From: a virus | Strand: one strand, 5' to 3' | Length of the DNA: 64,000 bases | IMG/VR virus record: IMGVR_UViG_3300005529_000029 | Location: 1-64,000 of that record | Shown here: positions 1 through 64,000 of the stretch, in pieces | Numbering within the stretch: position 1 is the first letter of the stretch | Layout of the letters: each line of letters starts with the position of its first letter | Notes under the pieces: generated by a model | What the model was told of the DNA's origin: nothing | What the model saw: the letters and a program-made list of their open reading frames with translations, nothing else | Database searches by the model: none | Translations under genes and position numbers: made by a program

Positions 1-47
1 TTGATGGGGCCTGTAGGATTCGAACCTACAACCAACAGATTATGAGT
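1..47 (-). other. Partial tRNA (CAU anticodon), 3' half: attachment-site core
   Basis: On the minus strand this reads as the 3' half of a tRNA: anticodon stem-loop with loop CTCATAA (anticodon CAU, Met or Ile2), variable region, T arm with loop TTCGAAT and stem GTAGG/CCTAC, acceptor strand AGGCCCC, then A and TCAA, so CCA is not encoded. Beyond the anticodon stem the sequence no longer looks like a tRNA: no D arm or 5' acceptor strand. A lone 3' tRNA half is the usual product of phage integration into a tRNA gene, so this is probably attL/attR or attP. The exact core end is uncertain, and the left side is cut by the window edge. Confidence 0.75.
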
Positions 48-65
48 CTATTCCCTGCCTTATCT

Positions 66-182
66 ATCGGTTTCGTATACGCTAAATCGGTTTCATTTTC
101 TTTCACTTAACCAAATCTAGCAATTGCACTTGGTTTTTATCGGTTTCACTCGGTTTTATTGACTTGGCACCATTTTGGCACC
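66..182. repeat. Direct repeats beside att (candidate integrase/excisionase arm sites)
   Basis: The 9-mer ATCGGTTTC occurs at 66-74, 86-94 and 139-147, and TTGGCACC occurs at 164-171 and 175-182. They lie between the tRNA-derived core and the excisionase-like gene. Tyrosine-recombinase attachment sites carry arm-type and excisionase repeats at this kind of location. Binding is inferred only from position and repetition. No gene is seen in 48-245. Confidence 0.5.
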
Positions 183-245
183 TTTTTCTTGACCTTAGAG
201 GGCAGAATATGTCAGTATATGTTTACGGAATAATGGAGGATTTTT

Positions 246-485
246 ATGCCGGAAGTTTCGATCAATGAGATTATTCAGCCTACATCTGACGTTGACCTAA
301 GCCAGATCGATGACTTCTTCACAGTACCGCAGATCGCGCTAAAACTGCAGAAATCTGAGCAGGCAGTCTATCGGCTAATCCGATCTGGACAGTTACCCCA
401 TGTGAGACTAAGCCAAAACTGCATACGGGTCACAGCCTCACAAATTAGGCAGTTTGTTAATCAGTCTTTAGAGATAATCGAGTGA
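246..485 (+). CDS. Helix-turn-helix DNA-binding protein, excisionase-like
   Basis: A 79-aa protein. Residues about 24-70 match the pattern of MerR/excisionase-type helix-turn-helix proteins: FTVPQIALKLQKSEQAVYRLIRSG followed in other members by a G-x-L-P stretch, here GQLPHVRL, and a final helix. Families with this fold either direct phage excision or act as small regulators. Lying 200 bp from the tRNA-derived core and next to direct repeats favours an excisionase/recombination-directionality role. ATG follows a GGAGG-like ribosome site (taatggagga). The alternative is a simple transcription regulator. Confidence 0.7.
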   Translation: MPEVSINEIIQPTSDVDLSQIDDFFTVPQIALKLQKSEQAVYRLIRSGQLPHVRLSQNCIRVTASQIRQFVNQSLEIIE

Positions 486-487
486 AA

Positions 488-799
488 TTAGCGCGACCGC
501 AGTTCTGCTAACTGCCTCTCTAGTTCGTCAACACGAGATCGCAATGACGAGAGCTCGCCGTACAGCTTGATCACGATCATCATGTACATAGTCCGGAAAA
601 CGTCCTGCCGCTGAGTGCCCCATAATCTATCGATGACATTATCGCCAAGCGCGAGGGTGTTATGAACTTCGGCCGATTCCCACGGAGACATAGAGCCCGT
701 CATCGAAATGAATCGATTCTTTTCGCGCTTCCAGATATCTTTATTGACCTTGAGCCTTTGATCCCAGGGCTGTTGATTGTTTTTGCTTTGGTGCGCCAC
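488..799 (-). CDS. Hypothetical coiled-coil protein
   Basis: A 103-aa protein of unknown function, convergent with the excisionase-like gene (2 bases between stop codons). A GTG start is preceded at good spacing by GGAGGGG, which supports real coding. The C-terminal 25 residues (SSLRSRVDELERQLAELRSR) have heptad leucines and alternating charge typical of a short coiled coil, suggesting self-association. No family recognised. Confidence 0.55.
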   Translation of the reverse strand: MAHQSKNNQQPWDQRLKVNKDIWKREKNRFISMTGSMSPWESAEVHNTLALGDNVIDRLWGTQRQDVFRTMYMMIVIKLYGELSSLRSRVDELERQLAELRSR

Positions 800-919
800 G
801 GAAACCCCTCCAGGAGCGTCTTCCCGTTGCGGCAGAGGCAGGATAACCTCGAACTTGACAGGAAAATAATAACAGGCTTCGTGTGCATCTCCAAACCGGC
901 ATCAAATCACTGCAGAACC

Positions 920-1063
920 TTGACACAACCGTGCCCACTATACAATCATTCGTCACGTGAAAGCCTGCACTGCGCACGTTCGTGGTTCGAACGCTTGTTA
1001 AAAGCGCAAGGCTGGAAACCCTATAGATGCCAGATCTGCGGATACCGATTTATCGCGAGATAG
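920..1063 (+). CDS. Possible small zinc-ribbon protein or remnant
   Basis: From a TTG at 920 the frame encodes about 47 aa ending in FERLLKAQGWKPYRCQICGY. This resembles the end of small bacterial proteins with two CxxC knuckles and a FERLL...PYRC..CG..F tail. The first knuckle is damaged (CPLY where CPxC is expected). It could be a decayed copy, or the start may lie elsewhere. No good ribosome site is seen. Confidence 0.3.
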   Translation: MTQPCPLYNHSSRESLHCARSWFERLLKAQGWKPYRCQICGYRFIAR

Positions 1064-1154
1064 GGTTTCACTGACGATAGTCGGGTTCACAGATGAACCA
1101 CAGTCAGATAGGGCCTCTTACGTCAATCTCGCAACTGTCTGCCGTAATTGATTT

Positions 1155-1322
1155 ATGAGTATTCCACTTCCAGGGCTTTTCGTAATCATTTCGCTGGGCA
1201 TCGCTGGAGGATGGCTTTCTCGTCACCTGTGGCAACGATCAAAAACCATCGCGATTTATTTTGCTCTTCAATCAATGATCCTGTTTGCCGTTGGCGTGTT
1301 CGCGCTGGTTCATCGCTTGTGA
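1155..1322 (+). CDS. Small two-helix membrane protein
   Basis: A 55-aa reading frame starting MSIPLPGLFVII. Two hydrophobic segments (about residues 5-20 and 32-51) are separated by a basic, tryptophan-containing turn (SRHLWQRSK), a hairpin membrane-protein layout. It sits 44 bases upstream of the methyltransferase gene on the same strand. Ribosome site is weak. Holin-like small size and shape are compatible, but the endolysin is 31 kb away, so no function is assigned. Confidence 0.4.
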   Translation: MSIPLPGLFVIISLGIAGGWLSRHLWQRSKTIAIYFALQSMILFAVGVFALVHRL

Positions 1323-1366
1323 TGGCCCCTTGACTTTGGATTGTCGCTGGTAAATTATTCCCGCCT

Positions 1367-2164
1367 ATGAATGATTGTGCGATCAAAGCCGAAGGCTTGG
1401 GCAAGCAATTCCGCTATTCACTGCTTGACTCAAAACACCAAACTGACAAAGACCAGACTTATGCAGATGGAATGGAACAATACTTTGATGGAGCGCTAGG
1501 CTCGACAGTAGACAAGCTCCGCAACTTCACAAAGTTTGTTCCGCGGCAGTCTCTCAGTATTTTTCTGGCTAAGCACGAACTGTTTAAACTTGCGCAGAAC
1601 GCCCACGGCAACATCGTAGAGTGCGGAGTGCATTTGGGCGGAGGGCTGATGACCTGGGCGCAGCTATGCGCAATTTACGAACCATATTCGCACGTCCGCA
1701 GGATCATCGGCTTTGATACTTTCACTGGCTTCACTGCCGTCTCAGCAAAGGATCAAGGAGCGCCTGTCCAATTCAAAACAGAGGGCGGACTGGCGACAGA
1801 AGCCGAAGAAGATTTGCAGGAGTGTATTAGATTGTTCGATCTCAATCGCCCCATAGGTCATATTCCAAAAATCGAACTAGTCAAAGGTAATGCTTGCCTG
1901 ACTATACCTGAGTACGTTGAGCGCAATCAGCATCTTGTCGTTTCGCTCTTATATCTGGACTTTGATCTATACGAGCCGACAAAGGTAGCGCTGGAAATCT
2001 TTCTTCCACGAATGCCAAAGGGTGCTATGATAGCATTCGATGAGTTGAATCAGGAAAGATGGCCGGGAGAAACTCTGGCTGTGTTGGAAACGGTGGGTAT
2101 TAGGAATCTTCGGATCCAGAAGATTCCTTTCACCCCTGGGATGTCGTATGCAGTGATAGAGTGA
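1367..2164 (+). CDS. TylF/MycF-family SAM-dependent O-methyltransferase
   Basis: A 265-aa protein. Features of the TylF family: GNIVECGVHLGGG at about residues 81-93 (SAM-binding loop), RIIGFDTFTGF (about 111-121), and LLYLDFDLYEPTKVALE with the metal-binding acidic residues, followed by PKGAMIAFDELN and WPGE. Family members methylate sugar hydroxyls in antibiotic or surface-polysaccharide pathways, so a role in altering host or phage-exposed glycans is plausible. The first 16 residues (AIKAEGLGKQFR) look instead like strand 1 of a polysaccharide ABC-transporter ATPase. It converges on the late operon (stop codons adjacent). A moron gene is a reasonable inference. Confidence 0.85.
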   Translation: MNDCAIKAEGLGKQFRYSLLDSKHQTDKDQTYADGMEQYFDGALGSTVDKLRNFTKFVPRQSLSIFLAKHELFKLAQNAHGNIVECGVHLGGGLMTWAQLCAIYEPYSHVRRIIGFDTFTGFTAVSAKDQGAPVQFKTEGGLATEAEEDLQECIRLFDLNRPIGHIPKIELVKGNACLTIPEYVERNQHLVVSLLYLDFDLYEPTKVALEIFLPRMPKGAMIAFDELNQERWPGETLAVLETVGIRNLRIQKIPFTPGMSYAVIE

Positions 2165-3004
2165 TCAGTATACAGCCCACCGCGTGTCTAAATAACTGGT
2201 CAGGTTGGTAACATCGCCGGCCGAAAGGGCAGTGCTATAAACTCCCATCTCTGCAATATACCCGTTGAGAGTAAACGAAGATGTCCCGGAGTTGTTAATA
2301 CGCGAGCCGATTCCCCCGACATCGGTGCCTGTGCGCGCAAAGGTACTGCTACTGACCACCGTCCTGGAGACGCCATCGAATGTTATCGTATAGCTCCCCG
2401 TAGAAGTGTTTGTCCCACCATTATAGGTCGCGATTAAAATGTGCCAATTGCTATCAAAGACTGGATTGTAGCCGACTCCAGTCTGCGAACCAGCCAGATC
2501 ATTAATGAAGCTGACCGTCGTGTAACCCGCGACGGAGTTAATGATCAGCAGCTCACTGAAGGTCGTATTCTTCAGGGTAAACAGCTCGGCAGAGTTTCCC
2601 GATGAAAGCGATGCGACCTTATATACGATGAAAAAGCTCATCTGCCCTGATACGGCCAGAGTATCGTTAAACGCATCGTCGCTTCCATCAAATTGTAGAA
2701 CCTGCTTGCCATTCTGGATCGCCAGCTTTAACAACGGGCGCTTGCCCGAAGTCGACTGAGTGACGTTATTACCCTGACCACTCTGATCCTGCCAGCACCC
2801 AACCGGATCCGTATCGGCGGATGCAGCCGTGGTACAGCTAGATGCCTGGAATGTGCCAGTATCAGCTTTTAACCATTGCTTCAGGCCAGACGGTGTAGTC
2901 GGCGTCCAAGGTCCGCTAGGATACATAGGAAACCGGCGCACGGTTTGCGCTAACGACGGAACAATCATAGCGAAAAGGACAAGGGCGCAGAATAATTTCC
3001 TCAT
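2165..3004 (-). CDS. Exported LamG/concanavalin-like protein
   Basis: 279 aa. The N terminus MRKLFCALVLFAMIVPSLAQ is a clear Sec signal peptide (likely cut after SLA). The rest fits a LamG/concanavalin-like jelly roll: a GLKQWLKADTG opening, a CWQDQSGQGNNVTQ segment, MSFFIVYKV, FDSNWHILIATYNGG and a final GYIAEMGVYSTALS strand. Such domains bind carbohydrate and are common on phage fibres and bacterial surface proteins. It is the last gene of the late operon, its ATG abutting the stop of the SGNH fibre gene. The signal peptide is odd for a virion protein. It may be displayed on the host envelope. Confidence 0.8.
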   Translation of the reverse strand: MRKLFCALVLFAMIVPSLAQTVRRFPMYPSGPWTPTTPSGLKQWLKADTGTFQASSCTTAASADTDPVGCWQDQSGQGNNVTQSTSGKRPLLKLAIQNGKQVLQFDGSDDAFNDTLAVSGQMSFFIVYKVASLSSGNSAELFTLKNTTFSELLIINSVAGYTTVSFINDLAGSQTGVGYNPVFDSNWHILIATYNGGTNTSTGSYTITFDGVSRTVVSSSTFARTGTDVGGIGSRINNSGTSSFTLNGYIAEMGVYSTALSAGDVTNLTSYLDTRWAVY

Positions 3005-6000
3005 TATGGCAAGGACCTCCTCATCGTGACTTCGACCGCAACCAGGCGTCCCGTCGTAATCGGACTTGCCTCTGATCCATCCCGAGCAATCTTTAGGTGC
3101 ATTAGTTTGTTTGCCCCGCTACCCGTAATAGTGATCGAGGTCAGAGAGCTATTAGTTATCTGATTCGCCGATCCAGGCGCAGCAGTCGTAACCGTATTCG
3201 CGGTATTGAATGCCGGATCATCGGTAGCGCTCGCATTGTCGCCTGTGAATGCGGTAGAAACCAGCCATTTACAGTTACCGCTAGTTGAGGAGGTAAACCA
3301 GATGATCCGGACATCAATATTGCCTGTAAAATCTAACGGCAAATACAGAGTGGTCTGCGCGGTGGAGGCTGTCGAAAAATCGAGTACTCCCTTTTGCGTG
3401 TTTGTCCCAGTGACACAGCTCGCAGATGCCGCATTGCTGGTCGGCAAATCCCAGAATGGGCCAGCAGTCGCGTTATTGCAGCCAGCCCCAGGCAAAAGCA
3501 CTTTAGCTGGAAATGCATTCTCAGCAATCGTCACGCTGCCATTGCCATTGTCGGTCAGCCATCCGGCTGGAACGGTTAGTCTTGATACGGCTTGAACCGA
3601 CGTGGCTGCATCAGCAGTGACCACGGTCAACGGTATAACTCTCTGACGATCCCTGGCTCTCGCCTGCGCATTGACTCTGTCCTCTACCGCCGCTGCCATT
3701 TTCGCATTGCCCGTGTTTCCAATGTGCAAGCCATCGCTGTACATATCGACACTTGGGTCGACCGAGCTAAAATAATCGACCAGGGCGATGTTGAGCCCAT
3801 AGCCAGCAAGTCGATCAACGACGTATCTAATGTTTTTGTTGTATAAGGCGACGTTTGCATCGCTTCCGCCAAACGTTGAGTATCCCGTGCTATTCGCTCT
3901 CGGTATCAAACCAGCATAGACCTGTGGACCTGATTGAGAATTGATACCGCCATTACCAGCAACCCAATCAATAGTTGCATTATTGCCGGTCGTGGCAGGA
4001 GCGGTGATGACGACTGTGTGTGCGCCAAAATCCAACCCGTCAATGATGATCGTCCTCGGGCTATAATTACGACTGAAGTCGGTATTCACCGTCGCTGCTG
4101 GAATGCAATTGAACGTTCCTTTTGACACGCCATCGACGGTTACGCTCCACACGCCGTTCGTCGTCACCCCATCAGAGACAGGACTTTCAATAAAAACCGT
4201 ATCTCCTAAAACCGGAGGGAAAGTGAGAGTAGACAATGTTCCTGTGGCAAATAGCGTCATGGCGCCGCCATAGGTTGAATTGAGCGTCCAGCTTCCTGTT
4301 TTGGTTACTGATGAGTCGTTGGCACGTATCTTAAGCGCATCAGGAATTCCCAGCCAAAGCAGTTCTGCTTCTAAGCCCTCACGAAACACTTGTACCGAAC
4401 CAGCAGTGGCGCTATGGCGTTCGTTGTTGGTTCCAATTAAGAGGAAGTTCTGAGTCGAGTTCGTTGTGGGGACAATAGTTGCATAGATCGCGTCGGCTTG
4501 GTCAGCAACCCACGAACCAGCAAGACCAGAATCGGTATAGTGGCCAAACCAGCCCTGGGCATTTGCGACTAGTTGCGTGTACCTGTGCGCGGCATCTGTT
4601 GGTCCGGTCGTGGCCGCGTCATCTGTCAGCGAGTCACCAAAGAAATGAACAGAGTTGCCGGTTGTGTTTAAGTTTTGATTGCCGCCCGTCAGAGCAGCGA
4701 ATGCGCCGCCCTCGGTCGAAAGCATTACTTGATGAGTGCCCGAGTCGTAATAGAATTTAGCGAAACCTGCCGCGCTAAGAGCAGGGACCGTTTGACCCGT
4801 AAGAATCAGTGGCGCTTTCAGAGTAAAATCGCCGTTGTTCTGGATCGTTGCTCGGCTGAATCCATTATGCGTCTGGAAATCGATGACGCCTGTTCCAGAA
4901 CCGCCACTATCGGCGCCTATTGTTGTCGAGCCAGCGTTAATTACACCGCCAGGATTTCCAAGCCCAGTACAGGCTGAGCAATTGATCACAGGCGTTCCGA
5001 GAAATGTTCCCGAGAGCGTTCCGCCAGAGATCGTCGGGCTTGTATATGTTCCTCCAATTATGCCGCCCGTGTTCGTTACTATGCCGGCGACGATTCCGCC
5101 ATTTATGGTAGGACTGTTGAGAACTGTTGTGTTGAGGGTCTTGCTCGACATAGTTCCGGGCAAGTCGCCATCTAAAATACTACTGAAACCAGTGTCAGTT
5201 CCGTCTGTTCTAACATATGTACCAGCACCGCCCCGAGGCACAGCGGCCCACTTATTGGCGGAATTTCCGACAATTATTGCGCCGCGGGTTGGTGATCCAG
5301 TAGCCGTATCGCTATGAAGCGAACCGAGTAAGCTATGGCTCAAAGTAATCGCGTTCACCTGTGCTGCGATCGCCTCAACTTCATCAGATGTTGCAAGCTG
5401 GATCTGAGAACCATTTAGATTATAGAGTTGATTAGCCGCAAGAGTTGTCTGAGTAATTGGCGATGTACTCGCTGGAATATTGTAATAGAACGGACCTTGT
5501 CGTGAGGCTCCATTCACGATCCACAGCACATAAAAGGTATTTGGCGAAAGCCCGATCGTGCTGTAGAGGCTGACCGTATAATTGCCACCACTATCGAGTG
5601 TCCGGCTAACACTGCTGCCACCAACGATAAAAAACCCGTCAAATGTCGTTGCAGTTTGCGCGAGAGCCCAGACAGCCTGTCCAACCATCGGAGAGCCATC
5701 AGGATTCGTCAGGGTTCCGTTGATTGTCGTCCTACTATTCTGTACGTTCAGACTTATTGTCGCCGCTGAACTGGTCACACTTCCAGTCGTACAAGAGCCA
5801 GTCGTAAATGCAGTAGCGGTGAACGTAAACGAATCCGTTCCCGCATATCCCGACGCGCTAGTATAGAGTACCAGTCCAGTCGCGCTATTCAATTGTGAGA
5901 GCGTTCCATGTGATGGTCCAGTGCCAATCGCATAGGTTATTGCGCAACCTTCAGGACTGACCGCGGGCATGTAGATCCTACGCACGAATCCTGTGATCGC

Positions 6001-6114
6001 ACCAATAGGCCCGAGATTCGATGCCACAGGTCCAGTAAATGCTCTGGCATTGATAGATGCCACTGTAATGATCAACAGACAGATCAGAGAGAGAGTCGTT
6101 AAGATTTTCTTCAT
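3004..6114 (-). CDS. Exported fibre-like protein with SGNH/GDSL hydrolase domain
   Basis: 1036 aa. The start is placed at 6114 (MKKILTTLSL), not 14 codons upstream, because AAGGAAA lies just before this ATG and a signal peptide follows directly (cut near NARA). An Ig/cadherin-like segment (SHGTLSQLNSATG, GYAGTDSFTFTATA) comes first, then a low-complexity fibre-like region of SPTISGGT-type repeats (about 310-400). An SGNH domain follows: FFGDSLTDD with Ser495, GTNN block, and D794-GL-H797. SGNH enzymes deacylate esters, and on phages they de-O-acetylate host polysaccharide. The C-terminal jelly-roll-like region is unassigned. Probably a receptor-modifying fibre. Confidence 0.75.
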   Translation of the reverse strand: MKKILTTLSLICLLIITVASINARAFTGPVASNLGPIGAITGFVRRIYMPAVSPEGCAITYAIGTGPSHGTLSQLNSATGLVLYTSASGYAGTDSFTFTATAFTTGSCTTGSVTSSAATISLNVQNSRTTINGTLTNPDGSPMVGQAVWALAQTATTFDGFFIVGGSSVSRTLDSGGNYTVSLYSTIGLSPNTFYVLWIVNGASRQGPFYYNIPASTSPITQTTLAANQLYNLNGSQIQLATSDEVEAIAAQVNAITLSHSLLGSLHSDTATGSPTRGAIIVGNSANKWAAVPRGGAGTYVRTDGTDTGFSSILDGDLPGTMSSKTLNTTVLNSPTINGGIVAGIVTNTGGIIGGTYTSPTISGGTLSGTFLGTPVINCSACTGLGNPGGVINAGSTTIGADSGGSGTGVIDFQTHNGFSRATIQNNGDFTLKAPLILTGQTVPALSAAGFAKFYYDSGTHQVMLSTEGGAFAALTGGNQNLNTTGNSVHFFGDSLTDDAATTGPTDAAHRYTQLVANAQGWFGHYTDSGLAGSWVADQADAIYATIVPTTNSTQNFLLIGTNNERHSATAGSVQVFREGLEAELLWLGIPDALKIRANDSSVTKTGSWTLNSTYGGAMTLFATGTLSTLTFPPVLGDTVFIESPVSDGVTTNGVWSVTVDGVSKGTFNCIPAATVNTDFSRNYSPRTIIIDGLDFGAHTVVITAPATTGNNATIDWVAGNGGINSQSGPQVYAGLIPRANSTGYSTFGGSDANVALYNKNIRYVVDRLAGYGLNIALVDYFSSVDPSVDMYSDGLHIGNTGNAKMAAAVEDRVNAQARARDRQRVIPLTVVTADAATSVQAVSRLTVPAGWLTDNGNGSVTIAENAFPAKVLLPGAGCNNATAGPFWDLPTSNAASASCVTGTNTQKGVLDFSTASTAQTTLYLPLDFTGNIDVRIIWFTSSTSGNCKWLVSTAFTGDNASATDDPAFNTANTVTTAAPGSANQITNSSLTSITITGSGANKLMHLKIARDGSEASPITTGRLVAVEVTMRRSLP

Positions 6115-6193
6115 CGCAGTTTTCCTTTCTGAATATATTTCACTACGTAAAAACACCGCAATAATCCTGAAAGCGAATTCACTTTTTGTTTTT

Positions 6194-7162
6194 CTATGTG
6201 ATTAAATCCGCTGGCTGCTTATCAGGTGGTCCAGGATCGCTACCACCACTGCTACCACCACTACCACCGCTTGAAAATTCAACAGATATAGGTGTTGAAA
6301 ATGGACTCCAAGGTCCATTGATTCCTGCTGAGCTGTGCGCAACTTTTACATGTCGTGTCTGTAATCCAGTGTCAGAATGCCGAGTGACAAATTCATAAGT
6401 TGGATCAGAGATGCCTGCTAAGAGATCACGATAAGTTGTGGTCAGGTTTGTTGTGAATCCAGCATCATCGGCAGAGATAACTTGTCGCGCAACTGTGTAT
6501 GGACCGAAACCGCCAACTTTAAGAGTAATGCTCAAATCGCTTGAAGCCCCGAGCTGTGCAATCGTCGGAGTATTATTCTCTCGATTCTGAGCATACGGTC
6601 CATTGAAAGTGACATCTGCCCAACTCGAATATTTACGAATACCAAAAGCATTTATGGGATTGAAACCAACCCAGATCGTTTGATCTTTTGCCCAAAAGTT
6701 ATTGATCGTGATTTCCGTATTAATGCTATATGGTCCATACTCTTTCACTGCATGAGTAGGATCGCCATCTATCCTAACTCCAACGATTACACCGGCTGCA
6801 TTAATGGTTGGAGTAGGTAAGGATATTGGAAGCGCTTCCGGACGAAAGATTAAGTTTAATCCTCGGGAAGGTCGAACGACAATATTCATTCCAGGAGATG
6901 CAGTGCCACTTACTGTAACCTGTTGTGCCCATCCCTTACGTCCATGGCCGTCATCCTCAAGTCTGAAATTTACATGTGTTCCCACCGCTACTGATAAAGT
7001 CCCCGCTGGAATATTGCCACTCGAATCCGTTGAACCAATTGAACCGAGATCAGTATTCGTATCTGCGTTATAGGCTTTAATAGTCTTGCCAGCAATAGGA
7101 GTTAAAGACCCATCAGAGTCTTTAAATATGCTAACATTAAATGATCCGTAATTGCTCGACAT
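6194..7162 (-). CDS. Putative tail protein with Ig/Fn3-like repeats
   Basis: 322 aa in the tail-gene block. Beta-rich sequence: an N-terminal carboxypeptidase-regulatory-like segment (about 15-90: TPIAGKTIKAYNADTNTDLG, NIPAGTLSVAVG), then two or three strands-and-turns modules resembling Fn3/Ig folds (GPYTVARQVISADD; HVKVAHSSAG INGPWSPFS). It ends in a Gly/Ser linker and a proline-rich tail. No catalytic motif. Position between the tip proteins and the SGNH fibre suggests a tail-tip or fibre component. Family not recognised. Confidence 0.6.
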   Translation of the reverse strand: MSSNYGSFNVSIFKDSDGSLTPIAGKTIKAYNADTNTDLGSIGSTDSSGNIPAGTLSVAVGTHVNFRLEDDGHGRKGWAQQVTVSGTASPGMNIVVRPSRGLNLIFRPEALPISLPTPTINAAGVIVGVRIDGDPTHAVKEYGPYSINTEITINNFWAKDQTIWVGFNPINAFGIRKYSSWADVTFNGPYAQNRENNTPTIAQLGASSDLSITLKVGGFGPYTVARQVISADDAGFTTNLTTTYRDLLAGISDPTYEFVTRHSDTGLQTRHVKVAHSSAGINGPWSPFSTPISVEFSSGGSGGSSGGSDPGPPDKQPADLIT

Positions 7163-7171
7163 CTTAAACTC

Positions 7172-7423
7172 TTATTCTGTTGTCGGTTCGCAATAATTAG
7201 CCATGCCTTGATATACGGCACCTATTCTTAGCAGAGTACCAGTGACAACATTGATTGTCGGTTCGACTACAACACCCTGGGAATCGCTCTGTAATCCAGG
7301 ATCAGGAGAAACGGCCGCATCCAATGTTGCATTGAATGTCGTCAATGAGAGATTAGGGACAATAGTCGCATCATAACCAGTTCCTTGCTTATAAACATCG
7401 AATGTCAGCACGATCGAGCTCAT
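7172..7423 (-). CDS. Small putative tail-region protein
   Basis: 83 aa, unknown. Predicted beta-rich (SSIVLTFDVYKQG, LSLTTFNATLDAAV), no cysteine pairs, signal or membrane segment. It is packed tightly between the tail-tip gene and the Ig-like tail gene, so it is likely translated in the same late operon. Function cannot be read from sequence. Confidence 0.55.
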   Translation of the reverse strand: MSSIVLTFDVYKQGTGYDATIVPNLSLTTFNATLDAAVSPDPGLQSDSQGVVVEPTINVVTGTLLRIGAVYQGMANYCEPTTE

Positions 7424-7429
7424 AAATCT

Positions 7430-9760
7430 CTATTCCAACGACAGTATAAATCGGAACGCATCATCCCCTAATAATGGATTCTTGATCTTTGGATCCTTTG
7501 GTATGTTTCCAGGTCCTCCAGCACCAGGCCCTGTTCCAGGTCCACCACTACCACCGCTGCCAGGTCCAGTAATTGGTGGTGAGAGCCTTCTCGGCAAAGG
7601 CTGCGTATTATCTTCGTGAACTGCATAATAGGCATCTGGATATGCCTGACAGGTTACCGTTACGCGAAGACCCTTATATTCAAGGTTCATCACGCGAAAA
7701 TATTTAAATCCCCAGACCTTTACCATGCGATCAAGCTTATATGAGTCAATTTGGATGATTCGATATGGGTGCAATGTGAGAGCATCTAATAACGTTGTGT
7801 CAAAAGTTACCCAAATTGGATTAACCAAACCACCATTGTCGAATTCGCCAACATCGAGTAAGCGATTAATAATCCGGAGAGCCTCCGCATAGCTCGTCAC
7901 GCCAGTTAAGAAATATGGCTTCTTAACCCGTTTAATTGTGTTATCACCAGCATTCTCTCCAGCTTTCTTTTGCGCAGGAAGGTCTTTAACAATTAATGGT
8001 CGTTCAGCATATCCATCAAGACTGGCATCATCGAATCGACCCTCAATCTCATTTGGCTGCTCGTCAATTAAGTTTTCGCCACAGTCGCAACTTGATACTT
8101 TCCCATCTGGACCAGGTAGGATATTTTGCCAGGGAGCATCCTCTCGATCAGTGAATACCAAGATATTTGCAAGATCGTCTTTGGTAATTGGAATAATGCG
8201 CATCTGCCCTTCAAACATGAAAGGCATCGATGTAAACCGAAACATGAAGAAGTCGCGTAATTGATCCTGCACTTTGCGACCATGCCATTCACCATTCCAG
8301 GTGGATCGTTGAACTGTCGTCTGAGTTGTATCAGGATTAAAACTAGAAACGCTATCTGTGTAATAGCTGGCAAGGTTAATCCAATCTTGAATGACCAGTC
8401 TCTTTAGGTCGACACCTTGACCCCACATACGATCACGATAGGACTCCAGAGCGAACCATGCAGGGTTATTGCTCCAGCCATTTGAGAAAGTCACTGGATC
8501 GCTATAAATCCTGAGATTACTCAGACCACTAACCATGACCTTGACATTAAAGTTAGCCGCAACCTGCCCAGCAAAATTCCCTTTCTGAACGACCACAAGA
8601 ACAGCTCGAGAACTGAAGTTTGCTGTAGGTATTGCTGGAATAAATGCAGTCGATGACTGCATCACAGTTCCAAGTCTGAAGATCGAATTCGAAATATCAA
8701 CAGGAATGTCATTAATTGATGGCTGACTTAATGATTGAATTGGTCCTTCGCAGACGATACAGACAAGGGTAACCGAGCCTCTTTCCGGATGATCAGGATT
8801 GGTCTGAATCGTAATTTGAACAATGTCACATTGCTTTGTCAGTCGGGTACCACCAATGACTCTGACCGGCTCACTTAAAGCGCTATCATTGCCAATAGAT
8901 TGATCGAGCGTCTTGCTATCTTGCCTGAATGGAAGCCCATTATTAACTTGAATCGAATCTATTCCTGTGTATGGTAGGTTCTTAAGATTATTGGGAAAGA
9001 ACGTGGGGCATCCGCCAGTAGCATTAAGCCGATTACATTTTGATACACCAGGAACAGTAACACCAACTCCTATCGATGGATCATAAGGGCATCGGTTCGC
9101 TGCTCTTGCTGCATGATTTGGAGTTCCATCCGGATTATTAAAGAGCTCTGGATATTCTTCCGGAAAATCATTAAAGCAGAATGGATAGAATGGAGCATTA
9201 GGAAGATCCTGCTGGCTTGTCCGAAATCCCCACGAGGCCTTGAATTTGATCGTCGGTCCAGTAATAGATTGAACTGGATTCGTATATCCAAACCAAAGTG
9301 ATTTCAACAAACTCTGCTGAGGCATCCAGATGAAAATCTCAACTGGAACTCCGGCGCCTCCTTTTGGAGTGGGATCACTACCCTTTCCCTGGCTAACGGT
9401 CCAATAAGCATCCTCGATCACGCCATCAAGGTTACTTAACTCTATCTGAATAGTCGTATCTTTTGCCTGTGTCTGATCACCGCCTATCGAGAATGCTGGA
9501 AAACATTCTTCAGCATTGCCACTAGTTCCTCCTGATCGTAAGATCAAACGGTTCTCAATTGGACTAAAAGGCATCTGCCCAAAAATCTCTGGTGGAAATA
9601 GATATGGATCATCATATGGTCCAGCGGCATAATATTTTGTTCCAATTGGCTCAGGCCAATAGAAAGCCACAAACCCAAGATAGAATACGCTCTCACCCTG
9701 CGCGCGAAGGTTCTTTAGCGCTTGCCATTTTGTCTGATCTATAGTTGATAACTCGATCAT
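7430..9760 (-). CDS. Tail tip / baseplate hub-like protein
   Basis: 776 aa from ATG 9760, chosen because this ATG overlaps the upstream stop (ATGA) and a longer frame would run into the previous gene. It follows the tape measure and a small tail gene, the usual place of the tip attachment or hub protein. An N-terminal domain (SNLDGVIEDAYWT, WFGYTNPVQSI) and a cysteine-bearing middle (FYPFCFND; ANRCPYDPSIGVG; CNRLNATGGCPTFF) resemble tail-associated proteins with a metal-cysteine cluster of the lambda gpL / hub type. A later hub-like part (LTGVTSYAEALRIINRLLDVG) is followed by a Gly-rich linker (about 725-755). Name is by position and general pattern. Confidence 0.65.
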   Translation of the reverse strand: MIELSTIDQTKWQALKNLRAQGESVFYLGFVAFYWPEPIGTKYYAAGPYDDPYLFPPEIFGQMPFSPIENRLILRSGGTSGNAEECFPAFSIGGDQTQAKDTTIQIELSNLDGVIEDAYWTVSQGKGSDPTPKGGAGVPVEIFIWMPQQSLLKSLWFGYTNPVQSITGPTIKFKASWGFRTSQQDLPNAPFYPFCFNDFPEEYPELFNNPDGTPNHAARAANRCPYDPSIGVGVTVPGVSKCNRLNATGGCPTFFPNNLKNLPYTGIDSIQVNNGLPFRQDSKTLDQSIGNDSALSEPVRVIGGTRLTKQCDIVQITIQTNPDHPERGSVTLVCIVCEGPIQSLSQPSINDIPVDISNSIFRLGTVMQSSTAFIPAIPTANFSSRAVLVVVQKGNFAGQVAANFNVKVMVSGLSNLRIYSDPVTFSNGWSNNPAWFALESYRDRMWGQGVDLKRLVIQDWINLASYYTDSVSSFNPDTTQTTVQRSTWNGEWHGRKVQDQLRDFFMFRFTSMPFMFEGQMRIIPITKDDLANILVFTDREDAPWQNILPGPDGKVSSCDCGENLIDEQPNEIEGRFDDASLDGYAERPLIVKDLPAQKKAGENAGDNTIKRVKKPYFLTGVTSYAEALRIINRLLDVGEFDNGGLVNPIWVTFDTTLLDALTLHPYRIIQIDSYKLDRMVKVWGFKYFRVMNLEYKGLRVTVTCQAYPDAYYAVHEDNTQPLPRRLSPPITGPGSGGSGGPGTGPGAGGPGNIPKDPKIKNPLLGDDAFRFILSLE

Positions 9761-10203
9761 ATCATCATTGGATTTGGCAAATTGGCAATTCCATAATCGC
9801 CGGCACCATATTGGATCATCTTCACTGTGCCAGCCCAGACACGCCACTGAAAACCTTGCATATCCATTTGATCATCAACGAAGGTATAGAGACGATCGAC
9901 CATATCGTCATTGCCCTTAACAATTCCTGTCACAATAAAAATCTTCCTTCCAGCAGCGCAATGACGTTCATAGAACCCATAGAGATAAGGCAACTCCGGA
10001 AGGAGAGTGCCTAGATCATCTGGATACGAGCCATATTGTTCACGAACACCGGTAAAGTTAAGCGTCAAAATATATCGAGGCAAAGTCGTATCGAACTTTC
10101 CAAACTCATCAATTCCACCACGATGTGGTACGCGAACATTGCCTAACGCCATCTGACTAACTGTTAGACCGTAATCGCTTGGAAGTTGAAAAGTCTCTGG
10201 CAT
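9757..10203 (-). CDS. Small tail protein upstream of the tip protein
   Basis: 148 aa. It begins one base inside the tape measure stop and ends in an ATGA overlap with the hub-like gene, so the three are translationally coupled. Tryptophan/tyrosine-rich beta protein (LPRYILTLNFTGVREQYG, GFQWRVWAGTVKMIQYG), like distal-tail or DUF2460-type tail proteins that link the tube end to the tip. Assignment rests mostly on gene order. Confidence 0.6.
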   Translation of the reverse strand: MPETFQLPSDYGLTVSQMALGNVRVPHRGGIDEFGKFDTTLPRYILTLNFTGVREQYGSYPDDLGTLLPELPYLYGFYERHCAAGRKIFIVTGIVKGNDDMVDRLYTFVDDQMDMQGFQWRVWAGTVKMIQYGAGDYGIANLPNPMMI

Positions 10204-13200
10204 TAGTTACCCACTAACCTCGCTAACTGATAAGAGTGTCCTTCGTTATTGTTAAAACCATCTACGGCCTTACCACTCACGATGTCATCATCAACAAATT
10301 GCATGAATGTATTGGGATTAACTTCTTTAAGACGATTGAGAACTTTGTTAACCTCACTCATCATCTGCATTGTCATTCTATGAATGATCTTCATCCCATT
10401 ATCATTATTTGGACTTGATGTAGAGTTACCCCGATTAGCCGCATGGTTGAAGAAAATCCCAGCGTCTCGATGGATATATCCAGAACCGCGAGGGATAAAG
10501 ACTTCAGGAACATTACTGTCGTGAACGATTACACCTTGACCACCAAAAGCGGTTCCACCTTCAGCTCGTGTTGGAAGATCTCCCATCCGAGTAATATTAT
10601 TTGCTGTGCTATTTGGATTTGTCCCGACATATGTTCTAACAAGTTCGTTATTTACCTGACCGGTCTGGAGCGCATAAGCAGTAAGCATCTGCTTGACATT
10701 CTGAAGATGAATAATGTCATTGACGTGATTACCAGCCTGTCCCTGGCCAAATGTCTGTTCACCAACCTGCTTGATTGACGTCAGAAGGTTATTATCTTTG
10801 ACGTCCAGGATCGGGTAGGTCGTACTCACAGCTTGTTTGATTGCTCTCTGGACTCCATTAGAAAGCCATCCAGCGAGTAATGCTCCACCAATAAGACCAC
10901 CAGCAACAATCGCGGTAATAGGATTGGAGAAGAGAGCTGGAAGAGCTGCAGAAAGACCGCTTCCAAAGATTCCAGTAGCTGCTAATGCCCCAGCACCAAG
11001 GGTACCACCAGCCATTCCAAGTGTCTGTCCAATTGGACTATTACCACCAGCAAAAGCTCCGAGGATGGATCCACCAGCAAGAACTCCCGCAGAACCTAAA
11101 CCGGCTAACTCAGAACCCTGTCCAACAAGTGGGATATTGGCCTTCATGTCTGCTGGACCGACATCTAAATTGAATGTGTTGGGTGAGAGATTCTGGAAGT
11201 CTGAATTCGTAAGAGTTTTTGATGCTGCATTGCCGGGGAACAATCCTCGTAATCCAGGAATCTTCTTTGCAAGAGTCGAAATTCCCTGTGGTGCCAATGA
11301 GCTTAATCCCGAAAAACCAGTTCCTCCAGCTTCAACTGGCGAGACCGAAAACGTCCCGGATGAACTGCCACCGCTAGGATTCGTGATTGAACTCACTGCA
11401 CTATGAGCCAGGTTCGGGAAGATGCTACTAAAACCTCCACTAGAACTTGTTCGTCGCGCGCCACCTGAATTACTGCCAGAGCCTGCACCATTTCCGGAAC
11501 CGGTTCCAGCACCAGCATAAGTTGGATCGAGGAAGTTCATGATCGCGCGGAAGAACTTCGAGGTAATCCATTCTGAGAAGAGTTGAGCAAGAGTACTCCT
11601 GAAGGATTCAAGTAGATGCTTAAATCTGGCTTCTGGACCTCTGGTAAGAGCATCTGTAAGTGAAGACTGAAAATCCTTCTGGAAATCGCCTATCGCTTTA
11701 TGAAGTTTAGTGAATTGATCAACTCTCTGAGCCTCGGCAATGAGAGAATCTTTCTGGGCCTGACTCAGATCATCATATTCAGACTTCTCAAGTTTAAGAG
11801 CAACCTGCTGAGCATAGGTTAAGTTGAGGCTCCGCTTCCGCTGTTCTTCAATCTCGATAAGAAGATTCTTGTATTGATCCTGAGTCTTGTTGAAATCCTG
11901 TTGTGCTTTATCAGCATTAATTGCATCCTGTGCCTGCTGAGCATAATCGAGGATCGAGTCCTTCTGTTCTCCCGTCAATGTCCTATCGCGACGTAATTTT
12001 GCCCTGATAGTGTCGACAAAAGAGGATTCGTCTTTCTTTGGGAACTTCTGTTCGATCTCACTCTGGAATCGCTCGAAAGTCTGTTGAGCTTTATCATTCT
12101 GGGCAATGACATCAAGAGCATGCCCCACCTGCTGAAGTTGAGTGATAAAATTCCTCATGTCAGTAGGAGCAAACTTTTCCAAGAACTCAAAAAGTGGCAG
12201 TCCAGCCGCGGCTCTTTGCTGTTCATCTGTAAGAGATTTGAGAACAACTTTACGGGCATCCTCGAGTAAAGTCATCTCTTTGGTCTTCACACCGAGCTGA
12301 TCTAATGAATCTTTAGCTTGTGCAGTTAACTCCGCAAGACTCTTAAGACCTTCATCATGGCGTTTCATTCCATCTAACTGGAGAGTGAAGTCGAGAACGC
12401 CTTGTGCGAGTTTGGCAAATCCAGGGTGAGCTTTATCAACCTGTTGAATGAACTTACTTAGATCATTCTCGGCCTCTGAACCGAAAGCCTTCTTTTTGGC
12501 TTCGTCCATGGCCTTGATTTCTTTGGCCATCTCTTTAAAGCCATCTTTAATAATCTCCTGCTTGACTTTCTCGAGATCAGAGACTTTGCCATAGTTATTA
12601 ACCGCATCACTTAACTCATCGTATTCTTTCCTAAGATCGGCAAAAGGAACTTCAGAAGTCGCCGTCGATTTGGTTTTACGCAAACCACCAGATTTATTCA
12701 GACCAGTCGCATTTTGAACTGCCTGTCGATCCTGGTCTAATTGTCTCTGAAGTTTGACATCCTCAGAGAACTGAGGCTCTTTCATCAGATCACGAACCAT
12801 CTGCTGAGTTGTCTGACCATATTCCGGATGGGTTAATCGCCATTGAATTGCTTCATCGGTTCTGGATTGGATTCGTCTGGCAACATCGCCAGCCATTAAT
12901 CCGCGAATCTTCTGATCAAGATTCTGAACTGCATTAGCCTGGTTATCGATCGCGTTTGTTCCGGCATCCATCTGGCCAGTGAAGAAGTTATAACGATTGC
13001 CAGTTTCAGTTAGTGCTGCATAAAACTGATCAAAATTACCCTTCGTATTTCCAAGAGTTGTCTGTAGATCAAAGAACTGTCTCGCACCTTCTTTGGTGCC
13101 TCCAGTTAAAAGAAGTATCTTCTGTCGCAGTGACTCTGTTTGCTTTTCTAGTTCTAACGATTTCTCGGTTATGCGAGTGACTTGCTGCTGTAACTCATCA

Positions 13201-15533
13201 AATGGGAGTCCAGTATTCTTATCATATCTGAGTAAGCCTACAGGCTGATAATTTTCAACATCTCGCTTATGTTGCTCAAGCTCATTGATAATCTGCTTCT
13301 CTTGCTGATAACTCTTCTGGAAACCGGAAATGACATCGCCACCCTGGACGAGTTGCTCTTGCTTTCGTAATGCCAGCTCTTTCGCTAACTCTTCATTCAG
13401 AAGTTTTAAAGCCTCAGTCTGATCATGCGCACTATTAATTCGCTGGCGAGATGCAGGATCCAATAGATCATACGCATTCTTTAGATCAACATTGGAGTCG
13501 GCTAAACTCTTTGTTCCTACAGTGATTCCTTTTAGATCATTATTGGCAGATTGCAAAATATTAATCTGCTTCTGTAAGGAAGTGATCTCATTCTCTGAGG
13601 CAATATGTAGCTCATTATAGTTTTGGATCAGTTTATAAATTCCATAACCGATTGCAGCCACTCCTGCAATGACTAATCCATAGACTCCGGCAGTGAGTGC
13701 CATTGCTCCAGCGCTCATCTCTGCAGCTTCACCAACTCCCATGAAATAGAGTCTGACCTGCATTAACACTGAGAGTAATCGTGAGCCACCTTCACCACTG
13801 GCAATCATTGCCTGAAGATTAAAGGCCGCAAACGCAATAGTCGCGCTCGTAATTGCAACCGTTGTCGCGGAAAACGCACCTGGATATTGATTGATAAACG
13901 CCAGGACTGAACTTAAAACAGTGATAAATGGCCCAGACAGAATCGTTAAACTCTTCTCAATATTGGCAGTAAACTGATCGAACTGTGCTCCAATTGATTG
14001 CTGTTCTTTCTTAAACGCTTCATCGACCTTGCCAGCGGCAATACTCATCGACGTCAGATCAGAAGAGAAGACTTGAGCTCGATTTCCGGTAAGAGAAAGA
14101 ACAGTTGCAAGGGCCTGTGTACCCGCAAAGAGTTTTCCGATGGTAGAAACATTACCACCAGTCTTTTGGTAGACTTCATCAAGGAAACCACCTAATCCTT
14201 TTGCTCGAAGGCCAGTCTCATTAAACTCAATACCTAACTGTCTGGCTAATCTCTGAGTAGTCTCTGATGGTTCTTCAATATCTTTCAGAGCTGCTCGTAA
14301 ACCAGAAATAGCTCTTTGTGGTCCAAGAGTCTCAGAGGATGCAGAGATTGCTGCAAACATCTCTTCCATCTTTAATCCAGATGAAGCCGCTAATTCTGAG
14401 ATTCCACCTAAATCTTTGGCAAGTTGAGGAATCGTAATATGGCCTTTAGCCACTGTCTGGAACATCTCATCATAGATTCTTGTAAGATCAGATGACTTTA
14501 ACCCAAAGGCATCCATCACGGTCGTTCCAGCTTGGATTGCATCTTCGGTGGATCCAATACCAGCGCGCGCGGCTTTGACCGAACTTGTTAATGCATCAAG
14601 AGCATCTTTCTGATCGATACCGGCTTTCAAAACTTCGTAATATCCATGAGCAAGGTCAGAGGTCTTACCATATTCGGCACCAAGACCTATCACCTGCTCG
14701 CGAACTTTATTAATTGATTGATCTTCTCCTAATAACATATTTACATTGGCAAACTCTCGCTCAGATTGAACGACTTCGGCAAAACCCTCCTGGATTAATC
14801 TCAATGCCTCAAAGAATGTCCGGCGTATGATTGTTCCCTGAAGGATCGCGACTAAAACGCTCCGACCCATCACTGCATCTGTATTCTGTACAGAAGTTGA
14901 GAGAGAATTTGATGCAGATGCAGCAGTGAGCATTACATTACCAAGTCGCTGCATCGCTATCTCATATTGTCCTCCCGCGGTAAGAGGTTTAGTTGTGATA
15001 CCACCACGTAACTGCGCGCCAATGAATCCCGATAAGTCAGTTGGAAATGCAGTTCCTCCAGTTTGGAGAGCACCTGCATCTGGACGGACGAACTTGAAAT
15101 TCTGGATCTGTAATAATGATCGGTAATAGTTCTCAGCTTCCTGCCGAGCTGCAGCAAATCTCGCTTTAGTGACTTCACCCCATAACTCAGCACTACGTTT
15201 TGCCTGCGCGAACTGAGCATCTAATTTTGCCACCACTAATCTAAGTTTCTCGATCGAAGGTGAAGCAAAATCAGCCATCTTCTTGACTGAATCACGAAGG
15301 TCTTGAACGCGCTGGTTCGCCAGTCTCAACTCTTCCTGTATTTTCCGAACCTCCATGAACTTCCTCATGAAGTCGGCGACTCCAGGACCGAGCTTGGCCA
15401 GATCGGCCAACATTCGCGTAATTGACTGATCAATGGAATCAAAGACAGATTTGACCTGTGGACCTTGCTGTTTTGCTGAGGTCGAATCTATCTCTATTCC
15501 AATACTGGCAATATCTAGATTATTGATGTCCAT
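10203..15533 (-). CDS. Tail tape measure protein
   Basis: 1776 aa, the longest gene, directly after the tail chaperones as in all long-tailed phages. A TP901-type core is seen at about residues 255-490: EYGKTSDLAHGYYEVLKAG, TTVMDAFGL, AKDLGGISELAASSG, ISASSETLGPQRAI. Hydrophobic segments lie near 535-640, long coiled coils between about 700 and 1360, and a Gly/Ser-rich hydrophobic region near 1400-1590. By the usual rule of about 1.5 angstrom per residue the tail would be very roughly 250 nm. The first 45 residues (DINNLDIASIGIEIDSTS) recur almost exactly in the small gene at 49215-49403. Confidence 0.93.
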   Translation of the reverse strand: MDINNLDIASIGIEIDSTSAKQQGPQVKSVFDSIDQSITRMLADLAKLGPGVADFMRKFMEVRKIQEELRLANQRVQDLRDSVKKMADFASPSIEKLRLVVAKLDAQFAQAKRSAELWGEVTKARFAAARQEAENYYRSLLQIQNFKFVRPDAGALQTGGTAFPTDLSGFIGAQLRGGITTKPLTAGGQYEIAMQRLGNVMLTAASASNSLSTSVQNTDAVMGRSVLVAILQGTIIRRTFFEALRLIQEGFAEVVQSEREFANVNMLLGEDQSINKVREQVIGLGAEYGKTSDLAHGYYEVLKAGIDQKDALDALTSSVKAARAGIGSTEDAIQAGTTVMDAFGLKSSDLTRIYDEMFQTVAKGHITIPQLAKDLGGISELAASSGLKMEEMFAAISASSETLGPQRAISGLRAALKDIEEPSETTQRLARQLGIEFNETGLRAKGLGGFLDEVYQKTGGNVSTIGKLFAGTQALATVLSLTGNRAQVFSSDLTSMSIAAGKVDEAFKKEQQSIGAQFDQFTANIEKSLTILSGPFITVLSSVLAFINQYPGAFSATTVAITSATIAFAAFNLQAMIASGEGGSRLLSVLMQVRLYFMGVGEAAEMSAGAMALTAGVYGLVIAGVAAIGYGIYKLIQNYNELHIASENEITSLQKQINILQSANNDLKGITVGTKSLADSNVDLKNAYDLLDPASRQRINSAHDQTEALKLLNEELAKELALRKQEQLVQGGDVISGFQKSYQQEKQIINELEQHKRDVENYQPVGLLRYDKNTGLPFDELQQQVTRITEKSLELEKQTESLRQKILLLTGGTKEGARQFFDLQTTLGNTKGNFDQFYAALTETGNRYNFFTGQMDAGTNAIDNQANAVQNLDQKIRGLMAGDVARRIQSRTDEAIQWRLTHPEYGQTTQQMVRDLMKEPQFSEDVKLQRQLDQDRQAVQNATGLNKSGGLRKTKSTATSEVPFADLRKEYDELSDAVNNYGKVSDLEKVKQEIIKDGFKEMAKEIKAMDEAKKKAFGSEAENDLSKFIQQVDKAHPGFAKLAQGVLDFTLQLDGMKRHDEGLKSLAELTAQAKDSLDQLGVKTKEMTLLEDARKVVLKSLTDEQQRAAAGLPLFEFLEKFAPTDMRNFITQLQQVGHALDVIAQNDKAQQTFERFQSEIEQKFPKKDESSFVDTIRAKLRRDRTLTGEQKDSILDYAQQAQDAINADKAQQDFNKTQDQYKNLLIEIEEQRKRSLNLTYAQQVALKLEKSEYDDLSQAQKDSLIAEAQRVDQFTKLHKAIGDFQKDFQSSLTDALTRGPEARFKHLLESFRSTLAQLFSEWITSKFFRAIMNFLDPTYAGAGTGSGNGAGSGSNSGGARRTSSSGGFSSIFPNLAHSAVSSITNPSGGSSSGTFSVSPVEAGGTGFSGLSSLAPQGISTLAKKIPGLRGLFPGNAASKTLTNSDFQNLSPNTFNLDVGPADMKANIPLVGQGSELAGLGSAGVLAGGSILGAFAGGNSPIGQTLGMAGGTLGAGALAATGIFGSGLSAALPALFSNPITAIVAGGLIGGALLAGWLSNGVQRAIKQAVSTTYPILDVKDNNLLTSIKQVGEQTFGQGQAGNHVNDIIHLQNVKQMLTAYALQTGQVNNELVRTYVGTNPNSTANNITRMGDLPTRAEGGTAFGGQGVIVHDSNVPEVFIPRGSGYIHRDAGIFFNHAANRGNSTSSPNNDNGMKIIHRMTMQMMSEVNKVLNRLKEVNPNTFMQFVDDDIVSGKAVDGFNNNEGHSYQLARLVGN

Positions 15534-16279
15534 TTAATCAGTCTTGTTTATGTGTGAAACGAATAGCTGATCGAGGTCTTTAATCCTATCAATCAGCCAT
15601 GGATTAAGGAAAATGCGGTGAAGCTGGCAATAAAAGAACAAGTCTGACCAGGATAACAGATCGATGCCAAAACCTGTTGATCGGCGACCCTTATTTACCT
15701 CAAAGAAGATATCAAGGATCGCCGCAGATTCAGGCATCAGCTCAGGCTCTCTATTCTCAGGTCGTATCAGGGACTTCCCTGACTCTTTTTCCTGCTCTTC
15801 AATCTTGCGGAGTGCAGGCAGAAAATCCGTTCTCTTTGGCCCAGCAACTAAGAGACGGAAACGCCAGTCTGCCCACTCTCGGAGTTTTTTTCGATAACCG
15901 CCAGGAAGTTCTTGCGGTTATTGATAAATTGATCAACTTGCTCCCGGATGAATGCAAGTTTTGAGTTTTTATAGAGCTGATAGGCAGTCTCAAACTTGCA
16001 GGCAACTGGCTGTCCATCCTGAGTGATTCCTTCCCACTCAAGAGTGCAGGCAGCAAGAACTTTGATTCCAGCTTCCTGTTGACCTTCAAGGGATCCTTTA
16101 CCTTGAAGGTATTTTTCCCTTGCGGTATTAATGTATTTGCTCTCAGCGGTTCGATAAACGTCGCTATCTACACCGGCGAGTTTGATCCGAATGTCTGTGT
16201 CTTTTCCATTAGGAAGAACAATCGTTAGCCATTGCCCATCATCAGAGGTATTACTCTGCATTAATGCTGTGATATCCAT
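15534..16279 (-). CDS. Tail assembly chaperone fusion made by -1 frameshift
   Basis: Predicted 248-aa product: 132 codons of the upstream chaperone, then a -1 shift at A AAA AAC (15890-15884) into a frame open without stops to 15534 (continuing LREWADWRFRLLVAG ... ending SHINKTD). The same arrangement makes gpG-gpT in lambda, needed in a fixed ratio to assemble the tail around the tape measure protein encoded next. The frame also contains an internal ATG at 15737, which alone would give a 67-aa product, but it lacks a clear ribosome site and the continuous open frame favours the fusion. Confidence 0.85.
15848..16279 (-). CDS. Tail assembly chaperone, short form (gpG-like)
   Basis: 143 aa, the unshifted product ending at the TAG 12 codons past the slippery site. 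Charged, alpha-helical (VDSDVYRTAESKYINTAREK; FIREQVDQFINNRKNFLAVIE) like tail chaperones that coat the tape measure. Gene order (tube, chaperones, tape measure) matches the lambda-type block. Sequence similarity to a named family is not claimed. Confidence 0.75.
   Translation of the reverse strand: MDITALMQSNTSDDGQWLTIVLPNGKDTDIRIKLAGVDSDVYRTAESKYINTAREKYLQGKGSLEGQQEAGIKVLAACTLEWEGITQDGQPVACKFETAYQLYKNSKLAFIREQVDQFINNRKNFLAVIEKNSESGQTGVSVS
15884..15890 (-). promoter_or_regulatory. Programmed -1 slippery heptamer A AAA AAC
   Basis: In the zero frame the codons are GAA AAA AAC. The heptamer is the classic tandem-slip sequence. It is followed by ctccgagagtgggc, which could pair into a stimulatory structure, though none is obvious. 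Stop codons in frame zero come 12 codons later, and the -1 frame stays open for 116 codons. Confidence 0.8.
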
Positions 16280-16330
16280 CAGGAATTTAACCGCGTATTA
16301 GCGGCCCCTTTCTTAGTTGGAATTGCGAAA

Positions 16331-17524
16331 TTAGATATTGGTTATTTGCTCAATGAAGAACTTGGTTCCATAGGTCGAGTCATACTCGGCATAGAACATC
16401 ATGTCCTGAGTTATGCTCTTTCCAGTTTTCTTATCTGTCTTTGTTACACAACAGGTCGGAAAATTCAGCCGGTACTTATCACCCTTGCTCTGGTCGACAA
16501 TAGTGATCTGCGCCGAAATACGAGTGCCATTCTTCATCTTGGTGAGATAGGTCTCATCAAAGAAATAGGCGTTGATGGCAACCTCAGATCGGAAGATATC
16601 TTGCTCAATATGAGAAGGAACTTGAGAACCAACCTGATTCTTAGCATCGCGGCCATTCTTGAAATCGATCTTAACCGATTCACCACCAGTCAAAGTTGCT
16701 AGATTGGCCAGTCCAGCGTCACCAAGTTGTAAGGAGCATCCAGAGACCGCGCCGGCATCTGGAACGTTATTATTTGTCGCCGTATAAGTTGATCCTGCGA
16801 CTTGCGCAAGAGCCTGCGTCAGTCCGACAATTGGGAACGTCGCTTTAACAGCACCAGAAGTAGGTATATCGATCGTCGCATCGCCCACTTCACAGCCGGC
16901 ATAGACTTCATAAACGATTGGCGAAAGATCACCGAACTGCTGCTCGATCGAAAGGGTTGGCCTTGATGTTCCACCGGCAATAGCAACTTGTCGGTTACTC
17001 AGGAAAGTGACCGAGACTGGACCGGCCTCATCAACACAGGCTTCAGTAAATGTTAACTGTGTCGATGAAATCGCTGTGATTGTCTTGATGCCATTATTAC
17101 TGACTGATCCGGAGATAGTGACTCGATCGCCAATGGCCAGCCGAGCTGAGCCTAGGGGATCTGTTAAGAAGTTACCTGACGTCGCCGTGAACTTCTTTGT
17201 TCCGGCTGCAAAACCGCCACTGCGAGTAACAGTGATAGTTGCAAACGCTCCACCAATTGCAGATTCGATGAATCTGAGAATTGCGGCTTCATTGACCATC
17301 AAAGTGTCGATAGATCCGCGTGGAGTGAATGTTCCACCAACCTGTACGCCACCCTGTCGATCTGACCTGACCATTGCGGCTTCCTCATATTTCTGCTCGA
17401 GATTGATGATCGAATTCTCGAGATGAGGAATAATGCTATAGGCTGGAGTCGCTGGTGTCGTCCCAACTGTGACCTCTGGAATGAGGCTAAATTGGGTTAC
17501 GCTACTTGATGCTGGTCTGGCCAT
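16331..17524 (-). CDS. Major tail tube protein
   Basis: 397 aa. It starts MARPASSSVTQFSLIPEVTVG, typical of tail tube proteins (evenly spaced polar beta strands, an FSLIPEVT..GTTPATPAY opening). A middle insertion has Ig-like strands (GDRVTISGSVSNNGIKTI TAISSTQLTF) at about residues 130-170. It lies between the terminator-like gene and the tail chaperones. Tube monomers stack as hexamers to form the tail lumen. The stop is well separated from the next gene by about 50 bp. Confidence 0.8.
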   Translation of the reverse strand: MARPASSSVTQFSLIPEVTVGTTPATPAYSIIPHLENSIINLEQKYEEAAMVRSDRQGGVQVGGTFTPRGSIDTLMVNEAAILRFIESAIGGAFATITVTRSGGFAAGTKKFTATSGNFLTDPLGSARLAIGDRVTISGSVSNNGIKTITAISSTQLTFTEACVDEAGPVSVTFLSNRQVAIAGGTSRPTLSIEQQFGDLSPIVYEVYAGCEVGDATIDIPTSGAVKATFPIVGLTQALAQVAGSTYTATNNNVPDAGAVSGCSLQLGDAGLANLATLTGGESVKIDFKNGRDAKNQVGSQVPSHIEQDIFRSEVAINAYFFDETYLTKMKNGTRISAQITIVDQSKGDKYRLNFPTCCVTKTDKKTGKSITQDMMFYAEYDSTYGTKFFIEQITNI

Positions 17525-17537
17525 AATCGCTCCTTAT

Positions 17538-17993
17538 TTAAAAAGTAACTGACTCGTAAAAATCGAATGGTGTATTGACAATCATTCGAAAGCACCCATC
17601 ATCTGGAATCTGCCGTGGCAAACTTGATGCGCGAAAAAGCAATCCACTGAAACTGGCCCGGTTAAATATCGCCCTTGCATAATCGACCAAAAGATTCAGA
17701 GCTGATGTACCATTGCCCTTTGGTCCCATCACTGATAACTGGACAGTGCCAAAACATTGATTCTGGCCACCACCATTCTGACCAATTGTTGCTATTGCAG
17801 ATGGACCCATCAAAATATCTAGTTGCAACCAAGCTGAATCTGTTGGTGGTCGATCTATAATTGAGCCATCAACGTTAACCAATCCCTTCACGTTTGGGTA
17901 CTGAATCGGAGTCCGAGGATTATTGCTATTATCAACCCAGAGGGTCTTAAGCCGCGATTCAATAGCACTCCGGATTATCTCTGTCGTTCCCAT
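17538..17993 (-). CDS. Tail terminator-like protein
   Basis: 151 aa. N-terminal helix EIIRSAIESRLKTLW followed by a beta-rich body with AWLQLDIL and a G-rich loop, then a helix (ALNLLVDYARAIFNRASF), and FYESVTF at the end. This matches DUF4128/gpU-like terminators that cap the tail tube and join it to the head. Position directly before the tube gene agrees. Its start follows the neck gene's stop without a gap. Confidence 0.65.
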   Translation of the reverse strand: MGTTEIIRSAIESRLKTLWVDNSNNPRTPIQYPNVKGLVNVDGSIIDRPPTDSAWLQLDILMGPSAIATIGQNGGGQNQCFGTVQLSVMGPKGNGTSALNLLVDYARAIFNRASFSGLLFRASSLPRQIPDDGCFRMIVNTPFDFYESVTF

Positions 17994-18389
17994 TTACTGT
18001 CTCTCTGCAATCTGAAGAACCGCAGGCGCTACAACCTTTACAATTCCGACTGGCGCCTGTTGTGATGTCCCATTCTCTAGACCTTTAACGACGTAATCTA
18101 AAGAATTCGTTATATACGTCTTCGATGGTTCTTTGATCTGAGCTGCAAACTCGGCAGCTTGAACTTTTCCCTCATATCCATCTGGATCCCGCGCATCCAT
18201 ATCAACGGAGGTATCAGGTTCATCAATCGCGTTATTCCAGTTTGCCCTTGCTCGACCGGTCTTCACTGGTGTCTGATCAATAAGGAGTTGCGCAGCAGCA
18301 ATATGCACTCGCTGATGTTTCTGTACGACCTTTTTAGGGATCGTCTCTTCAGTGAATCTCAGAAAGACCTGTTGATAATTGCTACTCAT
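17994..18389 (-). CDS. HK97 gp10-like neck / tail-completion protein
   Basis: 131 aa. The family signature is visible: TPVKTGRARANWN at about residues 40-52 and NSLDYVVKGLENGTSQQAP near 95-115. Members sit in the head-tail joint. It overlaps the upstream gene by four bases (ATGA), indicating coupled translation. Confidence 0.75.
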   Translation of the reverse strand: MSSNYQQVFLRFTEETIPKKVVQKHQRVHIAAAQLLIDQTPVKTGRARANWNNAIDEPDTSVDMDARDPDGYEGKVQAAEFAAQIKEPSKTYITNSLDYVVKGLENGTSQQAPVGIVKVVAPAVLQIAERQ

Positions 18390-18802
18390 GCTTGTTCCAG
18401 GTAGAGTAAGTAACTTAGGATGGTCCCATCCGGCGCATCAGGTTCAAAGTTCCTGATATTGAAATAAATGCCGTCTCTACCGCGTTTAATCTGGCCCTGA
18501 AGGGTGACACTGAAACTAAGTGGGCTTCCGGATGTATCTAAAACCGCCATCTGGAATTGAGCCTTCTCAGTTGCCGGATCGGATTGACTCTTTCCAGTCT
18601 TACGTTGAAATGAATCTTCATCCAGGCTTTGCCAGATCCCAACAATCGCATGTGATCGACTGACTTCATTTCCCTGACTCAGTACTCCGGAAGTTGTGTT
18701 ATAGCCAGTCGCTCCCTCGGCGATATAAAGACTTGTCTGATCTCCAATTTTAAGAGCTGCTTTAAGAGCTGCTCTTTGGAGGGTTAGATCGATATTTCCC
18801 AT
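18386..18802 (-). CDS. Head-tail joining protein, putative
   Basis: 138 aa. Beta-rich sequence with a short N-terminal helix (LQRAALKAALKIG) and a central VVG-type core (SFSVTLQGQIKRGRDGIYFN). It lies in the connector block between capsid and neck genes, so a stopper or adaptor role is likely. No specific family recognised. Confidence 0.5.
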   Translation of the reverse strand: MGNIDLTLQRAALKAALKIGDQTSLYIAEGATGYNTTSGVLSQGNEVSRSHAIVGIWQSLDEDSFQRKTGKSQSDPATEKAQFQMAVLDTSGSPLSFSVTLQGQIKRGRDGIYFNIRNFEPDAPDGTILSYLLYLEQA

Positions 18803-18837
18803 CTTAGTCTTTCAAAGGGATTTATATACTTAAGTTC

Positions 18838-19080
18838 CTATTTCCCTTCAGGGCGTTTATCCAAGCCTTTTTCGGCTAGCACTTCTGCGACGTCATCCAC
18901 ATGTAGGCAATCGACCATGCAAGCGAAGTCATTGAACGGCTGAATTACTGCGATATTGCCATTGCAATAATCATTTCCCGCAGTTGCGCTGTGGAGTACG
19001 CCATAGGCTATGACCTTACCCCCTTCCAGCTTCACGATTTTGTCTCCGTTTTTTGCTTCACGTCCGTTTCTGTAGTGCAT
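18838..19080 (-). CDS. Small KOW-like protein
   Basis: 80 aa from the ATG at 19080 (MHYRNGREAKNGDKIVKLEG). A longer frame starts six codons earlier, but that ATG overlaps the AAAGGA ribosome site serving the chosen start. The opening Y-R-N-G-x-E-A-K-x-G-D pattern is common in small phage proteins with an SH3/KOW-like barrel. It sits unexpectedly within the connector genes. Function unknown. Confidence 0.6.
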   Translation of the reverse strand: MHYRNGREAKNGDKIVKLEGGKVIAYGVLHSATAGNDYCNGNIAVIQPFNDFACMVDCLHVDDVAEVLAEKGLDKRPEGK

Positions 19081-19101
19081 TTTGTTTTTTCCTTTCAAAG
19101 A

Positions 19102-19587
19102 TCAGCAACCACCTTGACCAAGGCAATTCATCGTCATGGATACGATTCCAATTGGATTTACTGCCACTTGAGCATTACAGGTCCAGCAGGTTGTGAGAGC
19201 ACAACCACAATAAGGTCTTGGTGAAACATTGCCGCCAAGAAGTGGCATCGCAACCACAACATAAGGTCCGCGCTGTGGCGTATCATAGAGGAGAAATAGT
19301 CCCTGCATAACCAGGTAATCTCTCGTGCGAGTATCAGAACTATCAACTCCATATTTGCCGCCAAAGATTCGATCAGCGCGTTCGCCAAGATTATCGATGT
19401 CATCCATCAAAGCATTTAGGTACTGATTCTGAGCATCTGTAAGTGAAGCTAACTTCGCTGCCAGATTTGGGAATCGTCCAGGATGCTTTAAATACATATC
19501 GAGATTCCGGATTAATGTAAGCCAGCGTAGTTGTCGGATAGCCGATAACGCTGGTGACGCATTCTGAATCTCGATAGTTGTGGGCAT
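19102..19587 (-). CDS. Hypothetical connector-region protein, cysteine-rich C terminus
   Basis: 161 aa. Mostly helical N-terminal two thirds (LRWLTLIRNLDMYLKH; QNQYLNALMDDIDNLGERADRIFGG), then a C terminus with CGCALTTCWTC and a final CLGQGGC, six cysteines that could bind a metal. The place in the operon corresponds to adaptor/connector genes, but sequence alone does not show this. Confidence 0.5.
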   Translation of the reverse strand: MPTTIEIQNASPALSAIRQLRWLTLIRNLDMYLKHPGRFPNLAAKLASLTDAQNQYLNALMDDIDNLGERADRIFGGKYGVDSSDTRTRDYLVMQGLFLLYDTPQRGPYVVVAMPLLGGNVSPRPYCGCALTTCWTCNAQVAVNPIGIVSMTMNCLGQGGC

Positions 19588-19598
19588 TACTTCGTCTC

Positions 19599-20009
19599 TT
19601 AGGTCTTAGTCTCAGATGGCCTTGTGGCATCACTTAACATCGACTGGTAAGTGATATTCTCATCTTCTTTCTCACGAAGCTGCTGCCTGAGACTCTCTAT
19701 CTCTTTCTCAGCATCATTGAGCTTTGATTCCAGGGAAAGATTTCGTGGTCCAGACGGCGCCTCGATCGTAACTTTTGTCTTTCCCTTTTCAGCATCATTT
19801 GCTGGACGAATGACCTCAAGACGAACGAGCTTCTTAATCTCAGGATCACTCGGATCATGTTCGAAGACATCGCCTCGAAACTTGGGGAGAGCATTAATAG
19901 ATTTATCGCCTACTTTGAATGGCGGAACTGTTGCCCCGCCACTCAGCATCACAAACTTAGACATTTTCGATTCCGGCGCCTTTGCGCCTACCTGCGTATT
20001 AGCAGCCAT
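19599..20009 (-). CDS. Hypothetical capsid-region protein with coiled coil
   Basis: 136 aa. The middle (FRGDVFEHDPSDPEIKKLVRLEVI) resembles short phage head proteins that carry a YRVGDVFE-like strand and a helix. The C-terminal third (SKLNDAEKEIESLRQQLREKEDE) is a strong coiled coil. It lies directly downstream of the capsid gene. A role in head completion or assembly is an inference from position. Confidence 0.5.
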   Translation of the reverse strand: MAANTQVGAKAPESKMSKFVMLSGGATVPPFKVGDKSINALPKFRGDVFEHDPSDPEIKKLVRLEVIRPANDAEKGKTKVTIEAPSGPRNLSLESKLNDAEKEIESLRQQLREKEDENITYQSMLSDATRPSETKT

Positions 20010-20046
20010 CGTACTTTCCTTTCTTAAGTGAGTTCGGGACGTATCA

Positions 20047-21072
20047 TTACGACACGTCGATGATAACTATCGCAGATGGATAGAAGATTACTGGTCCACC
20101 GTTATGACCCTTTTCAACTTCGAGTCGGCGTGGCGTGGGTTGACCATGCTCTGCTGAATCGTAGACATAGGTGTATGGTCCAGGAGCAAAACCAGGCGTC
20201 GATGCAGAGCGGACCATTCGGTACTGTCCAAGTGGCTCTCCATTTGGACGGTTGCCGACCAGAATCACCTTGCCATCAGGAATGAACTTGTGGAAGGTCT
20301 TGGAATCATCGAAGTAGCCTTCATTATATATCACGAACTTTGGCAGATTATACGCGCGAAGAACGAAGTTTACGTCAACTTCACCATTGACTGTTGATCC
20401 ACCGCCAATACGCTTGCCGCCAAGATCACTGGCATTAGTATTATTGACAAGATCATTCCAGGTCTTCAGATTGCAATAGCAGGTCGCATCAGGTCCAAAC
20501 GAAACTGAGTGGCCATCTGCCAATAACTGTGCTCCCTGAAGATCAACTAATGGTGTTGCTGATGAATGGGTGCTCCACGTTGACGCATCGTATGTCTGGA
20601 GGTCAAATCCAGCTTTGTACTGGACGATTCCTTTGACGTCGGAAACAGAGATCGTGCCCGTTCCCACGAGTGTCCAGATGATATATCTAATTCGCGTGAT
20701 TTCACGAATCCGGAGTTGCTCGTTCAACTCCATGATGTACTCTTCGAGATCGATTACAGTGCCGATGGAAGTTACCTGCTTGCGCTTAAGTATTTCCTTT
20801 TCGGAAACTGGAACTTTTTCCGAGAATACGCCGGGATCCATCTGGAACTCAGTATCAGAAAGACGGCTGATTAACGGTACTTCACCTTCCAGTCCACGGA
20901 CGTTTTGTAGACCGCGGTAATTATCACGCTGGAACCATTGAAGCGTGAAAACATCTTTATTGACCATCGGGAAGAACTGGAATTCAGGGCCATTCATATT
21001 CTGGTCGGCAATGAAATCAGCATTGATCCTCATTAACTCGACCGCTCTCGGATATCTGATAATTTCTGTCAT
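20047..21072 (-). CDS. Major capsid protein (lambda gpE-like)
   Basis: 341 aa. It follows the protease, scaffold and decoration genes exactly as E follows C, Nu3 and D in lambda. Features of the gpE family: an N-terminal NADFIADQNMNG-type segment, the sequence FTLQWFQRDNYRGL, acidic helix LEEYIMELNEQLRIREITRIRY, TCYCNLKTWNDLVN, and the C-terminal G-P-Y-T-Y-V-Y-D-S. Length is usual for the family (about 340). It should form the shell after removal of the scaffold. Confidence 0.88.
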   Translation of the reverse strand: MTEIIRYPRAVELMRINADFIADQNMNGPEFQFFPMVNKDVFTLQWFQRDNYRGLQNVRGLEGEVPLISRLSDTEFQMDPGVFSEKVPVSEKEILKRKQVTSIGTVIDLEEYIMELNEQLRIREITRIRYIIWTLVGTGTISVSDVKGIVQYKAGFDLQTYDASTWSTHSSATPLVDLQGAQLLADGHSVSFGPDATCYCNLKTWNDLVNNTNASDLGGKRIGGGSTVNGEVDVNFVLRAYNLPKFVIYNEGYFDDSKTFHKFIPDGKVILVGNRPNGEPLGQYRMVRSASTPGFAPGPYTYVYDSAEHGQPTPRRLEVEKGHNGGPVIFYPSAIVIIDVS

Positions 21073-21087
21073 TTTGTTCCTCCAGGA

Positions 21088-21840
21088 TTAGAATATGAAC
21101 GAGTCTGAAGTCTGACGACCACCAAGATCGGCAATCGCATCAGCATTCAGTCCGGTTATAGCCGCGGTAGCAAACTCACCACCTATCCAAACTTCAGTAG
21201 TCAGTTCACCGAGAATTTCAGTAAGTACGGTATTACCCTGAGTGATCAGGTTATTAGCATCAGAGATCGAGTCAGCTCTCAGAATGCCAATCGCCTTTGC
21301 TGTACCGTCCGTCTTCGCTCGACAGGTATTTGTGAGAGGCGGTTCAACGGCGGCAAGAGCTGCAGTAAGATCAGCCGCATCAAAGACGAACGCAGAACCG
21401 TCGTTATTTTTGAATAGTCTGAGCACTGGTGATCCGACAAGAGCCGTGATATACCAGTTAACTGATGTCGCTCCTGTTGGAAGCGGCGTAACTGCACTCA
21501 CAGAACCCTTATGCAAGCTATCACCAGGGGACCATTGCACGACCGGCGATAAAGTTGTCTCACCATTGGCATTCACAAAGGTATAGCCAATTGTATAGTT
21601 GCCAGCCGGTACAGTACCTGCTGCGCCATTAGCGACGACTGGGGCAGCAGCAGGAACGGCAACGCGAGTACTATCAAAAGTAGTGAGTTGCTTGTTGGAT
21701 GTTAAGGCAGCGACGACGGTGCCTTTTGCGAGAGTCGAATTAGCCTGCATCGGATAAGGAGCAAGAGACGGCCTCTTGATATTTTCCCGAATCGGCTCCA
21801 GGACATCGATCGAATATTGTCTGACAACATTCTGAGTCAT
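21088..21840 (-). CDS. Head decoration protein with inserted Ig-like domain
   Basis: 250 aa. The two ends match a gpD-like trimeric decoration protein: NSTLAKGTVVAAL near residue 33 and, at the end, AKAIGILRADSISDAN...EVWIGGEFATAAITGLN. Between them lies an Ig/Fn3-like domain of about 100 residues (PAGNYTIGYTFVNANGETTLSP through SVNWYITAL), about twice the length of gpD overall. Surface Ig-like inserts in phage head proteins often bind carbohydrate. Position between protease and capsid genes supports the call. Confidence 0.8.
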   Translation of the reverse strand: MTQNVVRQYSIDVLEPIRENIKRPSLAPYPMQANSTLAKGTVVAALTSNKQLTTFDSTRVAVPAAAPVVANGAAGTVPAGNYTIGYTFVNANGETTLSPVVQWSPGDSLHKGSVSAVTPLPTGATSVNWYITALVGSPVLRLFKNNDGSAFVFDAADLTAALAAVEPPLTNTCRAKTDGTAKAIGILRADSISDANNLITQGNTVLTEILGELTTEVWIGGEFATAAITGLNADAIADLGGRQTSDSFIF

Positions 21841-21846
21841 TATGGA

Positions 21847-22536
21847 TTACTCCTTTTCGTTTGATGGAACCGACCGGAGGCCGGCTTTATTACGCTGTTG
21901 CTGAGCTCGAGCGTAAATGGTTGACCCGCCAGGGGTGAGCGAGTGAAGATGAGCTATTCGCTCCTCGTCAATTTCTTCAGAAGTGTCTGCACTCGAGAGT
22001 TTTTCATGCTTCTTCGGATCAAAACTCTGGTCCGTCAGACCATGTTTTGGTGCAGATTCGAATGCGGCTTTAAGAACGTCGACGCGCTTGCCTTCAGGAA
22101 GAGGCATTAACTCATCGGCGGCGGCGGCAAAGAAATAACTCTGTGCAACTGGGCCAAGATCTGCAAAGTTCTCTGCCTTCTTATCGCCTCGATCGCCACG
22201 TGCATCCTGGGCTGGGAAAATCTTCTGAGCATGGATCAAATCTTCTGCCCATCGATCTGCCTCAGAGATAAATCGCTTCTCAGTATCAGCCGAGAGAACT
22301 GGCTTGCGCTTGAGTTGCGCATTTTCTTTTTCGAGTTCTACAACTCGCAAGTTCGCCAAATTAGCGCTGGCGGTAAGTTCGGCAATCTTCTTATCCTTCT
22401 CTGCCGATTCTGCTGAAGGCGCATTCACTATTTCAGTTGCCGCGGCCTCACCTGATGCTATTTGATCCACATCATCAAAATTCTTGAGATAGGCCATCAA
22501 CCTTTCCCACTTTGAGGGCTTAGATTCTTTTGTCAT
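21847..22536 (-). CDS. Nested scaffolding protein (Nu3-like internal start)
   Basis: 229 aa, in frame with the 3' end of the S49 protease gene. The internal ATG at 22536 (MTKESKPSKWERLMAYL) is preceded by a strong AAAGGAG at ideal spacing. The product is charged and coiled-coil forming (KDKKIAELTASANLANLRVV followed by ELEKENAQLKR), as scaffolds are. Lambda makes Nu3 from inside gene C in the same way. The protease would then degrade it. Confidence 0.8.
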   Translation of the reverse strand: MTKESKPSKWERLMAYLKNFDDVDQIASGEAAATEIVNAPSAESAEKDKKIAELTASANLANLRVVELEKENAQLKRKPVLSADTEKRFISEADRWAEDLIHAQKIFPAQDARGDRGDKKAENFADLGPVAQSYFFAAAADELMPLPEGKRVDVLKAAFESAPKHGLTDQSFDPKKHEKLSSADTSEEIDEERIAHLHSLTPGGSTIYARAQQQRNKAGLRSVPSNEKE

Positions 22537-23532
22537 TGTTTTGACTCCTTTACGATTTGCATTCCCCTTCTCAGTATTGACAGCAACCGAACTAGATTCA
22601 GGATGGTCAGAACTTTTTACAGTTGGCACACTTGAATGCCTGATTGAATAAGTAGGTTTACTTGACGTATCTGAATTCTTGGCTTTATCGATTAACTCGT
22701 CCAGAAGAGTTTCAAAGGATCCAAGTCGATCAGCCATTCCTGCATTAATAGCTTCTTGGCCGACCTTCAGGCCGCCACCGCCAAAGTTATCGATTACGTC
22801 TTCAGAAGAGACTCCACGATTCTTGGCCACCGTATCGACAAATACCTGTGCCATTGAATCAGCAAGTTCCTGCCAGGCCTTACGTCCCTTTTCTGAATCC
22901 GGAGTTAGTCTCTTATTTGGTGATTGACTGGAAATTATTTCCTTGCGCTGGATACCATTTGCAGCATCACGTTTCTTCGTATCTGTATAGAGTAATGCCA
23001 CACCAATTGAGCCAAGTAATGCTGTGTCATTCGTGATAATCTCGCTTGCTGCGCTGGCAATCCAATACGCGGCAGAAGCTGCCATTCCATCAATATAGGC
23101 ATAGACTGGTTTTGAACCGCGAGTGTCATAAACCATCTTGGCAAATTCGCTAATGCCATTTGCCTCACCACCTGGAGAATCAAAACTAATCAGAATACAT
23201 TTGCACTCTTCATCATCTACAAGTGCTTTATAATCTTCAGCGATCTTTTGGAGCGATGTCATCCCACTGATTTCATCAAACATATCCGCCCGACGAACGA
23301 TTGGGCCATTGATCGACATCACACCAACACCATCGATGATAGACGCTTTGCCATCCCCAACAGGCTTTCCAGATCGAAGCGCTATCGCGGCAGGTTTCGA
23401 GTCTCGTAACTCTTTAATCCGCTTTGCTTCATCAAGATCGAAGTTTTCACGAGTCGCAATATCACGAATCAGAGTCAAATATGGCTCGTAAATTAACCAG
23501 GGTGTATTGTCGATAAGTTCTAAAACTTTCAT
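21847..23532 (-). CDS. Capsid maturation protease, S49 (SppA/gpC) family, fused to scaffold
   Basis: 561 aa. S49 peptidase domain at about residues 60-290: ISFDSPGGEANG (oxyanion region), DGMAASAAYWIAS with nucleophile Ser153, GSIGVALLYTD, and a likely general base Lys207 in SSQSPNK. The C-terminal 230 residues are a scaffold-like, helical charged region that also has its own internal start. Protease and scaffold assemble the procapsid, and the protease then cleaves the scaffold. It overlaps the portal stop by four bases (ATGA). Confidence 0.9.
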   Translation of the reverse strand: MKVLELIDNTPWLIYEPYLTLIRDIATRENFDLDEAKRIKELRDSKPAAIALRSGKPVGDGKASIIDGVGVMSINGPIVRRADMFDEISGMTSLQKIAEDYKALVDDEECKCILISFDSPGGEANGISEFAKMVYDTRGSKPVYAYIDGMAASAAYWIASAASEIITNDTALLGSIGVALLYTDTKKRDAANGIQRKEIISSQSPNKRLTPDSEKGRKAWQELADSMAQVFVDTVAKNRGVSSEDVIDNFGGGGLKVGQEAINAGMADRLGSFETLLDELIDKAKNSDTSSKPTYSIRHSSVPTVKSSDHPESSSVAVNTEKGNANRKGVKTMTKESKPSKWERLMAYLKNFDDVDQIASGEAAATEIVNAPSAESAEKDKKIAELTASANLANLRVVELEKENAQLKRKPVLSADTEKRFISEADRWAEDLIHAQKIFPAQDARGDRGDKKAENFADLGPVAQSYFFAAAADELMPLPEGKRVDVLKAAFESAPKHGLTDQSFDPKKHEKLSSADTSEEIDEERIAHLHSLTPGGSTIYARAQQQRNKAGLRSVPSNEKE

Positions 23533-25007
23533 GCGGCAATCTCCCCTTCATCTGAATTTGGCGACTTCTGCGGGCTTGGAGTTTCAGCAGGATTTTGATT
23601 TTGAGTTGTAGTTTCTTGAATCGTGATACTGGCTGGTTTACGATCAGTCAGATCGCGCGGCTCAAGACCCATCTTGGCATCGAGTTCTGGTAACTGAGCT
23701 TCATCAACTGCACCCTGTCCAACAAGTTGCGCTACACCCTGAGCAATCTCATTGAAGTTCGGAATTGGCTTATCACCTAATGAACATTGAGGAAGGAACT
23801 CTTCGGCAACTGCATCCCCAAAGTTGTAAGCAACAGCAGGTCTAAAGATCGCCTGTTGAATCATCATTCCAATGGTTATCTTCAACCACCAGATTGCCAG
23901 CTCCCATATTGAAAGGTGTGTCTGTGAAGCTGCTCGAGCCTGACTTCGGCCTTCACGATTCGCAAGAGTCACGAACATAATTGCTTTCGCAATTTGCTCT
24001 GACACAAGATTCATTAGTGAGGTAAATACTTGTCCATCGTGCTTACTCTCAAGGAATTTGGCATCTGTTCCATGTGGAACTGCAAGAACCCTCGAGTTAG
24101 CCATCTGCATACCAGCAGAGGCGAGTTGCTGCTCAGGCGTCTGTACGATTGGAGTTATGCCATCAGCAGCATAGACAATATCGCCGTTCTGATTTCGTAA
24201 CTCGACATCAAGAGCATCCTGCGCGGCAACTAGGATTAATCCAGGAACTGCAGCAAACTGAGCAAACCGTAAACATTCAGGCCAGATCGAATTTTTGACA
24301 TTCCAGGGATTAAACGCACTTCGAATCTGCGAGCGTCCACGTGGATCATTATTATGAGGCTCAAAAGTAGCGATGAAGAATTTCTCTTTGGGTAATAGCT
24401 GCTGTTTATCGACAAACCCATTACCGAAGACTGGATACATTCCCATTCCTACGCGGAATCCGAGAATGCCTACCAGATTCATAAAAGTGTCGACAACGAA
24501 TGTCACACGTCGACGCTGGATAGGATTGATCGACTTGAGAACCAGCTTTGCCCGATCCGGACCAAAGCGAGGAATTTCCCAGGTAAGCTCAGCCACTTTA
24601 TTGCCATGCGTGAATGCTTCAGTGAGTATCGTTTCGAGGATTGTCACAAATGGTTGCTGAATCCTGGTTAATTGACGCGCACAAAAATCGCTAATCTGTT
24701 GAGCTCTCTTAAACTTCGGATCCTTGCTTCGGAACGTTGGACGGGCCTGAATTCCATCTGCCAGCGCTGTCTGAATCATCAACTTCACAGAGCTGGATAC
24801 ATCCGGATCAGTCATCATCAGGTCATAAACATCACGACCCATTAAGCGAGTCAGTTCATCGGCATTATGAGCGAGAGCTTGAGGAGAGAGATTGATAGAC
24901 GAAAGCATTCCACTCACAACATAGTGCTGTTGTGGATTGGCTTTAGGTGTATTCCCATCGCCAATTCTATTTGGTGGATCCTGCTTCTTTACTGCTCTTT
25001 CAGTCAT
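23529..25007 (-). CDS. Portal protein, DUF935 (Mu gp29-like) family
   Basis: 492 aa. The pattern is that of DUF935 portals: an N-terminal L..D.DVSSSVKLMIQTALA region, a long TILTEAFTHGNKVAELTWEI segment, RRVTFVVD, LPKEKFFIATFEPHNNDPRG, and ANREGRSQARAASQTHLSI near residue 360. Portals form the dodecameric DNA gate at one capsid vertex. It lies between the terminase and the protease, as expected. A Mu-type portal with lambda-type capsid genes is a common mosaic. Confidence 0.87.
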   Translation of the reverse strand: MTERAVKKQDPPNRIGDGNTPKANPQQHYVVSGMLSSINLSPQALAHNADELTRLMGRDVYDLMMTDPDVSSSVKLMIQTALADGIQARPTFRSKDPKFKRAQQISDFCARQLTRIQQPFVTILETILTEAFTHGNKVAELTWEIPRFGPDRAKLVLKSINPIQRRRVTFVVDTFMNLVGILGFRVGMGMYPVFGNGFVDKQQLLPKEKFFIATFEPHNNDPRGRSQIRSAFNPWNVKNSIWPECLRFAQFAAVPGLILVAAQDALDVELRNQNGDIVYAADGITPIVQTPEQQLASAGMQMANSRVLAVPHGTDAKFLESKHDGQVFTSLMNLVSEQIAKAIMFVTLANREGRSQARAASQTHLSIWELAIWWLKITIGMMIQQAIFRPAVAYNFGDAVAEEFLPQCSLGDKPIPNFNEIAQGVAQLVGQGAVDEAQLPELDAKMGLEPRDLTDRKPASITIQETTTQNQNPAETPSPQKSPNSDEGEIAA

Positions 25008-25142
25008 AAAATGGAAATGGCTCGCTCAAATTAATGAGCGAGCCGCATCAGTTCTCGCATTGTGACCGATTATGGTCTGCGCCGGATTAAGAAGACCTCA
25101 AGACTCACGATAACTTCCTGTGTACATTTACGGCAAATAACT

Positions 25143-25376
25143 CTAAATGTCAACAGTATTTTGAGAAATATTTTCAGATTGGGCTTGAACTCCAGGTCTC
25201 CACTTGAGAAAACGTCGGCAGGATGTGCATTGAAATTTGAAGACAGTCCGGATTTTAACGGCGCCAATGATAAGAATTGTCGCTGAGGTAGCTCCAATAA
25301 TCTCACCGCACCGCTTACACTTATAGACTGTGAACTCCATTTCAATCGGTATAGGCATTGGATTAAATGGCACCAT
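25143..25376 (-). CDS. Com-like zinc-finger protein
   Basis: 77 aa (or 65 from a second ATG at 25340). Two knuckles, CKRCGEII and CTSCRRFL, separated by about 30 residues fit a treble-clef or zinc-ribbon fold. In Mu, Com is a small zinc-finger RNA binder that activates translation of the mom DNA-modification gene; many phages carry Com-like proteins beside the terminase. The ATG overlaps the end of the large terminase by 14 bases. The start choice is uncertain. RNA binding is an inference. Confidence 0.55.
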   Translation of the reverse strand: MVPFNPMPIPIEMEFTVYKCKRCGEIIGATSATILIIGAVKIRTVFKFQCTSCRRFLKWRPGVQAQSENISQNTVDI

Positions 25377-27015
25377 AGATCTTGAAGTTCTTTAGACTAT
25401 CGCGTTCACCCGCGACCGCTGCACCGCCTGATCGCTTTGATCGCTTCTCAAAATAAGCCTCTGCCTGACTATGAGCATCAACCTGATCGTTATTTGCTCC
25501 ATTAGGAAACATCTCGTGTTCATGAATACACTCTTCAACCCAGGAGTAGAGCTGGGGATGTGGCATAAAGACATCGCCCGCGGCAATCGTATATTCCATC
25601 GCGACAGCGCGATCTTCCTTTGAGCCAAGAGGATCAACTGCCATAATTCCAGTGAGTTTCTTTTTTAAGAGCTGAATAACTGCAACGCCATTCGCGCGTT
25701 CTTCAATCAATTTCACTCTTGCAGTTGGCCATTTCCTCGATGTTTTAACGATGGCTCTGAGAGTTTCAGGTATATCCATTCGTTCGCGAATGACGTCAAG
25801 AAAGAACTTCTGACTTCCCTTACGACCTATCACAAGCCCGACAACGTATGAGGAGTCATTTAGATTCTTGAAAGAACAGTCCCATGTTTGAATGATCTCG
25901 TCAAAGGCAGATGGTAGAGTGATACAGGCATAATCTTTATATGATCCATCTTCCTGTTGAACTTGAATTGATGGCATTGGCTGAGTCCTGGTCGTGTAGT
26001 ATCGCCACCACCATCGCTTGAACATTCCACCGCCAATGGGAACGGGATCCTGTTGAAGCTGTCCAGCAGCGGCAAATGGACCCATCTCTTTCTCAAGAAT
26101 CTTTGCTTCTGCTTCTGGAAATCGTTCTGGCGCTAAAAGCTCACCTTTCTCTGTACGAGGATCACTCCAGCCAATACACGTGACATGCTTCACAGGTTTG
26201 GGTACATATCTAAATGGTAGGCAGAGATGTTCCCAACCACCTTGTTCAAGAACGTAACCCGATAGATCGTTTTGTCGACAGCGCTGCATGATCATTACGT
26301 CAACATCAGTAGCAGGATCGATCTTTCGGCTAACCCAGACCTGGCGGTACCACTGAATAGCACTCTTAATCATCGTGTCATTAAGAGCATCTTTCATATT
26401 ATGAGCATCATCGATCACTCGGCGATTGCCACCTTCGCCAGTTGCCGTTCCACTAACTGATGTCGCGATCCGATAGCCAGCGCGATTGTTCTTATAGTTA
26501 CTCTTAATATTCTGATCACTAACCAGGTGATATAAGTGCCCCCATCGTCTCTGATACCATTCACTCTGGATAACAGCACGACAAGCAATATTGTCCCGAA
26601 GAGTTAGATCGCCAGAATATGCAGCAAAGAGCCAGCGTAAGGTTGGTTCATGGATCCACTCCCAAGCTGGCCAGAGAACCGAAACAATCGATGACTTACC
26701 ATGTCGAACGGGGATATTGATTAAGAGTTTGCGAATCTGGCCTAATCGAATTGCTTCAAGATGTTCACAGATTGCTCCTATATGAATTCCATCTTTAAAT
26801 GGCTGTCCAGGATTAATAATTGGCCATGCTTGTTTGACGAATTCATATAGAGAGACTTCCGCTTTAACTGTGTTCTCCGGATCGGGAGGTTCTGGTCGAG
26901 CAATCGATTTATATTCTTTGATCTGATTAGAATCCTTCAGTGCAAGTTTCTTCGCCTCACGCTGAAGCTTTAAGTCATCAACAAGTTTATTGTATTCCAG
27001 AGTGCCGTGTTCCAT
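25363..27015 (-). CDS. terL: Terminase large subunit
   Basis: 550 aa. ATPase: Walker A-type IPVRHGKSS with Lys107, Walker B VIDDAH with Asp202/Asp203. Nuclease domain: EIIQTWDCSFK with Asp379 then DSSYVVGLVIG, followed by KLIEERANG and NDQVDAHSQA, the typical second and third acidic positions. It pumps DNA into the head and cuts the concatemer. It lies directly after the small subunit. Confidence 0.95.
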   Translation of the reverse strand: MEHGTLEYNKLVDDLKLQREAKKLALKDSNQIKEYKSIARPEPPDPENTVKAEVSLYEFVKQAWPIINPGQPFKDGIHIGAICEHLEAIRLGQIRKLLINIPVRHGKSSIVSVLWPAWEWIHEPTLRWLFAAYSGDLTLRDNIACRAVIQSEWYQRRWGHLYHLVSDQNIKSNYKNNRAGYRIATSVSGTATGEGGNRRVIDDAHNMKDALNDTMIKSAIQWYRQVWVSRKIDPATDVDVMIMQRCRQNDLSGYVLEQGGWEHLCLPFRYVPKPVKHVTCIGWSDPRTEKGELLAPERFPEAEAKILEKEMGPFAAAGQLQQDPVPIGGGMFKRWWWRYYTTRTQPMPSIQVQQEDGSYKDYACITLPSAFDEIIQTWDCSFKNLNDSSYVVGLVIGRKGSQKFFLDVIRERMDIPETLRAIVKTSRKWPTARVKLIEERANGVAVIQLLKKKLTGIMAVDPLGSKEDRAVAMEYTIAAGDVFMPHPQLYSWVEECIHEHEMFPNGANNDQVDAHSQAEAYFEKRSKRSGGAAVAGERDSLKNFKIYGAI

Positions 27016-27017
27016 TT

Positions 27018-27662
27018 CTAACCTATGCGCTCAACCATCTCGATCGTTTCTTCTTTGATTTTGGCTTCGATTAGATTGTCAGTATTCGCCTCTGGTAATT
27101 GCTTCTGCTTATTGAATGTCTGCTCTTTAACCAATTCCCAGCGCGCGCGAAGGACATCACCTTTTCCATAGCCGGCATCGATCAATGCTTGTACGGCTAA
27201 TTTCAGTTCGATATTTTGATCCATTAATCGCTTGAGAGCCTCAAGCGCAATATTCACTGCACTCTGATTCTGATCGGCAATAGCCTGTCCATCAGGAGTA
27301 GTCTGGGCAATGAGAGTAGGCTTATCAACTCCAGTGAGTTTTGCTTCTCTTTCATCTAACTTAAGACAGAATTCGGCCGCTTTAAGATCGCCATCCATTG
27401 CCTTTGGAAAGTATCTTTTACGTAACTGATCATAGGAATATAAACGCTTAAGGCGAATCTTCTCAGCATTCTCCATCTGCTGTTCTTTTAAGCGCTTGAA
27501 GAGGATCCTTATATCGGTATTGATAACTGTCAAACTGACCTTGAGAGCTTCTGCGATCTCGCGGGAGTTCATTCCAGCGATAAGAGACTGAGATACCTTT
27601 AGCCGTCTCCCCTCGACGGTTAAGAGTTTGCCAGGCTGTGCTGTTTCAAAAGTACCTATCAT
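27018..27662 (-). CDS. terS: Terminase small subunit
   Basis: 214 aa. An N-terminal helix-turn-helix (KVSQSLIAGMNSREIAEALK, residues about 22-42), a helical stretch and a conserved-looking SREIAEALKVSLTVINTDI pattern, then a coiled-coil oligomerisation region (ENAEKIRLKRLYSYDQLRKR). It recognises packaging sites and stimulates the large subunit. It is immediately upstream of terL in the transcription direction (2-base gap). Confidence 0.8.
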   Translation of the reverse strand: MIGTFETAQPGKLLTVEGRRLKVSQSLIAGMNSREIAEALKVSLTVINTDIRILFKRLKEQQMENAEKIRLKRLYSYDQLRKRYFPKAMDGDLKAAEFCLKLDEREAKLTGVDKPTLIAQTTPDGQAIADQNQSAVNIALEALKRLMDQNIELKLAVQALIDAGYGKGDVLRARWELVKEQTFNKQKQLPEANTDNLIEAKIKEETIEMVERIG

Positions 27663-27728
27663 TTATACTTAGCAGTCTTCTTCGGTTTCGCCCATATCAA
27701 AATCATTTGGATATTCTTTATGCATCAC

Positions 27729-28598
27729 TTAAGCCTTCGCTTTCTTTGGCTCTAACTGATTCACAAAACCAAGCTGATCAAGCTGGGTATGAATCTGTAA
27801 CCAGTCCTCTTTGGAGTCTGGCATTCGGTTATGCGTCTCAAGGAACTCGCAATAGAGATGCGTTACATAGACCATGGCCATAAAGGCAGTCGAGGTATTG
27901 ATGATCCGCATTGAATCCTTGGCTTCGATAATAGCTTTCGCAATTTCTGGAAACTGCTCTTTGGCTCCAATCAGATGTAACTTGGATCCATTGGTAATCT
28001 CCTTTAGGCAGCTCTTTAGAGACTCCAATTCCTTCGGCAGAAATAGCAGGTCAATCGACTGCATAACTAATGCTTGATCAGAGAACGCTTTGAGGTCGAT
28101 TGGTTTGAAAGCCTCAAAATAAGTGTCATCAATTCCGGCATATTGCTTGAGAGCAATGTCCTCAATCTCTTCCCAGATTTTCTTGAGCTGGCCAGGATCA
28201 TCTTCACCGACGATCGAGTTATGCGAGATACGAATAGCAATCTGTTGCTGTCGGGAAAGGTTTCTATTGGTATAGATATAGAAGTGGTACTTCTCTCCCG
28301 CTTCATGGCCTGCTCGAATGCGATGGTGTCCACTAAGGACATAGATTTTGTTATCTTTATCGATCCAGCAAAGCGGCCAGGATGATGACGCTCCATCGGC
28401 TTTGATATTCGCTACGAGTTGCTGAAATTGCTGCTTCTTCATGAAACGTGGGTTATCTTCAGCAAAGATAAACTCCTCGAACGTGCCTACACCTAATCGA
28501 AAAGGTTTTTGGTACTTTTCGAATGTAATATTAAGAGGAATCAGGCTACTTTTGAATTCGCTGAGCTCGGTGTCTTGCTCGCCCATTTTGACCACCAT
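27729..28598 (-). CDS. ParB/sulfiredoxin-fold nuclease-like protein
   Basis: 289 aa. A ParB N-terminal domain at about residues 35-130: NPRFMKKQQFQQLVANIKADG, WPLCWIDKDNKIYVLSGHHR and IRAGHEAG; the SGHHR motif is the CTP/substrate-binding box. Phage proteins with this domain next to terminase genes are common, with roles in segregation, nuclease activity or DNA modification. A second ATG at 28586 (MGEQDTELSEF) with GGTGGT upstream is an alternative start. It overlaps the next gene by 58 bases. Confidence 0.75.
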   Translation of the reverse strand: MVVKMGEQDTELSEFKSSLIPLNITFEKYQKPFRLGVGTFEEFIFAEDNPRFMKKQQFQQLVANIKADGASSSWPLCWIDKDNKIYVLSGHHRIRAGHEAGEKYHFYIYTNRNLSRQQQIAIRISHNSIVGEDDPGQLKKIWEEIEDIALKQYAGIDDTYFEAFKPIDLKAFSDQALVMQSIDLLFLPKELESLKSCLKEITNGSKLHLIGAKEQFPEIAKAIIEAKDSMRIINTSTAFMAMVYVTHLYCEFLETHNRMPDSKEDWLQIHTQLDQLGFVNQLEPKKAKA

Positions 28599-29173
28599 TC
28601 TTGATAAAACTGCTTCATTCCCTTATTTGGCCAATCGGCATAATAAGTGAGAGCACCTACTTCCCTTTTGATGCACTCCATATAACTTCGATATTTCATT
28701 GATGATTGGCGATGTGTCCAGGCGGTTGTGATTACACCAACCGATTTTAGAAGGTTTGTCTTCTCCAACTCAGCGCGCATTTCATTGCTGAGAGCAATCA
28801 TCGCGATTAACTTTGAGGCTAGTTCATGTGGTTTTGGCTCGATCGGAAAGTCTGATAGCAGATACCAGATTCGTTTATTAATGAAGTCATGACGAATCCG
28901 GCTCATCTCAATAAAGCCAAGAACTTTTCCATCGGCGAGAACGGCAAATCCTTGCTCGGCTGAGCAGAAGTCTATGTGCCTGGCAAGGAAGAGTCCCTTG
29001 TAATACTGAACATCTGCAGTACTAAAGACACCAGTGGGATGTGAGTTTTGAAGGATTAACTTCTCAAGAGAAAAGTCGCCTGAACTGCCAATGATGATTT
29101 GCTTGTCATTAAAGACTGAGGCATTCTTGGCAATAAAACTTCTGATATTCGCATTAATCGAGCTTGCAAACAT
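28541..29173 (-). CDS. Possible phage methyltransferase / antirestriction-like protein
   Basis: 210 aa. The N terminus (FASSINANIRSFIAKN ... KQIIIGSSGDFSLEKLI) matches my recollection of a phage family annotated as putative antirestriction adenine methyltransferase, whose signature is an xxxGCSGNFTxE loop; here the cysteine is serine (GSSGDFS). These genes are usually paired with a ParB-domain gene, as here. No classical catalytic DPPY is present. Assignment is tentative; the pairing is the main support. Confidence 0.45.
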   Translation of the reverse strand: MFASSINANIRSFIAKNASVFNDKQIIIGSSGDFSLEKLILQNSHPTGVFSTADVQYYKGLFLARHIDFCSAEQGFAVLADGKVLGFIEMSRIRHDFINKRIWYLLSDFPIEPKPHELASKLIAMIALSNEMRAELEKTNLLKSVGVITTAWTHRQSSMKYRSYMECIKREVGALTYYADWPNKGMKQFYQEWWSKWASKTPSSANSKVA

Positions 29174-29176
29174 TAC

Positions 29177-29563
29177 CTAATCATCGAACTTCGGTTTGTG
29201 GACTGGATAAATATGTCTCTTCTGATGACGCGGATAATCGCGCTTTAGATCTTCGATCTCTTGTTCCAGGGCCTTGATCTTCGCATCATCTCTTATGGAT
29301 TTAATTAATAAGTCCTGAGCTCTCTGACGTTCTACCCGCTTCTCGTATCGGGACTTAATTAAAAGAAAGACGCCGGCAATGATTCCACCGAGGATCGTAT
29401 TTAGGATTGTAATCAACCCGCGTTCAGTATCTCCGGAAAGAAGAAAAATAAGCGGTTTCCCCAGCTCACCAACAACTACGAAGAGAATCCAGGCGATGAA
29501 GGCGTCAAGTAGTGCTCGCATAGTTATTGGCGTCCTCTCTTGGCTAAATTGATTCTCAGGCAT
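29177..29563 (-). CDS. Membrane protein with two helices and coiled coil
   Basis: 128 aa. Two transmembrane segments, about residues 17-43 (AFIAWILFVVVGELGKPLIF) and 50-70 (LITILNTILGGIIAGVFLLI), then a cytoplasmic coiled coil (ALEQEIEDLKRD) with basic residues. The ATG at 29563 has GGAGGT six bases upstream, so it is preferred over a second ATG. Located near the lysis genes, so a holin-like role is possible, but the charged C terminus is long. Confidence 0.5.
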   Translation of the reverse strand: MPENQFSQERTPITMRALLDAFIAWILFVVVGELGKPLIFLLSGDTERGLITILNTILGGIIAGVFLLIKSRYEKRVERQRAQDLLIKSIRDDAKIKALEQEIEDLKRDYPRHQKRHIYPVHKPKFDD

Positions 29564-29613
29564 TATGGACCTCCGTGCGGTCTTTCCAGGATTGCCCTCG
29601 ATATTCTTATTAC

Positions 29614-29868
29614 TTATGCTTCCGGTTCAGGTTGAATAATTGTCTCAGGGTGAGATTCTTCGATCACTGGCGCTGGACTGGACATAGAGTTGAGAATCTT
29701 TGCCTCGGCATCGATGACCGATTTACCGAGCGAAAGCAATTCTTCTCTTGTCTGTCCTGTATGATCAAGAAGACGTTCCCAGATTTGCTCTAGTTTAACA
29801 CCATCTTCATGGCTTTCTTCTAACCATTTCACCACCGCGGAAGAGTCGATTTGAAAATGTCCTGACAT
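29614..29868 (-). CDS. Hypothetical acidic helical protein
   Basis: 84 aa. It has a strong AAGGAG ribosome site. Helical and acidic (WLEESHEDGVKLEQIWERLL; TREELLSLGKSVIDAEAKIL) with a proline-rich tail. No family recognised. Confidence 0.55.
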   Translation of the reverse strand: MSGHFQIDSSAVVKWLEESHEDGVKLEQIWERLLDHTGQTREELLSLGKSVIDAEAKILNSMSSPAPVIEESHPETIIQPEPEA

Positions 29869-29892
29869 TGGTATTCTCCTTTTTAGAAAGGT

Positions 29893-29917
29893 GGGTGCAG
29901 GTTTTTAATCTGCACCC
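29893..29917. other. Stem-loop between late genes
   Basis: GGGTGCAG (29893-29900) pairs with CTGCACCC (29910-29917) around a 9-base AT loop. There is no clear T tract on either strand, so it may be an mRNA processing or stability hairpin rather than a terminator. It lies between two minus-strand genes. Confidence 0.45.
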
Positions 29918-29943
29918 ATTAGGTGCTCGTGCAGGGAAAAGAT

Positions 29944-30345
29944 TTAACTGACCTTTGGAGCCACTTGCTGTGACTGTAGTGCCTTCTGAAGATCAGTAAC
30001 GGCACTCGTCAGTCGACTCAGAGTATCATTGATACTGGATGACGGCTGCTGGTTCGAACCCCCATGATGTGTTCCACAAGTCGCACAGGCTCGATCATCA
30101 GAATGACGTACCAGATTCTGTGAGGATACAGTGATCGCTCCCGCAATGCCCGCCGTCGCCGTGGCCAGGATAACTTTCAGCGCATTATCGAAATCCAGTG
30201 ATGAGTTATTCACCCGGTTGGATAACTTCATCCCATCGATGCCCTGTTGTCGGCCATCGATATTATTCTCAAGAAACCTCTCTTGGGTTTCATCATCTTC
30301 GGCATTTGCCGCGGCTGTGGCATTTCCTATAACTCCATCTGACAT
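29944..30345 (-). CDS. Hypothetical protein with hydrophobic segment and cysteine pair
   Basis: 133 aa. Acidic N terminus, a glycine/alanine-rich hydrophobic helix (LKVILATATAGIAGAITV, about 56-74), then CATCGTHHGG and a C-terminal helix. The layout suggests a membrane-inserted or fusion-type protein. It lies within the lysis/late region. Function unknown. Confidence 0.5.
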   Translation of the reverse strand: MSDGVIGNATAAANAEDDETQERFLENNIDGRQQGIDGMKLSNRVNNSSLDFDNALKVILATATAGIAGAITVSSQNLVRHSDDRACATCGTHHGGSNQQPSSSINDTLSRLTSAVTDLQKALQSQQVAPKVS

Positions 30346-30496
30346 AATTAGCTCCTTTTAAACTTAACTTGGAAAACGTGAACGAACTTTGAAACTCAAC
30401 GCTGTCATTGCCATAGCGGGCAAACTCACACCGATTTGGAAATTATCCAGCAGAATTCGAGTTAATAGTTTCCACCAAGTAATGACAGCGAAACTC

Positions 30497-30730
30497 TTAT
30501 TGATTGGCTGCGATATTCGCTGCGATCTCTGCCTGATTTGCAATAAACGCCTTATGATCATCAGATAGATTGCCAAAGAACTGATTAACAATATCGGCCC
30601 AACTCATCTCAGGATTCTGAGACTTAAAGTGATTAATCAAGGCCGCAATACCACCAATGATGACGGGTGAATTCTGAAGAATCTCGAGGGTGATAGCCTC
30701 TCCAACTGGCATAGGTATATTAGAACTCAT
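30497..30730 (-). CDS. Small hypothetical protein, late region
   Basis: 77 aa. One amphipathic hydrophobic stretch (NSPVIIGGIAALINHF) and an acidic helix with an alanine-rich end. It overlaps the neighbouring membrane protein by 11 bases (coupled). The 150 bp downstream to 30346 hold no gene that I can support. Confidence 0.5.
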   Translation of the reverse strand: MSSNIPMPVGEAITLEILQNSPVIIGGIAALINHFKSQNPEMSWADIVNQFFGNLSDDHKAFIANQAEIAANIAANQ

Positions 30731-31541
30731 ATCCCTTAACTCCTTCTATGCAGGATTTCCAATTAGATGGATCCGTAATATCAATGCATATTTCTATCGA
30801 CGTTGGCAGTTGAGACTTCAACAAGGTGATAAGCGACTGAACTGTAGCCTGAGCTGAGGCGACAATTGTATGAAGTTGCTGATCTCCAATAGAGGCAAAA
30901 ACAGGATCGTTAAAAAGTCCGGCAATTTGTTGGCCTAAATTTAGAGCCTGAAGAATTGGTGGTCCTGTAAAGTTTGTATTATCGGTAATGATCTTCCCGG
31001 CCTGTTCTTCCAAGTCGATTGACTTGCCCCAGATCTCATTAATAGCATTCGACTGAGAGTTAAGTTGCGCGATCTGGTCATGGCGCTGTTTATCAGTTAG
31101 AGTCTTATCGGCCTTAAGTTGCGCCAATTTTGTGCGATAGACATTCATGTAGGTATCCATCGCGGTACGACCGGAAAACCGAATATCATCCACATATTTC
31201 AGAGCCTTCTGTTGTGGGGTCTGCTGAACTTGCGTTGATGGTTTTGGAGTTCCACATCCATATTGAGGGATTAAAATCATAGAGCATAATAGAAATACGA
31301 GAATGATCTTTGTGGCCTGGCCAAAGTTTCCTGGTGTTGGCGCATTTGGATCGTATGGTTCTTGGGCAGACGATCCATCAGGGTTATATGAATGTGCGAT
31401 GATCGCTACGATTCCCTGAACGAACACAATCCCAAGCGCAATCCAGGGTTTTACTTTGTCTGACGCAATCGGAGTCGCCAGGTTTAGAAGATGAACGAGC
31501 AATGCACAAATCTGAATCAAAACATTTGTTTTTCGAGTCAT
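30720..31541 (-). CDS. Membrane protein of the lysis region
   Basis: 273 aa. Three hydrophobic segments near the N terminus (about 6-24, 34-50, 76-94), the third ending in LIPQYGCGTPKP, which resembles a lipobox (Cys95). The rest is a long helical region (YVDDIRFSGRTAMDTYMNVY; QRHDQIAQLNSQSNAI). Next to a GH19-type endolysin this fits a holin- or spanin-type function, but no family signature is present. Confidence 0.5.
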   Translation of the reverse strand: MTRKTNVLIQICALLVHLLNLATPIASDKVKPWIALGIVFVQGIVAIIAHSYNPDGSSAQEPYDPNAPTPGNFGQATKIILVFLLCSMILIPQYGCGTPKPSTQVQQTPQQKALKYVDDIRFSGRTAMDTYMNVYRTKLAQLKADKTLTDKQRHDQIAQLNSQSNAINEIWGKSIDLEEQAGKIITDNTNFTGPPILQALNLGQQIAGLFNDPVFASIGDQQLHTIVASAQATVQSLITLLKSQLPTSIEICIDITDPSNWKSCIEGVKGYEF

Positions 31542-31546
31542 TTGAC

Positions 31547-32143
31547 CTATCTCCTATTTTTTAACTCATTAGCTAAATTCATATTGTGACTAACGGCATA
31601 CCAGTGAGCTCCAGCAATCCCATGAAGCATTGCTTCATAGATTCGGGCATCGATCTTTTTGTGTGTAAACCCAAGTCTCATAATAACTGGCAATGTGGCC
31701 AAGCCAGCATCAATACCAATTGCAGTGGGAACGCTCAATTGACGTTTGCTATTTTTTGCGATACCAGTTTCGATGCAGCCAAATTTCTGACAGTGGAGTT
31801 GAGATTCAATATCGGCAGTCACGCTCGCCGCATAATCCGCCATCGATAGGATGCACCAAACTCCACAATGAACATCGGGTTGTGTGGGTCCAATATGACC
31901 CTGAATAGTCTGTTGCCACGGCATGTTCTGGGCTATTTTCGATTGATCAAAATCTCGAGCTGAGATAGGAGCGACATTAAGATGTGGCACCTTAAGCAAT
32001 TTGGGTTTGACTGCATCGATCCCATTGCCATTAAATTGCACTTTGGGCATTTCCAGGTGAACGACTTTTGTACTGGCCATCTGTCCATAAGCGGCTCCAA
32101 GGAATCCAAAGAGACAGATCAATAGGGAGAGGGTCTTTTTCAT
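31547..32143 (-). CDS. Secreted protein of unknown function
   Basis: 198 aa. N terminus MKKTLSLLICLFGFLGAAYG is a Sec signal peptide. The mature part contains HCGVWCILSMADYAASV and LHCQKFGC, with a His near AHWYAVSHN, a C...H spacing reminiscent of papain-like C39-type peptidases (Cys in VHCGVWC; His in GAHWYAV). Catalysis is only suggested. It sits between the endolysin (4-base overlap) and a membrane protein, so a role in lysis or in periplasmic protection is plausible. Confidence 0.5.
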   Translation of the reverse strand: MKKTLSLLICLFGFLGAAYGQMASTKVVHLEMPKVQFNGNGIDAVKPKLLKVPHLNVAPISARDFDQSKIAQNMPWQQTIQGHIGPTQPDVHCGVWCILSMADYAASVTADIESQLHCQKFGCIETGIAKNSKRQLSVPTAIGIDAGLATLPVIMRLGFTHKKIDARIYEAMLHGIAGAHWYAVSHNMNLANELKNRR

Positions 32144-32751
32144 AATGGTACCTCGCTTGAAGATTGGTCTATGATGAGTGCTTCAGAAAGAATTCGTTCG
32201 AAGGTCACAGCTAATCCGGCAATAGTTGCGGCCGAATCCTGGCCATTAATAATCCTGCGACACTCGATATACGCCTTGCAGATTTCCTCAAGAGCTATTG
32301 GAGTTTGATCATTCAGATAATCATTGAGAGATTTGCCAGTGAATAGACCTTGACGCATTCCAAGGGATGCAATCTGATATGCAATCTCCGGCTGGCAGGC
32401 AAGTTCAGGATCATTGACGAGATCCTGATTAATTAGGCGACCGAGTTTTAAGTAATTGTCTTTCCACGTTAACTGAATGTAACCGCGGCCATAATAGACA
32501 AGTCCGGTCTTCGCATCTGGCATTCCATAAGATCGACCCTTCCCTTTTCCAAACTCCTCGCGCGGTAAGAATGTATGCGCCGTTTCCCATTTGATCGTTG
32601 CTAGAAGATAGGCATGTTTCTCAAGAACTAATGGCTCCTTGAACTGATCATCGGCATTGATAAATCCAAGGACTTGTCGGAGTCCCGCTGGCTGAATATG
32701 TCCAGGAAACGCGCGTGGATAAGCAGATACGGTTTGGTCGACATTATACAT
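32140..32751 (-). CDS. Endolysin, glycoside hydrolase family 19-like
   Basis: 203 aa. Residues about 35-180: catalytic-type Glu in IKWETAHTF (family general acid), YYGRGYIQLTWKDNYLKLG (the GH19 core), and DPELACQPEIAYQIA. It hydrolyses chitin-like or peptidoglycan glycan chains and would release virions. ATG at 32751 is chosen over an in-frame GTG 12 bases upstream because GGAGGT lies directly before it. It is the first gene of the leftward late operon. Confidence 0.88.
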   Translation of the reverse strand: MYNVDQTVSAYPRAFPGHIQPAGLRQVLGFINADDQFKEPLVLEKHAYLLATIKWETAHTFLPREEFGKGKGRSYGMPDAKTGLVYYGRGYIQLTWKDNYLKLGRLINQDLVNDPELACQPEIAYQIASLGMRQGLFTGKSLNDYLNDQTPIALEEICKAYIECRRIINGQDSAATIAGLAVTFERILSEALIIDQSSSEVPL

Positions 32752-33030
32752 ATCGACCTCCACTCATCCGGAAAAATGGAGCGCTGGCCTTCAGTGACGA
32801 AGGTTTTCCTGACTGGTTGTCAGTCGCATCAGCGTAAATGCTTCCAGCGCTTAAAATCTGTGCAGATATATAGGTGGGCACTGAGGAGAGAGTTGTCATC
32901 TTTTTGGCCGCAGAATAAAGAAATTTACGATCGCCTCCCAAAAACTAAGTAAAAGGTCTTTAAATGTCAATATAAAAGTGTTAATGTATACGCAAAAATC
33001 AATACATTTCTGATTTCTTTAGGAGAATTT
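32752..33030. promoter_or_regulatory. Divergent control region (late operon / AraC gene)
   Basis: Lies between the leftward lysis/late genes and the rightward regulator. AT-rich at 32940-33030, with AATGTAT (32983-32989) and ATACATT (33002-33008) forming a 7-bp inverted repeat with a 12-base spacer, a plausible operator for the AraC-type protein. TTTAGGAGAA gives the ribosome site of that gene. A 65-codon frame on the minus strand overlaps the endolysin start and is not supported. Confidence 0.5.
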
Positions 33031-33774
33031 ATGAGTGCTGAGGTCGAATCATCAATCGAATCATCTGAGGTCAAACATCGGAAGAGTCAGATACTTATCA
33101 ATAATTGTTGCCAGCATATAGAAGCGGCTATTCTAAAATGTTTTCCAGAATACTATTGGGAGCACTGGATGGTAGTTGAAGATTCTCGGTATGAGCCATT
33201 GGCCGGAAAACCGCTGATGATAATTCTCGGTTTGGGCTATCGCTCAGTCAGAGATGATGTGATTCGATCAATAGCAAAGAAGCATCCGGAAGTGCTGATC
33301 ATCTCGCTTTTTAATATTGGCCGCCCTGGCTTTCGAGCAATACTCGAGGATACATTCACGCCGTTTCATATCGAGCTTCTAAATTTCGTAAAGGGATTAC
33401 CGGCGTTAATAACCTGTGATTGTGCAACTCAGCCAAAGAGTTTACAGGCATCGCAGATCCTCGAGCGCGCGAAAGAAGTTATCTATCGTCGTTATAAAGA
33501 GGCGCCACTAAATCTCTGGACTGTGGCAGATGAACTCAAGATTACGGCATCCCAGCTTTCAGCCTTTTTGAATCGAGGGGCAGGCATCAGTTTTCGAGCA
33601 TTACTGCAGGGAATCCGGATCGAGAAAGCAAAAGAGTTGATGACGTCACACCCGCAGATGTCAATTAAACAGATAGCATATTCTGTGGGATTTTCTGACA
33701 CGCATTATTTCTCACGATGCTTTCATAAAGTTGTCGGAGTGACCCCGACCGAATATAATAAGGGCAATGGATAA
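33031..33774 (+). CDS. AraC-family transcription regulator
   Basis: 247 aa. The C-terminal ~100 residues form the AraC/XylS double helix-turn-helix: LNLWTVADELKITASQLSAF, then MSIKQIAYSVGFSDTHYFSR and CFHKVVGVTPTEYN. The N-terminal half has a receiver-like alternating strand/helix look (PLMIILGLGYRS, PEVLIISLFNIG) but lacks a clear phosphoacceptor. AraC proteins are rare in phages. Placed at the divergent junction, it may switch late or early transcription. The next gene starts within its last codons. Confidence 0.85.
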   Translation: MSAEVESSIESSEVKHRKSQILINNCCQHIEAAILKCFPEYYWEHWMVVEDSRYEPLAGKPLMIILGLGYRSVRDDVIRSIAKKHPEVLIISLFNIGRPGFRAILEDTFTPFHIELLNFVKGLPALITCDCATQPKSLQASQILERAKEVIYRRYKEAPLNLWTVADELKITASQLSAFLNRGAGISFRALLQGIRIEKAKELMTSHPQMSIKQIAYSVGFSDTHYFSRCFHKVVGVTPTEYNKGNG

Positions 33775-34021
33775 ACGATATTATCTTCGGGCTCGTATCT
33801 GGGGTATGACCTCTCTTGAAATTGATAAGATGAGGGAGGATACATCTATCAAAATTATTTGTGCAGTTCAGCAGGTGGCAGATCGCTTGAAGAAAACCTA
33901 TCCAGATATCGCAGATCGAATTTTTACAATTGAATCCTATACAAACGCTTTTCCGGATAAATCGGAAATCCTTGTACGACACGCTGACCAAATTGTCATA
34001 GACGAACCTGATGGAAAATAA
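33767..34021 (+). CDS. Hypothetical small protein
   Basis: 84 aa. It overlaps the regulator by 8 bases, so is coupled to it. Helical (DTSIKIICAVQQVADRLKKT). No family recognised. Confidence 0.55.
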   Translation: MDKRYYLRARIWGMTSLEIDKMREDTSIKIICAVQQVADRLKKTYPDIADRIFTIESYTNAFPDKSEILVRHADQIVIDEPDGK

Positions 34022-34277
34022 TAAAGAGTCTTGGGCCACATCTAGCAATTCGGATCCAGTCTCGGATCTCAAGAGGTCCATAGAAAAGGCATTCGAATCT
34101 GTCGATAGCATTGCTTACTCCGATTGGGATATTTCCAGATCTGGGAGAGACAAGACGTCGTTTTCATTACTCGACGTTAAATCTGGTAAGATCATCAGCC
34201 CTAACTTTGATACTGAAGATGAACTGGCCAATTGGATGATGCAGAATTGGAGAAAACTTCATCTTGGAACTCACTGA
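34011..34277 (+). CDS. Hypothetical small protein
   Basis: 88 aa. It overlaps its upstream neighbour by 11 bases. Acidic, with an SYSDWDISRSGRDKTSFSLLD-like beta hairpin and DELANWMMQNWRKL helix. Unknown. Confidence 0.55.
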   Translation: MENNKESWATSSNSDPVSDLKRSIEKAFESVDSIAYSDWDISRSGRDKTSFSLLDVKSGKIISPNFDTEDELANWMMQNWRKLHLGTH

Positions 34278-34509
34278 AGAAAACATTAAGGCATTCATTT
34301 CCTGGCTCTACGATCAGGATGGATTCACCGAGTCGATGGTTCGATCAGTTGAGAGTTTTCTCAGAAAAATTAGCGAGACACATCAAAACGCGGACCAATT
34401 CTCAATGAGACTCCAAGGTATGCATTACAACTTTAGCTTTAAGACTTTCCCGGATTTTAAGATCACTGAACTTAACAAATCACTGCAATGTGTCGATAGC
34501 GATTTATGA
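34264..34509 (+). CDS. Hypothetical small acidic protein (TTG start)
   Basis: 81 aa from a TTG (MELTEENIKAFISWLYDQDG) that overlaps the upstream stop. Helical acidic sequence, then beta-like NFSFKTFPDFKITEL. The TTG choice is by frame continuity only. Confidence 0.45.
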   Translation: MELTEENIKAFISWLYDQDGFTESMVRSVESFLRKISETHQNADQFSMRLQGMHYNFSFKTFPDFKITELNKSLQCVDSDL

Positions 34510-34522
34510 TATAATTCCACCT

Positions 34523-34819
34523 ATGGGATTGATCCTTCTTATCATTGGCTTGGCAGTCGGCTTCACGATCGGCTTCATTCTGAACTGCCAGCCTGGATGG
34601 AAGGAACTGCTCTCGCTCCGAACCTCAATCAAGTTATACCAGCAGGTCTTCGGCAAATATCCTGACGACGATCTCAAAAAGTTTTTAGATCCTTCTTGCA
34701 TCGACAAACCGCGCCCCGCTGTTGACTGGAGTAGCGACCAGCCTATCGAAGTCACTTATACTCCAGTCCAGCATAAACGGATCGCTCCAGATCAGTGGCA
34801 ATGGAAAGCCGAGGAATGA
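34523..34819 (+). CDS. Small single-pass membrane protein
   Basis: 98 aa from the ATG at 34523; a GTG at 34490 would add 11 residues. N-terminal transmembrane helix (GLILLIIGLAVGFTIGFIL), then a soluble tail with YQQVFGKYPDDDLKKFLD. Function unknown. ATGA overlap with the next gene. Confidence 0.55.
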   Translation: MGLILLIIGLAVGFTIGFILNCQPGWKELLSLRTSIKLYQQVFGKYPDDDLKKFLDPSCIDKPRPAVDWSSDQPIEVTYTPVQHKRIAPDQWQWKAEE

Positions 34820-35061
34820 TGATCACTACGATAGATTCTGTACCTGATTTAAGCAATTTTCGCGATCAGACAATTTTGCAGTTTAATGTATCTTGGCTAA
34901 TGTCCGATCAGATCACTGCTTTAATCGGTAAACTGATCTCAATTGATGGAGTGGCTGGTATCTGGCAAATAAAAAAGTGCGAGACTCGACTTCCTGGATT
35001 CACCACCGTAACTCTTTATGGATATGCTCCATCTAATGAGAAAACCCAGCAATCAAAATGA
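34816..35061 (+). CDS. Hypothetical small protein
   Basis: 81 aa. Start set by the ATGA overlap with the previous stop (34816). Beta-alpha pattern (LQFNVSWLMSDQITALIGKL; CETRLPGFTTVTLYGYAP). No family recognised. Confidence 0.5.
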   Translation: MMITTIDSVPDLSNFRDQTILQFNVSWLMSDQITALIGKLISIDGVAGIWQIKKCETRLPGFTTVTLYGYAPSNEKTQQSK

Positions 35062-35240
35062 ATTATATAACCATCATTAATCCAACACCACGCGAACTCC
35101 CAGTCCAAATAACTGTATCCTCACCACTGGATAGATATGTATCTCCTAATGCGCTAGAATTGCCAGTACAGATTTCCATTAGTTGTCCTGTGCCGCCAAC
35201 TCCAGTTTCTGATTTGCAATTGCTATCCCTTCGCTATTAG
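35058..35240 (+). CDS. Small protein with internal ELPVQI repeat
   Basis: 60 aa with ATGA overlap to its neighbour. RELPVQITVSSPLDRYVSPN and LELPVQISISCPV are an internal duplication of about 29 residues, so a proline/valine-rich repeat. Stop codon lies in the loop of the following hairpin. Function unknown. Confidence 0.5.
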   Translation: MNYITIINPTPRELPVQITVSSPLDRYVSPNALELPVQISISCPVPPTPVSDLQLLSLRY

Positions 35241-35252
35241 CGAATTTCTTTG
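35230..35252 (+). terminator. Intrinsic terminator overlapping a stop codon
   Basis: TTCGCT (35230-35235) and AGCGAA (35239-35244) form a 6-bp hairpin with loop ATT, followed by TTTCTTTG and later AATTTTTTATTT. The TAG at 35238-35240 lies in the loop. It ends the AraC-led operon. Confidence 0.6.
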
Positions 35253-35932
35253 TGCAATTTTTTATTTCCTGATTTTTCCACTCGCTTCATACGCATATTT
35301 TTGTTTTGGATATTTCGACAAGAGCGCTTATATGTGCCTGGCGCGCCAGCGCATTGCGACCCCCTTTAGCGAGCTAACGATCCACCCCTGGCACTAGCCT
35401 GGCGCGGGTTAGGTAGGGGAGCGTGTCAGGTAATCGGAGCTCGGTCGTATTAGGTAACTACCTGATACTGCGCGAGTTACGGTCATTTTGATACGTCACT
35501 TCGACTAATTCACTCAAAAATGTCGAATAGACACACAGATTTGTTACCTTCGGTGACGATTAACCAGAATCGGGTCAGTTCGACTCAAAACCGGTTAATT
35601 GACCGTCTTTAAACATATCCACTCGTCAGGTAATATCTTGATAAGTGTACATAATAAGACGTTTAGATACAGTAAGATAGGGATTATCTAGCGTAAGCTA
35701 TTACAAATAAAGCGTTTATCGTGACTTATGGCATGACGGTTGTATATAAGGTAGGTGACTCTAAACGAGTTCGGTCTCTGACAATCCATTACCTATAAAC
35801 CTGACTGTCTCATATTGTACGTCATTCTGACAGGAAAGACGGTCAGGTAATGACAGGTGACTGGGTTCGACCGTTCTTTGACAATCGAAGTACCACGACC
35901 GAAATCACATCTTAAGTATCGGAGATAATCAC
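35241..35932. promoter_or_regulatory. 690-bp noncoding control region with repeated motifs
   Basis: No coding frame is supported. GTCAGGTAAT occurs three times (35425-35434, 35625-35634, 35842-35851), AGGTAACTACCT forms a 12-bp palindrome near 35452, and CTGGCGCGCCAG is a palindrome at 35338-35349. TTGACA is at 35878-35883 but lacks a matching -10 box. GGAG at 35921 serves the next gene. The repeats look like operators or a replication/partition region. The role is not known. Confidence 0.55.
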
Positions 35933-36316
35933 ATGTCAACCAATACCAATATCGTTAACGTCAACGCTCTGTCTTCTGATAAGGCTGCTGAAATCCGGCG
36001 ACGTATCGAGGAAAAGCGGGCACAGAAGATTGACACTGAGGTTAAGGTCGAGATCGCGAATGAGCAGCTTGGCGAGCAGATCAAAGACTTCGCCACGCAG
36101 ATCATGGCCAAGTGCGATCAGTACATCATGTGTGTCGAGGAAGGCCGTCTTGAGGAGCTGCCCATGGACGCAGGGCTTCCGGCAATCTACAAGGAGCTCA
36201 ACAAGCGCGTCACTTGGATTAAGGACAATTACAAGTTTATTAAGACGGGCGAGCACACAAACTTCAAGAGAGCTGGGCTGCAGAATCCGGTTCTGGCTGA
36301 AATTATCGGCGAGTAG
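35933..36316 (+). CDS. Hypothetical helical protein
   Basis: 127 aa. First gene after the long control region, with GGAG eight bases before ATG. Basic/acidic helix (AAEIRRRIEEKRAQKI), then a helical body with CDQYIMC. Codon use seems more GC-ending than in neighbouring genes, as in a highly expressed gene. An intrinsic terminator follows. Unknown function. Confidence 0.65.
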   Translation: MSTNTNIVNVNALSSDKAAEIRRRIEEKRAQKIDTEVKVEIANEQLGEQIKDFATQIMAKCDQYIMCVEEGRLEELPMDAGLPAIYKELNKRVTWIKDNYKFIKTGEHTNFKRAGLQNPVLAEIIGE

Positions 36317-36338
36317 TTAAACCTTAACATCGGTTAGC

Positions 36339-36366
36339 GGGTCCGGTTTGGTGTCCCGGACCCTTT
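36339..36366 (+). terminator. Intrinsic terminator
   Basis: GGGTCCGG (36339-36346) pairs with CCGGACCC (36356-36363) around a 9-base loop, followed by TTTGTCATTTT. It lies directly after the 127-aa gene, suggesting that gene is a separate, strongly transcribed unit. Confidence 0.7.
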
Positions 36367-36387
36367 GTCATTTTACAGGAGCGCGAC

Positions 36388-36555
36388 ATGGATACGTTAA
36401 CTCTTATCAATGGATACAATGAAGCAGCGAAGGTACTAGGCCAAGCAAAGATAGATGCCGTTCATGATGCCCAAGCAATTTATAGTCAGGTCTATCGAAT
36501 TGACGAGTATATAAATGGGCAGATCATGGCATTGCTTGCCGAGCTGAAAGGCTAA
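36388..36555 (+). CDS. Small hypothetical protein
   Basis: 55 aa, ATG preceded by ACAGGAG. Sequence starts MDTLTLINGYNEAAKVLG and is helical (DAQAIYSQVYRIDEYINGQI). It lies between two terminators with no overlap to other genes. Not recognised. Confidence 0.6.
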   Translation: MDTLTLINGYNEAAKVLGQAKIDAVHDAQAIYSQVYRIDEYINGQIMALLAELKG

Positions 36556-36577
36556 TGATTCCCATAGGCGAATGACC

Positions 36578-36610
36578 AAGGGGAGCGGGTTGCCACCGAC
36601 TCCCCTTTTC
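36578..36610 (+). terminator. Intrinsic terminator
   Basis: AAGGGGAG (36578-36585) pairs with CTCCCCTT (36600-36607), with an inner CGG/CCG pairing in the loop and a following TTC run. The rest of the gap to 36866 holds two tandem copies of GCGATGCCAG (36621-36640) and GC-rich sequence with no gene that I can support. Confidence 0.7.
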
Positions 36611-36866
36611 TTATGCCCAGGCGATGCCAGGCGATGCCAGGCGCGCAGCTAGAAGTGTACATTAAGCGAGCTGGATCCTGGCAGCATAGCGCGCCGGCGC
36701 AGCCTTGCCCGAGTAAGTAGCCAGGTGTACAGGCGCAGCCAGCTTGATCTTGCAGGCTATTCACGGCGCGCATTAAGCATTCATGGGCAAGCATAGATCT
36801 ACGAGCGCTAATCGAACCAAGGGCGCTTAGCAAATCATCAGGCAATACTTTAAGAAGGAGCAGCGA

Positions 36867-37295
36867 ATGAAAGCACGAAGAATAGATGGGCAGGTTATAG
36901 ATATTCAAACTGGCCAGCAATTAACCGGCAAGGCGCTGGAAAGCATCACGATTACTTGGGCTGATATGAAAGGCGGGATCGGAGTCAGGTTCGATGACTG
37001 GCTCTTCGAGTGTGTGCTTGTTAGGCTTAGCCCAATTGATCCCGTAAATAGCTCACGAAATCATCAAGCTATTAACAGTCTAAAAGAATTTCTAGACTAT
37101 AACGTTCGAGTTAAGCAGCAGCGCGTGGAGATCCTGGAATCACGGATCGCGGTATTATCAGAAGTGCCAGCGGATCGCTTTGACGCTCGGGCGTTTGAGC
37201 AAGCGCTATCTCTCAAAGAAGCTGATCTGCAGAAAGTCAAGTTAGAGCTCGAACAATTCAAATCCTGGCGCGATCTGATCACCAGCCAATTCTAG
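36867..37295 (+). CDS. Hypothetical coiled-coil protein
   Basis: 142 aa with AAGAAGGAG ribosome site. N-terminal beta domain (ARRIDGQVIDIQTGQQLTG; VRFDDWLFECVLVRL), then a long coiled coil (VKQQRVEILESRIAVL; LKEADLQKVKLELEQFK). Unknown. Confidence 0.6.
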   Translation: MKARRIDGQVIDIQTGQQLTGKALESITITWADMKGGIGVRFDDWLFECVLVRLSPIDPVNSSRNHQAINSLKEFLDYNVRVKQQRVEILESRIAVLSEVPADRFDARAFEQALSLKEADLQKVKLELEQFKSWRDLITSQF

Positions 37296-37331
37296 AATCG
37301 ATTCTACATTTGTAGCAATATGCTTTTTATG

Positions 37332-37412
37332 TTGACGCATCTCTACACGCTTGTGTATAGTTGCCAAAGTCCAGCAAAACAGCAATATCAACTCTACACA
37401 GCTTTGTATAGT
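37332..37412 (+). promoter_or_regulatory. Promoter with two 20-bp palindromic operators
   Basis: TTGACG (37332-37337) and TATAGT (37356-37361) form a sigma70-type promoter with an 18-base spacer. CTCTACACGCTTGTGTATAG (37341-37360) covers its -10 region, and CTCTACACAGCTTTGTATAG (37392-37411) lies nine bases before the next ATG. A third copy, CTCTACACAGCGATGTAGAG, lies inside that gene at 37620-37639. The arrangement is that of an autoregulated repressor. Confidence 0.65.
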
Positions 37413-37420
37413 TACGACCT

Positions 37421-37720
37421 ATGGAACGATTCTCAATTAAGCAGGCAGCAAGTAGGCTCGGCGTTATTCCTCGCCGCGTCTACCAGTTCATCGAACAGGG
37501 TAGGCTTGTCGCGCAAACTGATGAGTTCTCAGGCAAATTATTCATTACCGGCGATCAGCTTACCAAATTCAAGCGCCTGGATCGATCGCCAGGTAATCCC
37601 AATTTCAAGCAAAAGACATCTCTACACAGCGATGTAGAGTTAGACGCAGAGTCCACTGATACCGCGAGAACTTTTGAGCCTGATCCGGAAAGCAATTGGG
37701 CTCGCGCTTTTGACGATTAA
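37421..37720 (+). CDS. Helix-turn-helix regulator (MerR/excisionase fold)
   Basis: 99 aa. N-terminal winged helix-turn-helix: MERFSIKQAASRLGVIPRRV then YQFIEQGRLVAQ, like MerR/AlpA-type proteins; the C terminus is acidic and disordered. Three palindromic sites with a common CTCTACAC half lie in its promoter and coding sequence, so it probably represses itself. No ribosome site is visible before ATG. Alternative: an excisionase. Confidence 0.7.
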   Translation: MERFSIKQAASRLGVIPRRVYQFIEQGRLVAQTDEFSGKLFITGDQLTKFKRLDRSPGNPNFKQKTSLHSDVELDAESTDTARTFEPDPESNWARAFDD

Positions 37721-38160
37721 TAGGCAGCATAGAGATATGATTAAGCCATTTGATAGCAGCTAATTAGCTAAATATGACATTCGCTGTCATATTTGCAGCA
37801 GATGCGCGCGCGGCGGCTTGGGGCAAAGCGCAATTTTAAAAAGATCACGGGCGATTCTCAGGGTCAAATACCAGGTAAAAAAGGTCAACGCAGAACGATC
37901 TACGACTCATCGTACAACAAAATAGTGCACAATCATCCAATTGAGCCTTAATGACACAGGGAGCGGGTATATGAGCCATATAGAAACACGAGCGAAATAG
38001 GCTTATAGGTATATCCCTGACGTAAGGTAATCCTAAGGAATAAGGGCAGATAAAGGCTATTAGTCTGAGTTGATTTCATAAGCTAATCTATGTTAAAGTG
38101 TCCTCGGTTTTTGTGTACATTTAGGGACATTTACGGAGCTATAGAGCGGAGGGTAAAGCA
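37721..38160. other. 440-bp noncoding stretch with a perfect inverted repeat
   Basis: AAATATGACA (37770-37779) and TGTCATATTT (37785-37794) form a perfect 10-bp hairpin with loop TTCGC and no T run, an operator or mRNA-end structure. TGTGTACATTTA at about 38113 resembles other intergenic motifs in this phage. CGGAGGG lies before the next gene. No coding frame is supported. Confidence 0.5.
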
Positions 38161-38367
38161 ATGGCAGATCGGGATATGGATGCTCTCAACTTAAATGAGC
38201 CAGAAGAGGCAAGTCCGCGTGATCTGGCAAGTTTCTGCGGTTTAGAGGCTGGTAAATGCGTAAGGAATGGGTCTGCTGATAGTGCCAGGTACTACGCTCG
38301 ATGGGCAGCACATTATGGATTTGAGGCATTGCTCAAAGAAGAGAGGGATAATGATCATGGGTTATAG
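38161..38367 (+). CDS. Small hypothetical protein
   Basis: 68 aa with a CGGAGGG ribosome site. Acidic N terminus and an alanine/tyrosine helix (ADSARYYARWAAHYGFEALL). It overlaps the next gene's start. Unknown. Confidence 0.55.
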   Translation: MADRDMDALNLNEPEEASPRDLASFCGLEAGKCVRNGSADSARYYARWAAHYGFEALLKEERDNDHGL

Positions 38368-38548
38368 ACCACCGCGACCGCCATTACGTGTTAGAGATAT
38401 CTTTCCGGCACCACCCTGCCCTGATCCTCCAGGCGATGGACGTTGTAAATCTTGTGGCGCTCCCCTCAGTAGGGAGTTCGTCATTAAAGGTCACTGCGGT
38501 TACTGCGGAATCACGATCCATCAACGGCAAGTTCCACGTGAAACATAG
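38357..38548 (+). CDS. Small zinc-ribbon protein
   Basis: 63 aa (an ATG at 38351 is also possible). A proline-rich N terminus (GYRPPRPPLRVRD), then CKSCGAPL and CGYCGITI, a four-cysteine zinc ribbon. These knuckles often bind nucleic acid. The start is set by overlap with the previous stop. Confidence 0.6.
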   Translation: MGYRPPRPPLRVRDIFPAPPCPDPPGDGRCKSCGAPLSREFVIKGHCGYCGITIHQRQVPRET

Positions 38549-38556
38549 GCGAAATT

Positions 38557-38736
38557 ATGAAATCAAACACAGTTCATAAGAACCAAGCGGGCTCGATTCC
38601 TTGTGGCGTCGATAGAGGCTACAACAAGATTAGAGCAAAGCAGATCTTCGTCACTTCCCACGATTGGCGCGTTGTCACCTGCAAACGTTGCCTTCTCACA
38701 ATAAGCAAAAGCAAAAAGAGCAATAAAGGAGCATAA
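38557..38736 (+). CDS. Small basic protein with CxxC
   Basis: 59 aa starting MKSNTVHKNQAGSIPCG, with VTCKRCLLT near residue 42 and a lysine-rich end. It has a free-standing frame between two real genes, and a downstream ribosome site AAAGGAG overlaps its stop. Not recognised. May bind nucleic acid. Confidence 0.5.
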   Translation: MKSNTVHKNQAGSIPCGVDRGYNKIRAKQIFVTSHDWRVVTCKRCLLTISKSKKSNKGA

Positions 38737-38742
38737 AAAATT

Positions 38743-38985
38743 ATGATTATCGAGATTGATGGAGTTCAAACTAGTGACGTCCAGGTGGCGAAAGTCACCT
38801 TCCAGAAATGCGATGAACTTCCATTTGACTTCAGCTTGGTTTTTGGAGCGGATCATTCGATTAAGGCTGAGGCTGAAATGGATGGCGAAATGCTTGATTT
38901 AACACCATTAATTGGTTCTCTCAATATCATTGAAATGTTTAAAAATCGTGAGGGAGCATCGGCAAACGCTACCGGAGGTTTCTAA
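38743..38985 (+). CDS. Small acidic protein
   Basis: 80 aa with AAAGGAG ribosome site. Beta-rich (MIIEIDGVQTSDVQVAKVTF), acidic. Unknown. Confidence 0.55.
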   Translation: MIIEIDGVQTSDVQVAKVTFQKCDELPFDFSLVFGADHSIKAEAEMDGEMLDLTPLIGSLNIIEMFKNREGASANATGGF

Positions 38986-38986
38986 T

Positions 38987-39286
38987 ATGTCGTTGCAAGA
39001 CTTCGATTCCCTTCCCGATGATACGACCGTTGACACTATCACCGCAGTCCTCAGAGCCGCGCGCCAGTCATTTACCAATGAAGAGACTCTAATAAAAGCC
39101 TGCATTCTCTGTGATACCGAATACCATATACCGGTGGAAGCCTCCGACCTGGCTGAATACAAGAGTCCGGATCGGCGCAAGATCCAGGAAGTCTTTCCTT
39201 ACCTTCCTTCTGGCGATCGCGAGCTCCTCATCTCTGGCATCTGTGAGAAATGCTTCGATGATTATTGCGAGGAGGATGAAGACTAA
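38987..39286 (+). CDS. Small CxxC protein
   Basis: 99 aa; ATG at 38987 follows GGAGG. A longer upstream frame overlaps the previous gene and is unlikely. ACILCDTEYHIPVEASDLAE and ICEKCFDDYC supply two cysteine pairs, probably a zinc finger. One-base overlap with the next gene (taATG). Confidence 0.6.
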   Translation: MSLQDFDSLPDDTTVDTITAVLRAARQSFTNEETLIKACILCDTEYHIPVEASDLAEYKSPDRRKIQEVFPYLPSGDRELLISGICEKCFDDYCEEDED

Positions 39287-39672
39287 TGGCCGCGATTAAT
39301 CCCGCAAAGCTTTATTCAACTGTCTGGGGTCTCTCAATGTCCGTTGTGAAGCCGATCCGAGTTGAATTATTGGCCAGAGCCAAAAATGGACGGATCGAAT
39401 TCCCTCTGCAGGAGAGCTCGTTAAAGATTTCCAGGCAGATCATCAACTTTCGCCAGTTAATTGTCCAGATGGCCTACAGCGATCTTCAGAATATGCTTGA
39501 TCACGCAGATAAGCCAGAACAGATCAAATATATCCAGGATGGCGTGGCTTTCTCCCATAAAAAGCTTGATGAAGCTATCGAATTTCACCGCGGACTCTTT
39601 GCTGAAATACAGCTCTGGAAGAAGACCAAAAAGCCTTTTCCTCGAGCCTTTGAATCAGTCGAATTTGTATAG
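39286..39672 (+). CDS. Hypothetical helical protein
   Basis: 128 aa. Helical, basic/acidic (KISRQIINFRQLIVQMAYSD; FSHKKLDEAIEFHRGLFAEI). It shares its first base with the preceding stop. No family recognised. Confidence 0.55.
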   Translation: MAAINPAKLYSTVWGLSMSVVKPIRVELLARAKNGRIEFPLQESSLKISRQIINFRQLIVQMAYSDLQNMLDHADKPEQIKYIQDGVAFSHKKLDEAIEFHRGLFAEIQLWKKTKKPFPRAFESVEFV

Positions 39673-39680
39673 GAGCATTT

Positions 39681-39899
39681 ATGCCAGCACCAGATGACGA
39701 TGCAGAAGATCGAATCTACAAATGGGAGATTGGCCCTTCAATCGACCGCGATTATGACTTTAATGTGACCGATGATGATGATCGAGCAGCTCAAATCCTT
39801 TATGAGATCGCTGAACACGAAATCGACAATCTGTTACCTGGCAAGTCGACTACGATAACCATTAAGCATAACAAGATCGAACCAAAACCTAATTCCTGA
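39681..39899 (+). CDS. Small acidic protein
   Basis: 72 aa, rich in Asp (TDDDDRAAQILYEIAEHEID). It has a GGAGCA ribosome site. Unknown. Acidic small phage proteins can mimic DNA, but nothing specific shows that here. Confidence 0.5.
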   Translation: MPAPDDDAEDRIYKWEIGPSIDRDYDFNVTDDDDRAAQILYEIAEHEIDNLLPGKSTTITIKHNKIEPKPNS

Positions 39900-39934
39900 A
39901 AGCGCTTTCACCAATTTCAAAAGGAGATAATCAC

Positions 39935-40255
39935 ATGGGCTATGAAACTTACCATCAACTCTACATTGACACCAATAATGAAGCCATCTGGAAGGCGATT
40001 GACGAGGATCCGACATATGCGGATGTCAAATATGCTGTCGGTTCTGATGGAACTAGCGGCGATAGCTGTAAATGGTATGACCACGAGGTAGATATGAGGC
40101 GCCTCTCGGCCCAATTTCCAGATGTTCTTTTCACCCTTAATGGCTCTGACGAAAATAACGAGGACATCTGGATCGAATACTATAAAGGCGGCAAGATGCA
40201 ACGGTGTCCAGCCATAATCACTTTTGATGAGTACGATGAATCAAAGCTAAGTTAA
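39935..40255 (+). CDS. Hypothetical protein
   Basis: 106 aa with AAAGGAG. Alternating beta/alpha, tryptophan-rich (DTNNEAIWKAIDEDPTYADV; EDIWIEYYKGGKMQR). Not recognised, but the YHQLYIDTN...WKAI layout is typical of small phage sequence-unknown proteins with a ferredoxin-like fold. No function given. Confidence 0.55.
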   Translation: MGYETYHQLYIDTNNEAIWKAIDEDPTYADVKYAVGSDGTSGDSCKWYDHEVDMRRLSAQFPDVLFTLNGSDENNEDIWIEYYKGGKMQRCPAIITFDEYDESKLS

Positions 40256-40266
40256 GGAGCAATTCC

Positions 40267-40755
40267 ATGTCAAGCATTCTATTTAACCTAGGCGAATACA
40301 AACACTTTGAAGAGAAAAGCGATCTGCTTAAACATCTCTACAACAGTTCGCGTCCATATACTCAGCAAGATTTGCCAGCGAGCGTGGGAGAATTTCTTTT
40401 TGAGCTTAACGCTGAAGCATATGCAGAAAGATATGCTGAGAACGCAGAGACCGGAAGTGAAATTGAAGAAGCGCGCGCCAATCTGTCATTTGATCCCTCT
40501 GATTATGACTTCGGCAAGGTCACTGACTGGAATAACCTGCTTCAAATCTATGATCTTCTTAAGCGAATTCGTTATCAATGCGATGAATTCCACGAGGGAC
40601 ATCCCGCAATGGATCGCTATGAGATTCTTCAACTGATGATAACTATCCTCTCTCAAGTGCTCATAAATAAGATGAAAGCCGGAAGTGAGTTTAACGACAT
40701 TCCCGCTAAATACTATACGTTCTCGGCGGCGACTGACAAAGAAACCCTTTTTTGA
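40267..40755 (+). CDS. Hypothetical protein
   Basis: 162 aa with AAGGAG. Helical acidic protein (AENAETGSEIEEARANL; LLQIYDLLKRIRYQCDEF). Unknown. Confidence 0.55.
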   Translation: MSSILFNLGEYKHFEEKSDLLKHLYNSSRPYTQQDLPASVGEFLFELNAEAYAERYAENAETGSEIEEARANLSFDPSDYDFGKVTDWNNLLQIYDLLKRIRYQCDEFHEGHPAMDRYEILQLMITILSQVLINKMKAGSEFNDIPAKYYTFSAATDKETLF

Positions 40756-40775
40756 CCTTTTGGGGTATACATATT

Positions 40776-41204
40776 ATGCAAAATACAGCAGAATTGGATA
40801 AGAGTCTGACAGACCATCCTGGAACTATTGGTGGTGGCGCCGTCGTCAAGGTCTGGAATGAACCTGAAGGCAAGTTCTACACGATCCAGCGTGAAGACAG
40901 TTCAACTTTCCGGCTTCAGATCTTCCATGATCGGCAAGCATTAATCAACCGCCTTTCTGAGCTATTAGCAATCTTCAGAACGAAATTTGGAATACCTAAG
41001 AGCTGCGATCCTGGCGTTTATATTCGAGCATTAGGATACCGAACTGCCGCAAACGACATTGAACACATCTCTGTGGCTCATCTTCTGCTACGGCTTCCAG
41101 AAATCTCTCCTGATGCTGCGGTAATTACCAATGACGATATTAACGCCTGGCTTGAACCTCTCGGTCTCTATTTCGAGCCAAGGGAAAGTGAGCAATCCCA
41201 ATGA
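40776..41204 (+). CDS. Hypothetical protein
   Basis: 142 aa from ATG 40776. A TTG-led frame eight codons longer is possible. Beta-rich first half (GGAVVKVWNEPEGKFYTIQR), helical middle (ALINRLSELLAIFRTKFGI). Four-base overlap with the next gene. Unknown. Confidence 0.5.
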   Translation: MQNTAELDKSLTDHPGTIGGGAVVKVWNEPEGKFYTIQREDSSTFRLQIFHDRQALINRLSELLAIFRTKFGIPKSCDPGVYIRALGYRTAANDIEHISVAHLLLRLPEISPDAAVITNDDINAWLEPLGLYFEPRESEQSQ

Positions 41205-41395
41205 AGCCACTTTATGCAAATACCTGTGGTGATTGCGGGAACCGAATAATTTCCAAGTCTATCTGGACACTTCCATTGCTCTTAATTTGGCACGATCTCA
41301 ACGTTCATGGACTTCTATTCACCGATGCCTGGAACCCTCGCAAGATCATCAGTCGCCACCATAAAACAAGACAACGAGAAAGAGAGGGCAAATAA
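41201..41395 (+). CDS. Small protein with CxxC and basic tail
   Basis: 64 aa, ATGA-coupled. CGDCGNRII near residue 9, a hydrophobic stretch (IWTLPLLLIWHDLNVHGLLF) and a basic end. Function unknown. Confidence 0.5.
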   Translation: MKPLYANTCGDCGNRIISKSIWTLPLLLIWHDLNVHGLLFTDAWNPRKIISRHHKTRQREREGK

Positions 41396-41397
41396 TC

Positions 41398-41643
41398 ATG
41401 ACCAAAGAACAAGAGATCGAGCAGGCAAGACGGCAATATGACGCTTTAGGGCAATCATGTGATCGATTGCTTCAGGCTCAGATCAAAGCTCAATCAACCG
41501 GCAACTGGCCTCTCTTCAAGAAGATCAGGGATGCTCACTCGCGAGTGGTCCAGCGCCGGCGCTACCTGAAGGTTCTAATAGAAGTTTTACCAGGAATCCA
41601 GGGACAAGAGCCAAATCCGCGTTCAAAGTCTTTTTGGCGTTAA
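41398..41643 (+). CDS. Small helical basic protein
   Basis: 81 aa. Fully helical with many basic residues (RDAHSRVVQRRRYLKVL). It is the last gene before the structured-RNA locus. Unknown. Confidence 0.5.
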   Translation: MTKEQEIEQARRQYDALGQSCDRLLQAQIKAQSTGNWPLFKKIRDAHSRVVQRRRYLKVLIEVLPGIQGQEPNPRSKSFWR

Positions 41644-41650
41644 AGCTGAC

Positions 41651-41679
41651 TTGATTTTGTAAACATTTAGTGATATATT
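41651..41679 (+). promoter_or_regulatory. Sigma70-type promoter of the structured RNA
   Basis: TTGATT (41651-41656) and TATATT (41674-41679) with a 17-base spacer. Expected start is about 41686, exactly at the first hairpin. The spacer contains TGTAAACATTT (41658-41668), a motif repeated in other intergenic regions and possibly an operator. Confidence 0.6.
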
Positions 41680-41685
41680 AAGACA

Positions 41686-42457
41686 ATACCGGACATTTAA
41701 GCTCTAGAGCCGGTATTCAGCCTCAAGTTCGATTTCGGCGGAGTTCCAATGACAGGCAATCAGCAAATACACACACAGAGATTGTCCTCTGATTACCTGC
41801 TGGGACTCCGCTCTGAGTTTCCCCTGGCGGGAAGGTCTATCCGAATCCATAAGCAAAGGAAAGGAGAGTGCGCATACAACCAGGTGGGCGCTATAGACTT
41901 CACCGATGTCCTGGGCATTTACGCGGAAAACTGCCGTAGTGGTTTCCCTGAGTCCAGATCGACATCTGCCGAGATGCGTCCTGAAATGGTTTCTGGAGCT
42001 GTGATGCTTGAAAACGTAGAGCATCGCCAAGGGTTCACAGGCATGAGGTCGGTTGCTCGACCGGTTTGTGAGAATCGTAAATCCCCGCGCTCCATGGCCA
42101 AATTTAATCCCATAAGACTTTGGGATCGCACAACACTCTTTGACAAAGTGCCGGAGCTGGAATCCAGAGAAGTACACGCTGAAGTCTTGTAAAAGACGAG
42201 TCAGCCTGGAAACACAGTGAAATCGGCCACGTCTCAGGAACAGAGCTCTTAAACTCACCTGAGGCCCATTTCGCCGTCATCGCGAACGGACACCGGAGAA
42301 AATAGTATCCGGGCCAAGCCGGTCTAACCACGGTAGCGATGAGTCGGGCGACGTATGCGATTTTTTCGTTGACCATGTGATTACGACAAAGCAAGTAGTC
42401 GACAGTTTGGCTTTATATGGGAGATCGGACTATCGAAGCGGTCTCCCATCTTTTTTT
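41686..42457 (+). ncRNA. Giant structured noncoding RNA, about 770 nt (candidate)
   Basis: A 730-bp gap between genes filled with local hairpins. AATACCGG/CCGGTATT (41685-41692/41710-41717). GCGGAGTTCC/GGGACTCCGC (41738-41747/41802-41811), enclosing CAGGCAATCAG/CTGATTACCTG (41753-41763/41789-41799). TTCCC/GGGAA at 41819-41833. GTGATGCT/AGCATCGC at 42001-42027. GGTCG/CGACC at 42047-42062. ATCCCA/TGGGAT at 42107-42126. Nested GCTGA/TCAGC and GTCTT/AAGAC at 42178-42205. GAAAT..GGCC..CTCAGG paired to CCTGAG-GGCC-ATTTC (42219-42238/42258-42272). CCGGA/TCCGG at 42293-42312. A promoter and a terminator frame it. The longest frame here (147 aa) has no plausible protein character. Size and density recall GOLLD/ROOL RNAs; family not identified. 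Confidence 0.75.
42419..42457 (+). terminator. Intrinsic terminator of the structured RNA
   Basis: GGGAGATCG (42419-42427) pairs with CGGTCTCCC (42439-42447), one G-U pair, loop of 11, followed by ATC and seven T. This separates the RNA from the following protein gene. Confidence 0.85.
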
Positions 42458-42523
42458 AATTTGCTTATGGATTTCGATAGACCGCACAAATCAAATTTCA
42501 ATGGAGTCAGGAGACAGACCACC

Positions 42524-42730
42524 ATGCAAAGAACCGGCAAGTATATATGTTATTTCCTACAGAGTGATACGAACAAAGAATTTGACTCGCTGCAGTTAGC
42601 ATTAGAGGCTGCGAGAAAATACGTGGGGAATGCTGCCTATACTAAACCATTCCCACACGAAGAAACATATTTGTTCGGTCCTGGCGATGGTACAACTAGC
42701 GTCACAGTCCGGGAAAAAATCATATTCTAA
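42524..42730 (+). CDS. Small hypothetical protein
   Basis: 68 aa. The start at 42524 (MQRTGKYICYFLQSD) is chosen because the upstream part of the same frame runs through the RNA terminator; CAGGAG lies before it. Alpha/beta pattern with a helix (SLQLALEAARKYVG). Unknown. Confidence 0.55.
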   Translation: MQRTGKYICYFLQSDTNKEFDSLQLALEAARKYVGNAAYTKPFPHEETYLFGPGDGTTSVTVREKIIF

Positions 42731-42744
42731 AATTAGAAGCACAT

Positions 42745-43167
42745 ATGTCCCAAACTATAGAGATTCTTGAAAAGCAGATCGAGGAGCTGAGGTTTCAGCT
42801 TCAACAAACGAAGGATCGTGAAGCGAGTCTCCTCAGATGGATTAAAGAGATTCGTGATTGGGTAGAGGAACAAGAGGCTTGTATCCAATGCGATGACTTT
42901 TTATATTGTGAAAAGCATGCATTCAATGGTTACAAGATCGATGTGATGGGTGCTTATGAGTCCTACCTGATGCTGCTCCAGAAGTTCAAGAAAGTATCAT
43001 ACAAAGCAAATCAGGCAATAGAGTTCCTAACCTGGCTCGATGAGTTCATATCAAGCGAGACCGCTACAGTTCAGGCAATCTCCACCGTCGAACTAATTCG
43101 GGAGCGAGTAACACTGATCAAAGAACAGATGGAGTTTAATGATGACACTTCAGCAAATAAAGGCTAG
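42745..43167 (+). CDS. Hypothetical coiled-coil protein
   Basis: 140 aa. N-terminal coiled coil (EILEKQIEELRFQLQQTK), CIQCDDFLYC cysteines near residue 46-56, helical remainder. Overlaps the next gene by 29 bases. Unknown. Confidence 0.55.
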   Translation: MSQTIEILEKQIEELRFQLQQTKDREASLLRWIKEIRDWVEEQEACIQCDDFLYCEKHAFNGYKIDVMGAYESYLMLLQKFKKVSYKANQAIEFLTWLDEFISSETATVQAISTVELIRERVTLIKEQMEFNDDTSANKG

Positions 43168-43417
43168 AGAGCAGGTCGCTCACTTCTCTTTTGCCGACGT
43201 TAATAAGTGCTTTATCGCAATGGGATTTCATCACGTCACAAGTATCTATGGTGGCATTCAGAGTGAAGCTGGGATCCATATCTATGCGAAGAATCGTTCC
43301 AGAATCCTGGCGATCAGGAATGGCAGCGACGGAATATGGTCATTCTATCACGAATCAGGCAAGGCATTTCTTGATCGAATGATCGGCGTTAAGAGTGAAC
43401 TGGAGAAACTCACATGA
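43139..43417 (+). CDS. Hypothetical small protein
   Basis: 92 aa (ATG at 43139 or 43142). Begins MMTLQQIKAREQVAHFSFAD; beta-alpha (IHIYAKNRSRILAIRNGSDG). Four-base overlap with the next gene. Unknown. Confidence 0.5.
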   Translation: MMTLQQIKAREQVAHFSFADVNKCFIAMGFHHVTSIYGGIQSEAGIHIYAKNRSRILAIRNGSDGIWSFYHESGKAFLDRMIGVKSELEKLT

Positions 43418-43635
43418 CAAAAGAGCAACTCGAGAAGTTTATTAAGATTCGCAACGAATCACCTTTCAATTCCAATATGCAATTTCAAATTGATGCTAAT
43501 GCGGCCGGTTTCGATAACAAGGAATTAGGCGAAGCTCAGAAGATCGACTTCAATGATGGTTATGGATGGCAATGGATAACGCCCCATGGCCGCTTGATCG
43601 AGTCACCTGCAGGCCGGCTTACCCTCTTGAATTAG
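43414..43635 (+). CDS. Hypothetical small protein
   Basis: 73 aa, ATGA-coupled. Helical start (TKEQLEKFIKIRNE), then GYGWQWITPHGRL. Unknown. Confidence 0.5.
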   Translation: MTKEQLEKFIKIRNESPFNSNMQFQIDANAAGFDNKELGEAQKIDFNDGYGWQWITPHGRLIESPAGRLTLLN

Positions 43636-43644
43636 GAGACTGAT

Positions 43645-43986
43645 ATGAAAGACCTTGATGATTACCTGGCCCTGCAGAACAAAATCTTCAAATACTTTGG
43701 CTATCAAGAAGACTGGCGAGTTATTCCAATCGATGATCGACGCCAGATGTATTGGTCAATCAACGGTCCTTTAGATTCTTCACAGACGGAGATTATATAC
43801 CACCAGGACCGCGACACGGTAATCGCGCAGGATGGCAATCACTATTGTGACACGCTTTACACTCAGCGCTTCTTACCAAAATGGGTCTATGAAGGTCCAG
43901 ATTTTACCATGGTTGCAGTCAACACTCACGTAGATGGCAATCAATTCCTTGCAATCTTTGATAACGCGAAACGAGTTCAGCTATAG
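43645..43986 (+). CDS. Hypothetical protein
   Basis: 113 aa with GGAG ribosome site. Beta-rich, tyrosine/tryptophan-rich (FKYFGYQEDWRVIPIDDRRQ; DRDTVIAQDGNHYCDTLY). Unknown. Confidence 0.55.
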   Translation: MKDLDDYLALQNKIFKYFGYQEDWRVIPIDDRRQMYWSINGPLDSSQTEIIYHQDRDTVIAQDGNHYCDTLYTQRFLPKWVYEGPDFTMVAVNTHVDGNQFLAIFDNAKRVQL

Positions 43987-44000
43987 ATGGAGGCTACACA

Positions 44001-44726
44001 ATGAATTCTCTTCTTAACCCGCACGAAACCGAAACTGATCCTACTCTTCTCGATGATTACGTTGCCAAGATGATGAAGCTCTCAGAGAAGATTCATTGTC
44101 TGGCCTGTGGCGAGAGCATCTGCGATGAATGCTTTAAGAAGATGATGGATCGCATTGCTGAGGGTGAAAAACCCATCCGGACAGCAACGAAAAAGACCCA
44201 GCGATCGAGACTGGAAACGTCTCTCGATAATCCAGAGCGTCTAAAGATTTACCTTGAAGGATTTCCTACAACCGCTCGATTCCCGCGGAAAAACCAATCG
44301 CTTAATCCAATCGCGCAGTTCCTCTCCGATAAGCTGAGCGAAAGAGTTTGCGTCGATCAGGCAGAAGCCTGGATTGATGGCGCAGATGAACTCATCGAAT
44401 TACCCAATTGGGCTAAATGGCTCATGATCTCAATTCAAAAAGAGGATGGTTATATCAGCGTCGGCACAGCGGCCAAACTGGTCGGATCGTGGGTATCAGA
44501 GGAACTTCGGGAAAGAGCGCGCGACGTCGTGAACGAGCTGAACACGAAGATCCAAAACATCGCTAATAGCCTGTGCTATATGCTTGGAAATGACGATTTC
44601 TCTCAGGCATCATCACTTAATGAGCTTCCGAACCTGGCTCACAAACTCAAACAGCATCTGATTATCCTGAAGGATTATGAGTCTCAGCTCTCGCTGATTA
44701 GCGGTATTCACCAGTCTTCGAATTGA
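44001..44726 (+). CDS. Hypothetical protein with N-terminal zinc knuckle
   Basis: 241 aa. CLACGESICDECFKK near residue 33 gives a C-x2-C-x4-C-x2-C zinc site. The rest is helical with a possible DNA-binding segment (YISVGTAAKLVGSWVSEELR). An intrinsic terminator follows. Unknown function. Confidence 0.6.
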   Translation: MNSLLNPHETETDPTLLDDYVAKMMKLSEKIHCLACGESICDECFKKMMDRIAEGEKPIRTATKKTQRSRLETSLDNPERLKIYLEGFPTTARFPRKNQSLNPIAQFLSDKLSERVCVDQAEAWIDGADELIELPNWAKWLMISIQKEDGYISVGTAAKLVGSWVSEELRERARDVVNELNTKIQNIANSLCYMLGNDDFSQASSLNELPNLAHKLKQHLIILKDYESQLSLISGIHQSSN

Positions 44727-44736
44727 TCTCGAAAAC

Positions 44737-44797
44737 GTCACGTCGACCGATGCAGTTATTCTCTACGCCAACAGCGCGGTACGACGTGACTTTTTTT
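44737..44797 (+). terminator. Intrinsic terminator with long loop
   Basis: GTCACGTCG (44737-44745) pairs with CGACGTGAC (44782-44790), followed by seven T. The 36-base loop may fold further. CCGTAAACATAT lies just downstream at 44807-44818, a motif shared with other control regions. Confidence 0.75.
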
Positions 44798-44863
44798 GCT
44801 GGTTTTCCGTAAACATATCAACACACAAAATCTATTACTCCTCACAGAAAGAATAGGTCGCAA

Positions 44864-45073
44864 ATGGCAAATAAAGAACCTGATGCAAGTCTCTATGAAA
44901 CCGAAGCGATGATTGCGTCCCTGAAACAGTTTCGTCAATTAACACCTAATCGCGAGCTGCAACGCTCATTGGATAGAACTGTTGCTATCGCAATCGACGC
45001 GCACCGTGATCTTAAACGCAAATGTTTGAGAGTTACCAAGCGAACGATTAATCCGGAACTTATAGCCTCGTAA
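44864..45073 (+). CDS. Small hypothetical basic protein
   Basis: 69 aa. Helical (TEAMIASLKQFRQLTPNREL). No family recognised. It starts a new transcription unit after the terminator. Confidence 0.5.
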   Translation: MANKEPDASLYETEAMIASLKQFRQLTPNRELQRSLDRTVAIAIDAHRDLKRKCLRVTKRTINPELIAS

Positions 45074-45088
45074 TTAAGGAGCATTCAA

Positions 45089-45967
45089 ATGAAACCTACA
45101 AAAACAAAGACTGCGCGAGCAACTAAAATAGCAAAGACGACAAAAAGAGCCTCAAAGCCTTCAGCGAAATCGAAAGCAGTGATACCTGCGGCCAAAACTC
45201 AGCCGATTACCCATGAAGAGATTTTAGGAACTTCAGTGACTACTGAGCAGGTCCAGGAGAAGGTTCTCGTATTACGCTCCTGCAAGGCTGATATGACCAG
45301 TTATGATGGCTTTAAGTGGCCAGAATCTGGTTTCGTAGAAGCGCCTGACTGGAAACCCACAAAGCAATGTGGAAATGGGCTTCATGGGTGGCAATGGGCT
45401 GTTGGTGATTTCCGGCTTGGATTCCATGACAGAGATACAAAGTGGCTAGTTATTGAGGTCGACAAGTCACAGATCGTTGAGCTTGACGGTAAGGTCAAAT
45501 TCAAGAATGGCAATGTTATTAAGGTTGGAAACTGGCATGATTGTTTTTGGTATGTGAGAACCCACACACCGAAGCCGGTTTTGGAGAAACCGGCGCCTGG
45601 TGACTACGCGCACTCTTCGACAACCGGTGACTACGCGCACTCTTCGACAACCGGTTACTACGCGCACTCTTCGACAACCGGTAACTACGCGCACTCTTCG
45701 ACAACCGGTTACTACGCGCACTCTTCGACAACCGGTGACTACGCGCACTCTTCGACAACCGGTAACTACGCGACCGCTTGTGCCCTTGGCACAAACTGCC
45801 GCGCAAAAGCAGGAGATAAAGGTTCGATCATCCTCACCTATTGGGATGATAAGGCGAATCGTTTTCGGCATGTCATTGGATACGTTGGCGAAGATGGAAT
45901 CGAAGCTAATACTTGGTACGAAATCCAAGATGGAAAACTTGGTAAATGTTCGCGCCAGGATTATTAA
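45089..45967 (+). CDS. DUF7666-like protein with nine-residue tandem repeats
   Basis: 292 aa. A basic, alanine-lysine N terminus (about 1-35) suggests nucleic-acid contact or disorder. Residues about 50-165 carry VLRSCKADMTSYDGFKWPES, KQCGNGLHGWQWAVGD and a GLHGW core matching what I recall as DUF7666. Then follow six copies of GDYAHSSTT (position 2 is D, Y or N), which fit a left-handed or pentapeptide-like beta solenoid, capped by a GDKGSIILTYWDD strand. Function unknown; solenoid phage proteins sometimes mimic DNA. The reverse frames across the repeats are artefacts. Confidence 0.65.
   Translation: MKPTKTKTARATKIAKTTKRASKPSAKSKAVIPAAKTQPITHEEILGTSVTTEQVQEKVLVLRSCKADMTSYDGFKWPESGFVEAPDWKPTKQCGNGLHGWQWAVGDFRLGFHDRDTKWLVIEVDKSQIVELDGKVKFKNGNVIKVGNWHDCFWYVRTHTPKPVLEKPAPGDYAHSSTTGDYAHSSTTGYYAHSSTTGNYAHSSTTGYYAHSSTTGDYAHSSTTGNYATACALGTNCRAKAGDKGSIILTYWDDKANRFRHVIGYVGEDGIEANTWYEIQDGKLGKCSRQDY
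45601..45762 (+). repeat. Six 27-bp in-frame tandem repeats
   Basis: Units start at 45601, 45628, 45655, 45682, 45709 and 45736 and differ only in the second codon base-one position (GAC, GAC, TAC, AAC, TAC, GAC). A partial seventh follows. Near-identity at DNA level, including third codon positions, points to recent expansion by slippage or recombination. Confidence 0.9.
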
Positions 45968-45982
45968 TCTCATTGCATTCCA

Positions 45983-46657
45983 ATGGACTGCCCTTTCTGC
46001 GGAGATGAGATTCTTACCGAAATAGAGATTGGCCCAGATCGAGAGTTTTATGCTCAGTTTTGTTGCTCTGAAGCCGAGAGCATCATGCATGAGATGGATC
46101 GTAAGACCTGGGCCAATATTCTTCGAGAATGTGCTGGCATCAAAATCCGTCAACCCTTTGATGCAGGTCTCACCTGGCAATTAGATTTCGGCCTCGAAAT
46201 CGTCACAGTCGAACAAAGAGACGCAAAAGACTTTATTCGGAAATGGCATAGGCATAATCCTCCTCCGGCTGGCTGGAAATTCGGTTTTGGAATAGCCAAT
46301 GGCGCCGATCTTATTGGAGTTTGCTGGGTAGGTCGTCCAGTCGCTCGAATGCTGGACCATAAGACAATCATCGAAGTTAATAGATTATGTGTTCGAGATG
46401 ATCTGCCAAAAGCTCTCACTTGGAATGCCTGTTCTCAGATGTATGGCGAGGCCGCGAGAAACGCCCAAGCAATGGGCTATCAGAAGATAATCACATATAC
46501 ACTGATTACTGAGGAAGGTACGGCATTAAAAGCTGCTGGCTGGCAGAAAGAGTTGGTTTCGAGTGGTGGCACTTGGGATCGGCCAAGTAGGTATAGAAAG
46601 CAGAAGTCACCGACAGTTCCTAAGATTCGCTGGGCAAAATATCTCGTTTCAGTTTAA
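45983..46657 (+). CDS. XF1762-family / GNAT-like phage protein with zinc knuckle
   Basis: 224 aa. CPFCGDEI near the start, with a later CC pair, may form a zinc finger. Residues about 78-205 fit the XF1762-type N-acetyltransferase-like family: AKDFIRKWHRHNPPPAGWKF, LIGVCWVGRPVARMLD, IEVNRLCVRDD, YTLITEEGTALKAAGW. These proteins occur in many phages; the acetyl acceptor is unknown. Confidence 0.75.
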   Translation: MDCPFCGDEILTEIEIGPDREFYAQFCCSEAESIMHEMDRKTWANILRECAGIKIRQPFDAGLTWQLDFGLEIVTVEQRDAKDFIRKWHRHNPPPAGWKFGFGIANGADLIGVCWVGRPVARMLDHKTIIEVNRLCVRDDLPKALTWNACSQMYGEAARNAQAMGYQKIITYTLITEEGTALKAAGWQKELVSSGGTWDRPSRYRKQKSPTVPKIRWAKYLVSV

Positions 46658-46792
46658 TTATTTGGCCGAAGAAACAGCGTTTCATCAATAAAACAGCTTG
46701 ACCAATTTATAAAAATATCGCACTATCTGAGTCAGGTCCACAATATAAATAAGAATCCACAGCCGCAACTGGATTCTCTTGGAGTCACCGAA

Positions 46793-46987
46793 ATGTCGAT
46801 GTTGCTTGTGTATGTCGTGCTCACCATCATAAGTTTCTGGCTTTGGTCACAGATTTATAGCTTCTCGCCCATTCTCTTCATGATGGGTTATTACTGGTAT
46901 TGGAAGGCATTCATCCTTGGTCTATTTGGCCTTATTCCTGATGATAAGGATTTTCGGGTTTATCTTGAGACCCAATCGCAATTATAA
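46793..46987 (+). CDS. Small two-helix membrane protein
   Basis: 64 aa. Hydrophobic segments LLVYVVLTIISFWLW and ILFMMGYYWYWKAFILGLFG in a short protein with tryptophan-rich ends. Ribosome site TTGGAGT lies before ATG. An inner-membrane protein of unknown role (superinfection exclusion is a possibility for such early phage genes). Confidence 0.55.
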   Translation: MSMLLVYVVLTIISFWLWSQIYSFSPILFMMGYYWYWKAFILGLFGLIPDDKDFRVYLETQSQL

Positions 46988-47105
46988 CTGAACGCGCCTT
47001 CATCAATTTAAATCTGCCGCAACAGATTCCCTTCTAAGTGAGAGAGCCAGGTAATCCTATTCTGGCTTAGGTAAATCAAAGACCAATCAAAAGGAGCTAA
47101 CTGAG

Positions 47106-47342
47106 ATGGCCGACAATTCGGCTGGAGAATCTCAGCGCGTCAAAGTGTGTTCGTTTTGTGGCGCTCAGATTCCTCTCATACCAAAGTCGCATCCGGATGA
47201 CATGTTCAAGATTATCTGGACATTCAAACATTCTTGCCCGCGAAGAGACGCCTTGATCGAAGAACTCTATCGTGACAGGCCCACCTTACGAGGGGTTAAA
47301 GAGAAAGGAGATGCTAGTGAGCAAAGAGAAACATACACCTGA
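47106..47342 (+). CDS. Small zinc-finger protein
   Basis: 78 aa with AAAGGAG. CSFCGAQI plus HSCPRRD supply a C-x2-C...H/C set. It overlaps the next gene by 26 bases. Unknown. Confidence 0.5.
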   Translation: MADNSAGESQRVKVCSFCGAQIPLIPKSHPDDMFKIIWTFKHSCPRRDALIEELYRDRPTLRGVKEKGDASEQRETYT

Positions 47343-47673
47343 GCCATGGAGCGTAGAAGATCCGCGTCTTGAATATCCACAGAATTATAAACTCTGGATA
47401 CGTAGCGAGTCACAGCCCAATTTCATTGGCGAAGTTGACCTAAGCGATTACTCCAATGAAGAAATAGCAATGGCAAATGCTAATCGAATAGTTGCTTGCA
47501 TTAATGCATGCAAGGACATTCCGACCGAAAATCTCGAAGCAGGAGTCATTGATGAACTTCGCGGTGCAGCTCAGAAGGTCATCGACAATTGGGAGCGTGG
47601 CGATTTATCAGCAGCAGTTCGCGCGCTTAATATTACCCTCGGTAAACTCTCAACTCCAATCTCTGAGCTCTAG
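47317..47673 (+). CDS. Hypothetical protein (GTG start)
   Basis: 118 aa from GTG at 47317: AAAGGAG lies at the right distance from this codon, while the ATG at 47311 is too close. HTPEPWSVEDPRLEYPQNYK and NANRIVACINACKDIPTENL match a very common family of small phage proteins (HTPGPW... NARLIAAAPEL-like), here with NANRIVACINAC. Function unknown. Confidence 0.65.
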   Translation: MSKEKHTPEPWSVEDPRLEYPQNYKLWIRSESQPNFIGEVDLSDYSNEEIAMANANRIVACINACKDIPTENLEAGVIDELRGAAQKVIDNWERGDLSAAVRALNITLGKLSTPISEL

Positions 47674-47720
47674 CCTCATCAATTAAAGGATCTATATTCA
47701 TATCCAGAAAGGCATAACCA

Positions 47721-48869
47721 ATGATAAAGAATAATCCAGATGCTCCGATGGAGTTCACATTAAAGAAAGAAGACTTCCTGCGAGAGTTAACGCTGATCCA
47801 GGGCGTCATTGAAAAGAAGAGCACGATCCCAATCCTCTCGTATATTGCGATCGCTGCAAACGAGATAGGTGAGGATGGCAAAATCACTTTGATTGGCACA
47901 GATATGGATTTAAGTCTGACATCGACATGTCCGGCGAATATCAAGAATGCCGGCGTCGTTACAGTATCTGCAAAGCGGCTATTTGAGATCGTCAGGAATC
48001 TGCCAGATGAGCCGATCCATATCAAATGGATCGCTAATGATGGTATCGTCCTAACCTGCGCCAAATTCGTCTCCAAAGTCCTCGGCGCCGATCCAAATAC
48101 TTTCCCGGCGATCGAGACAACTGAGCAGCCAGGTATCGAAGCGAATAGCAAGATTCTTGCCGATCTGATCGCCAGAACCTCATTTGCAATCACCACGGAT
48201 GAATCTCGATATGCTCTTAATGGCGCTCTAATACTTCGAGAAGGAAAAAACCTCGTAATGGTAGCGACTGATGCGCACCGGCTTTCAGTAGCTCAATCTC
48301 AAGCTGAAGAACCATTAAAGGCTGGCCAGAAGTTACGGGCCTTGATTCCAAAGAAGACACTTTCAATGCTCTCAAAGTTATTGATAGGCATCGATGAGAC
48401 AATCACCTTCATTGAAGATGGCAATCACTTCTTCTTCAATATTGGAGAGCGAGTTCTAGTATCGAGATTACTTTCTGGCCAGTTCCCGAATTACGAGCTG
48501 GTTCTCCCGAAAGATAACAACAAGAAGTTGGTTGTAGACGCCTCTAATCTTGGGAAAGCAGTTCGAAGGGTCTCTCTTATGGCAGATGAGCGTAGTCATG
48601 CGGTCAAGTTGTCAGTATCCGATAAACAGATCCAACTTGAGACTAGATCGAGCGAGACCGGCGAAGCAACTGAGATTCTTTCTGCAGAGTACGAAGGACC
48701 AGCTCTTACACTCGCATTCAATGCTCAATACGTGACTGAGTTGCTCAGTGTTATCAGTGCCGAGAAACTGGAATTCGCCCTGAAGGATGAACAGAGCCAA
48801 ATCCAGATTCGTCCTATTGGCGAAGCAAAGATCGATCACAAATACATCGTGATGCCAATGAGGTTATGA
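47721..48869 (+). CDS. dnaN: DNA polymerase III beta sliding clamp
   Basis: 382 aa, close to the usual 366-380. Recognisable beta-clamp features: LIQGVIEKKSTIPILSYIAI near residue 30, TDMDLSLTS, VSAKRLFEIVRNLP, YALNGALILREGKNLVMVAT-D-AHRLS, and the C-terminal YVTELLSVI followed by ALKDEQSQIQIRP and VMPMRL. It would tether a polymerase to DNA. A phage-encoded clamp implies replication through a host Pol III-type enzyme or a phage polymerase outside the window. Placed in the early operon. Confidence 0.97.
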   Translation: MIKNNPDAPMEFTLKKEDFLRELTLIQGVIEKKSTIPILSYIAIAANEIGEDGKITLIGTDMDLSLTSTCPANIKNAGVVTVSAKRLFEIVRNLPDEPIHIKWIANDGIVLTCAKFVSKVLGADPNTFPAIETTEQPGIEANSKILADLIARTSFAITTDESRYALNGALILREGKNLVMVATDAHRLSVAQSQAEEPLKAGQKLRALIPKKTLSMLSKLLIGIDETITFIEDGNHFFFNIGERVLVSRLLSGQFPNYELVLPKDNNKKLVVDASNLGKAVRRVSLMADERSHAVKLSVSDKQIQLETRSSETGEATEILSAEYEGPALTLAFNAQYVTELLSVISAEKLEFALKDEQSQIQIRPIGEAKIDHKYIVMPMRL

Positions 48870-48872
48870 TTT

Positions 48873-49202
48873 ATGAGCTATTACGATTACGAACAGTCAA
48901 AGAAAATATCAAGCGATGATCCCCAATTTGCGGCATTAATAATGGCTGCAATTCGTAAAGCCGATTCTAACAACGCTGAGAAGCTCGCAATGGCATTTCC
49001 CTTTATCTATGCTGAATTCCAAGCGAGATACCACGTTGCTGGTGGCATCCTTCCAGGCGAAAAAGTCACACCACCTGACGAAGATACTTGTGAGTTATCT
49101 TCTCCAATTAACCAAGCATCAGTTGAGCTAATCAACTCAATCGTGCGGACAAAAATATCCAAGGAAGCAATCCTAAGAGACTTTGATGATGAGGAAACCT
49201 AA
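48873..49202 (+). CDS. Hypothetical protein
   Basis: 109 aa, four bases after dnaN. MSYYDYEQSKKISSDDPQFA and IMAAIRKADSNNAEKLAMAF match a common small phage family (Y-D-Y-x2-S-K-x-I..DDPPFYALIMAAMRKAD..N..KL...FP). Function unknown. GGIL-PGE then a C-terminal acidic tail. Confidence 0.65.
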   Translation: MSYYDYEQSKKISSDDPQFAALIMAAIRKADSNNAEKLAMAFPFIYAEFQARYHVAGGILPGEKVTPPDEDTCELSSPINQASVELINSIVRTKISKEAILRDFDDEET

Positions 49203-49214
49203 AGGAGCGATCTT

Positions 49215-49403
49215 ATGACAAAGAAGAAAGAGCTAGACATCAATAATCCTGACATCGCAAGCATTGGTATCGAGATTGATTGCACATCTAAAGGTGGCCG
49301 GAGGGAAGCTCAGGCTGTCTTCAACTCCATTGATGCGAGTATTAAGAAGAAATTAAAGAGCCTGAAAAGATACAAAAAGAGACACGCAAATAAGGAGCGA
49401 TAA
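49215..49403 (+). CDS. Small protein copying the tape measure N terminus
   Basis: 62 aa with AAAGGAG. Residues 7-51 (LDINNPDIASIGIEIDCTS..., VFNSIDASIKKKL) match residues 1-45 of the tape measure protein (MDINNLDIASIGIEIDSTS..., VFDSIDQSITRML). Identity is 16 of the first 19 residues, and the underlying codons differ mainly at silent positions. The remainder is lysine/arginine-rich. It ends two bases before the Cas12-like gene. A mimic or regulator of tape measure function is possible. No known family. Confidence 0.7.
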   Translation: MTKKKELDINNPDIASIGIEIDCTSKGGRREAQAVFNSIDASIKKKLKSLKRYKKRHANKER

Positions 49404-49405
49404 AA

Positions 49406-51049
49406 ATGTCGGCCATAATAGAAGTGCAAAAACCACAGCATAGGAAAGAACGAGCTAACCCGGACTGGCCGGTTAAGGTCTACTCATATTGGATTGAGCC
49501 AATAGGCGATATCCCGGAATGGTTTTGGTTATTCCATGATCATATGCAACTACTCTGGAACGATATGGTGATTGCGCATGATGCTTTTATTGACGAACGT
49601 GAATTCTCTGAAGAATCAGATGGGAAATGGGATACAGATCGTAAACGGCTTGAATTCTCTGGCCTACGTGAGAAGCTCAAGAATGTGGCCAAGTCTAAAA
49701 AGGGTATTCTTCCTAGCTCATGCTATTATGAGGTTAGGGATCGATTTCTCATCACGATGGGCAGATATTGGAATCCTGACTCCACACTAAAACGCAGACG
49801 AAACGAAACAAAGAATTTCGATCTTGGGCGACCTGGAATGAAATTTGGTCGCAATAAAGTACTCATCCCACATGATTTGAATGCTGCAAATATCTCAACG
49901 TCTATTCTCTTTTCTAATAAAAAACCTCTCACCATTTTGCAGCGCACAAAACAACAGGGGCCGACGCGAGGAATTTTTGAGACACTCGGTTATAACTTTA
50001 ACTTTCGCATCAATCTTCATCGGCCGATTCCAAATGGTAATATCAAGCGTATCGCTATTGTCGGGGAAATGGTTAAACCATTTGGATGGCAGTGGCGACT
50101 GAACCTGACCATTGAAGAGCCACCAGTAAGACCTCAAAGGAAGAATGGTAGGGTTGCAGCAATCGACCTTGGATGGCGTTTAATGGACGATTGTATTCGA
50201 ATAGGCGTGTTAGTTGATAACAGTGATAATGCTATTGAACTATCCATTCCGCTGGATTTTGCGAATAATTCGCTAAGACGTCAAAGAGAGCATTTCATGG
50301 ACGTGACCGATGCATGTCTTCCTATACATTCTATTCCAGACATCTGGAAAGCTCAACAGGAGTCAGACCTCATCTTAGAAGTCTGCAAAAATCGTCTAAC
50401 CGCTCTTATTCCTGAGCTTTTACCAAATAAGGTTGCATGGGATAAGGCTCGACATAAGAGTCTTATTAAGTTACTCAATACATTGCGGGAAGATCATCCA
50501 GAGAGTTCCGCAATTGCAGTTATAGAGCAGTGGCGTACGACAAACTGGGTTCTACATAGAAGATGGCGGGCAGCATATGAACGATTCATGAGATGGAGGC
50601 GTGAAATCTACAGAGTCCTGGCTGCGGAGATTGCTTCTACGTATGACGAGATCGTTTTAGAGGATCGTTTGAATCTAGCAGAGATGTCGAGAGACGAACA
50701 GGCACCACCAGCTATCAAAGCAAGTCAAAAATACCGACACTGGACATCGCTTTATCTCTTTAAAGAATGCTTAAAATATGCGATGGATAAACAGCAAAAA
50801 CTCATTATCGCGGGTAAAACTGCTTACTCAACAGCAACTTGCTCAACCTGTGATGGTAAGATTAATACCGATGCTTCACTCTATCTAACCTGTGCTAATG
50901 GGCATACCTTGGATCAGGATCTTAATGCAGCGCGAAACCTATTAAAATCATATCCAGAATGCGAGAGCCTCCCAGGGTTAGAGTCGCCGATTAGGCACTC
51001 GCAACTTTCTAAGTGCGTTAGGACGCTAAGTCTTTTAAAATCACTATAA
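49406..51049 (+). CDS. Compact Cas12 (type V)-like RNA-guided nuclease
   Basis: 547 aa with AAGGAG. The split RuvC is visible: AAIDLGW with Asp254, YDEIVLED with Glu419, and TLDQDLNAARNLL with Asp503/Asp505. A zinc ribbon is C479-STC482 ... C496-ANG-H500, with CxxxH replacing the usual second CxxC. Residues 1-250 hold beta/helical segments likely to bind guide RNA; a 165-residue gap from RuvC-I to RuvC-II carries a helical insertion (WRAAYERFMRWRREIYRVLA). By memory this is closest to compact Cas12m/V-U-like and viral effectors, not Cas12a. The adjacent array supports Cas rather than TnpB. All acidic positions intact, so cleavage is possible. No TnpA. Confidence 0.88.
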   Translation: MSAIIEVQKPQHRKERANPDWPVKVYSYWIEPIGDIPEWFWLFHDHMQLLWNDMVIAHDAFIDEREFSEESDGKWDTDRKRLEFSGLREKLKNVAKSKKGILPSSCYYEVRDRFLITMGRYWNPDSTLKRRRNETKNFDLGRPGMKFGRNKVLIPHDLNAANISTSILFSNKKPLTILQRTKQQGPTRGIFETLGYNFNFRINLHRPIPNGNIKRIAIVGEMVKPFGWQWRLNLTIEEPPVRPQRKNGRVAAIDLGWRLMDDCIRIGVLVDNSDNAIELSIPLDFANNSLRRQREHFMDVTDACLPIHSIPDIWKAQQESDLILEVCKNRLTALIPELLPNKVAWDKARHKSLIKLLNTLREDHPESSAIAVIEQWRTTNWVLHRRWRAAYERFMRWRREIYRVLAAEIASTYDEIVLEDRLNLAEMSRDEQAPPAIKASQKYRHWTSLYLFKECLKYAMDKQQKLIIAGKTAYSTATCSTCDGKINTDASLYLTCANGHTLDQDLNAARNLLKSYPECESLPGLESPIRHSQLSKCVRTLSLLKSL

Positions 51050-51058
51050 ATTGCCGCT

Positions 51059-51289
51059 GTGACAACTCTTGCTCAACCGAGTCTCGGTTGAGACACTGCG
51101 CTGCCAATTCCTTGGCGGAAAGCTCAAAAAGTGACAACTCTTGCTCAACCGAGTCTCGGTTGAGACGTCTTGCCTCTGCTTCTCTCCTCGAGCCTTTCAC
51201 TGGTGACAACTCTTGCTCAACCGAGTCTCGGTTGAGACAGCGGAGGACGCGAGCGACAGCCTACCCTAATCCGCGTGACAACTCTTGCT
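51059..51289 (+). CRISPR. CRISPR array, four repeats (last truncated), three spacers
   Basis: Repeats at 51059-51094, 51131-51166, 51203-51238 are identical 36-mers starting GTGACAACTCTTG and ending in a hairpin CTCAACCGA-GTC-TCGGTTGAG then AC. A fourth (51275-51289) keeps only the first 15 bases. Spacers 51095-51130, 51167-51202 and 51239-51274 are each 36 nt and unrelated. The degenerate end repeat and 3' hairpin imply transcription rightward, from the effector side, with a 5' repeat-derived handle as in Cas12a/Cas-phi-type crRNA. The array starts 9 bases after the effector stop. No leader or anti-repeat is seen. Confidence 0.95.
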
Positions 51290-51363
51290 GAATTTTATTA
51301 ATGAATATATAATTCTGCTGGTTATCATTGGGTTATCTTTTTGAACGAGAGTTTGACGGACCT

Positions 51364-51387
51364 AGGGCTTCGAAAGAGGCCCTTTTC
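51364..51387 (+). terminator. Intrinsic terminator after the CRISPR array
   Basis: AGGGCTTC (51364-51371) pairs with GAGGCCCT (51376-51383) around a GAAA tetraloop, then TTTTC. It ends the dnaN-effector-array unit; the AAA+ gene begins 84 bases later, after an AT-rich stretch with TGTCTACATTTACA and TTGACA-like sequence. Confidence 0.75.
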
Positions 51388-51470
51388 TTTCTCCTTTTCC
51401 TGTCTACATTTACATCTCTTTGTTGACATTCACACCCACATTAACCTAAAAAACATTTACAGGAGTTCTT

Positions 51471-53066
51471 ATGTCTCTTCTTAGCGACGTAAAACGAGCG
51501 CGTTCTTGTTCTGTGCCAATTATCAGGATTACGACCCCTGACCCAATCAATTTGATGTTGACGTTAGCTAATGATGGGGATCCTACCCAGCAACATACTG
51601 AAGCACCAAAAGTCGGTTGGGACTGCATTCGTGGGCATTTCCACCTGAACAAAGCCGGTGAATCCTGGATTAACTCAAAGCTGAGTATTCCCGATCCGAA
51701 GGATGCGAACAAATTCAATAAGACGAACATCGTCACAGCGCCCGAAGCTGTGGGAGTCCTATTATCGCTTCCGGAAAATAGTATAGCTGTAATGCTTAAT
51801 GCCCATCGGTATCTGACCAATGATGCAAATGGCGCGCGGTTTATCCAGGTCCTGATGAATATCAGGGACCGGTTTAAGAATAATGGCCGAACTCTCTTCC
51901 TTCTCACAACCGATTGTCCTTTACCAATCGAGCTACAGCATGACGTCGTGAGTCTCTCAGAAGATTATCCAGATGACAAAGCGCTAAAAGAGATCATCGA
52001 GCCAATCTTTAACGATGCAAAGCTCTCTCCGACCAATGACATGGTTGAGAGAATTGTCGATGGGATTCGTGGATTACCGGCTTTTCCCGCTGAACAGGTG
52101 ACAGCAATGGCAACGACCATTGGCAAAGGCGTCGACGTTGATCTTCTCTGGCGACTAAAAGAACAGCAGATCAAAAACATCAAGGGTTTACGGTTCGACA
52201 CGTCCAGAGAAACATTTGACGATCTCGGTGGGCTCTTAGCCTGGAAGACCTTTACTCACCGGCTTCTCTCAGGGCGACAAAGATTCAAGCTAGTCGTCCG
52301 TCTTGAAGAGATTGAGAAAGCGATGGCTGGAGTTGGCGGCGATGGAAAACACGGTGATACATCGGGTGTCTCGGCCGGGATCCTCGGTTATCTCCTTGAA
52401 GTCTTCGAAGACTATGGCTGGACGGGAGCTTTACTTTTTGGGGTTCCGGGCAGTGGGAAGAGCGCGAGCAGTAAAGCACTTGGCAATACATTCGGAATCA
52501 AAACGATGGTCATGGATATTGCCGGAGCGAAAGAAAGTTACGTCGGTGCATCAGAACAAAATGTCAGAGAGCAGGTCAAAGCAATTAAGGCAATCGGTGG
52601 TAATGACATTTTATTTCTAGCCTCGTGCAATGGACTTGATGCTCTTCCACCAGCTCTAAAGCGTCGGTTCAAACTCGGCGTCTGGTTCTTCAATACTCCG
52701 ACAAAAGAAGAGCGAGAGAGCATCTGGACTATTAACGTCAAGAAGTTCAGCCTGAATGAGAGCCAGGAACTCCCGGATCAAGACGGTTTGACCGGTGCAG
52801 ACATCAGGAATATCTGCGAGATCGCGTATCAGCTTTCGAGTCCGACAGAGGAATGCTCTTTAGCTGAGGCAGCTCAGTACATTGTTCCAGTCTGCAAATC
52901 CGATCCGACTTCAATCACTCAGATGCAGACTCTTGCTGATGGGCGATTCTTATCAGCCAGTTTGCCTGGGATCTATCGAATGAATCCAGAAGAAGAGATC
53001 GCAATTCCTGAGTCAAAACAATCACGTAGATTCGCGCATGAATCCGATCCAGGTTTCACTTTTTAA
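51471..53066 (+). CDS. Ycf46-like AAA+ ATPase with permuted Walker order
   Basis: 531 aa. LKEQQIKNIKGLRFDTSRET then FDDLGGLLAW is the signature seen in Ycf46-type AAA+ proteins. Walker A is GVPGSGKS (Lys330). After it come ESYVGASEQNVR, sensor 1 LASCN (Asn387) and LPPALKRRFKLG. The usual hhhhDE segment between them is missing. A matching VVRLEEIEKAMAG (275-283) with GDTSGVSAGILGYLL-type helix stands upstream of Walker A instead, with Glu replacing the Asp. I recall phage relatives with this order, so the protein is probably active. DUF1257 and DUF2997 genes follow downstream. Confidence 0.8.
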   Translation: MSLLSDVKRARSCSVPIIRITTPDPINLMLTLANDGDPTQQHTEAPKVGWDCIRGHFHLNKAGESWINSKLSIPDPKDANKFNKTNIVTAPEAVGVLLSLPENSIAVMLNAHRYLTNDANGARFIQVLMNIRDRFKNNGRTLFLLTTDCPLPIELQHDVVSLSEDYPDDKALKEIIEPIFNDAKLSPTNDMVERIVDGIRGLPAFPAEQVTAMATTIGKGVDVDLLWRLKEQQIKNIKGLRFDTSRETFDDLGGLLAWKTFTHRLLSGRQRFKLVVRLEEIEKAMAGVGGDGKHGDTSGVSAGILGYLLEVFEDYGWTGALLFGVPGSGKSASSKALGNTFGIKTMVMDIAGAKESYVGASEQNVREQVKAIKAIGGNDILFLASCNGLDALPPALKRRFKLGVWFFNTPTKEERESIWTINVKKFSLNESQELPDQDGLTGADIRNICEIAYQLSSPTEECSLAEAAQYIVPVCKSDPTSITQMQTLADGRFLSASLPGIYRMNPEEEIAIPESKQSRRFAHESDPGFTF

Positions 53067-53071
53067 CCGCT

Positions 53072-53299
53072 ATGGCCAAGAAGTCTAAGACCGTCACTTT
53101 ACATACTTGCGAGCAGGCACATCTACGTTTTGATCGAAGAAAGCGTTCAGAACGTGAAGTCTGTGAGGCTTGCATGGAAGAAAACCAATCTTTCGGCGCA
53201 GTCCAACTGGAGTATTTCAAGGAAGACTTACTGAATCGGCCAGCATTTCCTCAGCGGAGAGCAAAGAATCTCTCAGAGCTAGATGGCGATCGAGATTAG
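53072..53299 (+). CDS. Small cysteine protein
   Basis: 75 aa. HTCEQAHLRFDRRKRSEREV then CEACMEENQ suggests a C/H zinc site. It lies between the AAA+ and the DnaJ-like zinc-finger gene. Unknown. Confidence 0.5.
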   Translation: MAKKSKTVTLHTCEQAHLRFDRRKRSEREVCEACMEENQSFGAVQLEYFKEDLLNRPAFPQRRAKNLSELDGDRD

Positions 53300-53308
53300 G
53301 AGATAAGC

Positions 53309-54067
53309 ATGTCAACTGAACAACAAAGGTTCCTACCTAATATTCCTCCCCAAACTAACTGGCTAAAAGACCACTGCATGAAGGCATATTCTTCATATGA
53401 GAGTCTTCAAGAGCCAGTATCGTTAACGATTTTTGATCAGCAGTGGCTAGCTGTATCTAATGCTCATTATCTCATCATCGTGCGTTCAGAAGAACCTGGC
53501 ACATCAAAGAATCCAATAGAGGCGCGAAGGTTAATCAGCAATGTTCTTAGTAACTATGATGAGGCCCGTGAAGTTAACATTCCATTCTCGTTATTGCAGG
53601 AGTGGATCGGCGAACCCGAAGTTAAGCCACCCTGTGAAACCTGCGAATCAACTGGCTATGTCAAATGTGATAACTGCCACAGTTTTGGATCTATCGATTG
53701 TAAGTGCGACAATTGCAATAACAGTCATCCAAAAGAATGCAAAGAATGCTCTGGTGAAGGCAAAAAGCAATGCGCTAATTGTCGTCACGCAATCCCACCC
53801 ATAACAAGATACGGATATCTTGGCCCAGCTTGGATGAACCTGGATCAGCTATACGCAATCTTTCAGCATTTGATAAGTGACGAGGTTCTTATTAGCGTCT
53901 TACCTATTAGCCCCCAACCTAGCTCTGGATATTTAGTGTTGATGAGGGATTCTTTCGATCAATGGCGCGTAGTGATCATGTCATTGGTTCAGACTGGTGA
54001 ACATAATCCAGCATATCCAACTCTCGATATTACGAAAGGAACCATCAATGCTGGAATCAATCTCTAG
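53309..54067 (+). CDS. DnaJ-type zinc-finger domain protein
   Basis: 252 aa. Residues about 108-165 carry repeated knuckles: CETCESTGYVKCDNC, CKCDNC, CKECSGEGKKQCANC, related to the DnaJ cysteine-rich domain (CxxCxGxG) though several glycines are lost. No J domain is present. N and C termini are beta-rich and unassigned. Such stand-alone fingers bind unfolded protein or nucleic acid. The end overlaps the next gene's start by 20 bases. Confidence 0.6.
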   Translation: MSTEQQRFLPNIPPQTNWLKDHCMKAYSSYESLQEPVSLTIFDQQWLAVSNAHYLIIVRSEEPGTSKNPIEARRLISNVLSNYDEAREVNIPFSLLQEWIGEPEVKPPCETCESTGYVKCDNCHSFGSIDCKCDNCNNSHPKECKECSGEGKKQCANCRHAIPPITRYGYLGPAWMNLDQLYAIFQHLISDEVLISVLPISPQPSSGYLVLMRDSFDQWRVVIMSLVQTGEHNPAYPTLDITKGTINAGINL

Positions 54068-54326
54068 AGAGCAACTCACTGAAAAACTCTTTCTGCATAT
54101 GCTCCAGCGTGATGCCATCGCGGATTGTGGAATGCAGACCGATGAAAGTATTGAAGGTCTAAAGCTGGACGCTAAAGACATTGCTGATCGCATCTATCCC
54201 GATCTGACTGAACAGAACCTCCAACAGCAATTAGACGAAGTTTTTGAGATGGTACGTCTCGTTGAACTCCAACATGAGGCGCGGGTTCTCAGGTATCAGG
54301 CCGCAAGTTTTGAAATAGAGGAGTAG
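54048..54326 (+). CDS. Small helical protein
   Basis: 92 aa from ATG 54048, which has GAAAGGA before it. Helical acidic (REQLTEKLFLHMLQRDAI; LQQQLDEVFEMVRLVEL). Unknown. Confidence 0.55.
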   Translation: MLESISREQLTEKLFLHMLQRDAIADCGMQTDESIEGLKLDAKDIADRIYPDLTEQNLQQQLDEVFEMVRLVELQHEARVLRYQAASFEIEE

Positions 54327-54330
54327 CAAC

Positions 54331-54843
54331 ATGTCCCATATAACGACTGTAGAAAAAGAGATCAAAAACCTGGATGGAGCCAAACGTGCAGCTCAGGCTC
54401 TTGGTCTCGGTTTTGAACTCGGACCTTCACCTGTCAAATATTTCTCCGGTGATGGTCCGGTCTGTGACGCGATTATCTATCTTCCAAAGGCGACCAAGGC
54501 ATCGAAATATACGCTCGGTCTCAGGCTCAATCCAAAGACTGGATGCTATGACCTGTGTGCTGATGAAGAGTTGATTGGTGGTCGTTCCGGAACCGATGAT
54601 TACGGTGTCAACGATCCACTCAGGAAGATTCTTGGCGAAGACTGCCGCAACTTCATGAAGGAATATTCTTGCGAGATTATTCAGGGAACCTATGGCCCGC
54701 TTCTCGCTGGTAATCCCAATCTCAGATTGGAACGAACAAATCACCCTGATGGCAGCATCGACTTCCGAATCTACGACGTAACCGATGTCGAGATCGCGTC
54801 CACGCAGGAAATGATTCAAGACTTATGGCAGGGGGTGGCATAG
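54331..54843 (+). CDS. DUF1257 (Ycf35-like) protein
   Basis: 170 aa. The start MSHITTVEKEIKNLDGAKRA with LGLGFELG is the family's opening, and the central CDAIIYLPKATKASKYTLGL fits too. In cyanobacteria and plastids DUF1257/Ycf35 genes sit near Ycf46 AAA+ and DUF2997 genes, the same combination seen here. Biochemical role unknown. Confidence 0.8.
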   Translation: MSHITTVEKEIKNLDGAKRAAQALGLGFELGPSPVKYFSGDGPVCDAIIYLPKATKASKYTLGLRLNPKTGCYDLCADEELIGGRSGTDDYGVNDPLRKILGEDCRNFMKEYSCEIIQGTYGPLLAGNPNLRLERTNHPDGSIDFRIYDVTDVEIASTQEMIQDLWQGVA

Positions 54844-54845
54844 CT

Positions 54846-55043
54846 ATGGCTAAAGAAATCCATATCAACATTGGCGAGGAAGGCGAGATCACAATCAAAG
54901 CTGAAGGGTACTCCGGAGACGAATGCTTAAAAGCCACTGAACCTTTCGAGCGCGCGCTTGGCCGGAAGAAATCCCAAGATCTCACACCAGAATTTTTCGA
55001 GACGCCAATTCAGCAACAAGAGGAAGATCAGGTAAAGGTTTAA
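54846..55043 (+). CDS. DUF2997 protein
   Basis: 65 aa from ATG 54846 (MAKEIHINIGEEGEITIKAE), followed by GYSGDECLKATEPFERALG: the DUF2997 pattern of two strands and a C...T...L.ALG helix. Immediately downstream of DUF1257 (2-base gap), the usual partner. Confidence 0.8.
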   Translation: MAKEIHINIGEEGEITIKAEGYSGDECLKATEPFERALGRKKSQDLTPEFFETPIQQQEEDQVKV

Positions 55044-55048
55044 GAAGT

Positions 55049-56641
55049 ATGCAAGTCAATAAACCAACGCAACCCGTTCTCACACAATTCACGATCCCTC
55101 CGGCAACTGGATCAGTAGGACAAAAAGTCTGGCAGATAACTTCAAGCCCTCAATTTCAAAACGTTCTTTATCAGTGTGCGCCTGGAGATATCCTTGAGAT
55201 ACCTGCTGGTTCTCGATTGGTAGCACCGGTAGGTGGTTTTATCTTACCGGCTAAAAGTAATCCTCAAGGTCTTTGGATCACTATTCGTTCAAGCCTGGCA
55301 ATAACCTTGTCCCTAGATAAAAGAGTCTCACCTGGCAATCAACTGCAGATGGCTTCTTTAATCGGTCAAGACTCTGGACCTGTCTTATTAACGGCGCAGA
55401 GCCAGTCCAATAACGTGGCGTTTTATTACTTTGCAGGTCTGAATATCACTGTCCTGTCGACTTCGATGCCAGACGCCAAAGACCCTCATACACAGTTCAA
55501 TAGTGGGTTAATTCGACTTGGCGATCTATCTGAGACAAGCCTGTCGCACATGCCACATGACTTCATCTTTGATAGATGCATCATCGCTGGCCAGCCGAAT
55601 CTCAATACCATCCGGGGAATTGCTCTTAATTGCTCAAGAGTTGCAATCGTTAATTGCTATCTTCCCGATTTCCACGCGATTGGGAATGATGCCCAGGCTA
55701 TATGGGGATCGAACGGACTTGGCATGTACCTTATCCAGAATAACTATCTGGAAGGGTCAGGCGAGAATATCATGTTCGGTGGTACTGATCCGAAGATTCA
55801 GGGCCTGATTCCGAGCGACATCATCATCAGAGGTAATACAATTGCCAAACCTCTTACCTGGAAACAGAACGATCCTTCATACCTTGGTTATCATTGGGGA
55901 ATTAAGAATCTGCTCGAGCTGAAGAATGCTCAGCGCGTCCTCATCGAAAATAACGAGTTCTCAGGTTCATGGGCAGATGCTCAGACTGGAATTGGCATCA
56001 GTTTCAAATCGAACAATCAGGATGGAACCGCGCCATGGTGTCAAACCAGCGATGTGGAATTTAGGAATAACAAGATCACCGGCGTTGGTTTAGGAGTCAG
56101 TATTCTTGGCACTGACTTCAATCAGAAAACCGACAATCTGACATCGCGCATCTGGATTCACGATAACGATTTTGCCGACATCAATTCCAGATGGACTGGT
56201 AATACTCAGGCTGCAAGCGGGAACGCGATGCAGGTTCTTTCTGCAGTTGATCTCTTAGTCGAGAATAACAGTTTCGACAATAATGGTAATGCTCTAGTTC
56301 TTGATTCCGCAGACCCAAACTCTACCGTTAAGACAGAGCGATTTGCTTTCAGGAATAACGTCGTCAATTTCGGTCCTTATGGGATTAAGGGCAGTGGCGC
56401 GGCTTCTGGAAATGACAGCATTGCCAAGTTCATAGACGATGCTGATTTCACTGGTAACAACTTTATTGGCGATGTGTCGCTGATCAAACAATATCCCGTG
56501 AATAATAGCATCCTGGCATCCAGGCCAGTGAGGAAGCCGTCTCTACCAACAGCCGATCTGACTATCAAAGGTACGGTTCAATTCGATCCGTTGACCGGAA
56601 AACTGAGTTTTACCAGTGCCCCTATCATAACTCTGGAGTAA
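55049..56641 (+). CDS. Right-handed beta-helix protein
   Basis: 530 aa. PGDILEIPAGSRLVAPVGGF at about residues 45-65, then many beta-helix rungs with asparagine ladders: DFIFDRCIIAG, RVAIVNCYLPDFHAIG, MYLIQNNYLEGSGENIMFGG, SDIIIRGNTI, RVLIENNEFSGSW, DVEFRNNKITGVG, RIWIHDNDF, DLLVENNSFDNNG. I recall similar proteins in Acidobacteriota genomes. Beta helices make tailspikes and polysaccharide-degrading enzymes. No signal peptide is seen. The placement in the early operon, 22 kb from the structural genes, is odd. Confidence 0.8.
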   Translation: MQVNKPTQPVLTQFTIPPATGSVGQKVWQITSSPQFQNVLYQCAPGDILEIPAGSRLVAPVGGFILPAKSNPQGLWITIRSSLAITLSLDKRVSPGNQLQMASLIGQDSGPVLLTAQSQSNNVAFYYFAGLNITVLSTSMPDAKDPHTQFNSGLIRLGDLSETSLSHMPHDFIFDRCIIAGQPNLNTIRGIALNCSRVAIVNCYLPDFHAIGNDAQAIWGSNGLGMYLIQNNYLEGSGENIMFGGTDPKIQGLIPSDIIIRGNTIAKPLTWKQNDPSYLGYHWGIKNLLELKNAQRVLIENNEFSGSWADAQTGIGISFKSNNQDGTAPWCQTSDVEFRNNKITGVGLGVSILGTDFNQKTDNLTSRIWIHDNDFADINSRWTGNTQAASGNAMQVLSAVDLLVENNSFDNNGNALVLDSADPNSTVKTERFAFRNNVVNFGPYGIKGSGAASGNDSIAKFIDDADFTGNNFIGDVSLIKQYPVNNSILASRPVRKPSLPTADLTIKGTVQFDPLTGKLSFTSAPIITLE

Positions 56642-56644
56642 ATC

Positions 56645-56941
56645 ATGTCAGAGATAAGAATTGTCATCAGCCCTGATGGCCGCTTAGTCAGGGCAATCTA
56701 TAACGACAATCTCAGAGAACTCTTTAATAAACTCGGACTGGCGCAAACCCATCGAGCAAGTCACGTTGAACCAGACGAAAACAATAACTGGATAGCTGAC
56801 TGTTCACCTATTGGCGGGCCAAAACTTGGTCCATTCGAACGGCGGGAAGACGCTCTTACCGCTGAGGTTACTTACATAAATACGAAAGGCTTGTTCCAGA
56901 TGACCAGTCCAGACACAAGCCCTTCAAACGGAGATAAATAA
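56645..56941 (+). CDS. Hypothetical small protein
   Basis: 98 aa, four bases after the beta-helix gene. SEIRIVISPDGRLVRAIYND and HRASHVEPDENNNWIADCSP match a familiar small phage family of unknown function. Adjacent to the next gene without gap. Confidence 0.6.
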   Translation: MSEIRIVISPDGRLVRAIYNDNLRELFNKLGLAQTHRASHVEPDENNNWIADCSPIGGPKLGPFERREDALTAEVTYINTKGLFQMTSPDTSPSNGDK

Positions 56942-57892
56942 ATGCCCGATCAAAATACCGAAACCAATGTTTCCGGCTCCAGCATTTTTGACAAAGCAAC
57001 ATGTCTGAGTCTGAAATTATCAGCTTTCCGGACAAATTGCAATGCCAGTATTCAATTGGTCGAAACAGACGCCGATCGAGAGCGCCTAAAACTGAAGAAG
57101 AACAAACTCCAGAATGAGACACTCGACAAGATCAACTCGCGTCATCAGGAGATTCGTAACTACATCGCGAAGCGTTGCCTTCCCAATAATCTATTCCGAT
57201 CTGGGACATATATTCTCCCGGATAAGATATTGAATGACGTCATCCAGTATCTTCACGCTCAGAAGCTGCAACTTGAGCCGTTGATCGAACAGTTCATGGC
57301 CGAATATGAAGATGCCTACGCTAATGATTTCACCGCAGAAAGAGAGGCGCTTCAAAGTCAGTTCAACCTCGAGGATTATCCAGCGCCGGCAAAGGTCAGA
57401 CGTAGGTTTGATATTGAGTGGAACATCTTCACTTACGATGCGCCTGGCAAACTCTCTCGACTCAACCAGGAACTCTTTCTCGAAGAACAGGAGAAGATCC
57501 GCGAACAAGGCAAGCAAACTCTGGAAGAGCTGCAGCAATTAATGAGAGCTCAGTTCGTCCAAGGCGTTGAACATATGCTTGACCGACTTACTCCCGGAGC
57601 AAATGGCAAGAAGAAAATCTTCAAAGACTCCTCGATTAATGGCTTTAAGGAGTGGATCGATTTCTTTGAAGCACGAAACATCGCCGACGATCAGGAATTG
57701 TCAAAGATAGTTGAGCTGGCCAAATTGGCCCTGGATGGTGTAGATCCTGAAGTCCTTCGTAATAACGAAGCAGTTAGAAGCGCAGTTGCTCAACACTTCT
57801 CTGAGATTAAATCAATTATTGACGACTCGATCACTACGACAGGCAGGAAATTCTTTGAGTTGGAGGAGGAACAAAAGCCCGCGGCGGCGTAA
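56942..57892 (+). CDS. Hypothetical helical protein (DUF3150-like?)
   Basis: 316 aa. Almost wholly helical (KATCLSLKLSAFRTNCNASI; RERLKLKKNKLQNETLDKI; LFLEEQEKIREQGKQTLEEL). The middle with YILPDKILNDVIQYLHA and RFDIEWNIFTYDAPG suggests DUF3150, a family seen in phages and mobile elements beside ATPases. Assignment is tentative. Confidence 0.55.
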   Translation: MPDQNTETNVSGSSIFDKATCLSLKLSAFRTNCNASIQLVETDADRERLKLKKNKLQNETLDKINSRHQEIRNYIAKRCLPNNLFRSGTYILPDKILNDVIQYLHAQKLQLEPLIEQFMAEYEDAYANDFTAEREALQSQFNLEDYPAPAKVRRRFDIEWNIFTYDAPGKLSRLNQELFLEEQEKIREQGKQTLEELQQLMRAQFVQGVEHMLDRLTPGANGKKKIFKDSSINGFKEWIDFFEARNIADDQELSKIVELAKLALDGVDPEVLRNNEAVRSAVAQHFSEIKSIIDDSITTTGRKFFELEEEQKPAAA

Positions 57893-57894
57893 CT

Positions 57895-58281
57895 ATGGCA
57901 GGAACTTTGATCATTCACACTCGATCGTGCAAAGAAGGTAAACCTGGCAATTTTGGGGTATTCCGGAATGGCTGGGGCCTATATGATTGGCTTAAGAAGC
58001 GCGAATTGATTAATCGAAGTGAATTTGCGCCAAGCCAAGCGTTGCTCAAATCCGTTAAGACAGGTCTCTCTTTTGAGAAATTCAGAGAGAGATATATTCA
58101 GGAAATGCGCGAGCATAAGAAAGCTAATCCTCAGACTTGGGATCAGCTCCTGGCGCATGAAGAGATCACCCTATGTTGTTTCGAGCACGACCCCAGAGAA
58201 TGTCACCGTTCGATCCTGGCCGAGCTAATCCAAAAATGGGCAGAATTCAATGGATTAACAGTAACTATGGACATTCAATAA
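57895..58281 (+). CDS. DUF488-family protein
   Basis: 128 aa. FRERYIQEMREHKKANPQTW then EEITLCCFEHDPRECHRSIL is the DUF488 core, with the conserved Cys and HRS motif at the end. DUF488 proteins are small, widespread, of unknown enzymatic function. Located in the early operon. Confidence 0.75.
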   Translation: MAGTLIIHTRSCKEGKPGNFGVFRNGWGLYDWLKKRELINRSEFAPSQALLKSVKTGLSFEKFRERYIQEMREHKKANPQTWDQLLAHEEITLCCFEHDPRECHRSILAELIQKWAEFNGLTVTMDIQ

Positions 58282-58319
58282 AAGCATCCAATACAATCTG
58301 ATTCTGTGAGGGAAGTCCT

Positions 58320-58541
58320 ATGATCAAAAGGCCCGTCAAGCCGATGAAAAAGGACCGGTTATCCCACACTATCTCTGTCCGATTCAGCGAAGCTCAACGC
58401 GCTGAGATTCAGGAAGCTGTGGTTAACCAGGGTTTTTTAAACGAGGCAGATGCAATCCGAAGTTTTGTTCATCAAGCCATGCATCTACCTGATATAATCA
58501 GAACGATTGTTAGAGACGAACTCAAGAAAGCCCAAGAGTAG
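58320..58541 (+). CDS. Ribbon-helix-helix-like small protein
   Basis: 73 aa. HTISVRFSEAQRAEIQEAVV followed by NQGFLNEADAIRSFVHQAM is the typical beta strand plus two helices of RHH DNA binders (MetJ/Arc). It likely represses a promoter of the early region. A bidirectional terminator follows. Confidence 0.65.
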   Translation: MIKRPVKPMKKDRLSHTISVRFSEAQRAEIQEAVVNQGFLNEADAIRSFVHQAMHLPDIIRTIVRDELKKAQE

Positions 58542-58570
58542 TTTTAGACGATCTTCTGCCAGAAAGATTA

Positions 58571-58601
58571 AGACCCTCGGGCCTGAAAAGCTCGAGGGTC
58601 T
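58571..58601. terminator. Bidirectional intrinsic terminator
   Basis: AGACCCTCG (58571-58579) pairs with CGAGGGTCT (58593-58601). A T run follows on the plus strand; the minus strand reads TTAATCTTTCT after the stem. It separates convergent genes. Confidence 0.75.
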
Positions 58602-58643
58602 TTGATCATTAATGCTAGATACAAAGCTAAGATGGCTTATGGT

Positions 58644-58895
58644 TTATTTGGTGTTCCGTCTTGGTTTCTTCTTTTCGCTTTCTTTTTCTTTAACATGTTC
58701 CATTCCTTCAAGAAACTCCTGCGGATTATCCCGCTTAAATTTCCTGATAAAGTCCTTTATCGCGGCGCGAACCGCATTCGAGTCATTTAATCCCATCGCA
58801 TAGCATACGACTTTAAATTCCCTGGCGTCCTCTTCATTGAGACGACTTGAGATATTCTTTTCGACTGCTTCGCCTGGGCCAACTATTCTTGGCAT
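58644..58895 (-). CDS. Ribbon-helix-helix repressor-like protein
   Basis: 83 aa on the minus strand, divergent from 59210. VEKNISSRLNEEDAREFKVV then GLNDSNAVRAAIKDFIRKFK is an RHH pattern, with a lysine-rich tail. The intergenic space holds tandem ACTCC/GGAGT sites. It is a candidate lysogeny or early repressor. Confidence 0.65.
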   Translation of the reverse strand: MPRIVGPGEAVEKNISSRLNEEDAREFKVVCYAMGLNDSNAVRAAIKDFIRKFKRDNPQEFLEGMEHVKEKESEKKKPRRNTK

Positions 58896-59209
58896 GTAAT
58901 ACCCTCTTCATCCTGAGCTTAGGTTTTTTGTTTTTTAACTCTACGCCTGCTGGGGAGTTTTCACTCCTTGGAGTGTCATTTTATAGCGATTCCACGTCAT
59001 AATGCAAGCATATGTAAACATTTTGTCATCTCTACGCTTACATCTTGTTTATTTCAAGCATTTAGCTTTATTTCACTCTAAATAGGTCTTTACAGTTTAG
59101 TCCTCATAAATTATTCTGTAAACATATAAATGAATGCAGCTACATTTGCAGTAAGGTTAATTAAACAGAATCGGAAAAAGCCACCCGAGAGATTAGAAAG
59201 GCGGTCTAT
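58896..59209. promoter_or_regulatory. Divergent switch region
   Basis: 314 bp with no supported gene. CACTCC-TT-GGAGTG lies at 58962-58975, with another GGAGT...ACTCC arm just upstream (GGAGT at 58954), giving tandem half-sites as used by RHH repressors. TGTAAACATTT (59013-59023) and TGTAAACATAT (59117-59127) recur elsewhere. TTTACA and TATTCT near 59090-59116 could form the rightward promoter. Confidence 0.55.
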
Positions 59210-59515
59210 ATGGCAGAGGAAATCATAGAGGGAACCACAGGCACGGACCAGGCTAAAGATCAGATCAATGTGACCAATATCAAGGAGCGTAGACGAAAGC
59301 GCTCAACGGTCGCTGGTACTAATAAATCTGAGAACATCAATTTCCGGATGTCAGAGGAAGAGACCGATATGCTGTTCGAGCAATCTACATCGGTCAAACT
59401 GGCAATGTCGACCTATGTTGGATTCGTGATGAGCAAGGTTATTGTAGGTGAGAATCCTATTCCGGCATTGGTTGCAATGGGTGTCAAGTTTCCAAAAGTC
59501 GCAGTTAACCAGTAA
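59210..59515 (+). CDS. Ribbon-helix-helix/mobilisation-type small protein
   Basis: 101 aa. Basic N terminus (NIKERRRKRSTVAG), then ENINFRMSEEETDMLFEQST and TYVGFVMSKVI, like RHH proteins of the MobC/CopG kind. First gene of the rightward replication operon. Role in regulation or DNA binding inferred. Confidence 0.55.
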   Translation: MAEEIIEGTTGTDQAKDQINVTNIKERRRKRSTVAGTNKSENINFRMSEEETDMLFEQSTSVKLAMSTYVGFVMSKVIVGENPIPALVAMGVKFPKVAVNQ

Positions 59516-59558
59516 CTCCCAGATTCCAAGCAAGTCATAACATCATAGGAGATAAATC

Positions 59559-61436
59559 ATGTCTGCTAATGCTTCTATCGTCCATGAAGCCCAGGTAGTT
59601 CCCGAAGTTCTCAATGGACACGACCAGTCCTATGGAGCTTCACAAGCACTTGAAAGACGCTCTGAAAATGTCTCAGTTCAGTTTATGCCGGCCCTCACAC
59701 CTCAAGCAATGCTTGAACGTCGCAACGTGATAGTTGAGCTGATGGGTTCTGTGCTGAAAGAAGGAATGCACTATGGACCGGCCTTTCCAGGATCAGATAA
59801 ACCGACATTACTGCAGCCAGGCGCCGAGGTTCTTTGTTCAACATTCGGTTTAACGCCACGTCCGACGATCGTTGAGATGGTTCAGGACTGGACCGGTGAG
59901 GAACATGGCGGTGAGCCATTCTTTTCATACCACTATCGGTATGGCCTTTACCGCGGCGATCAGCTTTTGGGTGAAGCAGATGCGATCTGCAACTCCAAAG
60001 AAAAGAAGTTTCGCTGGCGCTGGGTGCAGGAACAAGACATTCCACCAGGATTCCCGAAGGCTAAATGTAAGACTCAGAGTGCGGTCATTTCTGAGTTCAA
60101 ATTCTCAGTCGATAAAGCTGAGACCGGTGGGAAGTATGGCAAGCCAAAAGAGTATTGGGACAAATTCAGAGCTGCGATCGAGCGAGGCGAAGCTAAACTG
60201 GTAATGAAAAAGGCTAGTGGCAACCGTGAGTTTGAGGCATACGAGATTGGCTCGGTTCTTTATCGCGTTCCAAATGAGGAAATCTTCGATCAGATCAACA
60301 CGATCATGCAGATGGCTCAGAAGCGGGCATTAATTCGTGTTACTCGTATGGTAACGGGAGCAAGCGAATTCTTCACTCAGGACTTCCCTGACGATGATAA
60401 CGAGCCTGACGGACATGTTGTGGAGTCCAAAGAGAAGAAGAGCGCAGCGAAACAGCAAGATCTGCCACCTACATCGAACCCACCGGAATCTCAGCCAGCT
60501 CATAGTAATGCAGTTAATACCAAGGCAATGCAGGGCGTTCGTATAAAGCGTGCGCAGGTTATCCTTGAATTAGGTCTAATCCGTCGCGAAGGTCCAGCAT
60601 TCTGGGTTGGTTCTACTACACAAAAGAACGTCGAGTTTCAGGTATGGCGTGATGAAGCCGGCCGGGTCAAATGCACTTGTGGCGACTTTTGCGAACTCGG
60701 TCCCAATGATACATCTTTCAGATGTGAGCATATCCTGGCAGTTAAGGAGTATCTTGATCAAAAGAAGGTATCAGCTAGCAATCAGACCGATGATAATGTG
60801 ATCTCCAATCAACAAATGCAGCGATTAGAAAAACTCGCTGAAGATAAAGAGATCGATCTCGAGCTGGTCTGCAACAGCGAATACAAATGTGATGTGATTA
60901 ACCTCACTCAGAATCAGGCTGCAGAGTTTATAGCAAAGCTCGAAGCCATGGACGTTGACAACGCCCGCTTTAATGCCCCGATCCCAAGCAATAAGCAGAA
61001 TAAAGTCCAATCACAGGAAGACGCGATGCTTGATAAGATCATTCCAAAAGAAATGATCTGGCAGATGTCCAAGCCTTCAAAAGAGGCATTCTGTGATGTC
61101 GATGGAACGTTTGGGAAAGCCGGCGAAGAACGATTCCGAGCTCACCTGATTCATCACACTGGCAAGAACACTCGCAAGGACCTAACATTCAGGCTAGCTA
61201 ACCCCTATATCGCTCTCCTGAACGAATTGGCAGGCATCCGGAATACCTGGAATATCCTGATAGCGGATAATAATGGCAACTACGATCAGGATCAGCATAA
61301 TTCCGCCCTCGAGCATTTACGAGCCACAACCACCAAATGGTACAAAGAACCGATCGCCTTTGAGAAGCTCAACCTGGAACAGGCAAAGCGGTATCATCAG
61401 TTCGTTCTCGCAGCTCTTGAAGACAAATCAAATTAA
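59559..61436 (+). CDS. Phage DNA-metabolism protein with SWIM zinc finger
   Basis: 625 aa. Residues about 50-280 resemble a common phage/plasmid family: VLKEGMHYGPAFPGSDKPTL, LLQPGAEVLCSTFGLTPR, ICNSKEKKFRWRWVQE, and INTIMQMAQKRALIRVT-R-MVTGASEFFTQDF. I recall these near recombination genes, possibly as single-strand annealing factors, unproven. A SWIM-type zinc finger follows (about 367-390): CTCGDFCELG ... CEHI. The C-terminal third has RWY-like helical parts and no catalytic motif. Confidence 0.65.
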   Translation: MSANASIVHEAQVVPEVLNGHDQSYGASQALERRSENVSVQFMPALTPQAMLERRNVIVELMGSVLKEGMHYGPAFPGSDKPTLLQPGAEVLCSTFGLTPRPTIVEMVQDWTGEEHGGEPFFSYHYRYGLYRGDQLLGEADAICNSKEKKFRWRWVQEQDIPPGFPKAKCKTQSAVISEFKFSVDKAETGGKYGKPKEYWDKFRAAIERGEAKLVMKKASGNREFEAYEIGSVLYRVPNEEIFDQINTIMQMAQKRALIRVTRMVTGASEFFTQDFPDDDNEPDGHVVESKEKKSAAKQQDLPPTSNPPESQPAHSNAVNTKAMQGVRIKRAQVILELGLIRREGPAFWVGSTTQKNVEFQVWRDEAGRVKCTCGDFCELGPNDTSFRCEHILAVKEYLDQKKVSASNQTDDNVISNQQMQRLEKLAEDKEIDLELVCNSEYKCDVINLTQNQAAEFIAKLEAMDVDNARFNAPIPSNKQNKVQSQEDAMLDKIIPKEMIWQMSKPSKEAFCDVDGTFGKAGEERFRAHLIHHTGKNTRKDLTFRLANPYIALLNELAGIRNTWNILIADNNGNYDQDQHNSALEHLRATTTKWYKEPIAFEKLNLEQAKRYHQFVLAALEDKSN

Positions 61437-61463
61437 GCCAGGCAATTAAGGAGATCACCCCAG

Positions 61464-62237
61464 ATGTCATTATTGCCTGCGCAAGAAATTGCGTCTGAAT
61501 CTTTCTCTGAGCTTTCACCGGAGTTCACTGCAAATGGACTTGCCAGAGAGTTCGAGAGTGATTCCTTAACTGAGACTCAGATTAGTCGCCTGCTAAATGG
61601 TTTCGAGCAGGCGACTAACGTTATCGATCTAATCATCCCTCTGGTTCCAAGGATCAAGAATACTGAGCATGTCAGTTACTTACGCGATGCTTCTGATAAG
61701 TTAGGTGAAAAGTCCTGGCGTTTAAAGATCGCCTGTGATTCCGAGCTTATTCACCGAGCTGAGGCCAAACGTGGCCGAGGCCACAAAGACCTCGATGGTA
61801 TTGGTGTCGTCGCTCAGGTTAGGAAACTGGCATACGAAAAAGGCGTTTCAGCACGTCAGATATTCCTCAATGATCAGATCCACAAAACATTCTTCAAAGA
61901 ACCCGACGAAAATATTGAAAGCGCAGCCACCACTTTAGGACCGACTTTTTTCAGGATCGCTCTCTCTGCTGAGGATCCAAAGACAGCAATTAAGGTCTTT
62001 GCCAAACAGAAAGATGACAATCCTTTCTTTAGCACCCGCGATGCTGAAGTGATGGTGGGTAAAAAACCTTTCAGACGGGTCGACTTTGAGAGAGTTGAAC
62101 ATTTAATTCAAGCAGGTCAAGCAGTGGTTGACATTTGGCAAACACACTTCGCCGACCTCGAGGATGATCCCGAAATCCGTAGCGCGTTTAATGAACTTGA
62201 GAAGGAAATCAAATCGTTTAACGAGGGTAATGTATGA
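61464..62237 (+). CDS. Hypothetical replication-region protein
   Basis: 257 aa. Helical (SYLRDASDKLGEKSWRLKIA; RKLAYEKGVSARQIFLNDQI), with a KRGRGHKDLDGIGVVAQV basic linker. The order with neighbours suggests replication or recombination, but I recognise no family. Four-base overlap with the next gene. Confidence 0.55.
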   Translation: MSLLPAQEIASESFSELSPEFTANGLAREFESDSLTETQISRLLNGFEQATNVIDLIIPLVPRIKNTEHVSYLRDASDKLGEKSWRLKIACDSELIHRAEAKRGRGHKDLDGIGVVAQVRKLAYEKGVSARQIFLNDQIHKTFFKEPDENIESAATTLGPTFFRIALSAEDPKTAIKVFAKQKDDNPFFSTRDAEVMVGKKPFRRVDFERVEHLIQAGQAVVDIWQTHFADLEDDPEIRSAFNELEKEIKSFNEGNV

Positions 62238-62947
62238 TTTGGCCAACATTAGATACGCCTGCACCGCCACTATCAGATACGTTTATTAGTGATATTGATA
62301 CCGAGGTAAAACATTTGCATCAATATTGTTATGATCATTATAACCTTTTAGCAGATCCGCTTTGGAATGACGCTGAATTCCCAAGCGATGGTAGTCCTAT
62401 TCCATACAGAAATAATGCCATCCGATATCCCCTTGGTCCTAATACTGAAGCCTATTGGCGAGAATATACGATTACTGATACCGACACTGGAACATATTTA
62501 GCAGGCATATGCCATTATCCAGTTGATCGTGATGAAGCGATCCAGGTAATTGCCAGCCTGATATACACGCTGAAAACCTCTTACGGCGATGAATATTCAT
62601 TCTCGATTCTGGAGCTCATTAAAGAATATGAGGCAATATCTCATCTAAGCGAGATTCTTTATCAGCCTTGTGATAATCAAGCTGGTGCCCATCTAGCAGG
62701 TTATATCTACCTCCTAGAAGCCGAAGAGACGGGATCTTATAAGATTGGTCGTGCAAAGGACCTAGACAACCGCATTAAAACATTTGAGGTAAAACTGCCA
62801 TTTGAAACCGAACTGCGCCATTCAATCAAAGTTCAAGACATGGCCTGTGCGGAGTTGGCTCTTCACAAAAAGTTTGCAGGTCGCCGTATAAATGGCGAGT
62901 GGTTCAAATTAACTCCTGAAGACGTTTCCTGGATTTGTTCATTATAG
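62234..62947 (+). CDS. GIY-YIG / T5orf172-type nuclease-domain protein
   Basis: 237 aa. C-terminal domain at about 155-237: GYIYLLEAEETGSYKIGRAK (GIY-YIG-type strand pair; YIYLL and YKIGRA), DLDNRIKTFEVKLPFETELR, ELALHKKFAGRRINGEWFKL. This is the T5orf172 pattern with a late Glu. The N-terminal 150 residues are unassigned. It may cleave DNA or act in replication control. Overlaps its neighbour (ATGA). Confidence 0.75.
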   Translation: MIWPTLDTPAPPLSDTFISDIDTEVKHLHQYCYDHYNLLADPLWNDAEFPSDGSPIPYRNNAIRYPLGPNTEAYWREYTITDTDTGTYLAGICHYPVDRDEAIQVIASLIYTLKTSYGDEYSFSILELIKEYEAISHLSEILYQPCDNQAGAHLAGYIYLLEAEETGSYKIGRAKDLDNRIKTFEVKLPFETELRHSIKVQDMACAELALHKKFAGRRINGEWFKLTPEDVSWICSL

Positions 62948-62955
62948 GCTTAAAC

Positions 62956-64000
62956 ATGGCTTACGTACCGGACGAAGCAATTAAACGAACAAATGAGATC
63001 GGGATGAAAGCCTTCTTGCTGTTCTCATATTACTGCATGAGGGCAGATAAGAATGGATGCTCATTCGCTCAAAGTTCCACAATAGCCTCAGAATTGGAAA
63101 TTGGGCTAAGTCATATATACGAGTATCGCAAGAAACTAATACAGGTTGGCTGGATTAGCGCAGATGGCGATAACATTACGGTTTTATTGGGTTTTCCGTT
63201 ATGCCCTAACTCCAAAAATCGGAGCGATGGTCCAAAAATCGGATCACGGCGACTGCAAAAATCGGACAAATCAACTCCGAAAATTGGAGTTAACGCAGAT
63301 ATAAACGCAGATATAGATGTCCAAAAATCGGAGTCCCTTAATCCAGAAATTGGAGTCGATAACTCCAAAAATCGGAGCGATAGCAGTCCAAAAATCGGAC
63401 CTGCATGTAAGGAAGAACCAAACCAATTAACCAACCCATTTAACCAAACCAATGAACCAACCCATGCCGAACAGAGTCCGGCTGGAGATGATGACTCTTG
63501 GTTTGATACTGAAACCGTACTCACGATTCAAGAGGACAATCCAGAATCAGAGCCTGACAAACCAAAGCCAAAAAGGGAAAGGAAACCTGACGCTCTCTTT
63601 CCACTGGTTGAGGAAATCTTTTCATACTGGAAACTCGTGATGAATCACCCAAGGGCAAGTTTATCTACGAAGCGTAGAAGAATGGTCCGCGCCCGACTTA
63701 AAGAGAAATACACGGTCGATGACATTAAACGCGGAATCGATGGATGCAAAGCAACGCCATTCAATATGGGCGAAAATAAAGATCATGCAATACACGATGA
63801 TCTAGAGCTAATTTGCCGTACCACTGAACATCTTGATCGCTATATTGGCAATTATTACAAATCACAAACTGGCCAAAGTCCACAGACTCAGAACGTCTAC
63901 AAATTAAGCCAGAAAGGAGGAAGCATTGGAGGATATAACCCAAATAACAGACCAACTGGCAATAGATCAGAGCCAATCCAAGAGAACCTCATCAAGCCAA
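62956..64000 (+). CDS. Replication initiator-like protein (3' end outside window)
   Basis: At least 348 codons from ATG 62956, open to the window end. N-terminal winged helix: KAFLLFSYYCMRADKNGCSF, SSTIASELEIGLSHIYEYRK, LIQVGWISADGD, the layout of phage replication proteins (lambda O, DnaD/RepA-like). A repeat-rich linker (residues about 85-150) contains eight iterons. The C-terminal part (LVEEIFSYWKLVMNHPRASL; AIHDDLELICRTTEHLDRYI) resembles conserved replication-protein domains. Probably opens the origin and loads helicase. Confidence 0.75.
   Translation, partial: MAYVPDEAIKRTNEIGMKAFLLFSYYCMRADKNGCSFAQSSTIASELEIGLSHIYEYRKKLIQVGWISADGDNITVLLGFPLCPNSKNRSDGPKIGSRRLQKSDKSTPKIGVNADINADIDVQKSESLNPEIGVDNSKNRSDSSPKIGPACKEEPNQLTNPFNQTNEPTHAEQSPAGDDDSWFDTETVLTIQEDNPESEPDKPKPKRERKPDALFPLVEEIFSYWKLVMNHPRASLSTKRRRMVRARLKEKYTVDDIKRGIDGCKATPFNMGENKDHAIHDDLELICRTTEHLDRYIGNYYKSQTGQSPQTQNVYKLSQKGGSIGGYNPNNRPTGNRSEPIQENLIKP
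63211..63399 (+). repeat. Replication origin iterons inside the initiator gene
   Basis: Eight 13-bp copies of TCCAAAAATCGGA or close variants: 63211, 63231, 63254 (TGC start), 63276 (variant), 63320, 63342 (variant), 63364, 63387. They fall in all three reading frames of the gene, so the repeats are kept for DNA, not protein. An AT-rich tract (accaattaaccaacccattt) follows at about 63420-63450, as in lambda ori where iterons lie within gene O. Confidence 0.8.

Follow-up and report, generated by a model that had tools for sequence, protein, structure and literature searches.

To our knowledge, phages have few large structured RNAs; two of these form cages without protein, and none has been assigned a function. 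GOLLD and ROOL (Rumen-Originating, Ornate, Large) often lie near tRNA islands or phage tRNA genes, and their multimers involve symmetric palindromic kissing loops (PMC12286853). The interval described here (41685-42498) is non-coding, folds better than its shuffles and can form a potential 26-pair helix. An earlier reading made from the sequence only had proposed a giant structured RNA; a large folded unit that is non-coding and has plausible signals for expression is upheld, but its assignment to GOLLD or ROOL is not. If true, an independent example in a probable Acidobacteria phage would point to repeated invention of such RNAs among phages.

Genome setting and coding content

The window, a stretch of 64,000 nucleotides, is part of the 75,239-base IMG/VR virus record IMGVR_UViG_3300005529_000029. 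The terminase is 46-52% identical to terminases of contigs from Acidobacteria MAGs (Terriglobia, Bryobacterales), which suggests an acidobacterial host, and on this similarity the phage probably infects Acidobacteria. In the stretches read of prophage contigs of Acidobacteria, the terminase is the only protein in common with the phage. Genes run mostly leftward (structural) to ~32.8 kb and rightward from 33 kb, and the interval sits in the rightward block, flanked by two small genes to which no function is assigned. The GC skew changes near 32 kb, where the gene direction switches, and has no origin-like turn at 41-42 kb; a replication origin was rejected on the latter result. No tRNA gene was found by ARAGORN in the window or in the rest of the 75-kb record. 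The reading frames in and around the interval are as follows.

Ending at 41643: small upstream gene or frame, before the unit
41749-42192, + strand: open frame of 147 aa, codon score -0.11 per codon
41704-42258, - strand: open frame of 184 aa, codon score -0.21 per codon
42524-42730, + strand: next gene, 68 aa, directly 3' of the unit (AGGAG at 42509-42513, ATG at 42524)

The codon score was trained on the phage's own genes, which average 0.167 +/- 0.078 against an out-of-frame null of -0.185 +/- 0.098, and by this measure the next gene is coding-like (0.125). Neither long frame inside the interval has a coding score or matches a PHROG or Pfam family, and a search of viral contigs with the 147-aa frame returned no homologue. 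By codon score and family search the interval is non-coding, in agreement with the earlier statement that it holds no credible protein. A group I or II self-splicing intron was also rejected, as there is no Rfam match, the upstream frame stops at 41643, ahead of the unit, and the gene that follows carries an AGGAG and ATG of its own.

Several other features of the same phage were recorded. A second long interval (35241-35932), in which no open frame reaches 60 aa, has a folding z of -5.1 on the + strand and only -1.6 on the - strand, a stronger strand bias than that of 41685-42498. It holds the only three exact TCAGGTAAT motifs of the window and a 16-nt long-range inverted repeat (arms 35595-35610 and 35835-35850), and it has no Rfam match. 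A miniature type V effector of 547 aa (49406-51049; PADLOC Cas12u1 E 3.7e-33, Cas12f 1.3e-30), in whose translation candidate RuvC acidic residues and a zinc ribbon were read by eye, is directly followed by a CRISPR array (51059-51292) of three 36-37-nt repeats and a degenerate fourth at 72-nt spacing. Its three spacers of ~35 nt gave no convincing target in the same phage or in known phages. This second interval and the CRISPR system of type V (49406-51292) may hold at least as much interest as 41685-42498. At 37338-37642 a short frame is flanked by three copies of a 26-nt repeat that look like operator sites and that all contain an internal inverted repeat (CTCTACACAGCTTTGTATAG type). In a DUF7666 protein (45089-45967) a 27-bp unit (YAHSSTTGD repeats) is present in 6.4 tandem copies, and the protein is a candidate for length variation, and a T5orf172/MUG113 domain protein of GIY-YIG type is encoded at 62234-62947. 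Finally, a Mom-like DNA modification protein (45983-46657, PHROG 1384) and an N4/N6 DNA methylase (G000 64764-66242; L098 1264-2742) suggest that the phage DNA is probably modified.

Putative expression signals, hairpins and the potential closing stalk

The features of the unit, from its upstream signal to its last predicted helix, are:

41651-41679, + strand: promoter-like site, TTGATT-17 nt-TATATT with an extended -10 TG, 9 of 12 consensus bases
41658-41668, + strand: operator-like motif TGTAAACATTT, inside the promoter spacer
41685-41717, + strand: hairpin P1 (AAUACCGG/CCGGUAUU), pair probability 0.91, z -3.1
41737-41812, + strand: long hairpin P3, 76 nt, 12 pairs and two more helices
41834-41862, + strand: 5' arm of the stalk, 25 of 29 positions complementary to 42455-42483 (26 of 29 with one G-U)
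41863-42416, + strand: interior, predicted to be multi-branched, with predicted stems P5 (41987-42100), P7 (42150-42227), P8 (42231-42265) and P9 (42277-42342)
42417-42457, + strand: terminator-like hairpin of 11 pairs with an 11-nt loop, then CTTTTTTT; z -3.8
42455-42483, + strand: 3' arm of the stalk, downstream of the T-run and just before the next gene
42488-42498, + strand: weak outermost helix, predicted partner 41725-41735 in the minimum-energy fold

The 17-spaced promoter that the sequence-only reading had placed against the first hairpin was recovered. The promoter-like site lies 6 nt upstream of P1, and the expected start falls near 41685, the first base of that hairpin. Because 1-2 sites of this quality are expected by chance (1.4 in the scanned 1.3 kb), the site is supported by its position, not by its sequence. 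The operator-like motif, described before as shared, does recur: TGTAAACATTT is exact at 41658 and 59013 and has one mismatch at 59117, all three intergenic and on the + strand. Its total count, however, was reached by 4 of 100 shuffles. The hairpin and T-run at the 3' end likewise exist, but with 11 pairs (arms 42417-42427 and 42439-42449, then C and seven T) and not the nine first counted; the terminator scanner, with a loop limit of 8, skipped this 11-nt-loop hairpin at 42417.

The stalk was overlooked by the sequence-only reading and extends the unit past the supposed terminator to 41685-42498. Its inverted repeat scores 18, relative to a shuffle mean of 9.2 and maximum of 14 (0 of 400 shuffles reach it), and ties for the top score of the window with the CRISPR repeats, its sole equal. 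The potential 26-pair helix between 41834-41862 and 42455-42483 encloses a domain of ~600 nt, and a competing local pairing of 41833-41839 with 41894-41900 has a probability of 0.76. The interval as first drawn (41685-42457) folds with a z of -2.96, compared with -4.2 for 41685-42525 (20 shuffles), -5.1 and -4.2 for 41685-42498 (60 and 12 shuffles, respectively) and -6.0 for the stalk-bounded domain. The energy of 41685-42498 (-287.6) is the lowest of 38 windows of 814 nt sampled at 33-63 kb, the next being -271. In support of the unit, TpA is depleted in the interval (0.64) relative to three further long gaps of this early region (~1.06), though the whole window has 0.68.

The strongest local structure is P3 (-30.8 kcal/mol, z -5.2), which none of 200 shuffles equals. 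In contrast, the interior (41863-42416), taken without stalk and terminator, folds with a z of only -1.7, and 200-nt windows have a mean z of -1.2. The earlier count of at least ten local stems holds as a prediction, weak on its own, and the stem count was rejected as proof of an RNA. Palindromic loops cap P1 (41702-41709, CUCUAGAG) and P8 (42242-42249, AGAGCUCU) and are partly complementary to each other. As an equally good loop pair arose in 128 of 500 shuffles, a P1-P8 kissing interaction was rejected as evidence and is kept as a lead; over all loop pairs, complementarity is not above chance. Both strands of the unit fold about equally well (z -5.1 on + and -5.25 on -), so the signal is not specific to a + strand RNA, and a DNA-level element keeps some weight. 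The + strand has the lower positional entropy (0.84 vs 1.00 bits), and the presence of structure on both sides of the stalk, with P1 and P3 outside it, speaks for a single large RNA rather than a simple inserted element.

Explanations of the folded unit

The unit is real, non-coding and structured, has a significant closing stalk and is a good candidate orphan large RNA. The best explanation, held tentatively at a probability of about 0.45, is that 41685-42498 is an orphan, stalk-enclosed large structured RNA of the phage's rightward operon. Transcription would start near 41685, some transcripts would stop at the T-run and those that read through would form the stalk. Because the 3' arm extends beyond the T-run, a transcript ending at 42457 cannot form the stalk; in stopped transcripts 41833-41839 would instead pair locally with 41894-41900, and with this competing partner for the 5' arm, transcripts that stop and those that read through may fold differently. 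A 26-pair helix is of the kind cut by RNase III. On the length of the helix alone, we infer that a double-strand RNase of the RNase III type could cut the stalk, as modelled on pre-rRNA processing, which would free the folded domain and give the downstream mRNA a new 5' end. The freed RNA could be a structured scaffold or a binding RNA, the default guess for large structured RNAs. A more ambitious form of this proposal, a new class of large phage RNA apart from GOLLD, ROOL and OLE that is cut at the stalk and self-assembles through the P1 CUCUAGAG and P8 AGAGCUCU loops, has a slim chance of being correct. The stalk offers a concrete handle on the existence and production of the RNA, which, lacking homologues, is still a candidate.

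A very long leader or attenuator that acts in cis on the small genes downstream, with no free functional RNA, is unlikely overall but deserves serious weight. In such a leader, the T-run hairpin would stop most transcripts and the stalk would control read-through, stability or access to AGGAG. The unit extends as far as the next gene's ribosome-binding site (AGGAG 42509, ATG 42524), the search for a promoter-like site between the unit and that gene (42524) found none, the terminator-like hairpin is in place and 41833-41839 has both a local and a long-range pairing, all of which suit a leader. However, 814 nt is very long for one, the stalk leaves both AGGAG and the start codon uncovered, and its 3' arm is made only past the terminator, so that it cannot act as a usual antiterminator; the short genes downstream, of unknown function, suggest no regulated pathway.

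Less probable is a DNA-level element, in which the 29-bp inverted repeats would be the MITE-like termini of an inserted mobile element, or pairs of sites for protein binding or recombination, with RNA folding as a by-product. Imperfect identity of 25/29 is typical of terminal inverted repeats. Here such repeats bound a 650-bp block, consistent with this explanation, as is the equal folding of the two strands. Yet there is no target-site duplication (the 20-nt flanks share no 5-mer), no further copy of the repeat core AATCCATAAGCAAA in the 75-kb record, no transposase gene inside and no origin-like skew turn at 41-42 kb, and strong structure is also present outside the repeats (P3, z -5.2). Rather improbable as well is intergenic sequence without function, or the remains of a decayed gene, in which the hairpins would be fortuitous. 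The interior z of only -1.7 and the failure to find a conserved relative in the collections searched agree with it, and other long gaps without excess structure exist nearby (36317-36866 and 37638-38266), but shuffled sequences come nowhere near the stalk or P3 and a useless gap of 800 nt would be unusual in a closely packed phage operon.

Homologue searches and comparison with known systems

Rfam covariance searches for GOLLD, ROOL and other families, as the earlier reading had proposed, matched no family: at the gathering threshold there is no GOLLD, ROOL, OLE, intron or other hit, and with permissive filters and E up to 5 over 921 bases there is still no GOLLD or ROOL match. A mir-2253 match (E 3.2) was set aside as chance. 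The suggestion that the unit belongs to GOLLD or ROOL is not supported, given these results and a 75-kb record free of tRNA genes. A highly diverged member of either, already disfavoured, is very improbable: its ~800 nt, phage origin, several nested stems and palindromic loops resembling the symmetric kissing loops of GOLLD and ROOL (PMC12286853) are offset by the lack of an Rfam match, of tRNA genes and of loop complementarity above chance.

No homologue of the interval was found in scans of viral contigs and genomes or in BLAST and model searches spanning ~800 genomes and records, a set that may not include near relatives of this record. Blastn against phages and plasmids returned none, and against 50 viral records with related terminases the best match was 29 nt in a coding-looking region with dissimilar surroundings. 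Searches of viral contigs with the neighbouring proteins reached no homologous interval, three 14-15-nt junction or loop motifs gave no match there that extends into similar or structured surroundings, and terminase relatives in viral contigs and genomes held no homologue. Eight related host genomes contained none, and the class to which the best Bryobacterales match belongs, searched in 399 genomes, gave two matches that fall within long open frames and fail to extend. A covariance model built on the P5 domain found no homologue in 299 genomes and 42 viral records. As this single-sequence model is insensitive, the negatives are weak. With no homologue there is no covariation, which was counted against the RNA reading.

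Compared with the insertion-sequence or MITE type of terminal inverted repeat, the unit is similar in its 29-bp imperfect repeats around a 650-bp non-coding block and different in its lack of a target-site duplication or further copies and in the strong structure outside the repeats. With ROOL it shares a phage or prophage origin, large size and non-coding character, but not an Rfam match or a tRNA island, and known ROOL members are shorter (about 580 nt). The wider comparison with large phage RNAs of the GOLLD kind, which are marked by covarying stems and a conserved 3' region, is similar: the unit is phage-borne, ~800 nt long and non-coding with many predicted stems, whereas it has no Rfam match, tRNA neighbours or covariation support and its 26-pair stalk runs past the terminator-like hairpin. 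The RNase III processing stalks of precursor rRNAs offer a works-like comparison only, as the unit has no rRNA homology and its cleavage is a proposal; in both, a long helix joins the ends of a large folded RNA, and the unit, like a pre-rRNA stalk, would adjoin a co-transcribed RNA, here the proposed downstream mRNA.
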